A DNA stretch of 64,000 bases, taken from Halorussus limi. Its GTDB lineage: Archaea; Halobacteriota; Halobacteria; Halobacteriales; Haladaptataceae. Made by a program: the position numbers and the translations under genes. The notes under the pieces were generated by a model. It was not told the origin of the DNA. It did no database searches and saw only the letters and a program-made list of their open reading frames with translations. This document shows, one piece after another, positions 1 through 64,000 of the stretch. The stretch lies in contig NZ_CP096659.1 in NCBI RefSeq assembly GCF_023238205.1, positions 2,373,626 to 2,437,625 of the forward strand, in the 5' to 3' direction. Each line of letters begins with the position of its first letter. Position 1 is the first letter of the stretch.

Positions 1-179
1 GCGACTTCCCGCTGGACAGCGACCGACTCGCGGCGCTCATCCTCCTCGGCGGCGTCGAACGCTCCGAGCGCGTCGAGGAGTTCCTCGAACGCGCGAAGGA
101 GGCGAGCAAGCAGACCGAGGAACCCGACGAGGACCCGGCCGAGAAGTTCCACAACGACCAGCTAGACGACCTGATTTAG
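1..179 (+). CDS. C-terminal end of an unrecognised protein (partial)
   Basis: The window opens inside a reading frame whose first whole codon is at base 3 and which ends at TAG 177-179. The visible 58 residues begin DFPLDSDRLAALILLGG and end HNDQLDDLI. They are acidic and probably helical (ERVEEFLERAKEASKQTEE), as is usual for a soluble haloarchaeal protein. The start lies outside the window and I recognise no family, so no function is offered. A pyrimidine-rich stretch after the stop (about 190-202) may help end its transcript. Confidence 0.75.
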   Translation, partial: DFPLDSDRLAALILLGGVERSERVEEFLERAKEASKQTEEPDEDPAEKFHNDQLDDLI

Positions 180-227
180 CGGCCTCACGCCTTTCGTTTC
201 TCTGCTAACGAATCGTCGTTACGTTCC

Positions 228-234
228 AAAAAAA
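228..234 (-). terminator. Oligo-T terminator of the phosphodiesterase-like gene
   Basis: Seven consecutive A on the plus strand give a T7 run on the minus strand, about 40 bases past the stop of the gene at 274-1617. Archaeal transcription commonly ends at T-runs without a hairpin. Confidence 0.5.
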
Positions 235-273
235 GTCGAAAATCCGAAGCCGACGGTCCGTCCGGAGCCGAGT

Positions 274-1617
274 TCAGACCAGACTCCGGCCGTCGAACTC
301 GCCCGCGTCGTACTCCATCTCCATCAGGTCGAGAATCGTCGGCGCGATGTCGTAGAGGTTCACGTCCCGAATCGTCGCGTCGGGGTCGTCCACGAACAGC
401 GAGGCGTTGTCGAAACTGTGCATTCCGTTGCGGGGTCCGTGGCCGAACACGTCGTCGTGACCCTTGAACCCGGCCTTGAGGTCGAAGCCGTGGTTCGGGA
501 TGGCGACGAGGTCGGGCGCGATGTCCTCGTGGTCGCCGTGGAACGCCTCCTCCTTCTCGACCACGCGGTCGCAGACCTTCCGGCCCTCGGGGCCTTCGAG
601 GTTCTCGAGCGCCTCCTTGAGTTGGTCGCGCTTCTGTTCGTACTCGCTCTCGGGGACGCTCCCGCGGGGTTCGCGACCCTCAAGGTTGATATAGAACCGG
701 CCGGGAATCAGCGAGTAGGCCTCCGTGTCGTCACTGATGTCGCCCAGACCCTCGTGGTCGTCGTCTTCGTAGGAGAGCCAACCCTCCTGTCGGAGCCACT
801 CGTTGAAGTGGACCTCGTAGTCGAGCGAGGTGAACCCGTGGTCGGAGGCGACCATCATCGTCACGTCGTCGGGGAGGTTCTGGCGAATCTCGCCGAGGTA
901 GCGGTCGACCTTCTCGTAGAAGTCGAGGAACTCCTGTTTGTACTCCATGTCCTCCTCGTAGTGTTTGAACAGGAAGTGGTTCACCCGGTCGGTCGTCATG
1001 AAGACGCCGAAGAAGAGGTCCCAGTCGTCCTGCTGGATGTAGTGTTTGAACGCCTCGTAGCGGGCGTCGAGGGTCGCGTGGGCGTTCTCGATGAACTCCT
1101 GTTTGTCCTCGTCGTGGCCGAGTTTCGGGTTGGTGTCGAGTCGGTAGTCGATGGACTCGAGGTAGTCGCGCAGTTCGTCGGGGTACGCGGCCTTGTCGAT
1201 GCCCGGCGAGAGGAAGCCCGAAACCATGCGCTGGACGTTGCGCTGGGGCGGGAAGGTGACGGGGACGTTCATCACGGTGGCGTCCCGACCGGCGTCGTGG
1301 ACGCGGTCCCAGAGGCGAGTCGCCTGCACGTCGCGACCCATCGGGACGTAGGTGTCGTAAGAGCCGACCTCGCGGTCTTGGAACCCGTACACGCCGGTAT
1401 TGCCGGGGTTGACCCCGGTCGTCAGGGAGGGCCAGCACGCCGAGGACTCGGGCGGAACGATGCTGTCTATCGCGCCCGAGGAACCTTCCTCGGCGAGGGC
1501 AGCCAGATGCTCGAACTCGTCGAAGTGGTCCTCGAGGAAACTGTACGGAACGCCGTCGATACCGAAGAAGGCGACGCGGGGCTTGTCGTCGCCACGAAGC
1601 TTGTCGAAGAGACCCAT
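274..1617 (-). CDS. Alkaline phosphatase superfamily protein (type I phosphodiesterase/nucleotide pyrophosphatase family)
   Basis: This 447-residue protein resembles metal-dependent phosphodiesterases/nucleotide pyrophosphatases of the alkaline phosphatase superfamily. Near the N-terminus FFGIDGVPYSFLE supplies the first metal-binding Asp, and ESSACWPSLTTGVNP lies where the catalytic Ser/Thr nucleophile sits. Further metal ligands are in the DRVNHFLF, VASDHGFTS and GHGPRNGMHS segments. No signal peptide or membrane segment is visible, so it is probably cytoplasmic. Archaeal members are often annotated as nucleotide pyrophosphatases or phosphoglycerate-mutase-like proteins, and the substrate cannot be read from sequence. 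It starts at ATG 1615-1617 and stands alone, transcribed away from the DHH gene's end. Confidence 0.85.
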   Translation of the reverse strand: MGLFDKLRGDDKPRVAFFGIDGVPYSFLEDHFDEFEHLAALAEEGSSGAIDSIVPPESSACWPSLTTGVNPGNTGVYGFQDREVGSYDTYVPMGRDVQATRLWDRVHDAGRDATVMNVPVTFPPQRNVQRMVSGFLSPGIDKAAYPDELRDYLESIDYRLDTNPKLGHDEDKQEFIENAHATLDARYEAFKHYIQQDDWDLFFGVFMTTDRVNHFLFKHYEEDMEYKQEFLDFYEKVDRYLGEIRQNLPDDVTMMVASDHGFTSLDYEVHFNEWLRQEGWLSYEDDDHEGLGDISDDTEAYSLIPGRFYINLEGREPRGSVPESEYEQKRDQLKEALENLEGPEGRKVCDRVVEKEEAFHGDHEDIAPDLVAIPNHGFDLKAGFKGHDDVFGHGPRNGMHSFDNASLFVDDPDATIRDVNLYDIAPTILDLMEMEYDAGEFDGRSLV

Positions 1618-1724
1618 GTATCCCGGTAGAACGGGGGGCTACGTGAAATTTCTTTTCGTAGTCACAGCCATCGACGTGAACGATGATGAAGGATATGGGG
1701 TCGAGCCGACGGGTTCGGCGGTCG

Positions 1725-2840
1725 TTACGAACTCTCGAACGCCTCGAACAGCGCCTTCCGGGTGCTGGCGTCGATGAGCATGTCGAGGGTCTCCTCGTGG
1801 TCGCTGTCCACCTGCGCGAACAGGCCGAGAGGCACCCGCGCGGTGGCGGCGTCGGTGTTACCGCCGGTCGTCTCGCTCGTGCCGAACGCCGAGTCGAGGA
1901 TGTCGAAGGCGTTGGTCCGCACGTCCTCGGCCCGGCAGGAGACGACGATGGTCTCCTCGTGGATGCCGAAGACGGCGGCGGTCGAGACGCCCTCCAGTCG
2001 GAGCATCGTGTCGGCGGCCTCTTCGAGCGCGGAGACCGAAGGCACCGACCCGACGTTCGTCACCGCGAAACTCGCCCGGCGCTCGCGGTTGGCGATGGCG
2101 TCGCTGATGACGTCGAAGGTGTCGCCGCTCATGCCGGGCGACCGGAGGTCCTCGATGCGTCCGAGGTCGGCGTAGGCGTGGAGGAATCCGGCGGCCTCGT
2201 AGTCGTGCTGGCCGTTCGCCCGGCGGAACTCGCGGGTCCCGGCCCGGACGCCGTGGAGGAGCGCGGTGGCGACCCGCTGGTCGGGCACGACGCCCTCCTC
2301 CTCCAGCAGGCGCGTGACCGTCGTGGCGGTCGCGCCGTCGTCGGTCGGCGTCACGGTCAGGATGTTCTCCTCGGCGGTCGGTCGATGCCGGACCACCGCG
2401 ACGACCGGCGGGTTGTTCGAGAGGCGCGGGACCCCGCCGCCGCCCCCGACCGCGATTGCCGCGTCGGCGTCGGTCAACTCGTCGGCCCCGTCGCCGATGA
2501 CCGAGAGTTCGAGGTCGAAGATGTTACAGAACGTCTTGCTGTCCTCGCCCGTGACCGGCCCTTCCGCGAAGAGGTGAGCGGTGACACCCCACTCGGTCGA
2601 GAGCGTCTGCAGGCCCATCGCGGCCGCGAGGGCGTCGATACTCGGCCCCTCGGGGACCACGAGTGCGATGCGATTCTGCCCCGCGACCGTCTGCTTCAGT
2701 GCGTCGACCGGTTCGTCCTCGTCTTCCTGTCGCCAATCTGTGACCGACTGGGCAGCGTAGAGAACCAGACCGCCCGAGAACAGGAGCGTCGCGGCTACCA
2801 CGACCATCTCTGCACCGCCGAGCGCAGACCCGAGAGCCAT
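1725..2840 (-). CDS. Membrane-anchored DHH-family phosphoesterase-like protein with degenerate catalytic motifs
   Basis: The protein has 371 residues. An N-terminal hydrophobic helix (about residues 8-28, MVVVAATLLFSGGLVLYAA) is followed by a DHH/DHHA1-like domain. Active DHH phosphoesterases (RecJ, NrnA, GdpP families) carry an Asp-rich motif I, an Asp in motif II, a DHH motif III and a GGH motif in DHHA1. Here motif I reads VVPEGPSIDALAAAMGL, motif III reads VVAVVRHRPTAEEN instead of DHH, and GGH has become TTGGNTDAA. Most metal ligands are therefore absent, so a non-catalytic binding or regulatory role is likely. A TATA-like ATTTGA lies about 30 bases before ATG 2838-2840, suggesting a leaderless transcript. 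Confidence 0.8.
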   Translation of the reverse strand: MALGSALGGAEMVVVAATLLFSGGLVLYAAQSVTDWRQEDEDEPVDALKQTVAGQNRIALVVPEGPSIDALAAAMGLQTLSTEWGVTAHLFAEGPVTGEDSKTFCNIFDLELSVIGDGADELTDADAAIAVGGGGGVPRLSNNPPVVAVVRHRPTAEENILTVTPTDDGATATTVTRLLEEEGVVPDQRVATALLHGVRAGTREFRRANGQHDYEAAGFLHAYADLGRIEDLRSPGMSGDTFDVISDAIANRERRASFAVTNVGSVPSVSALEEAADTMLRLEGVSTAAVFGIHEETIVVSCRAEDVRTNAFDILDSAFGTSETTGGNTDAATARVPLGLFAQVDSDHEETLDMLIDASTRKALFEAFESS

Positions 2841-2944
2841 CGAGTGGGGTTGTTCAGGCCACCTTCAAATAGTTTCGGGCAGGTATCCGGTAGCTGAGAC
2901 TGTCAGAAAGCGGAAACGGCGGAGAAAAGTGACCGACGGAACGG

Positions 2945-3478
2945 TCAGGCGAAGTGTTCCTCGTAGAGGTCCATCGCGTGTTCGATGGCGTCCTTCGCCG
3001 ACTCTTTGTCCTCCCAACCGAGGGTCTCGGTCTGCTTGCCGGCTTCGAGGTTCTTGTAGGTCTCGAAGAACTCGGAAATCTCGTCTTTCTGCTGGTCGGT
3101 GAGGTCGTCGACGTCCTGCACGTCGTCGTAGCGCGGGTCTTCCGAGGGGACGGCGATGACCTTGTCGTCCTTTTCGCCGTCGTCGTCCATCTTCATCAGC
3201 GCGACCGGACGGGCCTCGACGACGCAGCCGGGGAACGTCTGGTCTTCGACGAGGACCAGCACGTCGAAGGGGTCCTCGTCGTCGTAGTACGATTGCGGGA
3301 TGAACCCGTAGTCGCTCGGGTAGTGGACGTTGCTGTGGAGGACGCGGTCGAGGACGACGCCGGGGATGTCCTTGTCGTACTCGTACTTGTTTCGCTCGCC
3401 TTTGAGACACTCCACGACGGCGTAGATTTCCTCGGGCGGGTTCGGTCCGGTCTCCAAGTCTTCCCAGAGATTAGCCAT
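2945..3478 (-). CDS. ppa: Inorganic pyrophosphatase (family I)
   Basis: This 177-residue soluble enzyme hydrolyses pyrophosphate to two phosphates, driving nucleotide polymerisation and aminoacylation. The family I signature is clear: YPSDYGFIPQ and DDEDPFDVLVL, which contains the metal-binding aspartates, followed by a KMDDDGEKDDK segment. I chose ATG 3476-3478 (MANLWEDLETGP) because that is where family homology begins; an in-frame ATG at 3580 would add 34 residues unlike the family. The C-terminal tail is very acidic (DVDDLTDQQKDEI). It is divergent from the PadR gene. A cluster of TCCGGA and CGGAATTCCG palindromes lies immediately upstream of the start. Confidence 0.96.
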   Translation of the reverse strand: MANLWEDLETGPNPPEEIYAVVECLKGERNKYEYDKDIPGVVLDRVLHSNVHYPSDYGFIPQSYYDDEDPFDVLVLVEDQTFPGCVVEARPVALMKMDDDGEKDDKVIAVPSEDPRYDDVQDVDDLTDQQKDEISEFFETYKNLEAGKQTETLGWEDKESAKDAIEHAMDLYEEHFA

Positions 3479-3485
3479 GTTGCAG

Positions 3486-3510
3486 TCCGGAATTCCGTCC
3501 GAAGTCCGGA
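3486..3510. promoter_or_regulatory. ppa: Palindrome cluster at the ppa start (possible operator)
   Basis: Two TCCGGA palindromes (3486-3491 and 3505-3510) flank a perfect 10-base palindrome CGGAATTCCG (3488-3497) that overlaps the first. They lie 8-32 bases upstream of the ppa start, where transcription would begin. No binding protein is known to me; the neighbouring PadR regulator is only a candidate. Confidence 0.35.
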
Positions 3511-3703
3511 AAATCCTTTCGGCATTGCGCTGGTGAAGCCCCCGAAAGCAAGAGGATAATTCCGCGACAGCTACTGGCAATTTCCGGGAGAGTTCCGAAA
3601 TTACCTAACAATCGGTGGTACGACGACTGTATAACGGGGGAAACTCGAAGCAAGTGAGGAAGGATTAAATACCATCGTGACAAATCGCAGGGTGTCAGAG
3701 TCT

Positions 3704-4060
3704 ATGTCAGAGGCACAGACACTCACAGAGACGAGTACAGCACGCAACCTCACCGCCTTCCAGAAGAATATCCTGACCATCCTCTCCGAAGAGCCGATGT
3801 ACGGACTCGCCATCAAGCGCGAGTTGGAGGACTACTACGGTGAGGAAGTCAATCACGGTCGCCTGTACCCCAACCTCGACACGCTGGTCGAGAAGGGGTA
3901 CGTCGAGAAGAGTGAACTCGACAAGCGGACCAACCAGTACGAACTGACCGACGAGGGTCTCGCGGTCGTCGTCGACCTCCTCCAGTGGACGCTCTCGAAG
4001 TTCGTCACGGACGAGGACCGGTCCGAGCAGATTCGCGACCTCGTCGCGGACAACGAGTAG
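3704..4060 (+). CDS. PadR-family winged-helix transcriptional regulator
   Basis: This 118-residue DNA-binding protein carries a PadR-type winged helix: NILTILSEEPMYGLAIKREL is the helical core, GRLYPNLDTLVEKGYVEK the recognition helix and QYELTDEGL the wing. A short C-terminal helix probably dimerises. I used ATG 3704 rather than upstream alternatives because a TATA-like TTAAATA at 3665-3671 would place the transcript start just before it. The gene is divergent from ppa and is followed by the convergent rnhA pair. The ligand and targets are unknown; PadR proteins usually repress neighbouring or stress-related genes. Confidence 0.88.
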   Translation: MSEAQTLTETSTARNLTAFQKNILTILSEEPMYGLAIKRELEDYYGEEVNHGRLYPNLDTLVEKGYVEKSELDKRTNQYELTDEGLAVVVDLLQWTLSKFVTDEDRSEQIRDLVADNE

Positions 4061-4082
4061 GAATCTCGTTCTCCCGACGAGA

Positions 4083-4676
4083 CTATTCGTCGGCGACCTC
4101 GAACACGAGGTCGATGGATTCTTCAACTACCGCGCGTTGTTCTTCGGTCGGCCACGCGTTCCGCGGGAAGTACTCCGAGAGGAACTCCTCTACCTCGCCG
4201 CCGGTCGCCGACTCGACCGGGCGAGCGTAGTGGTTGCCCATGAAGTCGGCGAACGCGGCGGCGTTGTCGCCGTGAACTTCGCCGTGGGCCGACCGGACGC
4301 GCGCGGCGATGTCGCGGTTGTGTTCCTCGACAGACTCCCACTCGTCGGGGTCGCCCGGCCCGGACAGCGACACCTCGACGGCGCGGTCGGTGTCCTCGAT
4401 GCGCTCGGTCCGAATCATTCCGTCTTCGACCCACTCGTCGGGATGGAGGACCAGCGTCTCGCCGGTGTCCTCCTCGCGGACCCGCGCTCTGAACTCGTGG
4501 TCGGCGAGCAGTTCGCTTCGCTCCTCGCGGTAGGCGTCGGCCTCGTCGTCGTCCACGGCCTCGCGCGCGAGTCGCGTCAGGCGCTCGGCGCGCTCGACCG
4601 TCTCTCTCGGGAGTTGGCCGTCGTCCGGTTCGTCGCCGTTCTCGGTAGCGTCGTCAGAAGGGTGGGTCTCAGGCAT
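4083..4676 (-). CDS. RnhA-operon protein, conserved in haloarchaea, function unknown
   Basis: This 197-residue, very acidic soluble protein is of the type usually annotated as rnhA operon protein in haloarchaea. The N-terminus is disordered (DDATENGDEPDDG). A helical region (ERAERLTRLAREAVDDDEA) follows, then a central beta-rich part (TLVLHPDEWVEDGMIRTERI) and a C-terminal helical part ending EESIDLVFEVADE. No catalytic motif is visible. Its start overlaps the 3' end of rnhA by 8 bases, so the two are probably co-transcribed and translationally coupled. A role connected with RNA-DNA hybrid processing is suggested only by this linkage. Confidence 0.85.
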   Translation of the reverse strand: MPETHPSDDATENGDEPDDGQLPRETVERAERLTRLAREAVDDDEADAYREERSELLADHEFRARVREEDTGETLVLHPDEWVEDGMIRTERIEDTDRAVEVSLSGPGDPDEWESVEEHNRDIAARVRSAHGEVHGDNAAAFADFMGNHYARPVESATGGEVEEFLSEYFPRNAWPTEEQRAVVEESIDLVFEVADE

Positions 4677-5262
4677 CGTCGAGGGCCTCGTTGGCCAGTT
4701 TGTCGGCGCGCTCGTTTATCTCTCTCGGGACGTGGCTCAACTCCCAGTCGTCGAAGTCGGCGAGCAGTTCCCGGACGGTCACGCGGCGCTCGCGGAGTTC
4801 CGGGTCGTTGGTGTTCCACGCGCCCGTGACTTGCTTGACGATGAGTTCGGAGTCGCCTTTCACCTCGACCGAGTCGAATCCGTAGTCGCGGGCGGCCCGG
4901 AGTACTCGAATCAGCGCCTCGTACTCGGCCTGATTGTTCGTCGCGCGACCGATGGTCTCGCCGCCTTCTGCGGCGATGCCGTCGCTGGTGACGATGACCC
5001 ACCCGACCGACGCGGGCCCCGGATTCCCCCTGCTCGCGCCGTCGAAGTAGAGGTAGGCGTGGCCACCCTCCTCGCGCAGGAGCGTCTCGATGTCCTGCGG
5101 GTTCGCGCCCTGAATTACGACCTTGTCGTCGTAGGCGACCGCGTTGGCGTCGCCGTAATCCGCGCGCCACTCCTCGTGGTCGGAGTTGCCCGCCGAAACC
5201 TCGACGCCTGCTTCGACAAGTTTCTCCCGCGCGGCGTCCACGTCGCACTCGATGACGGGCAT
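4669..5262 (-). CDS. rnhA: Ribonuclease HI with haloarchaeal N-terminal extension
   Basis: This 197-residue enzyme cleaves RNA in RNA-DNA hybrids, such as Okazaki primers and R-loops. The catalytic carboxylates are visible: Asp74 in AYLYFDGASRGNPGP, Glu113 in NNQAEYEALI, Asp137 in VKGDSELIVKQ and Asp187 in NERADKLANEAL. Residues 1-66 form an extra N-terminal domain (DHEEWRADYGDANAVAYDD) typical of halobacterial RNase HI. The gene is first of a two-gene operon, overlapping the rnhA operon protein. A TATA-like TTTATG about 27 bases before ATG 5260-5262 indicates a leaderless transcript. It is divergent from the TFB gene. Confidence 0.95.
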   Translation of the reverse strand: MPVIECDVDAAREKLVEAGVEVSAGNSDHEEWRADYGDANAVAYDDKVVIQGANPQDIETLLREEGGHAYLYFDGASRGNPGPASVGWVIVTSDGIAAEGGETIGRATNNQAEYEALIRVLRAARDYGFDSVEVKGDSELIVKQVTGAWNTNDPELRERRVTVRELLADFDDWELSHVPREINERADKLANEALDDA

Positions 5263-5437
5263 ACACGTTGGTCTTCGATAGCCGCATAAACGCTTTCCGA
5301 TGGCGGTTCGCGGGTCTCGTTTTAATTACCGGCCGGATTCGTAACGAACGGCGCGCGTGACCAATTCTGACCTTCGAGAAACCAGTCATTACCGGCCAAG
5401 GGTTTAAGTGCGTCGACACTACTACTATAAAAGTGCG

Positions 5438-6403
5438 ATGACACGGTCCACTCGCCAGCGGGAGCGCCAAGCCGAGGCGGAGCAAACCGAGGACGAATCA
5501 GAGGGTGTACGGGAATGTCCCGAATGCGAATCTGATAACCTCGTCAAGAGTTCCGACAGGGCGGAACTCGTGTGTGAAGACTGCGGCCTCGTCGTCGAGG
5601 AGGAGCAGATCGACCCCGGTCCTGAGTGGCGCGCGTTCAACCACCAGGAGCGCCAGGAGAAGTCGCGCGTCGGTGCCCCGACCACGCAGACGATGCACGA
5701 CAAGGGCCTGACGACGACCATCGACTGGAAGGACAAGGACGCTTACGGTCGGTCCATCTCCTCGAAGAAGCGAAGCCAGATGCACCGCCTGCGCAAGTGG
5801 CAGGAGCGCATCCGCACGAAGGACGCGGGTGAACGCAACCTCCAGTTCGCGCTCAGCGAAATCGACCGCATGGCCTCGGCGCTCGGCGTCCCGCGGTCGG
5901 TCCGGGAGGTGGCGAGCGTCATCTACCGGCGCGCGTTGAAGGAGGACCTCATCCGAGGGCGTTCCATCGAGGGCGTCGCCACCTCCGCGCTCTACGCTGC
6001 CTGTCGAAAGGAGGGCATCCCGCGAAGCCTCGAAGAAATCTCGGAAGTATCGCGCGTCGAACGAAAGGAAATCGGTCGAACCTACCGCTACATCTCTCAA
6101 GAACTCGGCTTGGAGATGAAACCGGTCGACCCCAAGAAGTACGTCCCGCGGTTCTGTTCTGAACTCGAACTCAGCGAGGAGGTCCAGACCAAGGCCAACG
6201 AAATCATCGAGACGACGGCCGAGGAGGGCCTGCTCTCGGGCAAGTCCCCGACGGGTTACGCGGCCGCGGCCATCTACGCCGCGTCGCTGCTCTGCAACGA
6301 GAAGAAGACCCAGCGCGAGGTCGCCGACGTGGCGCAGGTGACGGAAGTCACCATCCGCAACCGGTATCAGGAACAGATCGAGGCGATGGGCATCCACAGC
6401 TAA
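5438..6403 (+). CDS. tfb: Transcription initiation factor IIB (TFB)
   Basis: This 321-residue archaeal TFIIB homologue bridges TBP bound at the TATA box to RNA polymerase. An N-terminal zinc ribbon has Cys27/Cys30 (CPEC) and Cys46/Cys49 (CEDC). The B-reader and linker segment follows ([30 protein letters not shown]). Two cyclin folds come next (about residues 115-215 and 220-315), including [20 protein letters not shown] and [14 protein letters not shown] chose ATG 5438 (MTRSTRQ) over an upstream ATG at 5408 that adds an atypical stretch. Haloarchaea carry several tfb paralogues, and which one this is cannot be told here. Confidence 0.95.
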
Positions 6404-6812
6404 CGTCTCGACGGACCGTTTTCGACCGACTCCTCGCGGTTTCGGCGACTGGTGGTGTGCGACGGCAACCATCCCGTCGATTTTTGCGGCGCTCTTGTGC
6501 GACAGCAATCGGTTCGTCGTCCAGTATCTGCGAAAGGGAGAGCCGAGCGTCCGGATACTTCCCGACAGTCACCGAAAGAGCGGTCCACTGCTGACCCGAC
6601 GAAGTCGCCGGGGCTACGCCGCTGTCCGTGGGTTCAAATGCGAGGACGGAACCAACCTCGGCCGTGACCTGAGAACTGACGCGGGCGGCCGAGCGAAATC
6701 GGCGGTGCGACCGCTCCGCGAGGGATAGCACCACCTGTACGCCACAGCGCGGGACCGCCGTCTCGCGACGAGCGAGTAAGGTTCAAATCGCTCGGGTCCC
6801 AAGGAGCGACGA
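6404..6812. other. 409-base intergenic stretch with no supported gene
   Basis: Between tfb and nreA I see only short reading frames in several phases, with compositions like antisense translations and no family resemblance. The 3' part presumably carries the nreA promoter. No tRNA, repeat or strong hairpin was found. Confidence 0.6.
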
Positions 6813-8072
6813 ATGCGTCTCGACGAGTACATCGAGGGACTCGGCCCGGACGAGGCCGACCGCAAGCGCCGACTCGCCGAGGAGAAGTCCTACGAGATTC
6901 TCGACTACGTCGAACAGGTCGAGGACCGCTTCTCCGAGGTCACGCAGGGCGACTCGCTGTTCGGTAGCACCTCGCCCTCGGTGTTCGTCGGGCGGTCGAA
7001 CTACCCCAACGTCTCGACCGGCATCCTCTCGCCGGTCGGCGAGGAGGAGCGCGCGGCCGACTTCGCCACGAGCAGCGAGTGGTACGAGCAGGGCCTCGAC
7101 ATCGACAACGTCCTCCAGTACCGGACAGGCCTGCTGAACTCCAACCACTCGGCCGACGTGGACGACGTGAACGACGCGTGGGACGGGTTCGTCGGCACTC
7201 AGCGCGAGGTCGCCATCGCCGACCGACCGGTGGACGTGGAAATCGGCCTCTCGAACTCGCTGGACCTCGATTTGGACGTGGACGACGTGACAACTCCGAC
7301 CGGCCCCTCGGCGCGGGCGACTTCCGCGGACCTCGCGGAGAACCCCCACGTCCCCCGGCCGGTCAAGAAGACCCTCGAAGACGACGACTGGCAGGCGCAG
7401 GGCGCGATGACCTACCTCTACCGCCGGGGCTTCGACGTCTACGACATCAACGACATCCTCTCGGCGGGTGCACTCGGTCGGGGACAGAACCGCCGACTCG
7501 TGCCGACCCGGTGGTCCATCACCGCGGTCGACGACACCATCGGCCAGTATCTCCGGGGCCAGATTCGGGACCGCCAGAGCATCGACGAGACTCAGGTCTG
7601 GGTCAACGAGTACATGGGCAACCGTTACTGGGTCGTCCTGACGCCCGGCCAGTGGGAGTACGAACTCGTGGAGATGAAGGCGCCGGGCAGCATCTGGAAT
7701 CAGGACCCCACCGGCGAGACGTGGATGGGGAGCGCCCACGAGGGCTACGAGGGTCGGACCGGGTACGTCGACGAGACCGCCGGGGCCTACTACGCGTCCC
7801 GACTCGCGGTCCTCGAACACCTCGAATCGGTCGGTCGGCAGGCCAAGTGCCTCGTCCTCCGGGAGGTCTCGGACGACTACTGGGCGCCGGTCGGCGTCTG
7901 GCAGATTCGCGAGAGCGTCCGCAACGCCTTCGAGGGTGAGTTCGGCGAGGCAGAGACGTTCCACGGGGCAGTCCGCGAAATCGCCCCACAGCTACCGGTC
8001 TCGCTCGCCGACCTCCGGCGCAAGTCCCACATGCTCTCGGGCCTGCAGGCGAACCTCGCGGACTTCTCCTGA
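6813..8072 (+). CDS. nreA: DNA repair protein NreA with C-terminal PCNA-binding motif
   Basis: This 419-residue protein matches the archaeal Nre family, which in Haloferax acts in DNA damage repair. Recognisable blocks include the early GSTSPSVFVGRSNYPNVSTG segment, GAMTYLYRRGFDVYDINDIL, NRRLVPTRWSITAVDDTI and EYMGNRYWVVLTPG. It ends QANLADFS, a PIP-box pattern (Q-x-x-L-x-x-F) at the very C-terminus, the place where Nre proteins bind the PCNA sliding clamp. No zinc-finger Cys pair is visible at the N-terminus, unlike some Nre members. The first ATG (MRLDEYIEGLG) is used. Confidence 0.92.
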   Translation: MRLDEYIEGLGPDEADRKRRLAEEKSYEILDYVEQVEDRFSEVTQGDSLFGSTSPSVFVGRSNYPNVSTGILSPVGEEERAADFATSSEWYEQGLDIDNVLQYRTGLLNSNHSADVDDVNDAWDGFVGTQREVAIADRPVDVEIGLSNSLDLDLDVDDVTTPTGPSARATSADLAENPHVPRPVKKTLEDDDWQAQGAMTYLYRRGFDVYDINDILSAGALGRGQNRRLVPTRWSITAVDDTIGQYLRGQIRDRQSIDETQVWVNEYMGNRYWVVLTPGQWEYELVEMKAPGSIWNQDPTGETWMGSAHEGYEGRTGYVDETAGAYYASRLAVLEHLESVGRQAKCLVLREVSDDYWAPVGVWQIRESVRNAFEGEFGEAETFHGAVREIAPQLPVSLADLRRKSHMLSGLQANLADFS

Positions 8073-8126
8073 CGGTCCGCCGGTCACGTGAGAAGACTTA
8101 TTCCGCTCCTCGAACCAGTTCCGGAC

Positions 8127-8348
8127 ATGGTTCCCCTGTTCGGTCCCGTCCCCGGCGGGATGGAAATCGCGGTGATTCTGCTCGTCGCACTGCTCGTGTT
8201 CGGCCTGCCAATCGTCCTCATCGGCGGCGGTCTCGTCCTCTACCGAGAGACGCAGTCGGACGGCCCCGCGAGCGAGGAGGTCGAATCGCTCCGCCGGGAG
8301 GTCCGACACCTCCGCGAGGAGATAGACGAGTTGGACGACCGCCAGTAG
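8127..8348 (+). CDS. Small single-span membrane protein with coiled-coil tail
   Basis: This 73-residue protein consists of a short N-terminal segment (MVPLFGPVPGGME), one hydrophobic helix (about residues 14-34, IAVILLVALLVFGLPIVLIG) and a charged C-terminal helix (ESLRREVRHLREEIDELDD) likely to form a coiled coil. A TATA-like CTTATT at 8096-8101 lies about 28 bases before ATG 8127, supporting that start over one at 8088. Short proteins of this shape are sometimes misnamed TatA, but no TatA signature is seen. Its stop abuts the stop of the convergent DUF302 gene with no spacer. Confidence 0.72.
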   Translation: MVPLFGPVPGGMEIAVILLVALLVFGLPIVLIGGGLVLYRETQSDGPASEEVESLRREVRHLREEIDELDDRQ

Positions 8349-8801
8349 TCAGGCCGTCTCGAGGTTCGCCCACGCTTCTTCGACCAGTTCGCCCGTCTCG
8401 GTCACGATGTCCTCCCACTCCTCGTTGTCGGGGGCCATTCCGACCAACCGAGCGATTCGCATGATGCTGACGTGGTAGACAGTCTGTCTGCCGGGTTCCT
8501 CCTGCCAGATAACGACGTTACACGGGAACAGCGCGCCGATGCGGTTGTCGCTGGCGCCGAGCGCCCGGTCGGCCATGTTGGGATTGCACGCGCCGAGCAC
8601 GTAGTAGTGGTCGTGGTCCGCGTCCTCGACTTTCTCGTTGAGGAGTTCCGATGGCGAGAACTCTTCGGGGACGCCGAACCCGGCGTCGGTGAACGCCTCG
8701 CGGACGTGTTCGACCGCTTGCTCGTGGTCCATCTCCAGGGTCGCGCGCTTCTCGCCGATGTCTTCGCCGTCGAGTGCCGTGGGGTCGATTGGAAGAGTCA
8801 T
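8349..8801 (-). CDS. DUF302-domain protein
   Basis: This 150-residue soluble protein contains a DUF302 (COG3439) domain: RATLEMDHEQAVEHVREAF at its start, HYYVLGACNPNMADRAL and GALFPCNVVIWQEEPG in the core. The conserved cysteines in GACNP and FPCNV are typical of the family and could bind metal or sulfur species, but the function is not established. I took ATG 8799-8801 (MTLPIDP) because a TATA-like CTTTTCA lies about 28 bases upstream. It is convergent with, and directly abuts, the small membrane protein gene. Confidence 0.88.
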   Translation of the reverse strand: MTLPIDPTALDGEDIGEKRATLEMDHEQAVEHVREAFTDAGFGVPEEFSPSELLNEKVEDADHDHYYVLGACNPNMADRALGASDNRIGALFPCNVVIWQEEPGRQTVYHVSIMRIARLVGMAPDNEEWEDIVTETGELVEEAWANLETA

Positions 8802-8890
8802 ACAATATCGCTTGGTCGCCGAGCGTGAAAAGTGCGCCCCTCGCGGCCGTCGACGTTCGGAACGTCGAGCGGCGTCGGGGGACTCCGTCG

Positions 8891-9571
8891 TCAGAGCGGA
8901 ATCGGGAGCCACTGAAGCCACCGAATTACTCGCTCGGGAGCCAACAGCGGCGGGTGGAGAACCAGCCAGTCCAACAGGGCCAGTCCGACGCCGTGGGCGA
9001 CGACCGACGGCAGGATGGAGTTGCTCTTGTAGTCCACCGCGCCGAACAACACGTCGGTCGGTCCCGACAGCGCGAGTTCGATGGGCGGCTTGTAGAGGTG
9101 ATGGAACGCGTACACGACCGGGCTGATGAAGACGCTCTTGAACCCGATTTCGCGCACGCCGACGCAGAGCAGGCCACGGTAGTACGTCTCTGCGGCGAGC
9201 GCGATGACGAACTGCATCACCGCGTGCGGGAGGAACTGCGCGAGCGCGGGGCTGGTCTCCCACATCGGATAGTACGCCCGAATCGTCGGGAGCGACGACC
9301 CGACGACGTAGAACGGGAGGACGAACAGCGAGAGCAGGACGGTGTTGCGAACCGCGGTGCGGTCCACACGATACCCGAGGTGGCGGCCGTGCCGGACCGC
9401 CAGCGCGAGCGGAGCGAGAATGTAGACGACGGTGTCCCGGACGAGTCGCTCGTTCAGTCCGCGCACGTCCCACGCCATCCAGATTGCAGTCAGGACTGCC
9501 CCGGCGACGAGCGCGCGCTGGACCCAACTCAGGCGGGCGACGCCCCGGCGGACCGACCGAGCGACCGACAC
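8891..9571 (-). CDS. CPBP-family intramembrane metalloprotease-like protein
   Basis: This 226-residue polytopic membrane protein has about six hydrophobic segments. The three CPBP/Abi motifs are recognisable: ALAAETYYRGLL (motif 1), VVYAFHHLYKPP (motif 2) and VVAHGVGLALLD (motif 3). In active enzymes motif 1 is EExxxR; here the first Glu is Ala (AETYYR) while the second Glu and the Arg remain, so activity is uncertain. CPBP proteins include Rce1-type prenyl-protein peptidases and bacteriocin-immunity proteins. The GTG start (9569-9571) lies one base from the stop of the upstream DUF5789 gene, so they form an operon. Confidence 0.85.
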   Translation of the reverse strand: MSVARSVRRGVARLSWVQRALVAGAVLTAIWMAWDVRGLNERLVRDTVVYILAPLALAVRHGRHLGYRVDRTAVRNTVLLSLFVLPFYVVGSSLPTIRAYYPMWETSPALAQFLPHAVMQFVIALAAETYYRGLLCVGVREIGFKSVFISPVVYAFHHLYKPPIELALSGPTDVLFGAVDYKSNSILPSVVAHGVGLALLDWLVLHPPLLAPERVIRWLQWLPIPL

Positions 9572-9572
9572 G

Positions 9573-9863
9573 CTACTCGCTCGCGGTCGGGACCGGGCCG
9601 GTGCCGGTCGCGTCGCGGACCAGTTCGAGGAACTCCTGGCGACTCTGGAAGTAGCTCTCGTCGACCCGTTCGAGCAGGTCGGCCAGTTTGCGCGGACCGT
9701 CGGGCGTCCGAACGGTCACGCCCTCCTCCTTCCGGAGGATTTCGCTCTTCTGGACCGGCCAGTGGAGGCGCGAGGCGACGCGAGCGAGCGGCGCACCCTC
9801 GACGGGTTCGCCGTCGCCGAGTTCGACGGCAGGCTCTGCTTCTTCCTCGTTGTCGTCAGCCAT
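9573..9863 (-). CDS. DUF5789-family small protein
   Basis: This 96-residue acidic protein matches the haloarchaeal DUF5789 pattern: RVASRLHWPVQKSEILRKEE, then VRTPDGPRKLADLLERV and YFQSRQEFLELV. The N-terminus is a short acidic tail (MADDNEEEAEPAVELGDGEP). No catalytic residues or membrane segments are apparent. I used ATG 9861-9863; a TATA-like CTCTAAT about 28 bases upstream supports it, whereas a longer frame to 10004 has non-protein-like sequence. It is first gene of an operon with the CPBP protein, one base apart. Function unknown. Confidence 0.82.
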   Translation of the reverse strand: MADDNEEEAEPAVELGDGEPVEGAPLARVASRLHWPVQKSEILRKEEGVTVRTPDGPRKLADLLERVDESYFQSRQEFLELVRDATGTGPVPTASE

Positions 9864-10030
9864 ACGCCGAGATTCGAATCCCTCGGGATTAGAGTTTTCG
9901 GAACGACCTTTCCGGGAATCTCGGTCCGTGCGCCGGTCGGCCGGGCGGTCGATACTCGACGGCGGGCGTCGAGTGGTCGGTACTGTGCGCCGGGCGTCGA
10001 GCAATCTGTACTGTCGCGCTGAATAGCGAA

Positions 10031-10327
10031 CTACTCGCGGACGACGACGTAGCCGTCGCTGTAGACGGTGACTTCGTAGTCGAGGAGCGTGAATACGACG
10101 TGACCGCTACCGCGTGGTATCCCGTTATGTCGGTCTCCAAATAGGTTGTCGAGTGCGTCGGGGTCTATCTGGTCGTAGAGAGGTGTTCCGAGTTCGGCGG
10201 GTTCGAGGTCCGCGGCGTCTGCGACCGCCTCGATGACCGCGGTGCTCAGGGGTTCGTCGCGGTCGTAGGTCGCGCTCTCGGTGACTTCGTGGGTGTCGTT
10301 AGGGTTCTCGATAACGTTTTCACTCAT
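10031..10327 (-). CDS. HalOD1 output-domain protein
   Basis: This 98-residue protein is a stand-alone HalOD1 (halobacterial output domain 1): STAVIEAVADAADLEPAELG, PLYDQIDPDALDNLF and the C-terminal strand pair VVFTLLDYEVTVYSDGYVVV. Such proteins are abundant in haloarchaea and thought to serve in signal output, but their biochemical role is unknown. Upstream, a GGAGGA Shine-Dalgarno-like sequence lies about 10 bases before ATG 10325-10327, with a TTTTTTAT box about 55 bases upstream, so this transcript seems to have a real leader, unlike most genes here. Confidence 0.88.
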   Translation of the reverse strand: MSENVIENPNDTHEVTESATYDRDEPLSTAVIEAVADAADLEPAELGTPLYDQIDPDALDNLFGDRHNGIPRGSGHVVFTLLDYEVTVYSDGYVVVRE

Positions 10328-10448
10328 ATGTCATCTTCCTCCGTTCGGCAGGCGCTACTCAACCTTGCCGCAGCATAGCATAAAAAATCTCCGCAACGAA
10401 TTTGAAAAAGTTGTCTCGGTGTCAATACCGTCGCAGGGGTCGTTGAGA

Positions 10449-11732
10449 TTACGGTCGGTCCGCGGCGATGTCTCGGATGGCTCCGGCGAGTACGTCGATG
10501 CCGACGGCGAGCGAGTCCTCGTCCACGTCGAAGGTGGCGGTGTGGTGGCCGCCCGGATGGTCGGTGCCGACGCCGACGTAGGCCGCCTTCCCACCGTTCT
10601 GCTGGACGGCCCGCATCAGATAGGTCGCGTCCTCGCTCCCGCCGAGTTCGTCGCGGTGGACCACGTTCTCGACGCCGGCGGTCTCGCCCGCCACGTCGCC
10701 GACGACCGAGACGAGTTCCTCGTCGCTCTCGGCGCTCGGGGCCTCGCCGTTGGTCGTAATATCGACCTCACAGCCGTGCATCTCGGCCGCGGATTCGAGG
10801 ACGCGCTCGGCGCGCTCCTTCATGTAATCTTTGAGTTCGGTCGTCTCGCCGCGGACCTCGCCCTCGACGAAGGCCTCCTCGGGAATGATGTTGGTCGCGG
10901 TGCCGCCGCCGACCTGCCCCGCGTTCACGCGGGTCGCACCGTCCTCGTGACGCGGAATAGCGTAGAGGTTCTGGACCGCGGTCGCCATCGCCTGCACCGC
11001 GTTCTCGCCCTCGTTGGGTTCCCCGCCCGCGTGGGCGGGTTCGCCCGAGAACTCGGCCCGGAAGTGGCTGACCGCGAGGAAGCCGTCGAGACCCGCGACG
11101 ACTTCGCCGGTCGGGTGGTCGAGACCGACGTGGGCCGCCAGCAGATAGTCCACGTCGGCGAGGTGGTCGCTCTCGGCCATCGACTTCCCGCCGGCTATCA
11201 TCTCCTCGCCGGGTTGGAAGAACACCTTGAGCGTCCCCTCGAAGTCGCTGTCTTTGATGGCCTCGACGACGCCCAATCCGATGGTCGCGTGGGCGTCGTG
11301 GCCGCAGGCGTGCATCGCGCCCTCGTGTTCAGACCGGAACCCCTCGGCGGCGGGTTCGTGGTCGTCGTCGGTCGATTCCTCCCGGAGCAGACCGTCGATG
11401 TCCACTCGGAGGCCGACCGTGGGGCCGTCGCCGCGTTCTAGGACCGCGACGGCGCCGGTGTAGCCACCCTCCAGTTGCCGGAGTACGTCCTCGTCCGCGC
11501 CCGTCTCGTGGGCCTGCTCGTACCACTCGTCCAGTTCCTCGTCGTCGGGGACGGCCATGCGAGCGTCCTCGGCGATGGCGTCAGGGCCGACGTAGAGGTC
11601 GTCCACGCCGATGCGTTCGAGTTCTTCTACGATTCTGGCGGTCGTGTAGAACTCGCGCCACGCGGGTTCGGGGTGTCGGTGGAGGTCGCGTCGAATCTCT
11701 ACCAGTCGGTCGCGTTCGGCCTGTTGGCTCAT
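10449..11732 (-). CDS. M20D-family amidohydrolase (N-acyl amino acid / IAA-amino acid hydrolase type)
   Basis: This 427-residue metallopeptidase-family enzyme probably removes acyl groups from amino-acid conjugates in the cytoplasm. The metal and active sites are visible: GAMHACGHDAHATIGLG, VFFQPGEEMIAGGK, AAHVGLDHPTGEV and, near the C-terminus, PGGHHTATFDVDEDSL. The central dimerisation (lid) domain contains HAGGEPNEGENAVQAM and GGTATNIIPEEA. A TATA-like CTTAAG lies about 27 bases before ATG 11730-11732, implying a leaderless transcript. The substrate (hippurate, auxin conjugates or N-acetyl amino acids) cannot be decided. Confidence 0.9.
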   Translation of the reverse strand: MSQQAERDRLVEIRRDLHRHPEPAWREFYTTARIVEELERIGVDDLYVGPDAIAEDARMAVPDDEELDEWYEQAHETGADEDVLRQLEGGYTGAVAVLERGDGPTVGLRVDIDGLLREESTDDDHEPAAEGFRSEHEGAMHACGHDAHATIGLGVVEAIKDSDFEGTLKVFFQPGEEMIAGGKSMAESDHLADVDYLLAAHVGLDHPTGEVVAGLDGFLAVSHFRAEFSGEPAHAGGEPNEGENAVQAMATAVQNLYAIPRHEDGATRVNAGQVGGGTATNIIPEEAFVEGEVRGETTELKDYMKERAERVLESAAEMHGCEVDITTNGEAPSAESDEELVSVVGDVAGETAGVENVVHRDELGGSEDATYLMRAVQQNGGKAAYVGVGTDHPGGHHTATFDVDEDSLAVGIDVLAGAIRDIAADRP

Positions 11733-11940
11733 GTTCGTGCGGAGGGACGCCGGGGGCTTAAGTGCTTGAGGCCCGGCAACCCCGGACGCTACTGGGCGAC
11801 TGCACGGAGCCGATTGCCGGGATAATTGACACTAACCGGCCGCCGGAGAACTATCAGAGCGCTGTTGGCGGTGTGTTGACAGTATCTGGCGCCGGAGGAG
11901 TGGGTTCTTGTACCCGGCATGAATACACTCCCGCGAGAGT

Positions 11941-13524
11941 ATGGTTGACAAGGGAGACGACCCACCGAAAGAAGAAGACGTCGCAGAGGAATTGGCAGAC
12001 GCTAGAGAGGCACGCAGCGAGTCTCGCATCGAGTTCTACGGCGGCCCGGCGGCCAGCGCCATCCCCATCGCGCTGTTCATCGCGTGGGCCATCTTCCAGA
12101 CCGGACTCCTCCGGATCAGTGACACGACCGGACTCGTCGCGGGGATGCTCGTCTCGCTCATCGTCGGCATGTTCTTCGCCAAGGGCGACTGGGCGACCTA
12201 CGCCAACACCATCTTCGAGGGGATGACCCAGCGCGTGGCCGCGACGGCCATCGTGGCGTGGCTCTGGGCGGGCATGTTCGCCCAGACGATTCAGGACGGC
12301 CAGTTCGTCGGCGGTCTCGTGTGGGCCGCCGACGCCCTGTCGGTCGGTCCGACGCTGTTCCCCGCGGTCACCTTCATCCTCGCGGCCCTGCTCGCGACCG
12401 GCATCGGGACGGGTTACGGGACGACCATCGCGTTCTCGGGGCTGTTCTTCCCCGCCGGCGTGCTCGTGGGCGCGAACCCGGTCCTGCTGTTCGGAGCCAT
12501 CCTGTCGGGCGCGGTGTTCGGCGACAACCTCGCGCCGGTCAGCGACACGACCATCGTGAGCGCGGTGACGCAGGACAGCGACATTGGCGGCGTGGTGGCG
12601 TCCCGGTTCAAGTACGCCATCGTCGCCGCGGTCCTCGCGTTCGTCAGCTACCTCGTGGCGGGGTCGGTGATGCCCACCGTCGACGTGGCGGGGGCCGCTA
12701 ACGTGCTGGGCGAGCAGGCCGAACCGCTCGGTCTGGTCCACCTAGTCTCCATCGGCGTCGTCATCTTCACCGCGGTCCGCGGCCGCCACATCGTGGAGGC
12801 CATCTCGTGGGGCATCGTCGTCGCGGCGGTCGCCAACGTCGCGTTCGGCCTCGCGTCGGTCTCCAAGATGCTCGTGTTCCGCGCGCCCGAGAACGTCGCC
12901 GCGGCCGAGTCGCTCTCGTGGCTCCCCTTCCTGACGACGGTTCCGGCCGGGTCGGATCAGGTCGGCGTCGGCGGGAGCCTCTACGCCGGCGCGGCGGGCT
13001 TCTTCCCGCTCATCGTGCTCACGCTACTCATCGTGGCCGGGGCGCGCATCATGATTCGGGGCGGCGGCTTCGAGGCGATTCAGAACTTCCTGCTCGAACG
13101 GGTCGCCACCAACGTCCGGCGCGCCGAGACCACGATGGTGCTGGGCACCGCGTCGGTCAACGCGATGATAACCATCAACACCGCCGCCGAAATCGCCATC
13201 GCGCCGTACGTCGCGCGCATCGGCGAGCGGTTCAACGTCAACGGGTACCGGCGCGCGAACATCCTCGACGCCAACACCTCGGCGCTCGGCTACATCTTCC
13301 CGTGGGCGGGCGGCGTCCTCGTGGGCTACGTCCAGATTCAGTCGCTGGTCGGGTCCGAGAACTTCCAGTGGTTCACCCGCGAATTCGTGGTCAATCCCGC
13401 GGAGGTCTGGCCGTTCGTCTTCCACGGCTGGTTCCTGTTCGGGGTGTTCGTCGTCTCGGCGCTGACCGGGTTCGGACTGGAGTACACCACCGACCGCGAG
13501 TCCGAGGAGGTGGCGCGCGTATGA
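11941..13524 (+). CDS. nhaC: NhaC-family Na+/H+ antiporter
   Basis: This 527-residue polytopic membrane protein has a charged N-terminal tail (about 35 residues) and about 12 hydrophobic helices. Family features include FAKGDWATYANTIFEGMTQR, ATGIGTGYGTTIAFSGLFFP and GAVFGDNLAPVSDTTIVSA, the NhaC-type core probably containing the ion-binding Asp and Ser/Thr residues, then NAMITINTAAEIAIAPYVAR and an ANTSALGYIFPW segment. It probably exchanges Na+ for H+ across the cytoplasmic membrane, fitting a halophile; some NhaC-like proteins carry organic acids or malate/lactate instead. The stop overlaps the start of the next gene (ATGA), so they are translationally coupled. Confidence 0.92.
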   Translation: MVDKGDDPPKEEDVAEELADAREARSESRIEFYGGPAASAIPIALFIAWAIFQTGLLRISDTTGLVAGMLVSLIVGMFFAKGDWATYANTIFEGMTQRVAATAIVAWLWAGMFAQTIQDGQFVGGLVWAADALSVGPTLFPAVTFILAALLATGIGTGYGTTIAFSGLFFPAGVLVGANPVLLFGAILSGAVFGDNLAPVSDTTIVSAVTQDSDIGGVVASRFKYAIVAAVLAFVSYLVAGSVMPTVDVAGAANVLGEQAEPLGLVHLVSIGVVIFTAVRGRHIVEAISWGIVVAAVANVAFGLASVSKMLVFRAPENVAAAESLSWLPFLTTVPAGSDQVGVGGSLYAGAAGFFPLIVLTLLIVAGARIMIRGGGFEAIQNFLLERVATNVRRAETTMVLGTASVNAMITINTAAEIAIAPYVARIGERFNVNGYRRANILDANTSALGYIFPWAGGVLVGYVQIQSLVGSENFQWFTREFVVNPAEVWPFVFHGWFLFGVFVVSALTGFGLEYTTDRESEEVARV

Positions 13525-13787
13525 GCCTCCGAAAGAAGTACTTCGCCGGTCTAGGCTTCCGGACGAACAAGCCCGAGTTCGAACCGGGCGAGGAGATTTC
13601 GGCGTTCGTGACGGGCCACGACGGCGACGCGCCCGTCGCGCGCATCGGCGACACGATTCTCCGAGTCGAAGGCGCGCCCGGAAACGCGCTCGACACCCGC
13701 ATCAGACTCCGCGTCGAGGAGTTCGACGACAACGACCACCGCGGAACGGCGACGTATCTGGAGACGGTCGGCCAGTCGTCGTTCTGA
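13521..13787 (+). CDS. Small basic-strand protein coupled to nhaC, possibly TRAM-like
   Basis: This 88-residue protein begins MSLRKKYFAGLGFRTNKPEF and continues with EISAFVTGHDGDAPVARIGD, TILRVEGAPGNALDTRIRL and FDDNDHRGTATYLETVG. The alternating strands and the G-x-R-I-G-D-T block resemble a small OB-type or TRAM domain, but I could not make that firm. It overlaps nhaC by four bases (ATGA) and is the last gene of that operon. A T5 run begins 13 bases past the stop. Function unknown; the coupling suggests a role in antiporter expression or regulation. Confidence 0.8.
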   Translation: MSLRKKYFAGLGFRTNKPEFEPGEEISAFVTGHDGDAPVARIGDTILRVEGAPGNALDTRIRLRVEEFDDNDHRGTATYLETVGQSSF

Positions 13788-13799
13788 GCGCGACGCCTA

Positions 13800-13804
13800 T
13801 TTTT
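13800..13804 (+). terminator. Oligo-T terminator after the nhaC operon
   Basis: A TTTTT run 13-17 bases after the stop of the small gene at 13521-13787 is the likely transcript end. Confidence 0.4.
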
Positions 13805-13919
13805 CCGCTGTGCGACCGGTTGTTCGCCGGCGACACCACTACTCTGGCGGTCAAGTAACGAAAAGTGTAGTCTTCGAGATGCTGCGCGTTCTCTCGGCGC
13901 GCCGGCAGAAATCCAGAAC

Positions 13920-14246
13920 TTAGGCCATCTGCTCGACCTGCTTCAGTTCGGCCTCGACGTGGACGCCGTCCGGGAAGTCGAACTCGGTCACTTGTCGCGC
14001 CAGTTCGTTGTGGCCGACGATTTCCATCTCGCGAGTGTACACCGTGTAGTCCCACGACCGGAACTGTCGATGTTCGTCGCCAGCGGTCGATTTGTACTGC
14101 GGGACGCTGAGTCGTTCCGGCGGGGCGGAGTGGGGCCCGCGGAGTTCCGCGCCCTTTCGTTCTGCTGTCGAGCGAATCTCGTCCACGATGCGGTCCAGAG
14201 CCGGGCGGTTCCCGCTCTGAAGCCGGATTTTGGTTACGAAGGTCAT
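13920..14246 (-). CDS. uS10/mL48-family ribosomal-protein-like protein
   Basis: This 108-residue protein resembles a haloarchaeal paralogue of the ribosomal protein S10 fold: MTFVTKIRLQSGNRPALDRI, EIRSTAERKGAELRGPHSAP, PERLSVPQYKS and EMEIVGHNELARQVTEFDFP. Genuine uS10 has the same order: a first strand, a helix, the GP-P-T/S loop and a final strand. The GPHSAPPE loop is the diagnostic part. Whether this product sits in the ribosome is unknown. I used ATG 14244-14246; an in-frame ATG at 14279 would add 11 residues. A TATA-like GTTTTACG lies about 40 bases upstream. Confidence 0.82.
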   Translation of the reverse strand: MTFVTKIRLQSGNRPALDRIVDEIRSTAERKGAELRGPHSAPPERLSVPQYKSTAGDEHRQFRSWDYTVYTREMEIVGHNELARQVTEFDFPDGVHVEAELKQVEQMA

Positions 14247-14628
14247 GGCTGGGGGTTCGGTGTCGATGTTCTTCAGCATCGAGGTACGTAAAACGTCTGT
14301 TCTCGTCGCGGGCCGGGTCGGCCGCGCCGATTTCCGAGTGCGTTCGGCGACCGACCTCGTCCGGCACAGTCCGCTCTAGAACCGAACTCGCTCACGAGTG
14401 ACGCCGCTCTGCAATCGAACTCACTCTCCAGCGACCTCCATCCGTAAACGACTCCGCCTGTAGCCGACCGTCTCGGGGACTCACCTCACCGCCCGAACGG
14501 CGACTCAACGCCTCTACGGACGGATATGGCGACTTTCCGAAGTCAGGTTTCACCGGCTGGCCAGTCAGGGTCGGCGCTCGCGGGTTCTCCGACATTCTCT
14601 TAACCGACGGCCGTTTATACTCCGGTAA
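14247..14628. other. 382-base intergenic region with divergent promoters
   Basis: The stretch lies between the divergent uS10-like and Nudix genes. It carries TATA-like sequences for each (GTTTTACG near 14284-14291 on the minus strand, CTTAAC near 14596-14601 on the plus strand). No reading frame with a protein-like product, and no repeat or RNA gene, was found. Confidence 0.5.
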
Positions 14629-15063
14629 ATGACGGTTGAAGCTACGAGCGCGGGTGCGATCCTCTACCGGGATACCCGCGGTCGCCGGGAATACCTCCTC
14701 CTCAAGTCCCGTCCGGGCGACTGGGAGTTCCCCAAGGGCGGCGTAGAGGGGGACGAAGAGTTACAGCAGACAGCTATCCGCGAAGTGAAAGAAGAGGCCG
14801 GAATCAAGGACTTCCGTCTCCTCGACGGCTTCCGCGACGACTACGACTACGTCTTCGAGGCCAACGGCAACACCATCCACAAGACGGTCCACCTGTTCAT
14901 CGCCAAGTCCTACGAGGCGAGCGCGGAACTGTCCCACGAACACCGCGACCACCAGTGGCGCGACTACGACCAGGCCATCAACACCATCACGCAGGACGGC
15001 CCGCGCGAAATCCTCGAAGACGCCCACGAGTTCCTCAACGAGAAAGAGGGGGACGACGCGTAG
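14629..15063 (+). CDS. Nudix hydrolase (Ap4A-hydrolase type)
   Basis: This 144-residue enzyme hydrolyses a nucleoside diphosphate linked to another group. The Nudix box GX5EX7REUXEEXGU matches exactly from Gly37 to Ile59 (core REVKEEAGI). The preceding WEFPKGG and N-terminal TSAGAILYRD resemble diadenosine tetraphosphate hydrolases of the MutT/Ap4A branch, and a Tyr-rich stretch (DDYDYVFEA) lies after the box. It starts at ATG 14629, with a TATA-like CTTAAC about 30 bases upstream, and has no operon partner. The substrate assignment is an inference from the family branch. Confidence 0.92.
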   Translation: MTVEATSAGAILYRDTRGRREYLLLKSRPGDWEFPKGGVEGDEELQQTAIREVKEEAGIKDFRLLDGFRDDYDYVFEANGNTIHKTVHLFIAKSYEASAELSHEHRDHQWRDYDQAINTITQDGPREILEDAHEFLNEKEGDDA

Positions 15064-15193
15064 TCCGGCCGTCGGTTATCACCGCACCGAATCGTTCTCG
15101 TTCTTTCGGGCGCGTCGAGCGACCGCTTCGCTGCTCGACGACGGTCCGCTCGGGTTCCGAATCACTTAGGCCGCGTCGCTCCGAACGCCGACC

Positions 15194-16276
15194 GTGAGCG
15201 ACGCGGACGCCGACCCCGAGTTCGTCTTCGAGTTGCGGACCTGCCGGTGGGCCGAGCGCGAGTGGCCGCCCGGCGCGGACGACGACGCCGACAGCGACCG
15301 CTCCGACTCCACGCCCGCCATCGTCGCCCGGCAACTCGGCACCAAGCGCAGGCGGTGGGACACCATCGTCGTGGAGGTGGACCCCGAGGGGTTCCGCCGG
15401 CGCGCGAACTTCGGCCGCGAGCGCCTCGACTCGGACCTGCTCGACGTGATACCCCACGCGCCGGCGGAGTGGGAGTACTACCGCGAAGCGCTCCCCGACC
15501 CCGGCTACCCGTGGCGCTACGTCCGCGAGGCCATCCACCGCGCCGACGACCGCGGGATTCTGGAGACGCGAAAGCGGAACAACCGCATCGAGATTCGCCG
15601 GAAGTGGGCCTACCCCGACTGGGTCGAGCGCATCGTCGCCGTCGAGAACAAACCGGACTTGGACGCCAGCGCGGCCCGCGACCTCGCCGCGCAACTGGAG
15701 TACGACGTCGCGCTCTCGCTGGCCGACGAGGTCTGGGTCGCCACTCGCTCGACCGGCGACCGGGTCGAACCCGCCCTGCTGGAGAGCGTGCCCGTCGAGG
15801 CGGGCATCCTGACGCTTGACAGCGAGGCGCGGAGCGGCGCGGACCCGCGAGCGAGCGTCGAGTGGTTCCCCCGGAGCCTCGACGTGGACGCGCCGGGGAC
15901 GCTGATTCGCGAACGCGGCGAGGAGACCGAGTACGGTAGCTCCGCCGCCCAGTTCGAGTACGCCGACCCCGAGTGGAAGGCCCACAAGCGCCTCGAAATC
16001 GCCGAACGCGCCTACGAGAAGGGGTGGCGCGCGTACGCCGAGACCATGCGGCCTGACTGCCGGCACTTCCGGTTGCGCAGGGAGGGCCGGACGCTCCTGC
16101 CGTTCTGCCCCGCGAAGGACTGCCACCAGACCAGTTCGGAGTGCTCGGGGTCGTGCCCCGAGTTCTCGCCCGAACCGCCTCAGTGGCGCACGCGAGGGTG
16201 GCCCATCGAGGGCGGGCCGGGAAAGGGGATTCGGCGGCTGTTGGAGGAGCGGCGCGAGCGCAATCGCCCCGAGTAG
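15194..16276 (+). CDS. DUF5787-family protein, possibly a PD-(D/E)XK nuclease fold with a Cys cluster
   Basis: This 360-residue protein begins at GTG 15194 (MSDADADPEFVFELRTCRW) and matches the haloarchaeal DUF5787 type. The middle contains YPDWVERIVAVENKPDLD followed by AARDLAAQLEYDVALSLADE; a D...ExK core followed by a helix with Q-x-x-Y is the pattern of PD-(D/E)XK nucleases. The C-terminal part carries a Cys/His-rich segment (CRHFRLRR, FCPAKDCHQTSSECSGSC) that could bind zinc or an Fe-S cluster, as in Cas4/AddB-type nucleases. No operon partner is visible. The family name is fairly firm; the nuclease reading is inference. Confidence 0.82.
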   Translation: MSDADADPEFVFELRTCRWAEREWPPGADDDADSDRSDSTPAIVARQLGTKRRRWDTIVVEVDPEGFRRRANFGRERLDSDLLDVIPHAPAEWEYYREALPDPGYPWRYVREAIHRADDRGILETRKRNNRIEIRRKWAYPDWVERIVAVENKPDLDASAARDLAAQLEYDVALSLADEVWVATRSTGDRVEPALLESVPVEAGILTLDSEARSGADPRASVEWFPRSLDVDAPGTLIRERGEETEYGSSAAQFEYADPEWKAHKRLEIAERAYEKGWRAYAETMRPDCRHFRLRREGRTLLPFCPAKDCHQTSSECSGSCPEFSPEPPQWRTRGWPIEGGPGKGIRRLLEERRERNRPE

Positions 16277-16400
16277 TCGGGGAGCGACCCCGACGCCGTC
16301 GGGAGCGCGGCGCACACCCGTTTTAGAGGACCCTACCTGTTACGAAATGCACACCAAGGACTTTTGCTCTGAGCGGGGACGGGTAACGTGGGGAGAGTGA

Positions 16401-16517
16401 ATGCCAAGGAAACCGCCGTTCCCCGAGAGCGACCGAGACGGCGACAGAAGCGCGCCCGACATCGGCGACATCATCGGTCGCATCATACGGGAACCGACGA
16501 CCGGTCCGGGGGAGTGA
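16401..16517 (+). CDS. Possible 38-residue small ORF
   Basis: ATG 16401 to TGA 16515 would encode MPRKPPFPESDRDGDRSAPD followed by IGDIIGRIIREPTTGPGE. The product is proline- and aspartate-rich with a short amphipathic IGDIIGRII helix, and third codon positions are mostly G or C as in real genes here. It fills the gap between the DUF5787 gene and the convergent DUF5797 gene. I recognise no family and see no strong promoter, so it may be spurious. Confidence 0.25.
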   Translation: MPRKPPFPESDRDGDRSAPDIGDIIGRIIREPTTGPGE

Positions 16518-16555
16518 CGCCGTCTCAGGCGACGTTTTCTTTCGTCTCGACCGAC

Positions 16556-17056
16556 TCAGTCCGAGACCGACACGTCGACCTCGTCGCGCTCGACGGTCAG
16601 TTTGAACGTCGGCACGGTCCGGTAGACGACTTCCACGACGCCCTTGCGCCGGAGCGCCTGTAGCGCGCTCCGAACGTCCTCGGCCTCGGGGTCCACGTCG
16701 AACTCCGCGCGCAACTTCTGGAGGACCGACACCACGCTCTCGGAGTCCTCGTCCGGACCAGCCACGACAGAGAACACCTGCTGCTGGAGTTTCGGCACCC
16801 GGATGGCCGAGGGCGCGCCCGACTCCTCGTCGTCCACGACGCCGGGTTCCACGTCCACGAGTTCCGCGGCCTCCCGGTTCGCCCGAATCAGGCTGTTGTC
16901 GTCGCGGTAGTAGTACTCCTTGAGTTCGTTTTCGAGGTACTGGTGGACCTCGCTCCCGCTTTCGAGACCCCATCGCTCCTGTAGTTCCGCGTTCTTGGTG
17001 GGTTGTAGCTCCACGAGGTCGGCGAGTCGCTCGCGGGCCTCCTCCGAGAGAGTCAT
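16556..17056 (-). CDS. DUF5797-family protein with winged-helix-like architecture
   Basis: This 166-residue soluble protein matches haloarchaeal DUF5797. It has an N-terminal helical module (LSEEARERLADLVELQPTKN, AELQERWGLESGSEVHQYLE), a Tyr-rich hinge (ELKEYYYRDDNSLIRA), an acidic linker and a C-terminal module (VRSALQALRRKGVVEVVYRT) resembling a winged helix ending in two strands. The layout suggests a DNA- or RNA-binding regulator, but no target is known. A TATA-like AAATATC lies about 28 bases before ATG 17054-17056. It stands alone, divergent from the enoyl-CoA hydratase gene. Confidence 0.82.
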   Translation of the reverse strand: MTLSEEARERLADLVELQPTKNAELQERWGLESGSEVHQYLENELKEYYYRDDNSLIRANREAAELVDVEPGVVDDEESGAPSAIRVPKLQQQVFSVVAGPDEDSESVVSVLQKLRAEFDVDPEAEDVRSALQALRRKGVVEVVYRTVPTFKLTVERDEVDVSVSD

Positions 17057-17295
17057 CGGTCGGCGCTACGGCGCGGCGATATTTCCACTTTCCGGAAGGA
17101 AGAAACGGGTTCGCCGCTCGTCGGGGCTGGGCCGGAACGCTCGACGGGAGGCCCGCGCATCGGCGACGCGTTCGCTCTTCGGTCGCGAATCCGCCGGCGG
17201 TGCGGGCGGAGAGGCAGCGAGCGACGCCCCCGAGCGCCACCGCGAGACCGGTCGGTCTCACAAGCATTATTCCCGCGGCCGTCGTCTGCCGAGAT

Positions 17296-18072
17296 ATGTC
17301 CGATTGGGAGACCATCCGCCTCGACTACGAGGACGACGTGGCGACGCTGACCGTGGACCGACCCGACCGACTCAACGCGCTCAACGTCGACACCCTCGAA
17401 GCCATCGAGGAGGCGCTCGACGAGGCCGAGTCCGAAGAAGTCGGCGCGCTCGTCCTCACCGGCGCGGGCGACGACGCCTTCGTCGCCGGCGCGGACATCA
17501 GCTACATGCAGGACCTCTCGGTCCCCGAGGCGCAGGCCTACGCCGAACTGGGCCACCGGGTCGCCGACAGAATCGAGCGGTTCCCTGCGCCCGTCGTCGC
17601 GGCCATCAACGGCTACGCCTTCGGCGGCGGGTGCGAACTGGCGCTGGCCTGCGACCTCCGGGTCGCTAGCGAGGACGCCGTCGTCGGCCAGACCGAAATC
17701 GACCTCGGCATCATCCCCGGGTGGGGCGGCACTCAGCGCCTCCCCCGACTCGTCGGCGACGAGATGGCGCGCCGCCTGATATTCTTCGGCGAGCGCATCG
17801 ACGCCCAAGACGCCCGCGAACACGGACTCGTCGGCGAAATCGTCGCCGGCGACGAACTCGACGACCACGTCCACGAACTCGCGGCCGACCTCGCGGCCAA
17901 GCCGACCTACGCGCTCGCCGCCGCGAAGGAGGCGCTGAACCAGTCCCACGAGACCGGGCAGGAGGCGGGCCTGCGCTACGAGCGTCGCCTCTGGAGCGGC
18001 CTGTTCGGCACCCACGACCAGCGCGAGGGGATGGAGGCGTTCCTCGAAGACCGCGCGCCCGACTTCGAGTAG
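17296..18072 (+). CDS. Enoyl-CoA hydratase/isomerase family protein
   Basis: This 258-residue crotonase-fold enzyme probably hydrates trans-2-enoyl-CoA in fatty or branched-chain acid oxidation. The CoA/oxyanion motifs are GADISYM and AFGGGCELALACDLR. Both catalytic glutamates of true hydratases are present, Glu114 (GGGCELA) and Glu134 (VGQTEIDLGIIPG), followed by GGTQRLPRLVG. That favours hydratase over isomerase or hydrolase. I chose ATG 17296 (MSDWETIRLDY) because family homology starts there and a TATA-like ATTATTC lies about 28 bases upstream; the in-frame extension to 17200 looks untranslated. Confidence 0.93.
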   Translation: MSDWETIRLDYEDDVATLTVDRPDRLNALNVDTLEAIEEALDEAESEEVGALVLTGAGDDAFVAGADISYMQDLSVPEAQAYAELGHRVADRIERFPAPVVAAINGYAFGGGCELALACDLRVASEDAVVGQTEIDLGIIPGWGGTQRLPRLVGDEMARRLIFFGERIDAQDAREHGLVGEIVAGDELDDHVHELAADLAAKPTYALAAAKEALNQSHETGQEAGLRYERRLWSGLFGTHDQREGMEAFLEDRAPDFE

Positions 18073-18140
18073 CGCGGAGAGGGGCCGAGCGCCCGATACG
18101 CGGCCCATACTTTTTCCGCCGAACGTCATTGACTCAGTGG

Positions 18141-19037
18141 ATGTCCGACGCCCCGGGAAGCCTCTCGTGGTCGGTCGGCCCGGCCGACTCGCGGGCGGTT
18201 CGAGTCCTGTTCTACCTCGCCGAGGGGCTGCTCGGCGGTGCGGTCGTCTCGATACTGTTCTCGGTGGCCGCCGAGACGCTTCCGGCGGCGCTCGCCGGCG
18301 ACCCGTGGGCGCCGGGACTCCTCGCCGTGTTCGCCCTCCTCGCCGTCGGTCGCGTGGTCTGGGGCTACGCTGTCGTCCGGGCCGCGGCCGACCGGTCCCG
18401 GAGCGGTCCCGGCGCCACGTTACTGACGTGGACTCGCGACCAGCAGTGGCGGTGGCCGCTACTGGTTACGCTCGTCGTCGGAACGGCGTTGGTCGCGCTC
18501 GGGTCCGGCGCGACCGGGGCGTTCTCGGAGGACTCGCGGTGGCTCGGGACGTTGCTCCTCGCCGCGGGTTGCTCGGCGCTCGGCGAGTTCCTGAGTTCCG
18601 AGGGCCGACTCGACGCCGACGAACTGACGCTCGCGACGCCGCGGTACCGCGAGTGGCGCGAGGTGGACCTCCGGGCGCTCGCGTCGGTGCGGCGGGTCTC
18701 GGTCGGTCCGTTCGCGGTCTGCTGGCTCTCGGTCGCGCCCGGCGTCGAGGACCGGACGACGATACAGGGCTTCTACGCGATTCCGACCGGGGTCGTCGAA
18801 CGCGGTCGGTCGGCCTTCGAGACGGGACTCGCCGCCGTTCCGCCCGTCGACCCCGAGACCGCCGAGCGCGCCCGGTTCTTCCGGCGGGTGAACCGGGTCG
18901 TCGCGGCCGGCGCCTTCCTGTTGGCTGTCGGGGGCCTGCTCGCTCTCGCGTGGGTCGGAACGTCGGCCGGGAACCTGCTTGTGTTCGCGTGGCTACTGGT
19001 CGGCGGCGGTCTCGCACTCCTCAGGTTCGTGGCCTGA
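18141..19037 (+). CDS. Polytopic membrane protein, function unknown
   Basis: This 298-residue protein has about six hydrophobic helices in two blocks. The first four (VLFYLAEGLLGGAVVSILF and after) occupy about residues 20-155. A soluble segment follows (DELTLATPRYREWREVDLRA, then VSVGPFAVCWLSVAPGVEDR) that looks like a PH-like or bPH2-type beta domain. Two final helices occupy about residues 250-298. I chose ATG 18141 (MSDAPGSLSWSVG); a TATA-like ACTTTTT about 30 bases upstream supports it. No transporter motif is seen and I do not recognise the family. Confidence 0.75.
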   Translation: MSDAPGSLSWSVGPADSRAVRVLFYLAEGLLGGAVVSILFSVAAETLPAALAGDPWAPGLLAVFALLAVGRVVWGYAVVRAAADRSRSGPGATLLTWTRDQQWRWPLLVTLVVGTALVALGSGATGAFSEDSRWLGTLLLAAGCSALGEFLSSEGRLDADELTLATPRYREWREVDLRALASVRRVSVGPFAVCWLSVAPGVEDRTTIQGFYAIPTGVVERGRSAFETGLAAVPPVDPETAERARFFRRVNRVVAAGAFLLAVGGLLALAWVGTSAGNLLVFAWLLVGGGLALLRFVA

Positions 19038-19057
19038 CGCGCCCGTCCGACGCTCGC

Positions 19058-20341
19058 TCAGTCTTGGGGCGCGGGCGCGGCGATTTCCTCGGCCTCCGGA
19101 ACCGTCTCCTCGACCTGCGTGTAGACCAGCACCAGTCCCACGGCCGCCAGCGCACTGCCGAACGCGAAGGGCCAGACGAACCCGAAGGTCACGAGAAAGC
19201 CCGAGGAGAGCGGGCCGATGGCGGTCCCGAGGCCGAACGCCATCGTCAGAATGGAGAGCTTCGTCCCCGACTCGCCCTCCTTCGCCAAGTCGCCCGCCAG
19301 CGCGAGCGACGGCGCGAACACCATCGCCACCGCGACCCCCTGCACGAACCGGGCGGCGACCATCCCGGCGGGCGTCGTCACGAACCCCTGCACCAGCAGG
19401 GAGGGCACCAACAGGACGAACCCCGCGACGAGGAAGGGCCGTCGCCCGTAGGTGTCGCTGGCCCGGCCGACCGGCACCTGAAAGACGACGTTGGCGATGA
19501 CGACCGCGGCGAACTCCAGACCGAAGAGGACCGACCCCTGCCGGAGACGCTCGGAGAGTTGCGGTTCCAAGGTGGCGAACAGGCCGATGCCGATGGCCAT
19601 GAACAGCGTCGCCAGACCGAGGGTGAAGACGGGGTCGAGGCCCCGGTCCTCGGGGTCGGTGACCGAGACTCCGAGTTCGTCGCCCGCCCGGGCCTTCGTC
19701 CGCTCGGGGTCCGAGACGAACGCCGCGACGAGGCCGAAACTCGTCGCCGCGCCGAGGGCCGCTACGCCGAACGCCGCCGTGAAACCGGAGACGGTCCCCG
19801 CGGGCGTCGCGTACGGCCCCAACTCGACGAGGAATCCGGCCACCAGCGGGCCGAACCCGAACCCTATCAGCCGGAAGGTGTTGAACACGCCGAAGTTGCC
19901 CCCGCGGGTCGCGTCGGTCGCGAGTTCGTTGACCAGCGCGACCGTCGCGGGGATGGCCAGCGCCGCGCCGACGCCCTGTAACATCCGGAGACCGAGGACC
20001 GCGGCGTAACTGTCGGCGAAGACGTAGGCCCCGCTCGCGACCCCGAGCAGCGCGAGTCCCACGAGGATGAACGCCTTGCGCTTGCCGGTCCGGTCCGAGA
20101 GCCGACCGGCGAACGGCTGACCGAAGCTGTTGAGGAAGCCGAACAGCGAGAGCGCGACCCCGATGAGGACCGACTGAGCGACCGCCACGCCGAGGAGTCG
20201 GCCGCCACCGCCCGGCACGTCGAGGACGACTTCGTCCAGGAACTGCGGGAGGACGACGATCAGAAACGAGTTGCCGACCGCGTCTATCATGCGGGCGAAC
20301 GCGAGGGTCAACACCCGCCGGTCGGTGCCGAGCAGTGCCAT
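19058..20341 (-). CDS. MFS transporter (DHA1-like)
   Basis: This 427-residue major facilitator has twelve predicted helices. The MFS motif A between helices 2 and 3 is clear (FAGRLSDRTGKRKAFILVGL), with a second copy in the C-terminal half (VGRASDTYGRRPFLVAGFVL), and LRMLQGVGAALAIPATVALV resembles drug/H+ antiporter helices. It probably exports a small hydrophobic compound or a metabolite by proton exchange. I used ATG 20339-20341 (MALLGTDRRVLTLAFARMID); a longer in-frame extension overlaps the divergent cupin gene and is not protein-like. Substrate unknown. Confidence 0.9.
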   Translation of the reverse strand: MALLGTDRRVLTLAFARMIDAVGNSFLIVVLPQFLDEVVLDVPGGGGRLLGVAVAQSVLIGVALSLFGFLNSFGQPFAGRLSDRTGKRKAFILVGLALLGVASGAYVFADSYAAVLGLRMLQGVGAALAIPATVALVNELATDATRGGNFGVFNTFRLIGFGFGPLVAGFLVELGPYATPAGTVSGFTAAFGVAALGAATSFGLVAAFVSDPERTKARAGDELGVSVTDPEDRGLDPVFTLGLATLFMAIGIGLFATLEPQLSERLRQGSVLFGLEFAAVVIANVVFQVPVGRASDTYGRRPFLVAGFVLLVPSLLVQGFVTTPAGMVAARFVQGVAVAMVFAPSLALAGDLAKEGESGTKLSILTMAFGLGTAIGPLSSGFLVTFGFVWPFAFGSALAAVGLVLVYTQVEETVPEAEEIAAPAPQD

Positions 20342-20504
20342 TCGTCGGAACGTCGCCCCGTTCGGCCAAGACGGTTGTGGCACCGCGACGGGCCTGCTCG
20401 TCGGGGACGGCGGGCGTCTACTGGGCGTTCGCGGGGCCCCGGCGGACAGGCGGTCCGACCGGTCGCCACCGAAACGATTTATCGCCGGTCGCCGAGGTCC
20501 CACT

Positions 20505-21140
20505 ATGGAGAAAGCCGCCATCGCCGACGCGGAACCCGAGGACCTCGGCGGCGGGGAGGCCCGAAGGCTCTCGGACCCGCTCGACGCGACCGGTCTCGCA
20601 CTCAACCGTTACCGCATTCCGCCCGGGCAGGAGTTCCCCAGCGGCCTCCACGCCCACGGCGACCAAGAGGAGGTGTTCGTCGTCCTCGCCGGGACGGCGA
20701 CCTTCGAGCGACTCGGACCGGACCGCGAGGACGCCGGCGAGGTCGCGGTCCGAGCGGGCGAGGCCGTCCGGTTCGCGCCCGGCGAGTACCAGTCCGGGCG
20801 GAACGCCGTCTCCGAGCCACGCTCGGACGACTCGGAGGCCGAGCGGAGCGAGTCTTCCGGTGGCGACGCCGACCTCGTGGCGCTCGCGCTCGGAGCGCCC
20901 CGCGACAGCGACGACGTGCGAGTTCCCCTCGACTGTCCCGAATGCGGTCACGGCTACCTGCATCCCGAGGCGGGCCCGGACGGAGTGACTCTCGACTGCC
21001 CGGACTGCGAAACCGCGAACGTCCCGCGGGGGTGTCCCGACTGCGGGGCCGAGATGCGGGTCGCGCTCGGGGAGGGGAGCGAGACGGTCGTGCGCTGTCC
21101 CGAGTGCAGTGCCGAAGCCGAGACTCCGTTCACGGCGTGA
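20505..21140 (+). CDS. Cupin-domain protein fused to a C-terminal zinc-ribbon array
   Basis: The protein has 211 residues. The N-terminal cupin has the two conserved motifs, PSGLHAHGDQEEVFVVLAGT and GEAVRFAPGEYQSGRNA, the first with the His and Glu that bind metal. After an acidic linker the C-terminus carries four Cys pairs (CPECGHGY, CPDCETA, CPDCGAE, CPECSAE), enough for two zinc ribbons. The combination suggests a metal- or ligand-sensing protein that may contact nucleic acid. A TATA-like TTTATC about 28 bases before ATG 20505 fixes the start; the longer frame from 20271 overlaps the MFS gene. Confidence 0.82.
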   Translation: MEKAAIADAEPEDLGGGEARRLSDPLDATGLALNRYRIPPGQEFPSGLHAHGDQEEVFVVLAGTATFERLGPDREDAGEVAVRAGEAVRFAPGEYQSGRNAVSEPRSDDSEAERSESSGGDADLVALALGAPRDSDDVRVPLDCPECGHGYLHPEAGPDGVTLDCPDCETANVPRGCPDCGAEMRVALGEGSETVVRCPECSAEAETPFTA

Positions 21141-21155
21141 CCGCTCGCCGGACCG

Positions 21156-21377
21156 CTACCGGGAACTCGCGTCCGCGACGACGGTGTAGATGCCGTGGGC
21201 GAACTGCTTCACGGCGTAGTAGACGCTCACGCCCCACACCAGCAGCGCCGGGACGGCGCCGAGCCACGGTCCAGCGGCTTCGAAGATGCTCGAGGCGACG
21301 AAACTCCCGCCGGCGAGGAGCGCCGCGCCAGCGAGTCCGGAGAAGGCGGCCTCGTCGACGGCTTCGGTTCGGGTCAC
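21156..21377 (-). CDS. Small two-span membrane protein
   Basis: This 73-residue protein, from GTG 21375-21377, has two hydrophobic helices (about residues 12-31, FSGLAGAALLAGGSFVASSI, and 38-57, LGAVPALLVWGVSVYYAVKQ) and a short tail (HGIYTVVADASSR). A TATA-like TTTAAC lies about 27 bases upstream. It is convergent with the cupin gene. No family recognised; plausible because the helix lengths and start context are good. Confidence 0.65.
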   Translation of the reverse strand: MTRTEAVDEAAFSGLAGAALLAGGSFVASSIFEAAGPWLGAVPALLVWGVSVYYAVKQFAHGIYTVVADASSR

Positions 21378-21643
21378 GTTCTTCGATACAGACGGAGACG
21401 TGTTAAATACGTCCTACTATCGGCGCTCTCGGAGACGCCGACGGAGCGCCGTACCGAACCACGGTCACGGGTACCCCGGTATCGAGCGAGTTCCCCGTCT
21501 CGCCCGCCGGTTTCGGCGCTCCGGTCGGCCGCGGCGGTGCGTATTCGCGGCCCAGTAGAGAAATCAATACACTAGTTATGGAAATATACTCCATCTTTAA
21601 ACACAGGTATAGATTGCTCTACTCGATACTTCTCCCCGGTGCG

Positions 21644-22738
21644 CTACTCGATTTCGGCCAGTCGCTCCCGGACGAACGACCGATAGGCGCGCTCGACGGC
21701 CGCCGGGTCGTCGCACGCGTCCCAGTCCACCGCGACGGCCATCCACCGGCACCGCTGGACCAGCAGGTAGTAGTGATACTCCCGAGTCACGATTTCGCTC
21801 GGGTCGATGCCTCGCTCGCGGGCGTAACTCCGCCGGAGCAGTCCCGCGAGGTCGGCCGCCCGGTCGGCGGTGGGCAACTGGACCCGAACCACGGCGTCTT
21901 CCGCGAACGCGAGGTCCAATCGGTAGTCGCCGACGTAGGGGTCGCCGAAGTCCAGTACCGAACGGATACCGACCCCACCGTCGGCGTCCGCCTCCGGGGC
22001 GAGGACGAGGTTGTCGAGGTGGAAGTCGCGGTGGAGGACCGTCGGCGACGCCGGGTCCCGAACGTCGTCGGCCACGCCGTCGAACGCCGCGACGATTTCG
22101 GGCACGAGGTCGGCGAACCGGCCGGGGTCGTCGCCGCACTGGACTTGCTCGACCAGCGAGACGGGGTGGTCGGCCAGCGACGCGAACACCTCGCCCCACG
22201 AATCGACGCCGTCCCCGGTCGTGAAGGTGGGAGTCGCCCCGTCTCCGGGGTCGGTCATCCGGAGCGGACCGCAGTCGTCGGCGCCGAGGTCGGCCGCTAC
22301 CGGCGCCCCGGTCTCGGCGAGTCGGAACTCGTGGAGTCGCGCGAGGTGGCGACCGACCGCGCGGACCAGACGCTCTCGCTCGGACCACGAGAGTCCGTCG
22401 AGGTCCCGAATCTGGCGACCCTCTCGGTAGTCGAGCAGAAAGTGGAAGACGCCCAGCGGTCCGCCGTCCTCGGCTATCGCCAGCACCTCGGGGAGGGGAA
22501 GCGCGGTCTCGTCGCGGAGCGTTTCGAGGAGGTACGGTTCCGGTCGGAGTTCGGCGGTGGTGTTGAACGTCGCGGCCTTGAGGACGGCCGCGTCGCCGTC
22601 GGCGAAGTCGATTCGGTAGATGGCGTTGATGCCCTTCGAGACCGGTGTCACCTCGGCGACGGCGCGCCCGCAGGCGGCCCGCGCGGCCCCAGCGACCGCC
22701 TCGGCGTCGGGTTCGGGCAACCGCTCGTCTCGTACCAT
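21644..22738 (-). CDS. Phosphotransferase of the APH / choline kinase-like family
   Basis: This 364-residue kinase-fold protein is of the aminoglycoside phosphotransferase/choline kinase superfamily. An ATP-binding Lys lies in AVLKAATF. The catalytic loop is TVLHRDFHLDNLVL (Asp catalytic, Asn metal) and the second metal Asp is in SVLDFGDPYVGDYRLDLA. The N-terminal TPVSKGINAIYRI is the glycine-loop equivalent. ATG 22736-22738 (MVRDERLPEP) is used, with a TATA-like ATTTGCA about 27 bases upstream. Haloarchaeal members often act on sugars, choline or ethanolamine, and the substrate here is unknown. It is divergent from thrC. Confidence 0.88.
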   Translation of the reverse strand: MVRDERLPEPDAEAVAGAARAACGRAVAEVTPVSKGINAIYRIDFADGDAAVLKAATFNTTAELRPEPYLLETLRDETALPLPEVLAIAEDGGPLGVFHFLLDYREGRQIRDLDGLSWSERERLVRAVGRHLARLHEFRLAETGAPVAADLGADDCGPLRMTDPGDGATPTFTTGDGVDSWGEVFASLADHPVSLVEQVQCGDDPGRFADLVPEIVAAFDGVADDVRDPASPTVLHRDFHLDNLVLAPEADADGGVGIRSVLDFGDPYVGDYRLDLAFAEDAVVRVQLPTADRAADLAGLLRRSYARERGIDPSEIVTREYHYYLLVQRCRWMAVAVDWDACDDPAAVERAYRSFVRERLAEIE

Positions 22739-22865
22739 ACTCGTCGATGTCGGACGGATTGCAAATCTCTTCCGACTGTTTGACACGAGGTGACAACCGA
22801 CTCCGGACCCGAATCGCCTACCGCGAAGGGGCAGGGATTTGTCGCTCGACTCCGAACGGCCGACC

Positions 22866-24059
22866 ATGGAGACCACCGACGCGTTCGTCGGCCTGACGTG
22901 TGTCGACTGCGGCGAGACGTTCGACGCCGAGGAGACGACCCACCGCTGTCCCGAGTGCGGCGGGATTCTGGACCCCGAGTACGACTACGAGGACGTCGAC
23001 CTGACGCGCGAGGACCTCGAATCCCGCCGGTTCGACTCGATGTGGCGCTACGAGGAACTCCTGCCGTTCCCCCGGGAGGCCGCCGTCTCGATGGACGAGG
23101 GCGCGACCCAGTTGGTCGAGTGCCCGAAACTCGCCGACGAGATGGGCGTCGGCCGCGTCCTGTTCAAGGACGAGGGCCGGAACCCGACCGGGACGTTCAA
23201 GGACCGCGGCCAGACCGCCGCGATTACGGCGGCCGTCCAGCACGGCGCGACCGACGTGGCGCTCAACTCCGCGGGCAACGCCGGGCAGTCCGCCGCGGCC
23301 TACGCCGCCCGCGCCGACCTCCAGTCGCACGTCTTCCTGCCCTCGCGGGCCGGGTTCACCAACAAGGCGATGGTCAACGTCCACGGCGGCGACATGACCG
23401 TGGTAGAGGGGCGCATCGGCGACGCGGGCGCGGCCTACGCCGACGCGATGGAGGAACACGACGACTGGTACTCGGTCAAGACGTTCGTGACGCCCTACCG
23501 CCACGAGGGCAAGAAGACGATGCTCTACGAACTGGTCGAGCAGAACGACTGGGAGGTGCCCGACGCCGTGGTCTACCCGACCGGCGGCGGCGTGGGTCTC
23601 GTCGGGATGCACAAGGGCGCCAAGGAGTTGCGGGAACTGGGCCTGACCGACGAGATTCCCTCGATGTACGCGGCCCAGTCGTCGGGGTGTGCGCCCGTCG
23701 TGGAGGCGTTCGAGGAAGGGAAAGACGTCCACGAGGTCTGGGAGACCCCCGACACCATCTGCGGCGGCATCGAGATTCCCGACCCCGGCGCGAGTCCCCT
23801 GATTCTGGACGCCCTCCGCGAGAGCGACGGCGGCGCGGTCGCGACCAGCGACGAGGACATCCTCGACAGCGCGGTCGCGGTCGCCCAGCAGGAGGGACTG
23901 GAGATGGGCGCGACCTGCGCGGCGGCCGCCAGCGGAGCGTGGGAACTCGCGCGCCGCGGCGAGTTCGACGACGACGACACTGTCGTCCTTCTCAACACCG
24001 GCGCGGGCAACAAGGACGACGACGTCCTCCGCAGTCACCTGATGAGCAAGGGCGTTTAG
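22866..24059 (+). CDS. thrC: Threonine synthase
   Basis: This 397-residue PLP enzyme converts O-phosphohomoserine to threonine. A zinc-ribbon-like N-terminus (Cys12/Cys15 in TCVDCGET and Cys28/Cys31 in CPECGG) is typical of archaeal threonine synthases. The PLP lysine is Lys112 in NPTGTFKDRGQ. The phosphate-binding loop is seen in YPTGGGVGLVGMHKG, and the C-terminus NTGAGNKDDDVL completes the family pattern. ATG 22866 (METTDAFVGL) is used. The stop at 24057-24059 is immediately followed by the stop of the convergent microprotein gene. Confidence 0.95.
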   Translation: METTDAFVGLTCVDCGETFDAEETTHRCPECGGILDPEYDYEDVDLTREDLESRRFDSMWRYEELLPFPREAAVSMDEGATQLVECPKLADEMGVGRVLFKDEGRNPTGTFKDRGQTAAITAAVQHGATDVALNSAGNAGQSAAAYAARADLQSHVFLPSRAGFTNKAMVNVHGGDMTVVEGRIGDAGAAYADAMEEHDDWYSVKTFVTPYRHEGKKTMLYELVEQNDWEVPDAVVYPTGGGVGLVGMHKGAKELRELGLTDEIPSMYAAQSSGCAPVVEAFEEGKDVHEVWETPDTICGGIEIPDPGASPLILDALRESDGGAVATSDEDILDSAVAVAQQEGLEMGATCAAAASGAWELARRGEFDDDDTVVLLNTGAGNKDDDVLRSHLMSKGV

Positions 24060-24185
24060 CTACTGTTCGACGCTCACGGGGTCCTCGGCGATTATCCACG
24101 CGTCCGGCGACTCCTTCGACCGGAGTTCGAGGCTCCCCTCGTGGAAGTGAGCGGTGATACGTTCGCTCGTCTCGGACTCAGACAT
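24060..24185 (-). CDS. 41-residue microprotein of haloarchaeal type
   Basis: This is a complete 42-codon frame from ATG 24183-24185 to TAG 24060-24062, with residues MSESETSERITAHFHEGSLE followed by LRSKESPDAWIIAEDPVSVEQ. Two strand-like segments (ITAHFHE and WIIAEDPVSV) and a strongly G/C-ending codon pattern make it convincingly coding. The stop abuts thrC's stop with zero spacing, as expected of a real convergent pair. Function unknown; haloarchaea have many conserved proteins this small, often missed because of length cutoffs. Confidence 0.75.
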   Translation of the reverse strand: MSESETSERITAHFHEGSLELRSKESPDAWIIAEDPVSVEQ

Positions 24186-24355
24186 CCTGTCGGTCGCTAC
24201 GCCGGACCCGGACATTACTATTCGGCGTCTACGAGGGAGTACAGCCGGTCTACGTGCGAATACGTCTCGACTACTCGGAGATAAGCCCGCCCGGACGCGA
24301 GAGAATCGGGCGCATGGGAAGTGGAACGTCCGGGCCGAAGGAACGGGGACCGTGA

Positions 24356-24403
24356 GCCGAGGAACGTAGAGATTGAGGGCTGCGAGGCCGAGGAACGTAG
24401 AGA
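24356..24403. repeat. Short direct repeat, two copies of 17 bases
   Basis: The sequence GCCGAGGAACGTAGAGA occurs at 24356-24372 and again at 24387-24403, a 31-base period. It sits in a purine-rich intergenic stretch (24300-24465) with further partial copies such as GGAACG. It could be a decayed tandem array or regulatory repeat; no gene is seen here. Confidence 0.6.
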
Positions 24404-24465
24404 CCGAAGCACTGGAAAACCGGGGAACGCGGAGACCAGAAACCGGAGAAAACGGGGAACCGTCG

Positions 24466-24636
24466 TCAGTAGAAGTACACTTCGAACTCGTCGCCGCAAC
24501 TGCTACAGTCCGTCGTCGTTCCGGTGAGGCGGTCGGCGTCCCGAAACTGGGGGTCGGAGTCGCCGCCGTCCGCGACCAACTCGACGGCCCCGTCGTCGCA
24601 GTTCGGACACTCGATACTCGTTGCTGCTCGCGACAT
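24466..24636 (-). CDS. CPxCG-type zinc-finger microprotein (56 aa)
   Basis: This 57-codon frame from ATG 24634-24636 to TGA 24466-24468 encodes MSRAATSIECPNCDDGAVEL followed by an acidic middle (VADGGDSDPQFRDADRLTGT) and TTDCSSCGDEFEVYFY. The two pairs ECPNC and CSSCG form a probable zinc ribbon. A TATA-like TTATAA lies about 32 bases upstream. Haloarchaea encode many small CPxCG-related zinc-finger proteins; some affect biofilm or swarming in Haloferax, but which group this belongs to cannot be decided here. Confidence 0.8.
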   Translation of the reverse strand: MSRAATSIECPNCDDGAVELVADGGDSDPQFRDADRLTGTTTDCSSCGDEFEVYFY

Positions 24637-24882
24637 ATCCCCTCCGACGTGTCCCGGTTAGTTAGTTATAAACCGTCTAAACGGCCCGTGAACCGAGCGT
24701 TGGTCTCGCGCTAACGCACGGTAGCCTCGGGGTACGGCCGGCGCGAGACGCCGTTTTCGGTGCCTGTCGGCCGACACGGACTCCGTAATCGCGAGGGCGA
24801 CATCGTCCCCGAACCGAGTTTCGCGCGCGGGATTCGACTCGCCGCCGACGCGTACGGGGCCCGCCTGAGACAAATATAAGTT

Positions 24883-24896
24883 TTAGACGAATCTAA
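24883..24896. promoter_or_regulatory. DtxR/SirR-type palindromic operator in the regulator's own promoter
   Basis: A perfect inverted repeat TTAGA-N4-TCTAA (TTAGACGAATCTAA) lies between a TATA-like AAATATAAG (24872-24880) and ATG 24909, exactly where a bound protein would block initiation. The half-sites resemble DtxR-family metal-repressor boxes, and the same layout with TTAGG-N4-CCTAA occurs at sufC. Confidence 0.65.
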
Positions 24897-24908
24897 TCGG
24901 TGTAAGTG

Positions 24909-25625
24909 ATGTTGAGCGACGTGATGGAAGACTACCTCAAAGCGATATACGCCCTCCAGCAGGACGAGGAGGGTCCCGTCGCCACCTCCGCCATCGCCGA
25001 GTATCTGGACGTGACGCCCCCGACCGTGACCAGCATGGTCGAGAAACTCGAAGAGAGAGGGCTGGTCGAGCGCGAGAAGTACAAGGGGGTCGAACTCTCC
25101 GCCGAGGGCGAGACCGTGGCGCTCGAAGTGCTGCGCCACCACCGCCTGCTCGAATCCTACCTGACCGAACACCTCGACTACTCGTGGAGCGAAGTCCACG
25201 AGGAGGCCGACACGCTCGAACACCACATCAGCGAGGAGTTCGAACAGCGCGTCGCCGAGGCGCTGGGCGACCCCGAGGTGGACCCCCACGGCGACCCCAT
25301 TCCGAGCGCCGACCTCACGCCGCCCGAGGCCGACGACACCGCCCCGCTCTCGGACCACGGCCCCGGCGACAGACTCGTCGTCGCGCGGGTGAGCGACCGC
25401 GACGAGGAGGAACTGCGCTACCTCGCGGACGCCGGCATCGCGCCCGAGACCGAACTCGTCGTCGTGGACGTGGCCCCGTTCGGGATGGTGACGGTCCGGT
25501 TCGACGCCGACGGCGACCGCGAGCAGAGTCTCCCCGAGAACGTCGCGCGCTCCATCCGGGTCCGGCCCGCGGACGGCAGCGGCGGGACCGAGAACGGCGA
25601 CAACGGCGAAGGCGTCGAGGCCTGA
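24909..25625 (+). CDS. DtxR/SirR-family metal-dependent transcriptional regulator
   Basis: The protein has 238 residues. The N-terminal winged helix includes DYLKAIYALQQDEEGP, TSAIAEYLDVTPPTVTSMVE and the wing YKGVELSAEG. The central DtxR dimerisation and metal-binding region (LRHHRLLESYLTEHLDYSWS, EADTLEHHISEEFEQRVAEA) supplies His/Glu ligands for Fe2+ or Mn2+. A C-terminal FeoA/SH3-like domain (GDRLVVARVSDRDEEELRYL) follows, then an acidic tail. ATG 24909 was chosen; a GTG at 24906 is one codon earlier. The TTAGACGAATCTAA palindrome upstream indicates autoregulation. It probably represses metal-uptake or iron-homeostasis genes when metal is replete. Confidence 0.92.
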   Translation: MLSDVMEDYLKAIYALQQDEEGPVATSAIAEYLDVTPPTVTSMVEKLEERGLVEREKYKGVELSAEGETVALEVLRHHRLLESYLTEHLDYSWSEVHEEADTLEHHISEEFEQRVAEALGDPEVDPHGDPIPSADLTPPEADDTAPLSDHGPGDRLVVARVSDRDEEELRYLADAGIAPETELVVVDVAPFGMVTVRFDADGDREQSLPENVARSIRVRPADGSGGTENGDNGEGVEA

Positions 25626-25636
25626 CGGAGAGACAG

Positions 25637-25642
25637 TTTTTT
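25637..25642 (+). terminator. Oligo-T terminator after the DtxR/SirR gene
   Basis: A TTTTTT run begins 12 bases after the regulator's stop and 28 bases before the LysE-type ATG. It suggests the two genes are separate transcripts, although the short gap leaves a shared one possible. Confidence 0.5.
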
Positions 25643-25669
25643 CTCGTCCGCGACGAACCTCCCTATCGA

Positions 25670-26344
25670 ATGTCGAACGCCGTCGTCTCCGGACTCGCGG
25701 GCGTCGCCCTCGGCCTCTCGCTGGCGGCCCCACCGGGTCCGATGAACGCCATCATCGCCGAGGAGAGCGTCCTCCGCGGGTGGGGGTCGGGGTTGCGCGC
25801 GGGCCTCGGCGCGATGTCGGCCGACGCCTGCTTCTTCGTGCTGGCGCTGTTCGGCGTCGTCGCCGTGGTCCGCGACGTGCCGGTCGTCCAGCGGGTGCTG
25901 TTCGCCGTCGGCGGCCTCCTGATGCTCTACTTCGCCTACGGCGCGGCGAGCGACGCCAACGCCGCGTTCGGCGGCGACGCCGCGACCGACGGGCGCGGAC
26001 TCGCGGAGGACGAGGACAGCAAGGGCTTCCGGAAGGCGTTCGTGCTGGCGCTGACCAACCCCTACCAGATTCTCTGGTGGCTCACGGCGGGCGTCGGCCT
26101 GCTCGACCCCGGAACGTTCGCGCCCGACGCGCTCGGCGGCCTGACCGTCTCGACCGGGAGTCCGATAATCGTGGTCGGGTTCTTCGGCGGTATCGCGCTC
26201 TGGATAACCGGCTTCCCGGCCGCGCTGGTCACGGTCGGGCGGCGCGTGGACGCCTTCGCGCCGGTCGTCGCCTACCTGAGCGCGGCGGTGCTCGCGCTGG
26301 CCGGCCTCTCGTTTCTCTCGAAGGCGGCCGGGGTTCTGGCGTGA
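25670..26344 (+). CDS. LysE-family translocator
   Basis: This 224-residue membrane protein has about six hydrophobic helices. The LysE/RhtB N-terminal pattern is clear (LSLAAPPGPMNAIIAEESVL, then RAGLGAMSADACFFVLALFG), as is the conserved KAFVLALTNPYQILWWL block after an acidic cytoplasmic loop. These proteins export amino acids or small polar compounds. I used ATG 25670 (MSNAVVSGLAG). The gene follows the metal regulator by 44 bases, so it may share regulation with it, but metal transport is not a known LysE role; the substrate is undetermined. Confidence 0.88.
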   Translation: MSNAVVSGLAGVALGLSLAAPPGPMNAIIAEESVLRGWGSGLRAGLGAMSADACFFVLALFGVVAVVRDVPVVQRVLFAVGGLLMLYFAYGAASDANAAFGGDAATDGRGLAEDEDSKGFRKAFVLALTNPYQILWWLTAGVGLLDPGTFAPDALGGLTVSTGSPIIVVGFFGGIALWITGFPAALVTVGRRVDAFAPVVAYLSAAVLALAGLSFLSKAAGVLA

Positions 26345-26353
26345 CCGCGAGGG

Positions 26354-27154
26354 TCAGTTCCACGGGGCCGCCTCGAAGTCGACCTGCCGCGCCTCTCGTT
26401 CGATGGCGTCGATTCGCGCCACCTCGTCGTCGGTGAGGTCCAGTTTCCGGGCCTCGAAGTTCTCCCGAACGTGGGCTTCCGACGAGGCCTTCGGGATGAC
26501 GGCGACGTTCTCCTTCGACAGAAGCCACGCGAGACTGACTTGCGCGGGCGTCGCGTCCCTCTCGTCGGCGACGGCGACGAGTTCGGGCACTTCGGTCACG
26601 GTTCCCTTGGCCAGCGGCGAGTACGCGACCAGCGTGTGGCCGCGTTCCCGCGCGAGCGACCGGAGTTCCGCCTGCTGGAGCAGGGGGTGGCACTCGACTT
26701 GGTGAGCGAACAGCGGCGCGTCGAGGCGGTCGAGCGCGTCTTCGAGGAGGTCCGGCGTGAAGTTCGAGAGGCCGACGTGGCGAATCACGCCCTCGTCGTG
26801 GAGTCGGTCGAACGCCGCGAGCGTTTCGTCGGGGTCGTAGGTTCGAATCGGCCAGTGGACGTAGAGGAGATCGAGCGAGTCGACGCCGAGTCGGTCACAG
26901 CACCCGCGGGCGTGTTCGAGCACGTCGTCGTAGCCGAGGTTTCGCGAGTGAATCTTCGTCGAGACGAACACGTCGTCGCGGTCCGCGTCGGCCGCGGCGA
27001 TGCCCTCGCCGACCGCGACCTCGTTGTCGTACATCTCGGCGGTGTCGACGTGGCGGTACCCGCAGTTCAGCGCGGTCTCGACGCTCGCGGCGCACGTCTC
27101 GGGGTCGGTGATCTCGTAGGTCCCGATGCCGATGTCGGGGAGCGTCTCGGTCAT
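26354..27154 (-). CDS. Aldo/keto reductase
   Basis: This 266-residue NADPH-dependent oxidoreductase has a TIM-barrel fold. The catalytic tetrad is visible: Asp37 and Tyr42 in HVDTAEMYDNE, Lys67 in VSTKIHS and His100 in LLYVHWP. The cofactor-binding end is IPKASSEAHVRENFEA. It probably reduces aldehydes or 2,5-diketo-gluconate-type substrates in the cytoplasm, but family members overlap too much to name one. It starts at ATG 27152-27154 and is convergent with the LysE gene, 9 bases apart. Confidence 0.93.
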   Translation of the reverse strand: MTETLPDIGIGTYEITDPETCAASVETALNCGYRHVDTAEMYDNEVAVGEGIAAADADRDDVFVSTKIHSRNLGYDDVLEHARGCCDRLGVDSLDLLYVHWPIRTYDPDETLAAFDRLHDEGVIRHVGLSNFTPDLLEDALDRLDAPLFAHQVECHPLLQQAELRSLARERGHTLVAYSPLAKGTVTEVPELVAVADERDATPAQVSLAWLLSKENVAVIPKASSEAHVRENFEARKLDLTDDEVARIDAIEREARQVDFEAAPWN

Positions 27155-27289
27155 CGGTCGTTCCGTCGAGCGCCGGACTCAAGGCTGTTTCCGGTCGCTC
27201 GTTTCTGTAAGCGATAGAACTATTATCTCGGTACCGGTTTCAGCGATAGCTCCGACCGGAAGACCGGCCGCACTCGTCCACGAACGCCG

Positions 27290-28000
27290 CTATGGCCGTC
27301 GTTGTGTCCGACGGTCCGTGGACTCCTCGTGGTCCATCTCCGGGACCTCGCCCTCGAGCCACTCGCGGAACCACTTGACGCGCTTGAGGCGCTTGTGAGC
27401 GATGCCCTCCGCGGCGTCACTCTGGACGCGATTGGCGGCGTCCTTGCCACGCTCCATCACCCGGTCGACCATCTCGGCGGCGTCCATGTGGGTCCGGGCC
27501 TCGTAGCCCATCCGCAGGAGCATGAGGGCGGTGCCGTTCGCGCCCACCTTGTCGAGCAGGTCGGCCTCGATGAGACACTGAGTCTCCTTGGGCAGGTCTG
27601 TCAGGTCGCCCTGATACGAGTGGTTCTCGACGGCTTTGCACACCTCTTCGATGAACGATTCCGGGAAGTCGCCGTGAGTTTCGAGGTACTTCCGGGCGAT
27701 GCGCGCGCCCTCCTCGGCGTGGACCTCTTGGTCGGCGTCGAGTTTGGCGATGTCGTGGAACAGCGCCGCGACGCGGGCCACGTCGACGTTCGCGCCCTCC
27801 TTCTCGGCGATGGTGCCCGCGAGGTCCACCACGTTGAGGATGTGGTTGAACCGGTACTCGGCGGAGTGCCACGGGTACCAGCGCATCCGACCGCCGCCGT
27901 CCTCGTTCTCGACGCTGGCGGCGAGATACTCGTAGACGAAGTCCTTCATCTCCTCGAACTCGGCCTCCGTGACGGGCGACTCCTTAATTTCGACTCCCAC
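27290..28000 (-). CDS. HD-domain phosphohydrolase-like protein
   Basis: This 236-residue protein has a central HD domain: His53 (FNHILNVVDL), the HD pair His82-Asp83 (VAALFHDIAKLDAD) and a later Asp in IEADLLDKVGANG. A conserved YPWHSAEYRFNHI lies just before. HD proteins hydrolyse phosphate esters or nucleotides; the specific substrate is unknown. It starts at GTG 27998-28000, preceded by a purine-rich GAGGTGG at 28003-28010 that could act as a ribosome-binding site, and a TTTATAC box about 48 bases upstream, so this transcript probably has a short leader. Confidence 0.88.
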   Translation of the reverse strand: MGVEIKESPVTEAEFEEMKDFVYEYLAASVENEDGGGRMRWYPWHSAEYRFNHILNVVDLAGTIAEKEGANVDVARVAALFHDIAKLDADQEVHAEEGARIARKYLETHGDFPESFIEEVCKAVENHSYQGDLTDLPKETQCLIEADLLDKVGANGTALMLLRMGYEARTHMDAAEMVDRVMERGKDAANRVQSDAAEGIAHKRLKRVKWFREWLEGEVPEMDHEESTDRRTQRRP

Positions 28001-28239
28001 AGAACCACCTCGATTCGCAGATGTCCGTACTCATTCTTACTCGTATAAACGAATGATTGACTCTTTAGACTTACGACGACGACACTCAGAACTGTTCGGC
28101 CGTTTCTGCGCGTTCGTCCGGAACGCCCGTCGCTCGATTCGGGCGACCGAACGACCGACTTCGGCAGGTCGCTGACACCTCGCGCGGACGCCTCGAACCG
28201 CTCGCCTCGGCGTCGGCGCGCGTCTGTGACGCGCGGTAG

Positions 28240-28962
28240 TTAATCCCTCAGGACGAACTCGATGCGCTCGGTCGCCTCGCCCTTCGACTCACGGTTCGTT
28301 ATCTCCACGCGCCCGACGTCGCCGAGGCTATCGACGTGCGTGCCGCCGCAGGGGCAGTAGTCGAAGCCCTCGATTTCGACCACGCGGAGCGGGTCGACGT
28401 GGTCGGGGATGAGGTTCAGCAGGGCCCGGCCCTCCTCGGTGCGCTCCTCGACCTCCTCTCGCGGGCGCTCGGCCTTGCTGACCCGGAGGTCGCGCTCGAT
28501 GGCCTCGTTCGACAGGCGCTCGATTTCGGCCACGTCCGCCTCGGAGAAGTCGGCGGGTTCGAAGTCGATGCGCGAGCGGTCGGCGTGAATCTGGTTGCCC
28601 GCGGTCTCCGCGCCGTACTCGTCCAAGACCACGCGCGAGACGACGTGCTGGGCGGTGTGCATCCGGCGGTGGGCCTCGCGGCGTTCGGCGTCGATTCGTC
28701 CCTCTACCGCGTCGCCGACTTCGGGGCGGTCGCCCTCGATTTCCTCGACGTAGTGGCGCACGTCGCCGTGGTTCTTCCGGACCGTCGTCACCGTGGCCGA
28801 CCCGCCGTCCCACGCGAGTTCGCCGCGGTCGGCCGGTTGCCCGCCGCCCTCGGGGTAGAAGTAGGTCCCGTCGAGGACGAGGAAGTCGTCGGCCACCTCG
28901 CTCGCGGTCGCCTCGAACTCGGTCACGCCGTCGGCGTCGGGAAGGTAGCGTTGCTCGGTCAC
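28240..28962 (-). CDS. alaX: Alanyl-tRNA editing protein AlaX
   Basis: This 240-residue free-standing editing protein hydrolyses mischarged Ser-tRNA(Ala) or Gly-tRNA(Ala). The zinc-binding motifs are present: His102/His106 in RMHTAQHVVS and Cys205/His209 in CPCGGTHVDS. The N-terminal TYFYPEGGGQPADRGEL is the AlaX/AlaRS editing signature. The length and N-terminal OB-like part fit the AlaX-M class. It starts at GTG 28960-28962 with a TATA-like ATTAAG about 28 bases upstream. It stands alone. Confidence 0.93.
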   Translation of the reverse strand: MTEQRYLPDADGVTEFEATASEVADDFLVLDGTYFYPEGGGQPADRGELAWDGGSATVTTVRKNHGDVRHYVEEIEGDRPEVGDAVEGRIDAERREAHRRMHTAQHVVSRVVLDEYGAETAGNQIHADRSRIDFEPADFSEADVAEIERLSNEAIERDLRVSKAERPREEVEERTEEGRALLNLIPDHVDPLRVVEIEGFDYCPCGGTHVDSLGDVGRVEITNRESKGEATERIEFVLRD

Positions 28963-29087
28963 GTCCGGCCAGAGGCGACCCAGCGGCTTAATCGATTGGC
29001 TGGCGGAAACGCGCGGCTACTTGTCTCGTATCGGAGCGGGAGCGAGCAGAGCGCCAATGCGGGCGGAACGAGGCCGGTCGAACGTCG

Positions 29088-29423
29088 TCAGTTGAGCCAA
29101 CCGGCGACCCGCCGCCGGAGTCGCACGAACAGCGGCGTCCGCTGGGGGTCGTCGTCGCGGTCCGGTCGCCTGTTCGCAGGCCGCCGGTTCGCGGGTTGTC
29201 GAGTCGCCGACTGGCGGTTCGCGGTCTCGGTCGCCGACTCTCGCGCGGCGGGTGCGGACTGACCCCGCTCGCGGGACCGGAACAGGTCGCGGGTGGCGAG
29301 CGCGAACAGCGACGCGCCGAGCAGGGTCCAGTTGACGAACCGCGGCCGCGGGGCGCGGCGGACGGTGACGTACCCGACGCCGACGAGGAGTACCGATGCC
29401 GGTATCAGCCACGTCAGTTCCAT
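29088..29423 (-). CDS. Small membrane protein with an Asn/Arg/Pro-rich repetitive linker
   Basis: This 111-residue protein has two hydrophobic helices (LTWLIPASVLLVGVGYVTV and WTLLGASLFALATRDLF), a low-complexity basic linker with short repeats (TANRQSATRQPANRRPANRR), and a basic C-terminal helix (PLFVRLRRRVAGWLN). The linker's basic character is unusual in this acidic proteome. No family is recognised; the position of the helices and the start codon are plausible for a real gene. Confidence 0.65.
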   Translation of the reverse strand: MELTWLIPASVLLVGVGYVTVRRAPRPRFVNWTLLGASLFALATRDLFRSRERGQSAPAARESATETANRQSATRQPANRRPANRRPDRDDDPQRTPLFVRLRRRVAGWLN

Positions 29424-29599
29424 CGCTCTCCGACGTCGGGGCGGACTGGCTCTCGATACGTGCCGGTGGGGACCATCGAGTGGTCCGTCGACTCATAGCG
29501 AGTTTGTTATACACCGTCTGACGAAGTTATCTGTTCTGTTACTTCCGGAGTGGAAACACCCGGCGGAGGTAAAGAGTCTTTGTAGTCGAGTAAGGGCCG

Positions 29600-29809
29600 T
29601 CAGTCCGCGGTCAGGACGAGCGTGACGATTCCGGCGAGGATGCAGACGAGTCCGACCCGGCGCTTGTGGTCGGCGAAGTCGTCGTTCGGTTCCGACGGGA
29701 CGTTCAGGAGGCCCGACTGGACCCGAAGGACCGTCTGCGGAAAGAGGTAGTCCGCGAACCCCCACGCGACCAACAGGAGTCCGACGGAGAGGGTTACGGG
29801 GCTGGACAT
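29600..29809 (-). CDS. Small two-span membrane protein
   Basis: This 69-residue protein has helices at about residues 6-24 (TLSVGLLLVAWGFADYLF) and 51-67 (VGLVCILAGIVTLVLTAD) separated by a polar loop (NVPSEPNDDFADHKRR). A TATA-like TTTAAC lies about 25 bases before ATG 29807-29809. The layout resembles the DUF6199-like small membrane proteins, but I would not assign it. It sits just outside the accessory segment. Confidence 0.65.
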   Translation of the reverse strand: MSSPVTLSVGLLLVAWGFADYLFPQTVLRVQSGLLNVPSEPNDDFADHKRRVGLVCILAGIVTLVLTAD

Positions 29810-29942
29810 GGGTTGTGCCTAGTCAACGTTAAACAGGAAATAGATTACTGCGACTCCCGAGACTTGTTCGCCACCGGAGGAGTCTGGCCGGGAGTACCAT
29901 CGCTACGGCGGGGAGTAGTCCCGGATGGGTCTCGTCCCCGAC

Positions 29943-30542
29943 TCAGGCGTCACCGTCTCGCGGCGCGATGTTCTGGTTGACGTGGAACAGGTTCTCCGGG
30001 TCGTACTCCGTCTTCACCTCGACCAAGCGTTCGTAGTTGTCACCGAACAGCAATGTCGCCGGGTCCTCGGAGAGACCCGGGAAGTTGCCGTACCGGCCCG
30101 ACGCGATCGACAGCGACTCCGCCTCGCTGATTCCCTCGCGCGCCCACTCGACGTTCGCGTCGTCGTCTTCCGCGTTCTCCCAGTTAGCCTCGAACGCCAT
30201 CATGTACGGTTTGTCCCGGTGCCAGAACGCGGTCGAGTCCTGCGGAACGTCGCTGACGGCGTCGCCGAGGTGCCAGATGTCGACCGTCGATAACTTCGAG
30301 GGGGCCGACTCGTTGTAGCGAACCACGAGGTCGACGACCTCGTCGGTCAGTTCCGAGAGGTATATCGACTTCCAGTAGTACCGTAGCCCGTCCGGGTAGT
30401 CTTCGTCCAACATCGACTGCAACTCGACGAACGCCGTCGGACCGCTGAAGTCGGCTATCGGCGTCGCGCTCTCGATCAGCGGTTCGAAGACCGCCTCGGC
30501 CTTCGAGAGGTCGCCGCGGACCGAACTCTTCTCAACTTTGTC
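29943..30542 (-). pseudogene. 5'-truncated FAD-linked oxidoreductase (berberine-bridge C-terminal domain)
   Basis: The frame ends at TGA 29943 and reads leftwards from about 30530. Its C-terminal 30 residues (FGDNYERLVEVKTEYDPENL, then FHVNQNI) are the BBE signature of FAD-linked oxidases. Upstream, protein-like text continues beyond the first usable start (TTG 30420-30422) through TPIADFSGPTAFVELQSMLD back to about SSVRGDLSKAEAVFEP, then hits an in-frame TAG at 30543-30545. The FAD-binding half (several hundred residues in family members) is missing, and the DNA beyond is AT-rich, so the gene was cut by whatever brought in or deleted the adjacent segment. Some product from an internal start is possible, but it would lack the flavin domain. 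Confidence 0.85.
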
Positions 30543-31870
30543 CTATTGCTTGTGTATACTCCGGAAAATCGTGGACGAATATTTCGGATTATGCCTGGGG
30601 TGTCCCTATTCAACGCTCACGGTTTGTGGGTCTCCACCCTATATTGACACTTTCGCCGTCGCATACGCTTCATCTTTTGGCCGAATGAGAGTTCCATCAA
30701 TTCCCGACCCATAAGGATGGTTCAATAATGTATTTTGTATGTCCTGTTGTCGATTCGACGGAACATGAAACGGAGAAAATTCCTCGGCACACTCCCAACT
30801 ATTGGTGGATCGGCCCTTTTACAGAACTCGTCAGCCGCTGGTCGCGTACAATCGTCTCCCAACCCCGCACAAAAACCTTCGATGTTCTACACAACCGGCA
30901 GATGGATTACACATGAATTTCCATCGTTCAAACAAGAGCTCACGTCACTGATTACTACCATCGGAGACAACTACTATGCACTTCAAACGGCATCCGAAGT
31001 CTCTCCAAGCAAATTTGAGAAACTTGAGCAGACTGTCCGCAAAGCAGAACAGCTCATCCTTCGTACCGTTCCAAAATACTACAGTGTAGACCGTAGTCGA
31101 TTGCAATCAGCGTTCAAGAAACGACGCCAACGTAGACAAGGCGTGTTGAAAAAGTTGAAGCAATATGCCAAATATAATGAGACCGACAGAATCGCCACAC
31201 TCCTCAAAAAATATGCAGTGAAGAAGAGTCGCTATGGCTTCAAACCAAACATTCCGAGTAACAAGATAACGTGGCGGCAATACACCATGGCGGCTGAACA
31301 CCCAGACATCGACATGGGAGCATGCTGTCAAGAAAAGCCACGTATGACGAAATTCACCCCATACGTCTACCTTTCGTTTGTCTCTTCACCGTCAACGGGA
31401 GCGACACTCTACAGAAAAGAAAAAATGATAGAGGCCGAAAAGAAAGTCGCCAATGGAAAAGAGATGGTTCAACCACTCCCAGTAGATACTGCTAACACAA
31501 TTCTTGCCGGCTCATTGACGGACAAAAACGAAGATTTGATGCAAGAATGGGGAGTCGGGTCAATTGAAGTCTTCAAACAGTACGACTCCTCCTCGGCAGC
31601 ACGCAAAGCACGGGACAAACTTTTGAACCAGAGTAATGTCAACCACGAAGGAACACGCTCAAACGGCATGACTGTCGAAAGTGCCGAAAAGATCGCGTGG
31701 AAGAACCAAAGTGGTGAATGGGTGTACGCATTCTTAATTCAGTCAGAAAAATACCTTGCTCTCTCCCATGCATCTAACGTGTTCTGGGGTGATAAGACAC
31801 TACAAGGCTGGCTGTCCACAGACTAACAACTTCTAACCACTATAGGAGCTTATGTACTTGTGTACAGAAG
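30530..31870. mobile_element. AT-rich acquired segment (approximate limits)
   Basis: From about 30530 the sequence changes abruptly to AT-rich DNA (25 G/C in the 60 bases 31141-31200, against roughly two thirds G/C in flanking genes). It contains one gene and starts where the oxidoreductase is broken. The 8-mer CTTGTGTA occurs at 30549-30556 and 31857-31864, just inside the two limits, and could be a target duplication or chance. No transposase or integrase is visible. The tRNA-Gln gene lies to the right, its 3' end towards this segment. Confidence 0.6.
30765..31826 (+). CDS. Tat-exported basic protein of unknown function
   Basis: This 353-residue protein starts at ATG 30765 (an upstream ATG at 30735 is also in frame). 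The N-terminus MKRRKFLGTLPTIGGSALLQ is a twin-arginine signal (RRKFLG then a hydrophobic stretch), so export by Tat is expected; no lipobox Cys follows. The body is unusual for a halophile: rich in Lys and Arg, with FKKRRQRRQGVLKKLKQYAK and ATLLKKYAVKKSRYGFK near residues 115-165. Adjacent cysteines occur in MGACCQEKPR. Later blocks are TKFTPYVYLSFVSSPSTGAT, QEWGVGSIEVFKQYDSSSAA and EWVYAFLIQSEKYLALSHA. I recognise no family. Codon and base composition differ from neighbours, pointing to transfer. Confidence 0.8.
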   Translation: MKRRKFLGTLPTIGGSALLQNSSAAGRVQSSPNPAQKPSMFYTTGRWITHEFPSFKQELTSLITTIGDNYYALQTASEVSPSKFEKLEQTVRKAEQLILRTVPKYYSVDRSRLQSAFKKRRQRRQGVLKKLKQYAKYNETDRIATLLKKYAVKKSRYGFKPNIPSNKITWRQYTMAAEHPDIDMGACCQEKPRMTKFTPYVYLSFVSSPSTGATLYRKEKMIEAEKKVANGKEMVQPLPVDTANTILAGSLTDKNEDLMQEWGVGSIEVFKQYDSSSAARKARDKLLNQSNVNHEGTRSNGMTVESAEKIAWKNQSGEWVYAFLIQSEKYLALSHASNVFWGDKTLQGWLSTD

Positions 31871-32003
31871 GGTCACCCATGCTTGTAAATTGGTCTCGCG
31901 GTGGGTCAGAAAGTTACTGAACAAATGGCTTCGACTGGTACTCTGGAGCGCCGGCTCGCTGCAAATGTTGCCACGAAAAAGAGGATTCGTACCGTTTTGG
32001 GTA

Positions 32004-32107
32004 TAGTCCCGGGCGGATTCGAACCGCCGTCATAGGCTGTCTTCCGTAACGACCCGTAACTCGCTACGTCCAAAGGCCCATATGATTGGCCACTACACCA
32101 CGGGACT
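32004..32107 (-). tRNA. trnQ: tRNA-Gln (UUG) with a 31-nt intron
   Basis: Reading the minus strand, the gene starts AGTCCCGTGG, pairs with a CGGGACT acceptor end followed by discriminator A, and has a TTCGAATCC T-loop. The anticodon loop CTTTGGA gives anticodon UUG. Between GG (32070) and A (32038) lies a 31-nt insertion (32039-32069) one base after the anticodon, the canonical archaeal intron site. The length without it is 73 nt. A 31-nt intron in tRNA-Gln(UUG) is known from other haloarchaea. The terminal CCA is not encoded. A T5 run about 30 bases past the 3' end may terminate it. Confidence 0.93.
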
Positions 32108-32157
32108 TCGCGCTCGTAAGAGCGCATCGAGTCGTAGTCTTTCCTCGTACAATAGTG

Positions 32158-32907
32158 TTACTTTTCGGCCGACGTTGCTGGCACGCTAACGTTTCCCGCT
32201 TCCACGTTCCGATGACAGCTTCGACAGAGCGTAACCACGTTTTCTAACGCGTGTGCCTCCTGTGGACAATCGAAATTACGAACCCGTTTGATGTGATGGA
32301 CGTCCGGATTCCGGCCGATTTCTTCGGCGGTTTCTCCGCAGTTTTGACAGGAGTAGTCGTCTCTGTCTAACGCTTCACGTCGAACGCGCCACCACTTCTC
32401 GCCGTAATCGAGTTCACCACCCTCCCACTGATGGTGGTCTTCGCTGACGACGTTTTCCGAGAGCCACGACCCGTAGCAGTCGAGGTTACAGAAAACACCG
32501 CGTTTTCTGTTTTCGACGCGAGCAGGTCGTGCTTCGATGTCCGCATCGCACTGCGTACACGAGACAGAGACTCGACTTTTGGTCGCTGGGTTTTCTGGGA
32601 GTAAGCCGGTGGCATCCTCCATACAACCTGAACAGTACGTGCCGTCTTTGTCGGACGGATAGTACCGAAACTCGGCGCCACAACACCGGCACGCTCCGGT
32701 TTCTCTCGCGTCCCTCCAGTTTCCGTTGTTCTCCCCGGCGTTCGGGTCGCAGTCGCCGCAGTACTCCAGTCGGGATTTCGGGTCGTAGAAGTCGGTACCA
32801 CAACCGTTACACGTCCGGTTCGGGAGTTTCTCGCCGTGCGCATGGCTATGGTGGATTCGGGTTCCTTGCCGGGAATCGAACGAATCTTCACACGTCGGAC
32901 AGTCCAT
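32158..32907 (-). CDS. HNH endonuclease with several zinc-finger modules
   Basis: The protein has 249 residues. From the N-terminus it shows a C2H2-like finger (CPTCEDSFDSRQGTRIHHSH), then Cys-rich modules CNGCGTDFYDPKSRLEYCGD, CRCCGAEFRYYPSDKDGTYC and a CTQC...FCNLDC unit. The C-terminal HNH domain has CQNCGETAEEIGRNPDVHHI and ENVVTLCRSCHRNVEAG, with the catalytic His in VHH and the zinc Cys pairs. Such proteins occur in haloarchaeal proviruses and mobile elements. It lies 50 bases upstream of the tRNA-Gln gene, same strand. A TATA-like TTAAAG is about 29 bases before ATG 32905-32907. Base composition is less G+C-rich than core genes. Confidence 0.88.
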   Translation of the reverse strand: MDCPTCEDSFDSRQGTRIHHSHAHGEKLPNRTCNGCGTDFYDPKSRLEYCGDCDPNAGENNGNWRDARETGACRCCGAEFRYYPSDKDGTYCSGCMEDATGLLPENPATKSRVSVSCTQCDADIEARPARVENRKRGVFCNLDCYGSWLSENVVSEDHHQWEGGELDYGEKWWRVRREALDRDDYSCQNCGETAEEIGRNPDVHHIKRVRNFDCPQEAHALENVVTLCRSCHRNVEAGNVSVPATSAEK

Positions 32908-32993
32908 TCTCGGGATTTGTGACTATATCGACTTTAACGTTCGTACTCCGAAAGAACAATAAAATCGAAAAGCCCCGGCAAGCCCCCGCAAAT

Positions 32994-33422
32994 TCAGTCG
33001 GCTTCGCCTTCGCCGACCAGTTCGGCGCACATGTCGGCCTCGGCGTCGAAGCAGTCGGGACACTGCGGTTCGCGGTCGATGATGGTGTCGAGTCGCTCCG
33101 CGACGGTCTCGTCGATGACGCTCTCTAAGGCCTTCGCTTCGCTCGGGAACTCCTCGACTTCGAGGACGTTGTGGAGGAAGCGCTCGATGATGCAGTAGGT
33201 CTGGAGCGCCTCGCGGGCCTGCTCGATGCCTTCGTCGGTCAGCGAGACGCCCTTGTACTTCTCGTGGTCGGCGAGGCCCTTGTCCTGAAGCTTTCCGATC
33301 ATCTCGTTGACGCTCGCGGGACTCACGTCGAGGCGGTCGGCGAGGGCGCCGGTCGACGCCGGCCCGTTCTCCATCCGTTGCACGAGATATATCGCCTTCA
33401 GATACTGGTCTGCCGTGTTCAT
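32994..33422 (-). CDS. DtxR/MntR-family metal-dependent regulator (short form)
   Basis: This 142-residue protein has a DtxR-type winged helix (QYLKAIYLVQRMENGPASTG, ADRLDVSPASVNEMIGKLQD, wing YKGVSLTDEG) and a dimerisation/metal region (FLHNVLEVEEFPSEAKALES). It lacks the C-terminal SH3-like domain of the longer paralogue at 24909-25625. Instead it ends in a Cys-rich tail (PQCPDCFDAEADMCAEL) that could bind iron, zinc or redox signals. The start overlaps the ferritin-like gene's stop by four bases (ATGA), making them one operon. Probably controls iron storage or uptake genes. Confidence 0.9.
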   Translation of the reverse strand: MNTADQYLKAIYLVQRMENGPASTGALADRLDVSPASVNEMIGKLQDKGLADHEKYKGVSLTDEGIEQAREALQTYCIIERFLHNVLEVEEFPSEAKALESVIDETVAERLDTIIDREPQCPDCFDAEADMCAELVGEGEAD

Positions 33423-33910
33423 TCTCGGGCCTCCATGATTTTTGTCACTTCCTCGACTCCTTCGGCCTCTTCCTCGCGTATCGCCTTCAGGGTAGCGAGC
33501 AGTTCCTCGCGGTCGAGCGCGTAGTCGGTGTCGCTGGCCTCGACGGCTTCGATGAGGTCGTCGTAGAACTTGTACGCGGTCTCCTCGCCGTGGAGTTGGT
33601 CGTAGAGGACGCCGTCGAAGCCCTCGGGACCGGTCTGGGCGTAGCGGGCTTCCACCAGCGTCTGAACCTCTTCGAGCGGCACCGCTTCGGCGTTCAACTG
33701 ATCGATGAGACCCTCCAGTCGGTGACGGTGGTCCGCCGACTCCTCGCGGGCCTCCTCCAGCAGTTCCTCGACGTCCGCGTCGCGCTCGTCGGGCGAGAGC
33801 GTCTCGTAGTGACGCGCCGCGCGGACCTCGACGACCTCCTCCAATACGATGCCGATCTGGAGCAGGCGGGCGAGTTGGTTGTCGGTCGAGACCCGGTCGT
33901 TGACCGTCAT
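33419..33910 (-). CDS. Ferritin-like-domain protein
   Basis: This 163-residue protein is largely helical with the pattern of a ferritin-like four-helix bundle: NQLARLLQIGIVLEEVVEVR (helix 1), DVEELLEEAREESADHRHRL (helix 2 with ExxxxH-type ligand spacing), an intervening LVEARYAQTGPEGFDGVL loop, and GEETAYKFYDDLIEAVEASD with a late ExxY/H region. It probably stores or oxidises iron. I chose ATG 33908-33910 (MTVNDRVSTD); upstream codons are not protein-like. It is first gene of an operon with the DtxR-type regulator, and a palindrome lies 33-43 bases upstream. Confidence 0.85.
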   Translation of the reverse strand: MTVNDRVSTDNQLARLLQIGIVLEEVVEVRAARHYETLSPDERDADVEELLEEAREESADHRHRLEGLIDQLNAEAVPLEEVQTLVEARYAQTGPEGFDGVLYDQLHGEETAYKFYDDLIEAVEASDTDYALDREELLATLKAIREEEAEGVEEVTKIMEARE

Positions 33911-33942
33911 CCCGACCACCCGTAACTGTGCTTCGATACCGC

Positions 33943-33953
33943 TATCATTGATA
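33943..33953. promoter_or_regulatory. Small palindrome upstream of the ferritin-like/DtxR operon
   Basis: TATCATTGATA is a perfect inverted repeat (TATCA, T, TGATA) 33-43 bases upstream of the operon start, within the core promoter region. Its half-sites differ from the TTAG(A/G) type at the other two loci. A link with the operon's regulator is only inferred. Confidence 0.35.
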
Positions 33954-34082
33954 CACAGTCGGGAGTTGGGCGACTTAACACATTTGGTCCGGAAACCTAC
34001 TCGTGCGGTGGCGTCGGACCGAATCACCGAACGTCGGAAAACGCAGAAACGGAGAGAGACCGTAGAAACCGGAACCGAGCGG

Positions 34083-35297
34083 CTACTCGTGGAGTCGTTC
34101 CCGCACGCGGGTTTCGAGGTCTCCGCGAAGCTCCTCGACCTCGACTTCCTCGAGCACCGGGACGAAGAAGCCTTCGACCAGCATGTTGCGGGCCGACTCG
34201 TCGTCGAGTCCGCGGGAGGTCATGTAGAACATGTCCTCCTCGTCGATCTGGCCGACGGTGGCCGAGTGGCTCGCCTCGGTGTCGTGGTTGTTGATGATGA
34301 GTTTCGGCGACGCGTCGGCCTCGCTCTCGTCGCTCAGCATCAGGGTGTTCTCGCGCTGGTAGGAGTTGGTGTCCCACGCGTCACGGCCGACGTCTTGGAC
34401 GCCCTCGTAGACCGAGCGCGCGTCGTCGTCGAGCACGCCGCGAGTCACGAGGTCCGCGGTCGTGTGGGCCGTGTTGTGCCAGACTCGGGCCGCGATGTCG
34501 AAGTGCTGGTCGTCGTGACCGAAGAACGCGCCGACCGTCTTGGTCTCGGACCCCTCGCCGTCGAGGTTCGTCTCGACGGAGGACTTCGTGAGGCGCGAAC
34601 CGATGTTGCCCTCGACCCAGTTGACCGTGGCGTAGTCGTCGGCCTCGCCGCGCTTGAGCGTGTAGTTGTACGTCTCCTCGTCGAGGTCCTGTAGCGACCC
34701 GTACTGGACGTGGCTGTTCTCGCCCGCGGCGACCTCCACGATGCCGCTGTAGTAGCGGTCGCCGTCGACGTCTTCGCCGGTGTCCTGTCGCTCCAGAATC
34801 GTCACCGAACTCGACTGCTCGGTGACGACCAGCGTGTAGTTGAACAGCGACTGGGAGTGCTGGGTCGTCCGGATGGTCACGTCTTCGGCGTCGACGTTCT
34901 TCGGGACGTAGACCAGCGTGCCGGTGCTGAACAGCGCCGTCGAGAGCGCCGTGAGGTAGTTCTCCTCGGGGTCGATGACCGACCCGAAGTGTTCCTTCAG
35001 GAGGTCCTCGCGCTCGGAGACGGCCTCCGAGAGCGGCAGGACCTCGGCGTCCTCGGGACCGACTTGGTCCTTCTCCTCGGCGGCGTTCAGCGGGTCGACG
35101 AAGCTCTCGTAGTCGAGCGCGTCGAGGTTGGTCCAGTCGCGGCCCGGCGTCCGAATCACGTCGGGCATCTCCAACTCCTCGAGCGCCGCGAGGGCGTCGA
35201 GGCGAGTTTCGAGGAGCCAATCGGGTTCCCCGAGTTCGTCGGAAATCTCGCGGACCGTCTCCTCCGAGATGGTCTCGTGTACCTGCGTCGCAGTCAT
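34083..35297 (-). CDS. sufD: Fe-S cluster assembly protein SufD
   Basis: This 404-residue scaffold component of the SUF system pairs with SufB to bind SufC. Recognisable blocks are FGSVIDPEENYLTALSTALF, STGTLVYVPKNVDAEDVTI, the beta-helix core SVTILERQDTGEDVDGDR and NNHDTEASHSATVGQIDEED (the conserved C-terminal His/Asp region), ending LRGDLETRVRERLHE. It is the third and last gene of sufCBD; its ATG overlaps the sufB stop by four bases. The cluster is built on the scaffold and passed to apoproteins in the cytoplasm. Confidence 0.95.
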   Translation of the reverse strand: MTATQVHETISEETVREISDELGEPDWLLETRLDALAALEELEMPDVIRTPGRDWTNLDALDYESFVDPLNAAEEKDQVGPEDAEVLPLSEAVSEREDLLKEHFGSVIDPEENYLTALSTALFSTGTLVYVPKNVDAEDVTIRTTQHSQSLFNYTLVVTEQSSSVTILERQDTGEDVDGDRYYSGIVEVAAGENSHVQYGSLQDLDEETYNYTLKRGEADDYATVNWVEGNIGSRLTKSSVETNLDGEGSETKTVGAFFGHDDQHFDIAARVWHNTAHTTADLVTRGVLDDDARSVYEGVQDVGRDAWDTNSYQRENTLMLSDESEADASPKLIINNHDTEASHSATVGQIDEEDMFYMTSRGLDDESARNMLVEGFFVPVLEEVEVEELRGDLETRVRERLHE

Positions 35298-36724
35298 CCG
35301 AGACTCCCCTCCATTTCGAGTTCGATGAGTCGGTTGAGTTCGACGGCGTACTCGATGGGCAGTTCCTCCGTAATCGGCTCGATGAAGCCGGAGACGATCA
35401 TCTGCTTGGCGTCGTCGTCGTCCAGTCCGCGCGACTGGAGGTAGAAGACGTCTTCGTCCCCGATTTTACCGACGGTCGCCTCGTGGGCCACGTCGACCTT
35501 CGACTCGTCGATTTCCATGTACGGCATCGTGTCCGACGTACTCTCGTTGTCGAACATCAGCGCGTCACACTCCACCGACGTCGAGGAGTGTTCGGCACCC
35601 TCCGAGATGTGGACGAGACCGCGGTAGTTGGTGCGGCCGCCGTCTTTGCTGATGGACTTCGACTCGATGGTCGACTTTGTGTGGGGCGCGTTGTGGTAGA
35701 CCTTCGCGCCGGTGTCGATGTTCTGGCCTTCGCCCGCGAACGCGATGGTGATGTTGTTCGCGCTCGCGCCGCGACCCTTCAGGATGGTGCAGGGGTAGAG
35801 CATGGTGGCCTTCGACCCCATGCTGCCCGATACCCACTCCATGCGGCCGCCCTTCTCGACGATAGCGCGCTTGGTGTTGAGGTTGAACGTGTTCTTCGAC
35901 CAGTTCTGCACGGTCGAGTACTGAACGTGGGCGTCCTCGCCGACGAACACCTCGACGCCACCGGAGTGGAGGTTGTGACTGCCGTACTTGGGCGCACTGC
36001 AGCCTTCGATGTAGTGAACCTCCGAACCCTTCTCGGCGATGATGAGGGTGTGCTCGAACTGGCCCATGCCTTCCGAGTTCATGCGGAAGTAAGCCTGCAC
36101 CGGCATCTCGACGGTCACGTCCTCGGGCACGTAGACGAAGCTCCCGCCACTCCAGACTGCGCCGTGGAGAGCGGCGAACTTGTTGTCGCTCGGGGGCACG
36201 CAGGAGGTCATGAAGTGTTCCTTCACGAGGTCCTCGTGTTCGCGGACGGCCTCGTCCATGTTGCAGAACACGACGCCCTTCTCCTCCCACTGCTCCTGCA
36301 TGTTCTGGTAGACGACTTCGGACTCGTATTGGGCACCCACGCCCGACAGCGCCTTTCGCTCGGCTTCCGGAATGCCGAGTTTCTCGAAGGTGTCCTGAAT
36401 GTCTTCCGGCAGGTCGTCCCAGCTATCGGCGCCCTCGCGCTTATCCACGTCGGGTCGGATGTAGGGGACGATTTCCTCGACGTCGAGTTCCGTGAGGTCC
36501 GGTTGGCCGGGCCAGTCGGTCGGCATCGGCATGTTCTGCCAGTGTTCGAGCGCCCGGAGGCGCCGGTCGAGCATCCACTCGGGTTCGTCCTTGTCCTCGC
36601 TGATGAGGCGGACGACCTCCTCGGTCAGTCCCTTGTCCGAGCGGACCGCCGCGCTCTCCTCTTTCTTGAACGCGAAACGTTCCTCGGTGTTGGTCTCTTT
36701 CAGTTGGTCTTGTTCCGAACTCAT
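35294..36724 (-). CDS. sufB: Fe-S cluster assembly protein SufB
   Basis: This 476-residue main scaffold for cluster assembly has the hallmark GGSFVYVPEDVTVEMPVQAY and RMNSEGMGQFEHTLIIAEKG, the core IEGCSAPKYGSHNLHSGGVE with a Cys candidate for cluster or sulfur binding, VSGSMGSKATMLYPCTILKG, and the C-terminal DESKVDVAHEATVGKIGDED. The N-terminal extension is acidic. It is the middle gene of sufCBD, 9 bases after sufC and overlapping sufD. SufB-type Fe-S assembly is the principal system in archaea; no SufS/SufE partner lies in the window. Confidence 0.96.
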   Translation of the reverse strand: MSSEQDQLKETNTEERFAFKKEESAAVRSDKGLTEEVVRLISEDKDEPEWMLDRRLRALEHWQNMPMPTDWPGQPDLTELDVEEIVPYIRPDVDKREGADSWDDLPEDIQDTFEKLGIPEAERKALSGVGAQYESEVVYQNMQEQWEEKGVVFCNMDEAVREHEDLVKEHFMTSCVPPSDNKFAALHGAVWSGGSFVYVPEDVTVEMPVQAYFRMNSEGMGQFEHTLIIAEKGSEVHYIEGCSAPKYGSHNLHSGGVEVFVGEDAHVQYSTVQNWSKNTFNLNTKRAIVEKGGRMEWVSGSMGSKATMLYPCTILKGRGASANNITIAFAGEGQNIDTGAKVYHNAPHTKSTIESKSISKDGGRTNYRGLVHISEGAEHSSTSVECDALMFDNESTSDTMPYMEIDESKVDVAHEATVGKIGDEDVFYLQSRGLDDDDAKQMIVSGFIEPITEELPIEYAVELNRLIELEMEGSLG

Positions 36725-36733
36725 GCTATCACC

Positions 36734-37642
36734 TTACGCAGCCTCGTAGACTTCTTCTCGGACCCAGTCGTACCCCTTGTCTTCCAGCTTCTCGGCGAGT
36801 TCCGCGCCGCCGCTCATGGCGATTTCGCCGTCGAGCATGACGTGAACGTGGTCGGGCTCGACGTAGTCGAGAATCCGCTGGTAGTGGGTGATCTGGAGGA
36901 TACCGGTTCCCTGCTCGTCGCGCAGGGCGTTGATGCCGTTCGATACGTCCTGCAGGCGGTCGATGTCGAGACCGGAGTCGATCTCGTCGAGGACCGCGAT
37001 GGACGGTTCGAGGATGGCGGCCTGAAGCACTTCGTTTTGCTTCTTCTCGCCGCCGGAGAAGCCCGCGTTGAGGTAGCGCTGGGCGAACTTCTCGTCCATG
37101 TCGAGCAGTTCCATCTTCTCGGAGAGTATCTGCTGGAACTCCGCGACGTCGACCTCGCCCTCGTCGGCGGGGCCTTCCATGGGGCTGGTGTCGTAGCCCG
37201 CGTCCTCCTCGTCGGCCTCGGCTTCCTCCTCGTCTTCGTCCTCGAAGAGTTCCTCGCGCTCGTCGAGTTTGGCGTTGAGCGCCTGTCGGAGGAAGTTGAC
37301 CATCGTGACGCCCTCGATTTCGGCCGGATACTGGAAGCCGAGGAAGACGCCGAGCGCCGCGCGCTCGTTCGGTTCGAGGTCGAGCAAGTTCCACGAGAGT
37401 TTGTCCTCGGGAATCTCCTCGCCGTACTCCTCGTCGTCGAGGGTGAGGATGACCTCGCCCTCGGTGACTTCGTAGGCCGGGTGTCCGGCGATTACTTTCG
37501 CTGTGGTGGACTTGCCGCTCCCGTTCGGTCCCATCAGCGCGTGAATTTCTCCCGAGTTGACTTGGAGGTCGACGCCGTCGAGAATCTTCTCGTCGGCTTC
37601 GACGACCTCTGCGTGTAGATTTTTGAGTTCGAGCGTTGCCAT
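36734..37642 (-). CDS. sufC: Fe-S cluster assembly ATPase SufC
   Basis: This 302-residue ABC ATPase works with SufBD. Walker A is GPNGSGKST (residues 38-46), the signature SGGEKKQNEV, and Walker B AVLDEIDSGLD, with H-loop ITHYQRIL. A long acidic insertion (EDEDEEEAEADEEDAGYDTS) between the Q-loop and the signature is a haloarchaeal feature. I used ATG 37640-37642 (MATLELKNLH); an ATG four codons earlier (37652-37654) lies inside the palindrome. The first gene of sufCBD. A DtxR-type palindrome overlaps the start region, so the operon is probably iron-regulated. Confidence 0.96.
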   Translation of the reverse strand: MATLELKNLHAEVVEADEKILDGVDLQVNSGEIHALMGPNGSGKSTTAKVIAGHPAYEVTEGEVILTLDDEEYGEEIPEDKLSWNLLDLEPNERAALGVFLGFQYPAEIEGVTMVNFLRQALNAKLDEREELFEDEDEEEAEADEEDAGYDTSPMEGPADEGEVDVAEFQQILSEKMELLDMDEKFAQRYLNAGFSGGEKKQNEVLQAAILEPSIAVLDEIDSGLDIDRLQDVSNGINALRDEQGTGILQITHYQRILDYVEPDHVHVMLDGEIAMSGGAELAEKLEDKGYDWVREEVYEAA

Positions 37643-37644
37643 TG

Positions 37645-37658
37645 TTAGGTTCACCTAA
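37645..37658. promoter_or_regulatory. sufC: DtxR-type palindrome at the sufCBD start
   Basis: TTAGGTTCACCTAA is a perfect TTAGG-N4-CCTAA inverted repeat 3-16 bases upstream of the chosen sufC ATG. The half-site TTAGG/CCTAA is the core of the bacterial DtxR box, and a near-identical palindrome lies at 24883-24896 in front of a DtxR/SirR gene. A minus-strand TATA-like ATTATGG near 37687-37693 would start transcription a few bases upstream of the palindrome. Confidence 0.7.
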
Positions 37659-37793
37659 GTCGTTCGGAGAAAGGGTTGTGCGACCCATAATGCTTTCGCA
37701 TTCACACGTAAATGGTTTCGCGCCGCCGAAAAATATCTTTCCGGAATGGGAAAAGCTATCACGTGAGAGGACGAGTCGCGTCGGAGTCGCGAC

Positions 37794-40526
37794 TCAGACG
37801 AAACTGCCGAGTCCGGTCTGCTCCTGCCCGGATTTCACCTCGTCCCACGAGATGTCGAGGGCCTCGAGGACGCGTTCGATGGGTCCTTGGAGGGTCTTGT
37901 CGAGCATCTTGTCCCAATCGACCTCGAACTCGTCGGGCACTTGGTCGGCGAACTCGAAGCAGACCACGTCGGGGTCCTTCTTGAATTCCCTGTAGAGGCG
38001 GTCTTCCTTCGAGTTTCCGCTCGGGTCGAAGCCTTGTTCGCTCTCCATCCGCTGCCAGAAGTCCGGATGCACGCCCTCCAAGTAGAGTCGCTTGGGTTTG
38101 CTCCCCCGTTGGAAGTTCGTCCCGAGCATCAGGTTGGCGTACTTCGCGCCCCGGACCTGCGCGGTGTCGGTGTCGTAGGCGTCGAGTCGCTTGCCGATGC
38201 CGCCGGGGATGCCGACGTCGTCCAGATTCACGTTGCCGCTCTGGTAGTCCTCGATGACGCCGTGGACGTACTCCTTCACGTCGTCGAGGTCCTCGCCGTG
38301 GACGATCATGTCGATGACGCGCTTCTGGACCTCCTTCGTGATGGGCGCGATGTCCGACCGCTTGTACTCGAAGCCCGTGATGTCGATGTCGTCGACGTCC
38401 TTGCCCTCCTTCCAGACGATGTGGCCCGCGTAGCGTTTCTTCGTGCCCGCTTGGAAGAACCGCCGATAGAGCTTCTCGAACTCGATTTGGAAGCGGTGTT
38501 CCTCGGCGTCGAGGTTCTCGCGCGCGAAGTCGTCGTACGACTCGTTGATTCGCTCTTCGAGTTCGAAGGAGTTCTCTATCGCCTCCTCTTTCTCGACGTC
38601 GCGGCCGATTTCCAGCATCACCGAGTCGGTGTCGCCGTAGATGACCTCGTAGTCGAAGTCGTTGACCGTCTCCTCGGTGTAGTTGATGACCTCGCGTCCG
38701 GTCGCCGTGACCGCCGCGGCGTTGTCCTTGTCGTACAGGCGGAACCGGTCCCACCCCGAGACGCCGTACAGCGAGTTCATGACCACCTTGACGGAGGCCT
38801 GCTGGTTGTCGTAGCGCTCGTAGGCCTCGGTTCCGGGGTCGTGCTGGTCGCGCAGTTGCTTCTTCTCCTCGCGTTCGGCCAGCAACTCCTCTATCATCTC
38901 CCGCATCATCCCGGCGGGTTCCTTCCGGAAGTGCTGGCCCGTCGGCGTGCGGTAGGTCTCGCCGTCGAACTCGTCGGGGTCGACCTTGGTCTCGGGCGAG
39001 GCGTTGACCGTCCACATGCACATCGGGTACAGCGACTTCAGGTCCAGCACCGAGACGTTCTCGCGGACGCCCGTGATGGGTTCGAAGACGGCACCGCCCT
39101 CGAACTCCTCGCCGGACTCGACGGTCCCCTTGGACGGGAGCGCGAACTCCCCGTGGGCCTTGTGGAGGACGTACATGTCGACGGCGTCGCCGGCCGTCGG
39201 CGCGTCCTCTAGCTTGCACCCGACGAACGACGCGACCTCCTCGAAGAACGCGACGATGTCCTGCTTGCGGTCGAGTTCCACGCAGAGTTCGACGTCCCGA
39301 AGGTTGTACTCCAGCAGGCGCTCGGGGTCGTCCTCCCAGAGGTCGCCGATGTCGCCGCTGTAGCGCTCCTTGCCGACGCCGAGTTCGACCTCGCCGACCG
39401 CGTCGAGTCGGTAGGATTCGAGTTCTGTCCGCTGGTTGCTCTTGTACGCCCGCAGCAGGTCGAAGACGACTCGGCCCTTGACGTCGGGGCCGTTCCAGTC
39501 CGAGCGCCAGACCTCGTTCACCCGTGAGAGTCGGTCGATGTCGAGGTCGTAGTCGTGGTTGGGACTCTGGAGTCGCTCCATCCGGTCGAGGAGGTACGGC
39601 GCGTCGAAGTCGGCGAAGTTCCACCCCGTGAGGATGTCGGGGTTCGTCTCCTCGACGTAGTCGACGAACGCCTCCAGCATCGCCTCCTCCTCCTCGAACA
39701 CTCGAACGTCGGCCTCGAAGTCGTCCTCGATGGGGTCGTACTCCGCCAGGGCCGCGGGACCGTCGACGCCGGCCGGCGACTGGTAGAGCCAGTTGACGTA
39801 CTCGTCGCGGTAGGAGTCGTGGGAGGTGAGACAGATGATGGTCTCCTCGCCGTCCTCGGGGAACCCCTGCCTGTCGTCGACTTCGATGTCGAAGGTGTTC
39901 ACCCGCGGCGTGACGTTCGCGTCGACGGGTTCGATCTCCTCGTGGGAGATGCGGATGTTCCCGTCGTCAGCGCGGCGCTCGGGCACCCTGACGCCGCTCT
40001 TGATGTCCTTGTCGATGAGCAGGCGGTTCGGGAACAGGATGTCCGCCTCGTAGTGGTCGAACTCGTCGCGGACCTGTCCGACGTCTCGGGGCGTTCGCCC
40101 GATTATCTTGACGAGGCGATTGCCACGGATGGACTCGAACGGGTCGCCGTTCTCGTCGGTCTCGTGGTAGGTGAGTAGCCCGTCGTACTGCGCTATCCGC
40201 GCGTCGTCGACGTTCTCGGCCGGCGCGTAGAAGTACGGCTCGAAATCGTAGACTTCGACGTGTTCTAGCTGCTGGTCGTCCGTGCGCCCGAACACGTGGA
40301 CGACCGGTTCCTTGTCGTCGCCCGACCCTTCGACGGTGTAATCGACCTGCACGACGGAGAGTTCGACCTCGCCGTCGGCGTCGGGAAGCCAGTCGTCGTC
40401 GCCGACGACCGAGGCGGCGGGTTGGTGGTCGCTACCGGCGACCGCGCGGGCCTCCGCCTCGACGTCGCGGTCGTCGCCGCCGCCGTCGGAGAAGTCGGTA
40501 AGTGTCGTAGACCCCGAATCGCTCAT
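37794..40526 (-). CDS. polB: DNA polymerase of family B (replicative PolB), intein-free
   Basis: This 910-residue polymerase has an acidic disordered N-terminus (about 45 residues). Exo I (NTFDIEVDD) and Exo II (ILTGWNFADFDAPYLL) show a 3'-5' proofreading domain; a later YNLRDVELC fits Exo III. Polymerase motifs are DLKSLYPMCM (motif A), VVMNSLYGVSG (motif B) and YGDTDSVML (motif C). The C-terminus GQEQTGLGSFV is a PIP box for PCNA binding. All catalytic motifs are uninterrupted, whereas many haloarchaeal polB genes carry inteins. A TATA-like GTTTTTAG lies about 27 bases before ATG 40524-40526. Confidence 0.97.
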   Translation of the reverse strand: MSDSGSTTLTDFSDGGGDDRDVEAEARAVAGSDHQPAASVVGDDDWLPDADGEVELSVVQVDYTVEGSGDDKEPVVHVFGRTDDQQLEHVEVYDFEPYFYAPAENVDDARIAQYDGLLTYHETDENGDPFESIRGNRLVKIIGRTPRDVGQVRDEFDHYEADILFPNRLLIDKDIKSGVRVPERRADDGNIRISHEEIEPVDANVTPRVNTFDIEVDDRQGFPEDGEETIICLTSHDSYRDEYVNWLYQSPAGVDGPAALAEYDPIEDDFEADVRVFEEEEAMLEAFVDYVEETNPDILTGWNFADFDAPYLLDRMERLQSPNHDYDLDIDRLSRVNEVWRSDWNGPDVKGRVVFDLLRAYKSNQRTELESYRLDAVGEVELGVGKERYSGDIGDLWEDDPERLLEYNLRDVELCVELDRKQDIVAFFEEVASFVGCKLEDAPTAGDAVDMYVLHKAHGEFALPSKGTVESGEEFEGGAVFEPITGVRENVSVLDLKSLYPMCMWTVNASPETKVDPDEFDGETYRTPTGQHFRKEPAGMMREMIEELLAEREEKKQLRDQHDPGTEAYERYDNQQASVKVVMNSLYGVSGWDRFRLYDKDNAAAVTATGREVINYTEETVNDFDYEVIYGDTDSVMLEIGRDVEKEEAIENSFELEERINESYDDFARENLDAEEHRFQIEFEKLYRRFFQAGTKKRYAGHIVWKEGKDVDDIDITGFEYKRSDIAPITKEVQKRVIDMIVHGEDLDDVKEYVHGVIEDYQSGNVNLDDVGIPGGIGKRLDAYDTDTAQVRGAKYANLMLGTNFQRGSKPKRLYLEGVHPDFWQRMESEQGFDPSGNSKEDRLYREFKKDPDVVCFEFADQVPDEFEVDWDKMLDKTLQGPIERVLEALDISWDEVKSGQEQTGLGSFV

Positions 40527-40640
40527 GTGAATCGACTTTGGCGCATTCGGCTAAAAACCCTCCCTTCTGCGACCCCGACGAGGTGTCTAAGGGAAAGCTA
40601 TATAATGTGTTAACACTTACCACGGGACGAGGTGACGCCT

Positions 40641-40826
40641 ATGTCCGACCACGTCAACCCTGGCGACGAGCTGGACCGTGCGGAAGCGGCGCTTCCCGAG
40701 GCCGCGGAGACGGAAGCACCCATCGAGGCCTACGAGACGGAGGACGGCGTCGTATTCTATGACGCGGACAATCCGTTGGCGTGGTTGAAGGCGGGACGAC
40801 CGCTCACGCTCGAAGAGCAGATCTGA
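40641..40826 (+). CDS. 61-residue acidic microprotein of haloarchaeal type
   Basis: From ATG 40641 the frame encodes 61 residues: MSDHVNPGDELDRAEAALPE followed by an acidic middle (AAETEAPIEAYETEDGVVFY) and DADNPLAWLKAGRPLTLEEQ plus Ile. The GVVFYDADNPLAWL block looks like a structured C-terminal motif shared by short haloarchaeal proteins. A TATATAAT box lies about 40 bases upstream. It is divergent from polB, 114 bases apart. Function unknown. Confidence 0.72.
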   Translation: MSDHVNPGDELDRAEAALPEAAETEAPIEAYETEDGVVFYDADNPLAWLKAGRPLTLEEQI

Positions 40827-40974
40827 CGACCGGCGACCGACCGTCGCCGACTTCTCCGACTCCCCGACGGCCGCGTTCGGCGACCGGGAAGCCGGTATCC
40901 AACGACCGGGACGACCGCTTCGACGACCGACGAGGACGAAGCGTTTTTCCTCGTTCCCTTTCGACTTTCGAACA

Positions 40975-41409
40975 GTGGCTCCCGACGATTCGACGCCGGA
41001 CGACAGCGAGGACCCGGTAGCCGAACTGCTCCCCGAGGACCCGCCGCAGGCCGAGGCCGACCTGCTCCCGGACGACCCGGCCGAGAACCTCGGACCCGAC
41101 CCGCCGCGAGTCCCCGACACGTCGAGCAACGACGCCGACCCGGAGGTCAAACGGAAGTTCTGGTCGCTGGTCATCGTCTTCAACGTCGCGCTGTTCGGTA
41201 TGAGCCTCGGCCTGATGCTCGCCGGGTTCGAGGGGCGCTGGCGAGTCGGCGGCGCGATGTTCGCCGTGGGCGCGTTCGCGTTCCTCCGCGGTTGGCACGG
41301 CTACCGGAACGTCCGAGACGAATCTGACGACGACGGAGGAGACGACTCCGGCGACGCCGACGACTCCGACGCGTCCGTCGCCGACGATGCGGAACTCCAG
41401 AAGGACTAA
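40975..41409 (+). CDS. Acidic membrane protein with two helices
   Basis: This 144-residue protein, from GTG 40975, has a long acidic, proline-rich N-terminal segment (about 55 residues, PDDSEDPVAELLPEDPPQAE), two hydrophobic helices (SLVIVFNVALFGMSLGLMLA and VGGAMFAVGAFAFLRG) and an Asp-rich cytoplasmic tail. The layout resembles haloarchaeal DUF7322-type proteins, but I give that as a possibility only. It lies 25 bases before the next gene, so they could be co-transcribed. Confidence 0.72.
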   Translation: MAPDDSTPDDSEDPVAELLPEDPPQAEADLLPDDPAENLGPDPPRVPDTSSNDADPEVKRKFWSLVIVFNVALFGMSLGLMLAGFEGRWRVGGAMFAVGAFAFLRGWHGYRNVRDESDDDGGDDSGDADDSDASVADDAELQKD

Positions 41410-41434
41410 CCGCGCGCCGGACCTACGGACGGTC

Positions 41435-41860
41435 ATGCGAACCGTCCGGGACGAGTCGGGAGACCTACTCTTGTTACTCGCGGAGTCGAGCGACGCCTGC
41501 AGGGTCCGGGACCCCGAGACCGGCGAGGAGAGCTACCGCGACGGCGACGACCTCGAACTCGTCTCCGGGGAGTCGCCGCTGACCGCGGCGGCCCGCGCGG
41601 TTCCGGAACCCGCCCGCGCTGTCCTGACCGCGACGCCCGACGAGCGCGCGCTCGGCCTGCTGGTGGACCTCGCCCGGCGTGGTCCCCACTCGGTCAGACA
41701 CCTGCTCTCGGCGACCGACCTCTGCGAGAGCGACCTGCTCGGTCTGCTCACGGAGTTCCGCGCCGCCGGTCTGGTCGAGGAGACCGACGTAATGGGCGAG
41801 CGCGGTTACGCGACCACCGACCGGGCGGACGAGGGACTCGCACTGCTGACCGGCGAGTAA
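41435..41860 (+). CDS. Winged-helix-type regulator or RNA-binding protein, unassigned
   Basis: This 141-residue protein, from ATG 41435 (MRTVRDESGDLLLLL), has an N-terminal beta part (CRVRDPETGEESYRDGDDLE) and a C-terminal helical half that reads as a winged helix: LVDLARRGPHSVRHLLSATD, LCESDLLGLLTEFRAAGLVE, then a wing (GERGYATTDRADEGLALL). It follows the acidic membrane protein by 25 bases. No family name is safe from sequence; a DNA-binding role is inferred from the fold pattern. Confidence 0.7.
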   Translation: MRTVRDESGDLLLLLAESSDACRVRDPETGEESYRDGDDLELVSGESPLTAAARAVPEPARAVLTATPDERALGLLVDLARRGPHSVRHLLSATDLCESDLLGLLTEFRAAGLVEETDVMGERGYATTDRADEGLALLTGE

Positions 41861-41918
41861 CCAATCTCTACCGACCGCAGAGAAACATTTTCGTTGCTAA
41901 AAGGAACCTATATCAACG

Positions 41919-44585
41919 TCAGTCGGCCGCTTTCAGCACCGCTTCGCGGCGCTCGACCGTCGAGCGGTTCGACACCGAGTCCTTCTCGACCCACACCACG
42001 TCGTCGGCCGCCGCGACGAGTTCGTCGTCGTGGCTCACCACGACTATCTGCTCGACGCCCAACTCGCGCATCGACGCGACGAGTTCGGCGAGTTGCGAGA
42101 CGTGGCCCGAATCGAGGAAGACCGTCGGTTCGTCCAGAATCAGCGGCGGCATCGGCGCGGTTCCCTCGATGCCCTCCGAGAGCAACCGGTAGATGGCACA
42201 CCGCAGGCTCAGGTTGAACAGCGCGCGCTCGCCGCCCGATAGCTGTTCGGGGTCGAGCGTCTCGCCGTCCTTCTGGTAGACCGTGAGTTCGTACTCGCCG
42301 TCGAGTTCGATGCGCGCGTACGAGTCGTTCTGGTAGACGAGGTCGAACACCTCGTTGAGCATCTCCTCCAACTGCTCGACGTTGCGCTGGCGGAGTTCGG
42401 CCCGGAGGTCGCCGTACATCTCCTGCAGTTCGGCGGCCTCGTCGCGCAGCGACTCCAGCGACTCGACGCGCTCGGCGAGGTCGTCGCGCCGGTCGCGCAG
42501 GCGTTCCAACTCCTCGATTTCGCTCTCGACGCCGCCGATGGCGCTCTGGAGGTCGTCGCGCTTCTCCCGAAGCGTCTCCAACTTCACCTCGACCTTCTCC
42601 AAGTAGTCCTCGGCCTCTCGCTTGTCTTCGCGGGCGGTCTCGACCTTCTGCTCGTCGTAGCTCTCCCGGAGGTCGCTCCGGCGCTCGCGCTTGTCGGCGA
42701 GTCGGTCCCTGCGCAGGTCGTTCTGGTCTTCGAGGCTCGCGCGCTTCTCGCGGTGGCGCTCGATGTCGTCCTCGGCGTCCGCGATGTCCTCGCGGACCGA
42801 CCGAATCTCCTCCAGACGCTCCTGCTGTTCGGCGACTGCCTCGCGCTCGGCCTCCAACTCCTCGACGCGGGCCTCGCGGTCGGCGGCCTTCTCGCGGAGG
42901 GCCTCGGCGTCCTCGCGCTTGTCGGCGGCGTCGGCTTCGAGTTCGTCGGCCGCCTCGCGGAGTTCGGCGGCCTCCTCGCGCTTCTCGGCGACCGACGACT
43001 CCTTGTTCTCGACCAACTGCTCGACGTTCCGGCGGTTCTCGCGCTTGCTCTCGACGGCCTGTTCCGCGTCGCGGAGTCGCTGGGCGGTCTCGATGTCGCT
43101 CTCGACCGCCTCCCGCCGCTCCCGAACGTCGCTCAACTCGGCGTCGAGTTCGTCGGCGCGCTCGCGGTCGGCGTCCAGCGAATCGACGTGGGGTGAGTCC
43201 TCGACGGGTTGGCCGCACTCGGGACACTTGCCCTCCTCGAGGAGTTCCTCGGCCTCCTCGATGCTGTCGCGGAGGCTGGTGAGTTCGGCGGTCAGTTCCT
43301 GTTCGCGCTCCCGGAGGTCGGTCAGTTCCTCGCGCCGATTTTCGAGGTACGACTCGGCCTCGCCGAACTCGACGGGCGCGTCCTCGAACGCCGCCTTCTC
43401 GGCCTCGACCTGCTCGCCGAGGGCCTCTAGTTTCTCGCGGTAGGATTCGAGGTCGGCCTCGGCGTCGTCGGCCTCGGCGTCGAGTTCGTCGGCGCGCTCG
43501 CGCTTCTCGCTCGCGCGCTCTCGGAGTTCTTCGACCCGCTGGCTCAGGTTCTCGGTCTGCGTGTCGAACCGCTGTGCCTGCGTCTGTGCGTCGCTCAGTT
43601 CGGACTGCAACTCGTCGTCCTCGGCGTCGAGTTCGTCGAGTCGGGCCGCGATGGCCTCGTCGTCCGCCGCGTCGAGGTCGGTGTCGGCCAGCAGGTCGGC
43701 GACCGTCGATTCGAGGTCCTCGACGCGCTCGCGGAGTTCCCGGACGCGCTCGCCGTGTTCGGTCCGCTCTCGTTCGGTCTGGCTGATTTCGGACTCCAAC
43801 TCCTCGATGTCCTCGTCCAGCGACTCCAGTTCGTCGCGCTTCTCCTCGTACGTGTCGAGTATCTCGACCGCCCGCTCGCGGGTCTCTCTGGCGGTCTCCT
43901 CGTTGTCCTCGAACCGCTCGATTTCGCTCTGGGTCTCCTTGAGGTCGGACTTGTGGTCGTTCAGACGCGCGTGGAGGTCCTTCTCCTCCTTCTGCTCTAT
44001 CTGGCTCTCCAACTCCGAGAGACTGCCCCGCTTGTCGTCCAGCACCGACTTGACTCCGAGTCGGGCGTCGCTGGCCCGCTCGCGGTACTCCTCCAACTTC
44101 CCGAGTTGGAGCAGGTCGTCTATCATGTCTTGGCGCTGGCCCGGCGAGGCGTTGATGAGTTTGTTGACCTCGCCCTGCCGGACGTACGCGCAGTTGACGA
44201 ACGCCTCCGAGTCCATACGAAAGAGGCTCGTCACTTCCCGGCGCACGTCTCGCGCTCCCTCTATCGTGTCCTCGGGCGTTTCGAGGACGCACTCGGCGGT
44301 GGTCGCGCGCTCGCCGGTCGCCCGGATGCGCCGACGGACGTGGTAGGCGCCCCCGTCGTGAGTGAACCAGAGTTCGATGATTGCCTCCTCCTCGCCGATG
44401 GTCACCACGTCGTCGAGCGTGCGGTCGAGCGCGTTCGCGCCGTAGAGCGCGAAGAAACAGGCCTCCAGCAGCGACGACTTGCCGCTCCCGTTCAGGCCGT
44501 GGATGACGGTCACGCCCCGGTCGAGTTCGAGGTCGGCGTCGGCGTAGCACTTGAAGTTCCGGAGACGCACGCGGTCGAACTTCAC
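41919..44585 (-). CDS. rad50: DNA double-strand break repair ATPase Rad50
   Basis: This 888-residue SMC-like ATPase processes broken DNA ends together with Mre11. Walker A is [14 protein letters not shown] (about residues 29-42). Two long coiled-coil arms surround a zinc hook CPECGQPV near residues 453-460. The C-terminal half has the signature [14 protein letters not shown] and Walker [15 protein letters not shown], followed by [12 protein letters not shown]. The coiled coil is rich in EERREEL-type heptads. Its ATG overlaps the mre11 stop by four bases, so the pair is co-translated. Confidence 0.96.
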
Positions 44586-46003
44586 AGGTACTCCTCCAGC
44601 GTTCCGTCGGCGTCGGTCTCTCCCGAGGGGGAGTCACCGGCCGCACTCGCGGTCCCCTCTTCGGTTTCGGCGTTCGCTGCGGCCTCGGCGTCGGCGTTCG
44701 CTGCGGCCTCGGCGTCGGCGTCCGCTGCGGCCTCGGCGACCGCTTCTACGGCCTCCGGGTCGTCCGGGTCGGGCGCTTTCTCCGCGTCGGTGGCGTTGTC
44801 GGCGTCTGCGGCCGACTCGCCGACCTCGCTCTCGCCAGCGGGGGCGTCGTCGCTTCCACCCTCCGACGAACCGTCGTCGTCCGGCGCGGACTCGAAGGCG
44901 TCGAGGTCGCCGTCGGCCACGAGTTCGCTCACGCGATTCTGGACCGACTCGCGGACGTTCGAGTCGGCGACCTTGCTCGCGCGGACGGTCTCGTCGATGC
45001 CGCGGGCGGCCTCGCTCAGGCCGAGGTCGCGGACTCGCTCGCGCACCGCGTCGTCGGGGTCGGCGAACGACACGTCGAGGTCGCCCTCGTCTTCGTCGAC
45101 CTCCCGGCGGTCCTTGACGCGGGCGACCAGCGCCCCGGCGTCGAGCGCGAACTCCTCGACGCGGGCGGGCGTCACGTCCTCGCCCTCGCCGTCGATTTCA
45201 ACCACGACGACGGCATCGTCGAGGTCCCGCTCTCGGAGTTTCTCGCGGACTCGCTCGACGCCCTCGCCCTCGGCGAGGTCCGCCTCGACGAACTCGAAGT
45301 CCCGCGTCGCGTCGAGGCCCCGGCGGGCGATGGTCGTCTCGCCGTCGAACGCCACGATGTTGTAGCCCCGGTCCTCGCGCTCGTCGGTGCTACAGCGTTC
45401 GGTCGACCCGCAGTACGTGACCCACGTGTCGGCGACCTCCTTCTTGCCGGGCTTGTGGTTGTCGCCCAGCAGCATCGCGTCGAAGTCCACGTTCGCCTCG
45501 GTCAGCACCTCCTCGGCGTCCCAGTCGCCGAGGTCGAAGGGCTGGAACAGGCCGTGGCTCACCAGCGCGGCGTGTGGTTGGTCGTGGTCGGCGAACTGGT
45601 AGTCGAGGTCGTCGCGCTTGGACTTGGGCACGTGGTCGAGTCCGTAGAAGGCCGTCTGGCCGACGATTTCGGGGTCGTCGCCGAGTCGGGTGGCCAGCCC
45701 CAGCATCTCGAAGAGGTCGAGCCACTGGCGGCCACGCGTCCCCTCGTGGTTGCCGACGACGGCGAGAAACGGGATGTCGGCGTCCCGAAGGCGGCGCAGG
45801 ACCGAGATGGTCCCGTGGAGGGCGTTCAGGTCGGGGCGACGGTCGTGGAACAGGTCGCCCGCGTGAACTACGGCGTCTACGTCCTCCTCGATGGCGTCCG
45901 TTACGACCTGCTCGAAGGCCCGGAGGAAGTCCTCCCGGCGCTCGGGGGAGTGGTACTGTCGGTACCCGAGGTGGGTGTCCCCCGTGTGTATCACCCGTGT
46001 CAT
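44582..46003 (-). CDS. mre11: DNA repair nuclease Mre11 with a repetitive C-terminal tail
   Basis: This 473-residue phosphodiesterase cuts DNA ends for repair. Metal-binding motifs are visible: [11 protein letters not shown] (Asp9, His11), [11 protein letters not shown] (Asp49, His53), [20 protein letters not shown] and [10 protein letters not shown]. After about residue 340 the protein becomes acidic and low-complexity, with an Ala/Glu/Asp-rich repeat ([20 protein letters not shown]). The DNA for this part has three tandem copies of a 24-base unit (44669-44740). It is first in the mre11-rad50 operon; a TATA-like CTTTAGG lies about 28 bases before ATG 46001-46003. Confidence 0.95.
44669..44740. 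repeat. mre11: Three tandem 24-base repeats inside mre11
   Basis: Units at 44669-44692, 44693-44716 and 44717-44740 are identical or differ by single bases, and encode an Ala-Asp/Asn-Ala-Glu-Ala-Ala-type octapeptide on the minus strand. Copy number may vary between strains. Confidence 0.85.
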
Positions 46004-46516
46004 TGGGTCGTGGTTGGCGTCCGGGGCCTAAAGGCGTTCCGTGACGGTCTACCGCTCCCCGCGGTCGGTTCCGACCGGGACTGCTCGGCGTCGGTCATGC
46101 CCCCGACTGCTTCGCTCTGCGGTATAAACTTTGTCCGGCGGCGAGCGCGATTTTCGGCCTCAGCGAGACCCTCACTTCACGACCCGGTGCGTGCGGGCGT
46201 CGTCGCCAAGCGTCTCGGTCTCAGCGGCGCCGACGGCGACGGTCGCGAATCGATTCCTGTTGGACTGGTCGTCGTTTCGTGCCATCGGTAACACACCGTA
46301 AGACCCACTCGGGAGGTCGTACACCCCCGATACGGCCGGGTTGTTCGTAGGAGTATTCTTTCCAGCGATGGATAGCTATGGAGTTTCAGGCGAGATTCAG
46401 GCGAGACTGGCCAGCGACAAAAACCGGATTGGCGCAGGTCAGCGAGTGGTCTGTAGCGAAACCCTCTGTCTCCGGAGGAGAAGCGTTTTATTCGCGCCAG
46501 CGAGTGAACCGTAACG
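46004..46516. other. 513-base intergenic region with a hairpin and one possible microprotein
   Basis: The region separates divergent mre11 and the ABM-domain gene. CGGTCGG (46062-46068) pairs across TT with CCGACCG (46071-46077), a perfect stem. It contains the doubtful 37-residue frame at 46172-46285. TATA-like TTTTATT at 46486-46492 serves the ABM gene. I see no RNA gene or larger reading frame worth calling. Confidence 0.5.
46172..46285 (-). CDS. Possible 37-residue small ORF
   Basis: ATG 46283-46285 to TGA 46172-46174 would encode MARNDDQSNRNRFATVAVGA followed by AETETLGDDARTHRVVK. Codon third positions are mostly G or C, and the AETETLGDDARTHR segment is of the composition usual for haloarchaeal proteins. 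There is no strong promoter and no recognised family; it could be a remnant or chance. Confidence 0.3.
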   Translation of the reverse strand: MARNDDQSNRNRFATVAVGAAETETLGDDARTHRVVK

Positions 46517-46837
46517 ATGTATCTCGTCACGTTCCGCCTCGACCCGGCGGAGTACGACGCGGAGTTCCACGAGTTGAACGACGCGATTCAAGCGGCCGCC
46601 GAGGACACGGAGGGGTATCTGGGTAAGCGGACGTGGCACGCCCCGGAGAGCGAGGAGGTACTCGTCGTGTACTACTGGGAGTCGTTGGACGCGCTCGAGT
46701 CGTTCGGAGCAGATTCTGACCACGAGCGGGCGAAACAGCGGTGGACGGAGTGGTACGATGCGTACGAAGTCACCGTTACAGAAGTCGTCGAGGCGTACGG
46801 GAGCGGATTCGGTGACGACGCAGACCCGCCCGCGTAG
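46517..46837 (+). CDS. Antibiotic biosynthesis monooxygenase (ABM)-domain protein
   Basis: This 106-residue single-domain protein is of the ABM/dimeric ferredoxin-like barrel type: MYLVTFRLDPAEYDAEFHEL (strand 1 and helix), GYLGKRTWHAPESEEVLVVY (strands 2-3), then YWESLDALESFGADSDHERA and WTEWYDAYEVTVTEVVEAYG. Related proteins degrade haem or oxidise polyketides, or act only as small ligand-binding proteins. A TATA-like TTTTATT at 46486-46492 lies about 28 bases before ATG 46517. It stands alone; activity unknown. Confidence 0.82.
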   Translation: MYLVTFRLDPAEYDAEFHELNDAIQAAAEDTEGYLGKRTWHAPESEEVLVVYYWESLDALESFGADSDHERAKQRWTEWYDAYEVTVTEVVEAYGSGFGDDADPPA

Positions 46838-47032
46838 GATGTCACGGCCTCGTTCGATTGGTGAAATCCGCAAGCGGTGTAATAGACTCCCTTTCTCCAC
46901 TTACCGTGGTTTCAGACGTAGTTCGAGGTAAGGAATTGTGCTACTATCTACTGCTGAGTTCTCGCCAGAGTCCGGCGAGAGTGCGCCCGGAATCTCGAAG
47001 CGGTCACCGACCGGGACGGAGTAAAAGCGCCG

Positions 47033-48016
47033 CTACGTCCACTTGTCGAGACCGGTCTGCACGACCGACTCCTCGATTCGCTCGAAGCCCCGTTCCACCT
47101 CGTCCTCTGCAACACCCCACTCAGACACGACGTACTCGCGGGCCGCCTCCATGTCCGGGTCCATCTCGGCGTCGAACTCGTAGTCGTCCGAGACGGTCGG
47201 GTTCAGGAACAGTTCCCGAATCACGTCCACGTCCTTCTCGATGCTCTCGCCGCGGGCCTCCAGCACGCCCCAGATGTCGCCGTACTCCTTGACCTCCTTC
47301 AGAGCCGTCTTCGGACCGACGCCCGAGACGCCCTCGTTGAAGTCCGTGCCACAGAGGATGCCGATGTCCACCAACTGCTCCCACGTCACGTCGTGTTTCT
47401 CCAGCGTAGCCTCGAAGTCCATCAGTTCGGGGTCGCCCTTGCTGGTCAACTGGCGGAGCGTGAACGGCGCACCGAGCAGGAGCGAATCGTAGTCCTCGGT
47501 TCCGCAGTAATCGACCGCACCCGTGCGGGCCATGTGCGCGGCTTGGGCCTCTCCCTCTGCGGGGGCCTCGATGTAGGGCACGTCGAGGCGGTCGAACAGT
47601 TCGCGGGTCGTGCGCTGAATCGTGTCGGTCAGTCGCTGGGTGTGTGCGTCGAGTCGGGCGACTTCGACCGCGTCGCCCTCCTCGCGGGCCTCCTCCAACT
47701 TCTCCTCACGCTTCTGGCGCTCCTCGCGGCGCTGTTCGATTTCGGCCGACTTGTGGTCGGTGACCGCGCCGTCGAAGACGAACACCGGCGTGAGGTCGTT
47801 CTCGAAGAACTTCGGAAGCCCCTGCACGACGCCGACGAGGTTGGCGACTTCGGTGCCGTCGTCGGTGGTGTACACCTCGTCGCGCGTCCACTTGACCGTC
47901 GTCGTGAGGTACTTGTAGAGCCAGTTGTGGGCGTCCACCGCGACGACGCTCCCGTCGAGTTCGTCGAAGGGGACCGCCGAGAGGACCGCCAGTTGGCGCA
48001 TGTCCGTGTTTCCCAT
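47033..48016 (-). CDS. fen: Flap endonuclease FEN1
   Basis: This 327-residue structure-specific nuclease cleaves 5' flaps in Okazaki maturation and repair. The N-terminal and internal nuclease motifs are visible: [49 protein letters not shown] (catalytic acidic cluster), [18 protein letters not shown] and [20 protein letters not shown], the helix-hairpin-helix. The C-terminus [11 protein letters not shown] is a PIP box with Trp in the aromatic place. It starts [20 protein letters not shown] at ATG 48014-48016; a TATA-like CTTTCAA is about 28 bases upstream. Confidence 0.96.
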
Positions 48017-48150
48017 CGTTGGTCGAGGTAGGGAGCGCGAGGGTTTGAAAGCTACTACTGCTCGGCTTCGCGCCCGAAAGTCTATCGCTCCGTTTCACGC
48101 CCTGCAGTTCCGACCGGAGTTTTATATCCGAAAGCGGACAAGAGTCGAGT

Positions 48151-48792
48151 ATGTCCCTCCGACGAAGCTACCTCGCCGGTGCCTTCCTCGTGGCGCTCTC
48201 GGCCGCGATGAGCGCACTGGCCTACCCCGAGATGCCGGCCGAGATGGCGACCCACTGGAACGGGGCGGGCGAAATCGACGGCCGAACGCCCAAGCTAGTC
48301 GCGCTCGCGCTGTTCCCGGCGCTGTCGGCCGGGATGCTCGCGCTGTTTGCCGCTCTCCCGCGTGTCGATCCTCTCGGCGAGAACGTCGCGCAGTTCCGCG
48401 AGCAGTACGACACCTTCGTCGTCCTCCTGCTCGCCTTCCTGACTTACGTCCACGGACTCGTCCTCGCGGCCAACGCGGGCTACGAGTTCGCCGTGATGCA
48501 GGCGCTCGCGCCCGCCATCGGCGGACTGTACTACTACGTCGGCGTCCTCTCGGCCCACGCCGAGCGCAACTGGTTCGTCGGCATCCGGACTCCGTGGACA
48601 ATCTCGAACGACGAAGTCTGGCGACAGACCCACGAGCGCGCCGCCCCGCTGTTCAAAGTCGCGGGCGTCGTGGCCGCGCTCGGCGCATTGGTTCCGGCCT
48701 ACGCCGAACTCCTCGTCGCGGCCCCGGTGTTCGCGGTGGCGCTCTACAGCACGGTCTACTCCTACGTCGCGTACCGACGCGTCGGCGCGTAG
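48151..48792 (+). CDS. SdpI/DUF1648-type membrane protein
   Basis: This 213-residue polytopic protein matches the SdpI/DUF1648 family: an N-terminal DUF1648 segment (YPEMPAEMATHWNGAGEIDG) and the SdpI signature RNWFVGIRTPWTISNDEVWR followed by HERAAPLFKVAGVV. About six helices. In Bacillus, SdpI is an immunity and signalling protein against the SdpC toxin; in archaea the role is unknown. A TATA-like TTTATA at 48122-48127 is about 28 bases before ATG 48151, so the transcript is leaderless. Confidence 0.88.
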   Translation: MSLRRSYLAGAFLVALSAAMSALAYPEMPAEMATHWNGAGEIDGRTPKLVALALFPALSAGMLALFAALPRVDPLGENVAQFREQYDTFVVLLLAFLTYVHGLVLAANAGYEFAVMQALAPAIGGLYYYVGVLSAHAERNWFVGIRTPWTISNDEVWRQTHERAAPLFKVAGVVAALGALVPAYAELLVAAPVFAVALYSTVYSYVAYRRVGA

Positions 48793-48859
48793 CGCCGACG
48801 GGGAGACTCCGCCCGGAACCGGGTCTCGGTCGGCCGTCCCCTCGCCGCTCGACCGAACG

Positions 48860-49195
48860 CTACGGCGGTGACTCCTCGGTCACCAGCACGGCGTCGGTAC
48901 CGGCGACCGTCACCGTACATCCGGCGTAGGGAAACGTCACACGAACCTCGGTGGCGGCCGAGGAGAGGCGGGCGAGCGCCTCGGGGTCGACCACGTCGTG
49001 AAGCGGCCGAACCCGCTCGCGTCCGGCGGTCGCACCCGGTTTACGGGAACTCGGCAGGAGGCGAGTGTCGGTGGCCGCTTCGACGGCGTGAAGCACCGAT
49101 TCGATGACGGTTTCGTCCTCGTCGGGGTTGTACTCGTAGGTGGGAGAGTCCTCGCCGGTCGACCGGCCGGTGTCGGGGGTGGCTTCGTCAGGCAT
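48860..49195 (-). CDS. HalOD1 output-domain protein
   Basis: This 111-residue protein has an acidic N-terminal tail (about 25 residues), then a HalOD1 domain: DETVIESVLHAVEAATDTRL, VRPLHDVVDPEALARLSS and the terminal strand pair EVRVTFPYAGCTVTVAGTDA. It is a second HalOD1 protein in the window (the other at 10031-10327). Its start lies 74 bases downstream of the Bat-type regulator on the same strand, making a shared transcript possible. The domain is thought to be an output module of signal transduction; the mechanism is unknown. Confidence 0.85.
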   Translation of the reverse strand: MPDEATPDTGRSTGEDSPTYEYNPDEDETVIESVLHAVEAATDTRLLPSSRKPGATAGRERVRPLHDVVDPEALARLSSAATEVRVTFPYAGCTVTVAGTDAVLVTEESPP

Positions 49196-49269
49196 GTCCG
49201 CGGAAGTTGTCGCGGGACGGCATTGGCGCTTGGTATTAATTATGGAATCCGTTTAATAGTCCGTCGGAC

Positions 49270-49938
49270 TCATTCGGCCGCGTCGTCCGACGAGTCGTGC
49301 TGGGCGATGGTGCTCCCGAGGACGTTCCGAATCCCCCGACGGAGGCGATTCGCGAACGCCGGCCGCGAGATGCCGACTCGGGACGCGAGCGTCTCGAGGT
49401 CGGTCTCGCGCGGGTCGTCGTAGTACCCTTCCTCGAAGGCGAGGAGCAACGCCTCGTGCTGGTTGGTCGTGAGATTGTACTCGTCGCCAACCTGCATCTC
49501 CGCCAGCGATTTCAGCCGTGTCAGCGTCACGTTGATGCCGTGGTCGGTGCAGTACTGCTGGAACGTCGAAATCTGGTCCGTGTCCGCGGCGCGGAACTCG
49601 AACGTCCAGTTCCCCTGCACGCCGAACGCCGACAGCAGCGTCAGACCGCTCTCCAAGATGGCTGTCAGGACGCCTTCGACGTCAGGATTCCACTCGGCGC
49701 GAAACAGACCCTCGTCGTCGAGGTCGTCCATGAGCGTCACCGACAGGAACGAGGGCTCGTCCGCGAGAATCTCTCGGACGTCGTCGGCGTCGCCGTCGCG
49801 AACCCAGAAGTACGGCAGGATGTGGTCGTCGGTGGGAACGACGCGTTCGAGTTCGATAGCCGCCTCCGGAAGGCGCTCGAAGACGCGGCCGAGAGCGAAG
49901 TCGTTGGCCGGGATAGTGAACTCCGCGATGGTCGCCAT
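49270..49938 (-). CDS. Bacterio-opsin activator (Bat)-type HTH-10 regulator
   Basis: This 222-residue protein has the two parts of Bat-like regulators. The N-terminal GAF/HTH-associated domain includes AEFTIPANDFALGRVFERLP, EIERVVPTDDHILPYFWV-type strands and NWTFEFRAADTDQISTFQQY. The C-terminal HTH-10 domain has LTTNQHEALLLAFEEGYYDD, PRETDLETLASRVGISRPAF and ANRLRRGIRNVLG. A TATA-like CTTATC lies about 28 bases before ATG 49936-49938. It probably regulates a small set of genes in response to an unknown signal, perhaps including the adjacent HalOD1 gene. Confidence 0.9.
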   Translation of the reverse strand: MATIAEFTIPANDFALGRVFERLPEAAIELERVVPTDDHILPYFWVRDGDADDVREILADEPSFLSVTLMDDLDDEGLFRAEWNPDVEGVLTAILESGLTLLSAFGVQGNWTFEFRAADTDQISTFQQYCTDHGINVTLTRLKSLAEMQVGDEYNLTTNQHEALLLAFEEGYYDDPRETDLETLASRVGISRPAFANRLRRGIRNVLGSTIAQHDSSDDAAE

Positions 49939-50048
49939 GCTGGTACGAGTCGATTCGCAGGCGGATAAGATTCACCCGTATTCTCAGAACACCGTCAACA
50001 CCGAACCCGTTCGCCGTGAAATCTTCCGACCATCTCACCGCGCGAACG

Positions 50049-50465
50049 TCACCAGAGGTACGCCGCGAACGCTCGCCACGCCGAGAAGCAGACGATTCCG
50101 ACGACGGTCACGACGAGGATGAACGTCACCGGCGAGTCGCCGTGGAAGAATCCGGTCGAGCGGAGCGTCAGTCCGATGGCCGCCGCGGGAACCCACGCCG
50201 AGACGGCGCGCAGGACAGCGGTGCCGACCGTGCGCGTCGCGTCGGGTGCGTACGCCCCCGCGACCAGCGAGGCGACGACCCATCCGACGAGAAACGGGGC
50301 GATCGTCCCCGCGACGTGTCCCGGCATCGAGACGGGGTCGACCCCGTGGTTGAGCGACCCGGCCGTGAGAAACCCCGCGAGTACCAACAGGTCGCCGAGC
50401 GCGAGTCCCGCGGTGGCGCGCGAGCGGTCGAACCGCGAGCCCAGAAGTCCTTCGGCGTTGCTCAT
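50049..50465 (-). CDS. DUF3054-family membrane protein
   Basis: This 138-residue protein has four hydrophobic helices and matches DUF3054: TAGLALGDLLVLAGFLTAGS with SLNHGVDPVSMPGHVAGTIA, PFLVGWVVASLVAGAYAPDA, and TFILVVTVVGIVCFSAWRAF. Its function is unknown. Start at ATG 50463-50465. It sits alone between the methyltransferase and the Bat gene; no regulatory site is obvious. Confidence 0.85.
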   Translation of the reverse strand: MSNAEGLLGSRFDRSRATAGLALGDLLVLAGFLTAGSLNHGVDPVSMPGHVAGTIAPFLVGWVVASLVAGAYAPDATRTVGTAVLRAVSAWVPAAAIGLTLRSTGFFHGDSPVTFILVVTVVGIVCFSAWRAFAAYLW

Positions 50466-50543
50466 GCCGACGCCTTCGGACCGGCAGGTAATGTTTCCCT
50501 CGGTGTTCGCCCGCCGACACCGCTCTCCGGACGTCCGACCGGT

Positions 50544-51122
50544 CTACTCGCCGCGCCTGCCGACGACGGTGTACTCGAACCCTCCCGACCGGTATCTGGC
50601 GTCGAGGCCCGCGTCGGCGACGATTCGGCCGAGGTCGTCGGGCGCGAAAAAGGTCGATTCGAAGCCGTAGAGGTGTTCGCCGGCCTCGGTGAGTCGGCCG
50701 ACCAGCGTCGTCGGGTCGATTTCGCGGACGACGAGGACGCCGCCGGGACGGAGGACGCGGGCGGCCGCTCCGACCGCGCTCTCGGGGTCGCCGAAGTGGT
50801 GGAGCGCGTCGACCACGAGGACGGCGTCGACGCTCTCGTCCGCGAACGGCAGGCGGGCGGCGTCGGCCCGGACGGCCTCGAAGCCGTTCCGACGGGCCTG
50901 CCGGGTCATCCCCGCCGCGGCGTCGGCGACGATACGCTCGCGCGCGCCGAGCGCCGACGCGCCGCGTCCGGTGCCGCCGCCGACGTCGAGGACGCGCTCG
51001 ATTTCGCGGTCGGCGAAGGCCAGCGCGTCCCGGAACTCCTCGGCGTCGGGCGTCGGCGCGAACCAGTCGTAGAAGCGGGCCGTGCGGTCGAACGTGGCGG
51101 TGTCGCCGAGCGCGCTGCTCAT
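50544..51122 (-). CDS. Class I SAM-dependent methyltransferase
   Basis: This 192-residue protein has the SAM-binding motif I VLDVGGGTGRGASAL, motif II-like acidic position (EAVRADAARLPFADESVDAV), motif III (LVVDALHHFGDPESAVGAAA) and the later RVLRPGGVLVVREIDP. This is the UbiE/Coq5-like short type, methylating a quinone, lipid or small molecule. I used ATG 51120-51122 (MSSALGDTATFDRTARFYDW), matching the family N-terminus; a TATA-like GTTTTTC is about 28 bases upstream. Substrate undetermined. Confidence 0.9.
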   Translation of the reverse strand: MSSALGDTATFDRTARFYDWFAPTPDAEEFRDALAFADREIERVLDVGGGTGRGASALGARERIVADAAAGMTRQARRNGFEAVRADAARLPFADESVDAVLVVDALHHFGDPESAVGAAARVLRPGGVLVVREIDPTTLVGRLTEAGEHLYGFESTFFAPDDLGRIVADAGLDARYRSGGFEYTVVGRRGE

Positions 51123-51169
51123 ACCCGAGGTGACGTGGTCGAGCGGGAAAAACCGAAGGGGCGTGCCGC

Positions 51170-52468
51170 TCAGAGCGATTCCCAGTAGTCGAGGTCCATC
51201 TCCTCGTTCGAGAGGTCGGTGTCGGCCTCGGGTCGGGCGTCGGCGACGCGGCCCATGTCGAACGCGCCGAGCGCTTCGCGCAGGTCCTCCTCGTCGGGAA
51301 TCACGTAGATGTCGAGGTCGACCTCCGTGTCGACGGCCTCGATGCGCGTGTCGAAGACGAAGGCGAACTCCTGCGATTCGCCGAGACCGACCACGAGCGG
51401 GTCCACGACCGCCGCGCCCATGTCGTGGGCGTAGGCCGGCGTCGAGTGGTCGATGGTCGTGTCCAGCAGGTTCGCCCACCCGTCGAGCATCCCGCTGGCC
51501 ATCACGTTCGAGAGCTCCTGAATCGCGTCGCGCTCGAACTCGCCGAGGCCCGCCGCGGTCTCGGTCTCGGCGCTCCGACTGACCAGTTTCCGGGCCGACT
51601 CCTCGCTGAACAGGAACAGGAGGTAGCCGCTGGGCATCCCGGCGAAACTGAACGCGACGCCTATCATGCGCTCGGTCGAGACCTCGCTCGGAATCGCGTC
51701 GAGCGAGATGAAGTTGATGCGCCGGATGTCCACGTCCATCTCGATGTCGGTCATCTGGGTCAGGTTGCTCGCCACCTGCGTCGCGCCCCGTTGGGCGATG
51801 CGGTCGAACCCGACCAGTTTCTCGAACTCGATTGCCCGCTCCTCGGTCCGCGCTCGGAAGAGGCGCTGGACCGTCTCGGTGTCGGGCACGAGGTAGTGGC
51901 GGAACGTCAACTCCTCGCCGACGGCTTCGAGGTTGTTCCGGAACAGGACCGCGAGGTCGTCGTCCGCGCTCTTCCCCTCGTCGCCTCCCGACGCTCCCGT
52001 CTCGCCGCCGAGCGCCAGCGTCTCGTCGTCCAGAAACTCGTCGGGGTGGTCGGCCGCGACGTACGTCGGGGCCGACACGTCGATGTTGGTGTCCAGCACG
52101 TTCGCCCACCCGTCCACGAACCCGTTGTTCATGATTTGGGCGATTTCGGTCACGGTGCTGTCCTGTAGCGTCCCGTCCTCGACTGTCGGGATGTCCTCGA
52201 CGACGGCCGACGCGATGGTCGCCGCGCTCTCCCGGTCGAACAGCAGGAGCGAGGTCCCGCCGAACCCGTCCGAGAGGCCCACCCGGATGCCGACCCACCC
52301 GGTGTCGGTCAGGTCGCGGGCGATGGAGGCGTCCCGCGTGAAGTTGAGGTGGGTGACGTTGACCCGGGCCGGGATGTCGGTCATCGAACTCAGTCGATTC
52401 GCCGCGAGTCCGGCCCCTTCGCGGGCCATCTCGTAGAACGTCCCGAGGGTGTCCACGTCGAGTTTCAT
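51170..52468 (-). CDS. cheC: CheC-family chemotaxis protein with two CheC domains
   Basis: This 432-residue protein consists of two tandem CheC-like domains (about residues 1-200 and 215-400). Each has the active-site-type E-x3-N-like segment: TEIAQIMNNGFVDGWANVL in the first and IQELSNVMASGMLDGWANLL in the second. CheC dephosphorylates CheY-P and interacts with CheD in archaeal and Bacillus-type chemotaxis. The long two-domain form is common in haloarchaea. It is the third gene of cheY-cheA-cheC; its start overlaps the cheA stop by four bases. The C-terminal acidic tail ends EMDLDYWESL. Confidence 0.93.
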   Translation of the reverse strand: MKLDVDTLGTFYEMAREGAGLAANRLSSMTDIPARVNVTHLNFTRDASIARDLTDTGWVGIRVGLSDGFGGTSLLLFDRESAATIASAVVEDIPTVEDGTLQDSTVTEIAQIMNNGFVDGWANVLDTNIDVSAPTYVAADHPDEFLDDETLALGGETGASGGDEGKSADDDLAVLFRNNLEAVGEELTFRHYLVPDTETVQRLFRARTEERAIEFEKLVGFDRIAQRGATQVASNLTQMTDIEMDVDIRRINFISLDAIPSEVSTERMIGVAFSFAGMPSGYLLFLFSEESARKLVSRSAETETAAGLGEFERDAIQELSNVMASGMLDGWANLLDTTIDHSTPAYAHDMGAAVVDPLVVGLGESQEFAFVFDTRIEAVDTEVDLDIYVIPDEEDLREALGAFDMGRVADARPEADTDLSNEEMDLDYWESL

Positions 52469-55400
52469 AGGCTTGCCACGTCCAGTACGTTCACCGCTTC
52501 GCCGTCGCCGAGCGTCGTCGCGCCGCTGACGCCGGGCACGTCCCTGAGCAGGTCGCCGTAGGGCCGGACCACGACCTCTTGGGAGGCGACCACGCGGTCA
52601 CACCGGAGCGCGAGTCGCCCGGTCTCGCTCCGAATCCAGACGATTTGTGGGTCCGGGGCCTCGGAGTCGGTCGCCTCGGCGCTCTCGCCGTCGCCTTCGG
52701 ACAGGTCGAGCGCAGTCCCCAACCGCCGGAACGGGTAGGCATCGTCGGCCTCCACGCCCTCGGGGAGTCCGCCAACGAGGTCGAGATCCGACCGGCGCAC
52801 CACCTCCCGGCCGCCGACCTCCTCGACCGGCGGCGCGGCGGTAATCTGCTCGACCGAGGCCATGGGAATCCCGAACGTCCGGCCCTCGGCCTCCACGAAC
52901 AGGACCTCGGTGAGCGCGATGGACACCGGAACCCGGAGTCGGACCGTCGTCCCGTAGCCGGGTTCGCTGTCCACCGAGACCGACCCGTTGAGGTCCGCGA
53001 CCGTCCGGTTGACCACGTCCATCCCGACGCCGCGGCCGCTCACGTCGGTCACTTCCTCGGCCGTCGTGAAGCCGGGTTCGAAGAGCAGGTCGCGGACCTC
53101 GTCGTCCGAGAGTCGGTCTGCCTCGGCGGCCGTCACGACGCCGTTCTCGACGGCCTGCTCGCGGACCGCCTCGGGGTCCACGCCCCGACCGTCGTCCGTG
53201 AGTTCCACGACCACCTCGTCGCCGACGCGCTCGGCCGAGATTTCGACCGTGCCCGCCCGCGGTTTCCCGGCCGCCTCTCGCTCGTCGGGCGACTCGATGC
53301 CGTGGTCGACCGCGTTTCGCGCGAGGTGGACCAGCGGGTCGCGGAGTCGGTCCACGATGGAGCGGTCGAGTTCCACGTCGGCGTCCGCGACTTCCAACTC
53401 GACCTCCTTGCCCTGCGAGCGCGCCACGTCCCGGACCGTCCGCGGAATCGTCTCGATAGCGGTCTCCAGCGGCATGAGTCGCACGTCCATCACGGTCCGG
53501 CGGTACTTCGTCAGCACCCGGAGCAGGTTCGAGACCTCCTCGCGGATGGCGTCGTCGGTCTCCGGACTCACCGCCTCGTCCAGTCGGAGGTGGGTCAGCG
53601 ACAGTTCCTCGGCGACGTTCAGGAGTTCGTCGGCGGTCTCCACGTCCACGGTCATCGCCTGCAGGCGGTCGAACTCGTCGGCGTCGTCGCGCCGGTCGGC
53701 CCGGTCGCCGGTCGGGAATCGGTCGGCGTCGAGTCGGCTCTCCTCGATGGTCGCCACCGCGGACCGGAACACCGCGCCCTCGTCGGCCTCGTCGTCGCCC
53801 GGCCCCTCGCCGAGCAAGTCGCCGAAGCGCGACTCGAACTCCGCCATCTCGTCGTCCACCGACACGTCCATCTCGGTCTCGGCCGCGTCGTCGGTCGCGG
53901 CGGGGTCGGCGCCGATGTCGGCGTCGAAGTCTGTCGAGAGGTCCACGCCGAGGTCGGTCTCGGGCACGGAGTCGGCCTCCGGCATCGAATCGGCGTCCGG
54001 AAGCGAGTCGGCGTCTGGCATCGAGTCCGAGTCGGGAAGTGAATCGGCGTCGGGGAGGGAACCGGCGTCCGGCAGCGAGTCCGCACCAGCGACCGAATCG
54101 CTGTCCGGCACCGAATCGCTGTCCGGCACCGAATCGCTGTCCGGCACCGAATCCGCGTCCGGCACGTCCTCGCGCTCCGAATCGGTCTCAGCCGCTTCCG
54201 CGTGGTCGCTCTGCTCGACTGAGGTCTCGCTCGGCCCGTCCGCCGACGGAGCGTCGGCGTCTGCCGCTGGCGCGGCGGACGCCTCGCTCGATTCGGTCTC
54301 CGGCGCGACGGACTCGTCGGATGACGCGGGTTCGGCATCGCCCTGCGCGGATTCGTCTTCCGAGTCGTTACCGAAGACGAAGGTGTTGGTCGCGTCGGCT
54401 TCGTCGGCCCGTCCGTCGGAGTCTCGTTCCGGCGTTTCGGCCGCTCCTGTGGCCGGTTGGTCGTCCGGAATCGAATCGCCGGCGTCGCTCTCGGCAACGT
54501 CGTCCGCATCGTCCGAAACCGAGTCGCCCGCGTCGCCGGCCTCGTCCGAATCGCCGACCTCGCCCGAACCGAGGTCCGCGTCGCCGAGTCCGAGCGGGTC
54601 GCCGATTTCCTCCGATGCGCCGGCGTCCGGCGCTTCGCCGGCGGACCGTTCGGCGTCAGCGGTCGATTCGGCGTCCGGCGCGGAATCGACGCCGCGCTCC
54701 GCGTCCGCCGCGTCGTCGCCGACACCGAGGAGGTCCGGCGGCAGGTCCACTCCGTCGGCGTCGCTCGGTGAGTCGCTTTCTGTCGTCGCGTCGGTCTCTG
54801 CCGGCAAGCCGTCCTCCGCCAGCGAGTCCTCGGTCGTCGACTCGTCGGCGTCCGGCGCTGGTACGCCGGACGCTTCGCCGGAGTTCTGGGATCCCCCGCC
54901 GGAGGGTTCGTCGGGGTCGAGTTCGACCAGTTCCTCGATGGTGTAGTTGTCCTCGTCGTCGAACTCGCCGAACTCCACCGCGTCGATGTCCTCCTGAAGC
55001 GCGTCGATGTCCGCGTCGTCTTCGACTTCGGCCTTGGTCTGCTCGAAGAACGTCGCGGGTTCGTCGGGGGTCTCGGCCGCCTTCGGCTTCCCGCCTGACC
55101 GCCCGGTCTCGGCGTCGTCGGCGCCTTCTGCCGTCTCGGCTATCTCGTCCGTCTCGGCCGTGTCGGCCGTTTCGCCCGCCTCGCCCGCCTCGTCGGACGC
55201 GTCGCCGTCCAGCATGCCCCAGCCGTCGAGTTCCTCGCCGCCCTCGGAGCCGTCCATCCCGTCGAGGAGGGCGTCGAGGTCGTCGAACTCGGTGGTCTCT
55301 TCGAGCGCTTCGACCACGTCGTCGCTCAGGTCGTCGTCCGCGGGGTCCCACTCGTCGTCCGGCGCGCCGGTCGTCTCGGCCGCGATTCCGCCGGTCGTCC

Positions 55401-55803
55401 CCGACGGTGAGTCGCCCGCCGTCTCGGCGCGCGCCTCGTCCAGCGTCGCCCGGAGCGCGGCCTGCGTGGCCTCGGCGTCGCCCTTCACCGGACCGCCGAC
55501 CGCGGCGGCCCGGACCGTCGCCTCCAGCAGGTCCACGGTGTCGAGGGCGGCGTCGACCAGCGCGGGCGTCGGTGCGACCTCGTCGGCCCGAACCGCGTCC
55601 AGCACGTCCTCGATGGCGTGGGCGAGGTCGCCCGCGTCGTCGAGTCCGCGGGTGCGACACGACCCCTTGAGCGAGTGGGCGACCCGGAAGAGTTCGGCGA
55701 CCGCGACGCTCTCGCCGTCGCGTTCGACCGCGAGCAGACCGTCGTTGAGCGCTCGAATCTGGGACTTGGCCTCCCGAAAGAAGGCGTCGTCAGTCGGGGC
55801 CAT
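52465..55803 (-). CDS. cheA: Chemotaxis histidine kinase CheA with a very long acidic repetitive linker
   Basis: This 1112-residue kinase passes phosphate to CheY. The Hpt domain (P1) is at the N-terminus with phospho-His43 in FRVAHSLKGSCRTRGL. From about residue 110 to 700 lies an Asp/Ser/Glu-rich low-complexity region, apparently taking the place of P2. The dimerisation domain follows (SNLLRVLTKYRRTVMDVRLM), then the ATPase with N-box HLARNAVDHGIESP, G1 DDGRGVDPEAV, F-box EVTDVSGRGVGMDVVNRTVA and PGYGTTVRLRVPVSIALTEV, and a CheW-like C-terminus. The region includes hexapeptide repeats (SDSVPD) coded by 18-base tandem units. It overlaps cheC by four bases. Confidence 0.95.
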   Translation of the reverse strand: MAPTDDAFFREAKSQIRALNDGLLAVERDGESVAVAELFRVAHSLKGSCRTRGLDDAGDLAHAIEDVLDAVRADEVAPTPALVDAALDTVDLLEATVRAAAVGGPVKGDAEATQAALRATLDEARAETAGDSPSGTTGGIAAETTGAPDDEWDPADDDLSDDVVEALEETTEFDDLDALLDGMDGSEGGEELDGWGMLDGDASDEAGEAGETADTAETDEIAETAEGADDAETGRSGGKPKAAETPDEPATFFEQTKAEVEDDADIDALQEDIDAVEFGEFDDEDNYTIEELVELDPDEPSGGGSQNSGEASGVPAPDADESTTEDSLAEDGLPAETDATTESDSPSDADGVDLPPDLLGVGDDAADAERGVDSAPDAESTADAERSAGEAPDAGASEEIGDPLGLGDADLGSGEVGDSDEAGDAGDSVSDDADDVAESDAGDSIPDDQPATGAAETPERDSDGRADEADATNTFVFGNDSEDESAQGDAEPASSDESVAPETESSEASAAPAADADAPSADGPSETSVEQSDHAEAAETDSEREDVPDADSVPDSDSVPDSDSVPDSDSVAGADSLPDAGSLPDADSLPDSDSMPDADSLPDADSMPEADSVPETDLGVDLSTDFDADIGADPAATDDAAETEMDVSVDDEMAEFESRFGDLLGEGPGDDEADEGAVFRSAVATIEESRLDADRFPTGDRADRRDDADEFDRLQAMTVDVETADELLNVAEELSLTHLRLDEAVSPETDDAIREEVSNLLRVLTKYRRTVMDVRLMPLETAIETIPRTVRDVARSQGKEVELEVADADVELDRSIVDRLRDPLVHLARNAVDHGIESPDEREAAGKPRAGTVEISAERVGDEVVVELTDDGRGVDPEAVREQAVENGVVTAAEADRLSDDEVRDLLFEPGFTTAEEVTDVSGRGVGMDVVNRTVADLNGSVSVDSEPGYGTTVRLRVPVSIALTEVLFVEAEGRTFGIPMASVEQITAAPPVEEVGGREVVRRSDLDLVGGLPEGVEADDAYPFRRLGTALDLSEGDGESAEATDSEAPDPQIVWIRSETGRLALRCDRVVASQEVVVRPYGDLLRDVPGVSGATTLGDGEAVNVLDVASL
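54101..54154. repeat. cheA: 18-base tandem repeats in the CheA linker
   Basis: Three consecutive copies of CTGTCCGGCACCGAATCG (54101-54118, 54119-54136, 54137-54154, the last with C for G) encode SVPDSD-type hexapeptides on the minus strand. Looser copies extend from about 53960 to 54165, matching the variants DADSLPDSDSMPDADS. Such repeats can expand or shrink by slippage. Confidence 0.9.
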
Positions 55804-55863
55804 ACCGGCACCTCCGCGAGGTTCCGCGCCGGAGGCGTCGGCCGGCCGGGGCCCGACCCGCGG

Positions 55864-56235
55864 TCATCCGGTCACCACCCCGTCGATGGCGTCGGTGAGT
55901 TCCTCGTCCTCGAACGGTTTGGTGATGTAGGCGTCGGCCCCGGCCCGCGCCGCCAACTGTATCTTCTGGCGCTGGCCGACGCTGGTGCACATGATGACTC
56001 GCACGTCGTCGTCGAGTTTCTTGATGGCCGCCGTCGCCTTCAGGCCGTTCGCCTTCCGCATCACGATGTCCATCAGGACGAGGTCCACCTCGTCGGCGTT
56101 CTCCTTGTACTTCTGGATGGCCCACGCGCCGTTCGGCGCTTCGGCGACGATTCGGTAGTCGTCGTCGGCCAGCGCGCTCTTTACTCGCTGTCGCATGAAC
56201 TCCGAATCGTCCACGATGAGAATCCCGGTCTTCAT
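55864..56235 (-). CDS. cheY: Chemotaxis response regulator CheY
   Basis: This 123-residue single receiver domain is phosphorylated by CheA. The acidic pocket is Asp9/Asp10 in ILIVDDSEF; the phospho-acceptor is Asp56 in DLVLMDIVM; Thr84 (MCTSVG) and Lys106 (YITKPFED) complete the active site. The archaeal CheY reaches the archaellum through adaptor proteins (CheF-type) not seen here. It is first in cheY-cheA-cheC, 60 bases before cheA. A TATA-like TTTTATG is about 40 bases before ATG 56233-56235, so a short leader may be present. Confidence 0.96.
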   Translation of the reverse strand: MKTGILIVDDSEFMRQRVKSALADDDYRIVAEAPNGAWAIQKYKENADEVDLVLMDIVMRKANGLKATAAIKKLDDDVRVIMCTSVGQRQKIQLAARAGADAYITKPFEDEELTDAIDGVVTG

Positions 56236-56398
56236 GGCGTCTTACTCATTAGTTAGCCGATACCGTGCATAGCATAAAACATTATTCCTCGGACCCGAAT
56301 TTCGCCCGCAGGCGGTCGGTTAGGAAGCTCCGAGGCCGAAAATGTGACAATTTCCGGCCAATAAATTAAAGACACCAGCATATCTGGCTACGGACAGG

Positions 56399-56761
56399 AT
56401 GTCCGAGACCCTCTACGACCGCCTCGGCGGAAGAGACGCCATCGCGGCCGTCGTCGAATCGTTCTACGACCGCGTCCTCGACGACGACCGCATCGCCCAC
56501 TTCTTCGAGGACACCGACATGTCGGCGCTCCGCGCCCACCAGACGACGTTTCTCGCCTCGGTCACGGGCGGACCGGTCGAGTACGACGGCGCGGACCTCT
56601 CCTCGGCCCACGCCGACCTCGACATCGACGGACGGGACTTCGAAATCGTCGCCCGCCACCTCGACGAGGCGCTGGCGGAGTTCGACGTGTCGGCGGACGA
56701 CCGCGAGGAGGTCGTCGCCGCGATCGCCGAACTCGAATCGGCCATCGTCACCGCGGAGTAG
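56399..56761 (+). CDS. Truncated haemoglobin (group I type)
   Basis: This 120-residue 2-on-2 globin: ETLYDRLGGRDAIAAVVESF is the N-terminal helix pattern, Tyr23 is in the B10-like position (SFYDRVL), the CD region is HFFEDTDMSALRAHQTTFL and the probable proximal His71 lies in SSAHADLDI. It is likely to bind oxygen or nitric oxide. Length and the missing long N-terminus fit the truncated class. A TATA-like AATAAATT (56360-56368) is about 35 bases before ATG 56399. It stands alone. Confidence 0.9.
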   Translation: MSETLYDRLGGRDAIAAVVESFYDRVLDDDRIAHFFEDTDMSALRAHQTTFLASVTGGPVEYDGADLSSAHADLDIDGRDFEIVARHLDEALAEFDVSADDREEVVAAIAELESAIVTAE

Positions 56762-57166
56762 AGCGACGAAACGGGGTCGGTCGAACGGGTCTCTGGGGAA
56801 CCGGCGTACGACGACCGTCGTCCGGTGAAAATCCAACGACTACTGTCTGTAGCCGAGGGTCCGTGGCGGACTGCGACGCGGGTCGCCACCGCGGCGGGGT
56901 TGTGCTGGCATATGCCGTAGGGAAATGAATATCTGTCCTAAACATCTCTTCTCCAACGTCTAAGATTCGTAGATGTTTTTCGTGGCGACAAATTTCGGGA
57001 GGCCACTCCCGGGTAGGTACGAGTGACGGTCGATTCGTCGTCAGGGGGCGTCGCGGTGTGGAGGAGTCAACAGACGGCAGTTGTCATCGGTTACGTGCGA
57101 ACAGTCGCGGAACTAAATCGTGTCGGCCTGGAAATAGCCGAGAACGGTGTTTGGATTCGACGTCGC
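56762..57166. other. 405-base intergenic region with one hairpin
   Basis: The stretch lies between the convergent globin and gluconate dehydratase genes. CGGGAG (56996-57001) pairs over GCCA with CTCCCG (57006-57011), and an AT-richer part (56925-56990) precedes it. Short frames here have no protein-like composition. The hairpin may mark a transcript end. Nothing else is supported. Confidence 0.5.
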
Positions 57167-58405
57167 TTACGCCTCGTCGAACAGCGTCTCGCCTTCGACC
57201 ATATTCTCCTCGACCACGTCCATGTCGATGGTCACGCCGAGGCCCGGTTCCTCCGGAATCTCGATGTAACCGTCCTCGATGACGTCCTCCTCCACGAGGT
57301 CCTCCCACCAGCCGAGTTGGTAGCTGTGGTACTCGACCGCCAGCGAGTTCGGGATGGCCGCGCCGACGTGTGCGGAGGCCATCGTGGCGACGGGCGAGGA
57401 GACGTTGTGCATGGCGACCGGCATGTAGTACATGTCCGCGAGGTCCGCTATCTTCCGGGTCTCGCGCATCCCGCCGGTCTTGGGCATGTCGGGTGCAATC
57501 ATGTCCACGGCCTGCTCCTCGATGAGGCGGCGCTGGCCGTGCTTGCGGTAGACGTTCTCGCCCGCCGCGATGGGCGTGGTGGTCGAGTGGGTGACGTTCT
57601 TCTGCACGTCGTGGTTCTCCGGCGGCACGGGGTCTTCGAGCCACCAGATGTCGTACTCTTCGAGCGCACTGGCGAGGCGCTTGGCGCTCCCCGCCGAGAA
57701 CGTCCAGTGGCAGTCGAACGCCACGTCGGCCCGGTCGCCGACGCGCTCGGTGACCGCCTCCACGATGTCGACCTTGTGGCCGATTTCGGGGTTCCGGAGG
57801 TGGCGGTTCGCGCGGTCCTTCTCGTGGCCCGAGGGCACGTCGAGGTCGAACTTCAGGGCGTCGTAGCCCAGTTCCTCGACCACGCGCTCGGCCTCGTCGG
57901 CGTTCGATTCGGGGTCGGCCTCCTCGCCGGCGTGGCAGTCGCAGTAGACCCGGACCTTGTCGCGGTACTTGCCGCCCAGAAGCTGGTAGGCGGGCACGTC
58001 GAGAATCTTGCCCGCGAGGTCGTGGAGCGCGACTTCGATGCCCGAGATGGCGGTGACGGTGACGCCCTCGATGGACCCCTCGCCCGACATCTTCTGGATG
58101 AGGTGTTCGAAGAGGCGGTCGATGTCCAGCGGGTTCTCGCCCACGACGAACGGCTTCATGCGCTCGATGAGTTCGGGCACGCCCGCACCCCAGTAGGCCT
58201 CGCCGGTACCCACGACCCCGGCGTCGGTGTAGATTCGGACGAGCGTCCACGGGAAGTTGCCGTCGACCATCGTCGTCTGCACGTCGGTAATCTCTACGTC
58301 TCGTCCTTCGCCGCGCTGGCCGCCACAACCCATCGTCTCCGCCGAGAGGTCCCGCATGGTGTACTCGGCGTTCGGGTCGTGGAGCGACTCGTAGTCTCGA
58401 ACCAT
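57167..58405 (-). CDS. gnaD: Gluconate dehydratase-like enzyme (mandelate racemase/enolase superfamily)
   Basis: This 412-residue enzyme belongs to the enolase superfamily, MR/MLE subgroup, and probably dehydrates gluconate to 2-keto-3-deoxygluconate in the semi-phosphorylative Entner-Doudoroff pathway. Metal ligands are Asp231 (VAFDCHW), Glu257 (WWLEDPVPPEN) and Glu283 (IAAGENVYR); a catalytic Lys/Asp lies in ALKFDLDVP, and a His in MPVAMHNVSSP. The N-terminus MVRDYESLHDPNAEYTMRDL is typical of the haloarchaeal gnaD type. The KD(P)G aldolase and glucose dehydrogenase in the same stretch support the pathway; other sugar acids remain possible substrates. Confidence 0.85.
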   Translation of the reverse strand: MVRDYESLHDPNAEYTMRDLSAETMGCGGQRGEGRDVEITDVQTTMVDGNFPWTLVRIYTDAGVVGTGEAYWGAGVPELIERMKPFVVGENPLDIDRLFEHLIQKMSGEGSIEGVTVTAISGIEVALHDLAGKILDVPAYQLLGGKYRDKVRVYCDCHAGEEADPESNADEAERVVEELGYDALKFDLDVPSGHEKDRANRHLRNPEIGHKVDIVEAVTERVGDRADVAFDCHWTFSAGSAKRLASALEEYDIWWLEDPVPPENHDVQKNVTHSTTTPIAAGENVYRKHGQRRLIEEQAVDMIAPDMPKTGGMRETRKIADLADMYYMPVAMHNVSSPVATMASAHVGAAIPNSLAVEYHSYQLGWWEDLVEEDVIEDGYIEIPEEPGLGVTIDMDVVEENMVEGETLFDEA

Positions 58406-58414
58406 GCCACCCGA

Positions 58415-58672
58415 TTACTCCGCCCAGAGTAAAAATCTGGAGGTTCCGGCCACGTTGGCTCGCGCGAGCGCGGGCGCGAAAACGAGGTACGTACCGAGCG
58501 CGACCAGCGGTGCCGCCAAGAGCGCACCGGCGGGCGTCAGCGCGCCGAACACACCGAGTGCGCCGATTATCCAGCACTGCACGCCGAGCAGCGTCCGCTT
58601 GTTCAGAGACGGACGGTCGGAGTTCGTGGCCGCGGACTCGGAGGGTCCGCGACTGAGGAGGTCGGAGGTCAT
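58415..58672 (-). CDS. Small two-span membrane protein upstream of gnaD
   Basis: This 85-residue frame, from ATG 58670-58672, has a polar N-terminus and two hydrophobic helices (TLLGVQCWIIGALGVFGALT and GALLAAPLVALGTYLVFAPA), ending ANVAGTSRFLLWAE. It ends 9 bases before gnaD on the same strand, so co-transcription is likely. No family is recognised and the promoter is unclear. A longer overlapping frame in another phase looks spurious. I treat it as probable but unproven. Confidence 0.5.
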   Translation of the reverse strand: MTSDLLSRGPSESAATNSDRPSLNKRTLLGVQCWIIGALGVFGALTPAGALLAAPLVALGTYLVFAPALARANVAGTSRFLLWAE

Positions 58673-58931
58673 GACTGAGGCGGTCGGAGAGTCGCGACTG
58701 GGACGCTTCGAGCAGTCCCATTCCCGTCGGCGTCCCGTCGTGCGCCACGCCCCGACCGGCGTGTTGAATTCAATGACGCTCCACAGATATTAAAGCCTCC
58801 GAACGTTCACGAGAGCGGAACGAAACGGAACGGAACCGGCGCATCGTTCGGCCGGCCGATTGGTCCGTTCGCCGGTCGGCCCGCTCTGTCGGTCGGCCGT
58901 TCGACCGGTCCGTCGCGGGTCGCTCGACCGC

Positions 58932-59852
58932 TCAGAGCAGGTCGAGGTCCGAGAGGTCCGCGCGGAGCGCCTCCCGGTCGTCGTCGTCCATCGTCCGGAG
59001 CGGACTCCGGAGTGGGCCGGGGTCGAACCCGGTTTCGCGCAGGCCGAGCGCCGTCTTGACGCCCGCCATGTAGGGACCGCGCTTGAGCGCCGAGCGCACG
59101 TCGTACACCTCGCTCTGGAGTTCGCGGGCGCGCTCCTCGTCGCCCTCGTCGTAGGACTCGTAGAGGTCCACGACGAGTTCGGGGAACGCGTTCGCCACCG
59201 CGCTGACCACGCCCGCGCACCCGACCTCCAGTCCGGGGAACAAGAGCGAGTCCGACCCCGCGAGGAAGGTCAGTTCGGGATGGGCGTCGATGGCCTGTCC
59301 GAGCCACGGCACGTCCTTGCTGGAGTCTTTCAGGCCGACCAAGTTCTCGATGTCGGCGAGCGCGTCGAGCGTCTCCAGCGACAGCGAGTTGCCGGTCTTG
59401 CTCGGGATGTGGTAGACGTACACCGGGAGGTCCACCGCCTCGGCGACTCGCCGGTAGTGGGTCACCGCGGCGTCGTGGTCCACCGGGTAGTAGTAGGGCG
59501 TCACGACGACCACGCCGTCCGCGCCCACGCGCTCGGCGTGTTCGGCGTGCGCGACGGTCTGGCGCGTGCTCGGCGCGCCGACGCCCGCGATGACCGGCGC
59601 GTCGTCGCCGATTTCCTCGACCACGGCCTCGACCACGCCGTCGCGCTCGTCGGGGGTCAACAGCGGGAACTCGCCGTTGGTCCCCAGCGGGAAGACGCCG
59701 TGGGCGCCGCGGTCCACGACGAACCGCGCGTGGGCGGCAGTCGCCTCGTAATCGACCGATTCGTCCTCGTCGAACGCCGTAACGGTCGGCGGGACGACGC
59801 CGCGGACCGAGAGCGGGTCGTCCGTACCGGGGTCGGGCGCGTTGTTCGCCAT
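58932..59852 (-). CDS. kdgA: KD(P)G aldolase / DHDPS-family aldolase
   Basis: This 306-residue TIM-barrel aldolase is of the DHDPS/NAL class and probably splits 2-keto-3-deoxy-(6-phospho)gluconate to pyruvate and glyceraldehyde (3-phosphate). Schiff-base Lys175 is in NLVGLKDSSKD; Tyr147 lies in YVYHIPSKTG; the substrate loop is FPLGTNGEFPLLT. I used ATG 59850-59852 (MANNAPDPG), supported by a TATA-like CTTAAG about 27 bases upstream; an ATG at 59891 would add 13 residues. It lies near gnaD and the gdh start, matching sugar oxidation in haloarchaea. A dihydrodipicolinate-synthase role cannot be excluded. Confidence 0.85.
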   Translation of the reverse strand: MANNAPDPGTDDPLSVRGVVPPTVTAFDEDESVDYEATAAHARFVVDRGAHGVFPLGTNGEFPLLTPDERDGVVEAVVEEIGDDAPVIAGVGAPSTRQTVAHAEHAERVGADGVVVVTPYYYPVDHDAAVTHYRRVAEAVDLPVYVYHIPSKTGNSLSLETLDALADIENLVGLKDSSKDVPWLGQAIDAHPELTFLAGSDSLLFPGLEVGCAGVVSAVANAFPELVVDLYESYDEGDEERARELQSEVYDVRSALKRGPYMAGVKTALGLRETGFDPGPLRSPLRTMDDDDREALRADLSDLDLL

Positions 59853-59952
59853 GTCCGAAGCGTGGAGGGCCGCGTCCTTAAGCGGTCGCATCTCGGCAGG
59901 ACTTTTTCGGGTGTGAGTAAACTTTTAGTCGATGGCGCTTCACGGTGTGTGT

Positions 59953-60225
59953 ATGAACGTCACTGTGAAACTTACCGGAACCCTCGTCGCCCGGACCGGC
60001 ACCCACGAGGCCCGCGTGGCGGTGCCCGACGACGCGACGGTCGCAGACGTAGTGGACGAACTCGCCGAGCAGTACGGCCCGCAGGTCCGCGCGGGCGTCC
60101 TCGACGGCCAACGACTCCGCTCGGACACCGTCGTCGTCCGGGAGACGTTCGACTCGACCGAGACGCTCTCGACCCACAGTTCGCTGGAGAGCGGCGACAC
60201 GGTGCGGTTCCAGTTGAACGTCTGA
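59953..60225 (+). CDS. MoaD/ThiS-family (ubiquitin-like) protein without C-terminal diglycine
   Basis: This 90-residue beta-grasp protein has a ubiquitin-like fold: MNVTVKLTGTLVARTGTHEA, RVAVPDDATVADVVDELAEQ, YGPQVRAGVLDGQRLRSDTV, ending SLESGDTVRFQLNV. MoaD, ThiS and haloarchaeal SAMP proteins end in GG for adenylation and conjugation; this one ends NV. I used ATG 59953; a TATA-like CTTTTAG is about 30 bases upstream. It could be a non-conjugating relative or a protein-interaction module. Confidence 0.82.
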   Translation: MNVTVKLTGTLVARTGTHEARVAVPDDATVADVVDELAEQYGPQVRAGVLDGQRLRSDTVVVRETFDSTETLSTHSSLESGDTVRFQLNV

Positions 60226-60328
60226 GCGCGAATCGGTCGGCGCAGAATCGAGTGCGCGGCGATTTCTGGCTGACGTCTCTCGACTCGTTCTCCGTTCCGC
60301 GCTCCGAGGAAATCGTCCGGATCGGAGA

Positions 60329-60802
60329 CTACGAAATATCTGCGTCGAAGGCCCGATAGAGCAGTCGAACGACTACTTCTGCGACTCGCCAGACGAGCGT
60401 CGCGCAGACGACGACGGTCGCAAGCGCCACGAGGCCCAGCCAGAGGACGATTCCTAGCTGGAGTTGGGTCACGAAGCCGAACGCCAGTCCGACGACGATT
60501 CCGCCGCCTATCAGGACCCCCGCGCCCTTCAGCGCGAGACGCTGCCACCGATTGAAGCCGAGTCGGTCGTCCCGGCCCAGTAGCGCGGGCAGACTGACGC
60601 CGACCGCGGCGAGTCCAAGCGCCAGGACGATGATAATCCCGCCGACAATCGCCGCCATCCCGTGCGCGAACCCGTCGCTCTCGGGCGGCGGTGGTGGCAT
60701 CGACGCCAGTTCGAGAACTATTGCGGCCGCGACTCCGACGCCGACGCAGACGAAAACGACGCGAACGGCCGCGAAGAGGGCCGATTTCACGTTGGAGGGC
60801 AT
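60329..60802 (-). CDS. Four-helix membrane protein, unassigned
   Basis: This 157-residue protein has four hydrophobic helices: FAAVRVVFVCVGVGVAAAIV, AAIVGGIIIVLALGLAAVGV, GVLIGGGIVVGLAFGFVTQL and IVLWLGLVALATVVVCATLV. A short Pro-rich loop (ASMPPPPPESDG) follows helix 1. I used ATG 60800-60802 (MPSNVKSALF); a minus-strand TATA-like CTTATC at 60829-60835 supports it over ATG 60842-60844. No family recognised. Confidence 0.7.
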   Translation of the reverse strand: MPSNVKSALFAAVRVVFVCVGVGVAAAIVLELASMPPPPPESDGFAHGMAAIVGGIIIVLALGLAAVGVSLPALLGRDDRLGFNRWQRLALKGAGVLIGGGIVVGLAFGFVTQLQLGIVLWLGLVALATVVVCATLVWRVAEVVVRLLYRAFDADIS

Positions 60803-60876
60803 CAGCGTGCCTGTTGTGCGAACGACGGGATAAGCTTTCGGCACAGCGACCAGTCAGCTTCGTGTCGCTGCTGAAC

Positions 60877-62136
60877 TCACCCCAGATTCGCCAGTCGGTT
60901 CAGCGCGTAAATCGTCCGCAGCACGTCGCCGGCCTTCCCGCGGTCGAAAATCAACTCGTCGGTCCGGACCACGTGGTCCAGCACGTCCCGCGAGGCGTGT
61001 TCCGGCGCGGCCGCGATGCCCGCGTCGTTCTCGGCGACCCACTTCATCACCCGCAAATCGCTCTTGCTGTCGCCCATGACCGCGGCGAAGGGGTCGTCGA
61101 TGCCCAGCACGTCGAAGGCCGACTCGACGCCCGCGACCTTGTTGAGTTCGAGGCTCCCGATTTCGGCCGCGTCGGCCTCGTAGTAGGCCACGTCGATGCG
61201 CTCGAAGGCCGCCCGGACGGGGTCGGGCAGGTCCTCGGGGTCCGCGTCGGGCGTCTCGCCCTCGCTCTCGAGGACGCCCCGAATCTCGGGGTCCCGAGAC
61301 GCGTAGTAGGCCCGCGCCCAGTCGCTCGCCGTTTCGGCGTCCGCCTCGACTCCCTCGCCGACTTCCGCTGCGACCGCGGAACCGAGCAGGTCGAGTTCGT
61401 AGACCAGCGCGCGGTCGATGACCTCGCGTGCGTCGTCGCTCCCGGTCTCGAAGTTCGGCTTGAGCGTGACGTTGAACTCGTTGCCCTGCAGGTGACACCC
61501 CCGACGGAGGCGCTCGGGCGCTTCCGAGAGGACCCGCGAGCGCACCGCGTCGAAGATGGCCCGCACGTCGCGGTCGAGGTCGTCGTAGAGCAGTCGCTTG
61601 GTGTCGGCGCCGTGGCCCGGCGTGAACACGCCGGTCCCGGCCTCGTAGACCACCGACAGGTTTCCGGAGTGGACGATTTCGTTGCCGAGGCCCTGAATCA
61701 GGAAGCCCTTGACGTTCTCGAGCGTCTGGCCGGTACAGACCACGATGGGCAACCCCGACTCGTGGAACTCGGTCAGGAGGTGGAGCGTCTCGCGCGGAAT
61801 CTCGTTGTCGGTGCCGCCCGCCGAGCGTAGCGTCTCGTCCACGTCGAGGACGAGGACGTTCACCCCGCGGTCGTACTTGGCGTAGAGGTCCAGCGCGGTG
61901 AACGCTTGGTCGCGGGTGGCCCGCGCCGCGAGTTCGCAGAACGTCTCGCCGGTCGCGGGGAACGCGTCGCGCACCTCGGCTTTCAGACCGTCCAATTCGT
62001 CGCTGGCCTCCTGCCAGTGTTCGAGCGCGACCCGCGAGTCCACCGGGGGAAAGAGGTCCACGAAGTTCTGGAGTGCCCGGAGGGTCGCGGCGTCGAACTC
62101 GTCGTAGAGTCGATAGAGTTGGTCGTACCGCTCCAT
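60877..62136 (-). CDS. HAD-superfamily phosphatase with a long N-terminal domain
   Basis: This 419-residue HAD enzyme has motif I Asp98/Asp100 in LVLDVDETLRS, motif II in IVVCTGQT, a Lys after the cap region and motif IV GDSKSDLRVM. Residues 1-90 form a helical N-terminal domain. The large insert after motif II (about residues 150-330) is the substrate-specificity cap. HAD phosphatases act on sugar phosphates, nucleotides or phosphoserine; which one is unknown. ATG 62134-62136 (MERYDQLYRLYDEFD) has a TATA-like CTTTATC about 27 bases upstream. A GTG or ATG further upstream in the same frame opens non-protein sequence. Confidence 0.82.
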   Translation of the reverse strand: MERYDQLYRLYDEFDAATLRALQNFVDLFPPVDSRVALEHWQEASDELDGLKAEVRDAFPATGETFCELAARATRDQAFTALDLYAKYDRGVNVLVLDVDETLRSAGGTDNEIPRETLHLLTEFHESGLPIVVCTGQTLENVKGFLIQGLGNEIVHSGNLSVVYEAGTGVFTPGHGADTKRLLYDDLDRDVRAIFDAVRSRVLSEAPERLRRGCHLQGNEFNVTLKPNFETGSDDAREVIDRALVYELDLLGSAVAAEVGEGVEADAETASDWARAYYASRDPEIRGVLESEGETPDADPEDLPDPVRAAFERIDVAYYEADAAEIGSLELNKVAGVESAFDVLGIDDPFAAVMGDSKSDLRVMKWVAENDAGIAAAPEHASRDVLDHVVRTDELIFDRGKAGDVLRTIYALNRLANLG

Positions 62137-62207
62137 GCCCGAACTGGGTCGCAATCCCGGATAAAGGTCGGGGTCGGCGCGAAAGACGGTCGTTCGGCCG
62201 ACCGCGC

Positions 62208-62618
62208 TCAGGCGTTCTCCGGCCGCGCGGACGCCTCGCTCGTCTCGAGTCGCTCCGTCTCGTCCCGAAGTTCGGCGTAGTACTCCCCCCGATATCGCCA
62301 CATGTAGCCGACAGCGACACCGAGCGCGACGGCGACCAGCGGTCTGTCGAGGACCAGCGCGGTCAGTATCGTCACGGCGACCCCCGCGCTCCACTCGAGC
62401 GCCTTTCCGACGGGACTCAGCCGAAATCGGAGCAGTCGAACTTCGAGGTCCGGCGACGAGAGGCCCTGCACGACGACGACGGACCCCGCGAGGAGGACGA
62501 CCGAGAACAGCAGCAGGTGAATCAGATTCCCTAGGTCGGCACGCAGTCGGAGCAGCGCGAGGGCGTAGGCGAGGCCGAACGCTCCGGCCAGCGTGTCCCA
62601 CTCCGAGAGACTCGACAT
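62208..62618 (-). CDS. Small membrane protein, unassigned
   Basis: This 136-residue protein has three hydrophobic helices: LAGAFGLAYALALLRLRA, IHLLLFSVVLLAGSVVVVQG and SAGVAVTILTALVLDRPL with VAVALGVAVGYMWRYRGEYY, and a short acidic C-terminal tail (ELRDETERLETSEASAR). ATG 62616-62618 is preceded by a TATA-like TTTAAC about 30 bases upstream. It follows the HAD gene's start region on the same strand and is divergent from the PurM-like gene. No function assigned. Confidence 0.75.
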   Translation of the reverse strand: MSSLSEWDTLAGAFGLAYALALLRLRADLGNLIHLLLFSVVLLAGSVVVVQGLSSPDLEVRLLRFRLSPVGKALEWSAGVAVTILTALVLDRPLVAVALGVAVGYMWRYRGEYYAELRDETERLETSEASARPENA

Positions 62619-62700
62619 CGAATCGTGTCCGCGAAACGGTACGATACCTGTTAAATCTTCGTCCGTCGCATCTTAGGCCCCCGGCCTCCGAGAGACGAGT

Positions 62701-63669
62701 ATGATAGGCAAACTCGACCCCGAGGTCCTCGCGCGCGTCCTCTCGCGGACGGGCGCGCACGACGACTCGGTAGTGATGGGACCGCAGTACGGCGAGGACG
62801 CCGCGGCGATGCGGGTCGGCGACCAGTTGCTCGTCGCCAGTTCCGACCCGCTCTCGTTAGCGAAGGAGCGTCTGGGAACTCTCGCGGTCCACGTCGCGTG
62901 CAACGACGTGGCCGCGTCGGGGGCCGACCCCCGGTGGCTCACGAACGTCTTGTTCCTGCCCGACGACGACGAGGAGACGCTGGACGCGCTGACGACCCAG
63001 ATGGACGACGCGGCCCGCGAGTCGGGCGTCGCCATCGTCGGCGGTCACTCCGAGTACACCCCGGCGCTGGAGCGTCCGATGGTGTCGATGACCGCGATGG
63101 GACTCGCCGACGAGTTCGTGCCGACCGGCGGGGCCGAACCGGGCGACCGCGTCGTCCTCACGAAGGGCGCGGGCGTCGAGGGGACCGCGGTGCTGGCGAC
63201 CGACTTCCGCGACGACATCGACCTGCCCGACGACCTGCTGGCGCGCGCCGAGACGTTCTTCGACGACATCAGCGTCCTCCCGGAGTCGCGCGTCCTCCGC
63301 GAGTCGGCCACCGCGATGCACGACCCGACCGAGGGCGGACTCGTCAACGGGATGGTCGAACTGGCGACCGCCTCCGGCGTCCGCCTCGACATCGACCGGC
63401 GCGCGGTCCCCGTCCGCGAGGAGACCGCGGCAATCTGCGACGCGATGGGCGTGGACCCGCTCCGCATCTTCGGGTCGGGCGCGCTACTGGCGACCGTGCC
63501 CGAAGGAGAACTCGACGGCGTCCTCGATGCGCTCGACGCGGAGGACATCCGCGCGAGCGAAATCGGCGCCGTGGAGGACGTGAGCGACGCCGAGGAAGCG
63601 GGGGTCGAACTCGACGGCGAACTGATTCGGGACGCCGTCCGCGACGACCTCTACGACCTCTGGGAGTAG
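62701..63669 (+). CDS. AIR synthase-related (PurM/HypE-fold) protein
   Basis: This 322-residue protein has the PurM/HypE/SelD ATP-grasp-like fold: N-terminal GAHDDSVVMGPQYGEDAAAM, LAVHVACNDVAASGADPRWL, then VAIVGGHSEYTPALERPMVS, GDRVVLTKGAGVEGTAVLAT and MHDPTEGGLVNGMVELATAS, ending with LLATVPEGELDGVLDALDAE. No hydrogenase or purine genes surround it, so a role as a stand-alone AIR-synthase-like enzyme is more likely than HypE, but the substrate is unknown. ATG 62701 (MIGKLDPEVLARVLSRTGAH) is used. Confidence 0.85.
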   Translation: MIGKLDPEVLARVLSRTGAHDDSVVMGPQYGEDAAAMRVGDQLLVASSDPLSLAKERLGTLAVHVACNDVAASGADPRWLTNVLFLPDDDEETLDALTTQMDDAARESGVAIVGGHSEYTPALERPMVSMTAMGLADEFVPTGGAEPGDRVVLTKGAGVEGTAVLATDFRDDIDLPDDLLARAETFFDDISVLPESRVLRESATAMHDPTEGGLVNGMVELATASGVRLDIDRRAVPVREETAAICDAMGVDPLRIFGSGALLATVPEGELDGVLDALDAEDIRASEIGAVEDVSDAEEAGVELDGELIRDAVRDDLYDLWE

Positions 63670-63939
63670 ACCGCCGACCGATTTCCGGAGTCGCGTCCGG
63701 ACGGGCGCGACGACTTGACGGGAGCGACGAGGACGTGAACGACGACTTGAGGGGAACGACGCCGGACCAACGTGACGCCCGAGCGAGCGCGAAACGCGCG
63801 ACTGTCGAGTCGTGTAGCGGAGCGCCAGAATGTGCGCGGTGGGCAGGGCGACAGACGTTGGGTTCGACCAGCCCGCCCACCTCAGATGTTTACTCGGGAT
63901 AGAATAAATCTTTTGTCCCCCGCGGTCATACGACCTGTC

Positions 63940-64000
63940 ATGGAAGCAATCGTCGTCCGGCGGGGCGAGACCTCGCCGACAGTCGCCGAAGTGCCGCGGC
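63940..64000 (+). CDS. gdh: Start of a zinc-dependent glucose dehydrogenase (partial)
   Basis: The window ends inside this frame, which begins MEAIVVRRGETSPTVAEVPR from ATG 63940. The first 20 residues match the start of haloarchaeal glucose 1-dehydrogenases of the medium-chain zinc alcohol dehydrogenase family (MKAIAVKRGE type). A TATA-like AATAAATC (63903-63910) lies about 30 bases upstream, indicating a leaderless transcript. If confirmed it oxidises glucose to gluconolactone, the first step before gluconate dehydratase and KD(P)G aldolase encoded nearby. Confidence 0.75.
   Translation, partial: MEAIVVRRGETSPTVAEVPR

What the first reader, a model, noticed from the sequence alone, without database searches (positions are those of the whole stretch)
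30765..31826. Unknown Lys/Arg-rich Tat-secreted protein on foreign-looking DNA
Haloarchaeal secreted proteins are normally acidic; this one has a twin-arginine signal but a strongly basic central stretch. It is a lone cargo gene with no recognisable family. Possible roles include an antimicrobial (halocin-like) protein or a surface/DNA-binding protein; none is demonstrated. This is the best candidate here for an undescribed system.
Basis: partly seen in the sequence, partly recalled or inferred. Interest (0 to 1): 0.65.

Follow-up and report, generated by a model that had tools for sequence, protein, structure and literature searches.

The report
Basic exported protein in tRNA hotspot
This is a real but very divergent, positively charged member of a widespread unnamed family of exported haloarchaeal surface proteins, sitting alone in a stretch of chromosome beside a tRNA gene where related species carry other foreign genes; nothing found marks it as a toxin.

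Summary
Window 30765-31826 (+) encodes a 353-aa protein with a twin-arginine signal, pI 9.8, mature net charge +18 (+17 in residues 110-160), in about 46% GC DNA (flanks 60-70%). The host is a Halorussus. Pfam, NCBIfam, PHROGs and PADLOC give no significant match, but it is not family-less. A profile built without it finds it (26 bits; best of 2000 shuffles 8). Profile-profile comparison aligns 269 columns at 96% probability. The family is an unnamed set of Tat-exported, mostly lipidated haloarchaeal proteins in 71 of 391 Halobacteria genomes; in Haloferacaceae it is syntenic with shikimate kinase. Relatives are almost all acidic; the basic stretch aligns with an ordinary helical segment of them. 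Models show a helical bundle plus an alpha/beta domain weakly resembling Mog1p/PsbP. The gene lies in a 2.15-kb insert behind tRNA-Gln(UUG), a Halorussus hotspot: the same gap is 0.13-7.8 kb elsewhere with unrelated cargo. No partner or immunity gene was found. Best reading: an accessory exported surface binding protein, apparently soluble because it lacks the lipobox. A halocin role is unsupported but not excluded; HalH4 could not be compared. Novelty lies in the charge reversal and the undescribed family.

The parts
30765..31826 (+). Basic Tat-exported protein, 353 aa (P0001)
   Evidence: homology
30765..30842 (+). Twin-arginine signal (MKRRKFLG...SSAAG), no lipobox cysteine, unlike most relatives
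   Evidence: read from sequence; relatives with lipobox; two lipobox-less relatives
30864..31223 (+). N-terminal four-helix region (aa 34-153), pLDDT mostly 73-86
   Evidence: AlphaFold2 model; same element order in the Haloplanus ruber relative
31092..31244 (+). Lys/Arg-rich stretch (aa 110-160, net +17), coinciding with predicted helices 3 and 4
   Evidence: aligns with a less basic or acidic segment of relatives
31554..31808 (+). Conserved C-terminal alpha/beta region of the family (aa 264-348)
   Evidence: (i-Evalue 4e-5); weak Mog1p/PsbP-like fold matches
30731..30741 (+). Possible archaeal TATA-like box about 30 nt before the ATG (inference, leaderless start)
   Evidence: read from sequence; not tested
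29943..30542 (-). C-terminal remnant of a berberine-bridge (BBE) FAD oxidoreductase gene, cut off at about 30542
   Evidence: PF08031, E 3.5e-13; 43% identical homologue in a 550-aa open frame elsewhere in the genome
32003..32107 (-). tRNA-Gln(UUG) with a 31-nt intron; its 3' end borders the variable insert
29853..32002 (.). Variable insert (2.15 kb here) between conserved flanks: hotspot downstream of tRNA-Gln
29916..29924 (+). TAGTCCCGG, 9-nt copy of the tRNA 3' end near the left border: possible remnant attachment site (weak)

Best explanation
The gene encodes a divergent member of an unnamed haloarchaeal family of Tat-exported cell-surface proteins, with a helical bundle followed by a small alpha/beta domain. 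It was acquired at a tRNA-Gln hotspot. Most relatives are lipid-anchored; this one lacks the anchor cysteine, so it is probably released or held at the surface by charge. Its helical region has become strongly basic, so the likeliest mode is electrostatic binding to an acidic partner at the cell surface (S-layer glycans, acidic proteins or extracellular DNA). Shown: ORF, charge, family relationship, hotspot. Inferred: export, fold, soluble state, binding role.
For: A profile of 31 relatives built without this protein scores it at 26.2 bits (E 5e-7); the best of 2000 shuffled sequences scores 8.0. Profile-profile comparison: 96.2% probability over 269 columns, both halves included. The nearest relative, on a Halorussus salilacus plasmid, aligns over most of the length at 19% identity, with the basic stretch opposite RNQQREGRKNAPEKMREYGEFGDCEKV. 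The family profile hits 71 of 391 Halobacteria genomes and 17 of 86 genera. In the tree it groups with the H. salilacus protein and one protein from another family (99/99), on long branches. The model of a relative is confident (pLDDT 84.8, pTM 0.84); the order of elements matches the lower-confidence model of this protein (58.6). Hotspot.
Against: Pairwise identity is only 13-21%, and the N-terminal half alone is not significant in the HMM search (4.6 bits). The alignment used for the model is shallow. Fold matches are weak (best E 0.017). Nothing directly shows secretion, binding or a partner. The joining of this protein with the H. salilacus one could be long-branch attraction.
Confidence: 0.55

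Rival explanations
1. It is a halocin-like precursor: exported by Tat, cut by a secreted protease, releasing a basic helical fragment that damages membranes of competing haloarchaea.
For: Basic helical stretch of +17 within 51 residues. Published precedents: HalH4 and HFX_0892 of Haloferax mediterranei are secreted precursors activated by a halolysin, and the active part of HFX_0892 is an N-terminal helical fragment (PMC12893001). Accessory location in a variable hotspot.
Against: No immunity or partner gene in the insert; none evident beside the plasmid relative. Relatives are conserved chromosomal genes near shikimate kinase, not the usual setting of a toxin. No Pfam, NCBIfam or PADLOC match. 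HalH4 itself could not be fetched for comparison.
Confidence: 0.1
2. It is an exported nucleic-acid-binding protein, for example one used in DNA uptake or biofilm matrix.
For: Strong positive charge clustered in two helices.
Against: No known DNA-binding domain; no linked competence or pilus genes; at about 4 M salt simple electrostatic DNA binding is weak (general knowledge).
Confidence: 0.12
3. It is a decaying xenolog from a lower-GC or lower-salt donor whose basic composition reflects ancestry, with no present function in this host.
For: Low GC, long branch (1.95 changes per site), unusual composition; adjoining gene is a truncated remnant; absent from the 17 other Halorussus genomes searched, apart from the distant plasmid relative.
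Against: The reading frame is intact over 353 codons, with signal peptide and C-terminal family residues retained.
Confidence: 0.2

Closest known systems
Unnamed haloarchaeal Tat lipoprotein family (hypothetical proteins of Halorubrum, Haloplanus ruber, Halobaculum litoreum, Haloferacaceae archaeon XH8; delineated here)
   Same: Tat signal, helical N-terminal half, conserved C-terminal block YDxxxxAxxAxxxLL...EG...W...YA...Q...W
   Different: Basic instead of acidic, no lipobox, no synteny with shikimate kinase, 13-21% identity, carried in a tRNA hotspot
WP_253484324.1, hypothetical protein of Halorussus salilacus plasmid unnamed1
   Same: Nearest relative found; aligned over residues 47-348; also on an accessory replicon
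   Different: Net charge -60 against +18, has a lipobox and Thr/Glu-rich linker, 19% identity
Mog1p/PsbP-like domains (Mog1p, PsbP, TiME, PknH sensor domain)
   Same: Weak fold similarity of the C-terminal domain, recurring in both models
   Different: No sequence similarity; fold E-values 0.017 or worse; no functional inference
Halocins (HalH4, HalC8) and the HFX_0892 precursor
   Same: Exported haloarchaeal proteins; helical part
   Different: No detected sequence link; HalH4 not available for a test; no immunity gene

Membership tests
Unnamed haloarchaeal Tat lipoprotein family | Sequence profile match of the C-terminal block | tested here: met
   i-Evalue 4e-5, shuffles far below
Unnamed haloarchaeal Tat lipoprotein family | Sequence profile match of the N-terminal helical half | tested here: inconclusive
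   HMM 4.6 bits alone; included in profile-profile alignment and in pairwise alignment to the plasmid relative
Unnamed haloarchaeal Tat lipoprotein family | Twin-arginine signal | tested here: met
   MKRRKFLG, read from sequence
Unnamed haloarchaeal Tat lipoprotein family | Lipobox cysteine (common in the family, not universal, so not taken as defining) | tested here: not met
   No Cys near the signal end; members L128 and L131 also lack it
Halocin | Growth inhibition of related haloarchaea | not testable with these tools
   needs an assay
Halocin | Sequence relation to HalH4 or HalC8 | tested here: inconclusive
   No Pfam or NCBIfam match; HalH4 sequence not obtainable
Halocin | Linked immunity or processing gene (as in HalC8; general knowledge, not universal) | tested here: not met
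   No other convincing gene in the low-GC part of the insert; none evident at the plasmid relative
Mog1p/PsbP-like fold | Significant structural match | tested here: inconclusive
   recurrent but E 0.017-0.3 at best; second-look lists filled by the helical half

The most novel reading that the evidence does not exclude
A haloarchaeal surface lipoprotein was turned into a released, strongly basic effector that acts on acidic haloarchaeal surfaces, carried as interchangeable cargo at a tRNA-Gln hotspot.
Probability: 0.1. Interest if true: 0.65.

Novelty: new variant of a known kind. Interest (0 to 1): 0.3.

Why it matters
Exported haloarchaeal proteins are thought to need acidic surfaces to stay soluble in saturated salt. 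A basic member (+18) of a family whose nearest known relative is -60 is a compact test of that rule. The family is common in Haloferacaceae, often syntenic with shikimate kinase, and has no name in the libraries searched. The tRNA-Gln hotspot is a ready place to look for accessory genes in Halorussus.

Tried and rejected
Curated families: no match in Pfam or PADLOC; one sub-threshold PHROG (E 0.12) and one sub-threshold NCBIfam (E 0.056), both on the helical stretch. Viral origin: no hit in viral contigs or phages. First scan of genome contigs with the single protein found nothing. Search with the H. salilacus protein gave mostly signal and linker low-complexity matches and was discarded. The hit in G034 (E 0.005) is a short match to an unrelated acidic protein. 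PDB sequence search: nothing significant. Solved folds for the helical half: only generic four-helix bundles. Att-type repeats: only a 9-nt copy of the tRNA end, not seen in other species. HalH4 fetch failed, including a 20-nt primer pattern in 170 genomes.

Full report
Observation. Window 30765-31826 on the + strand is a complete ORF of 353 codons. The product starts MKRRKFLGTLPTIGGSALLQNSSAAG, a plausible twin-arginine signal without a lipobox cysteine. The mature part has 33 Lys, 18 Arg and 33 Asp+Glu, net +18, pI 9.7; residues 110-160 alone carry +17, while residues 166-353 are about neutral. GC falls to 42-54% from about 30700 to 31900, against 60-70% around.

Host. One of the genus-level genomes (G176) carries the same 342,099-bp plasmid as Halorussus salilacus NZ_CP099994.1, so the window comes from a Halorussus.

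It is not family-less. Curated libraries give nothing significant. A search of 391 Halobacteria genomes with the protein found one clear relative on the H. salilacus plasmid (E 1e-6) and two weak ones that share the last 75 residues. Those weak ones are Tat lipoproteins of a kind that occurs widely. A profile made from 31 such proteins, leaving out both Halorussus ones, scores the plasmid protein at 58.5 bits and the window protein at 26.2 bits (E 5e-7), while the best of 2000 shuffled copies reaches 8.0. Most of this score is in the C-terminal block; the N-terminal half alone is not significant there. Profile-profile comparison of the two Halorussus proteins with six relatives aligns 269 columns at 96.2% probability. 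A combined profile finds members in 71 of 391 Halobacteria genomes, 17 of 86 genera. Named members come from Halorubrum, Haloplanus ruber, Halobaculum litoreum and Haloferacaceae archaeon XH8. None of 21 sequences tested has a Pfam or NCBIfam assignment.

Setting of the family. In 25 of 39 loci examined (almost all Haloferacaceae), the gene lies within a few kb of archaeal shikimate kinase (named from its sequence, not from a library search), and often next to a second small conserved protein. That is the pattern of a vertically kept chromosomal gene. The window protein, the plasmid protein and one protein of another family form a separate, long-branched group; the tool warns that the two Halorussus branches are long and may attract each other.

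The basic stretch. It aligns with a segment that is mixed or acidic in the relatives, and the model puts it in the third and fourth helices of the N-terminal bundle. The relatives are nearly all acidic (net charge of the conserved part -58 to +1; the mature plasmid protein -60). So the charge is a change within an existing part of the protein, not a new domain.

Structure. The Haloplanus ruber relative folds with confidence (pLDDT 84.8, pTM 0.84): helices at 2-128, then an alpha/beta domain from 167. The window protein gives a similar order of elements with low overall confidence (58.6, pTM 0.48), though its helical part (mostly 73-86) and C-terminal part (mostly 72-83) are better. Foldseek lists Mog1p and the PknH sensor domain for one model and PsbP and the mycobacterial TiME protein for the other, never better than E 0.017. 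I take a Mog1p/PsbP-like fold as possible but unproven. The helical half matches only generic four-helix bundles.

Insertion site. All 18 Halorussus genomes match parts of this region. In ten other genomes whose two flanks I could place, the stretch between window 29852 and the tRNA at 32003 measures 127, 199, about 410 (twice), 980-1030 (three times), 2640, 2760 and 7820 bp, against 2150 bp here. By my reading of the ORFs, not searched against families, the contents differ: a PadR-like regulator, a HAD-type hydrolase, a membrane metalloprotease with a PIN-like gene, a transporter and flavoprotein cluster, and a type IIG-like restriction enzyme. The tRNA is Gln(UUG) with a 31-nt intron. The window insert also holds the C-terminal remnant of a BBE oxidoreductase, cut off at about 30542, close to where the low-GC DNA begins. 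A 9-nt copy of the tRNA end lies near the left border, too short to prove integrase action. No integrase gene was seen in the insert.

How it most likely works. Export by Tat is inferred from the signal and from the relatives. The absence of the lipobox suggests a soluble or charge-held protein; two distant relatives also lack it. The basic helices suggest binding to an acidic partner at the cell surface. None of these steps is shown. The halocin reading has precedents in which exported precursors are activated by halolysins (PMC12893001), but here there is no partner gene, no sequence match, and a family that looks like ordinary chromosomal surface proteins. HalH4 could not be fetched, so that comparison is open.

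Verdict. A real, unusual gene; the unusual part is its charge, not its kind. Interest 0.3.

Noticed in passing
window 29853-32002; L049-L058: Insertion hotspot behind tRNA-Gln(UUG) in Halorussus, 0.13-7.8 kb, with different cargo in different species (apparent type IIG restriction enzyme, HAD hydrolase, membrane protease, regulator, transporter).
   Followed up: partly
window 32004-32107; L058, L062, L064: tRNA-Gln(UUG) carries a 31-32-nt intron in the window and in 13 of 16 other Halorussus genomes checked, but is intron-less in three (G384, G024, G393).
   Followed up: yes
window 32158-32907 (-): HNH endonuclease with zinc-finger-like cysteines on the other side of the tRNA; present in some Halorussus species and absent in others; weak similarity to ZorE (E 8.5e-7).
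   Followed up: partly
window 29943-30542 (-): Truncated BBE-type FAD oxidoreductase remnant; a 43% identical homologue in a 550-aa open frame lies elsewhere in the same genome.
   Followed up: yes
L140-L164: The unnamed Tat lipoprotein family is syntenic with archaeal shikimate kinase in most Haloferacaceae loci examined; the reason is unknown.
   Followed up: partly
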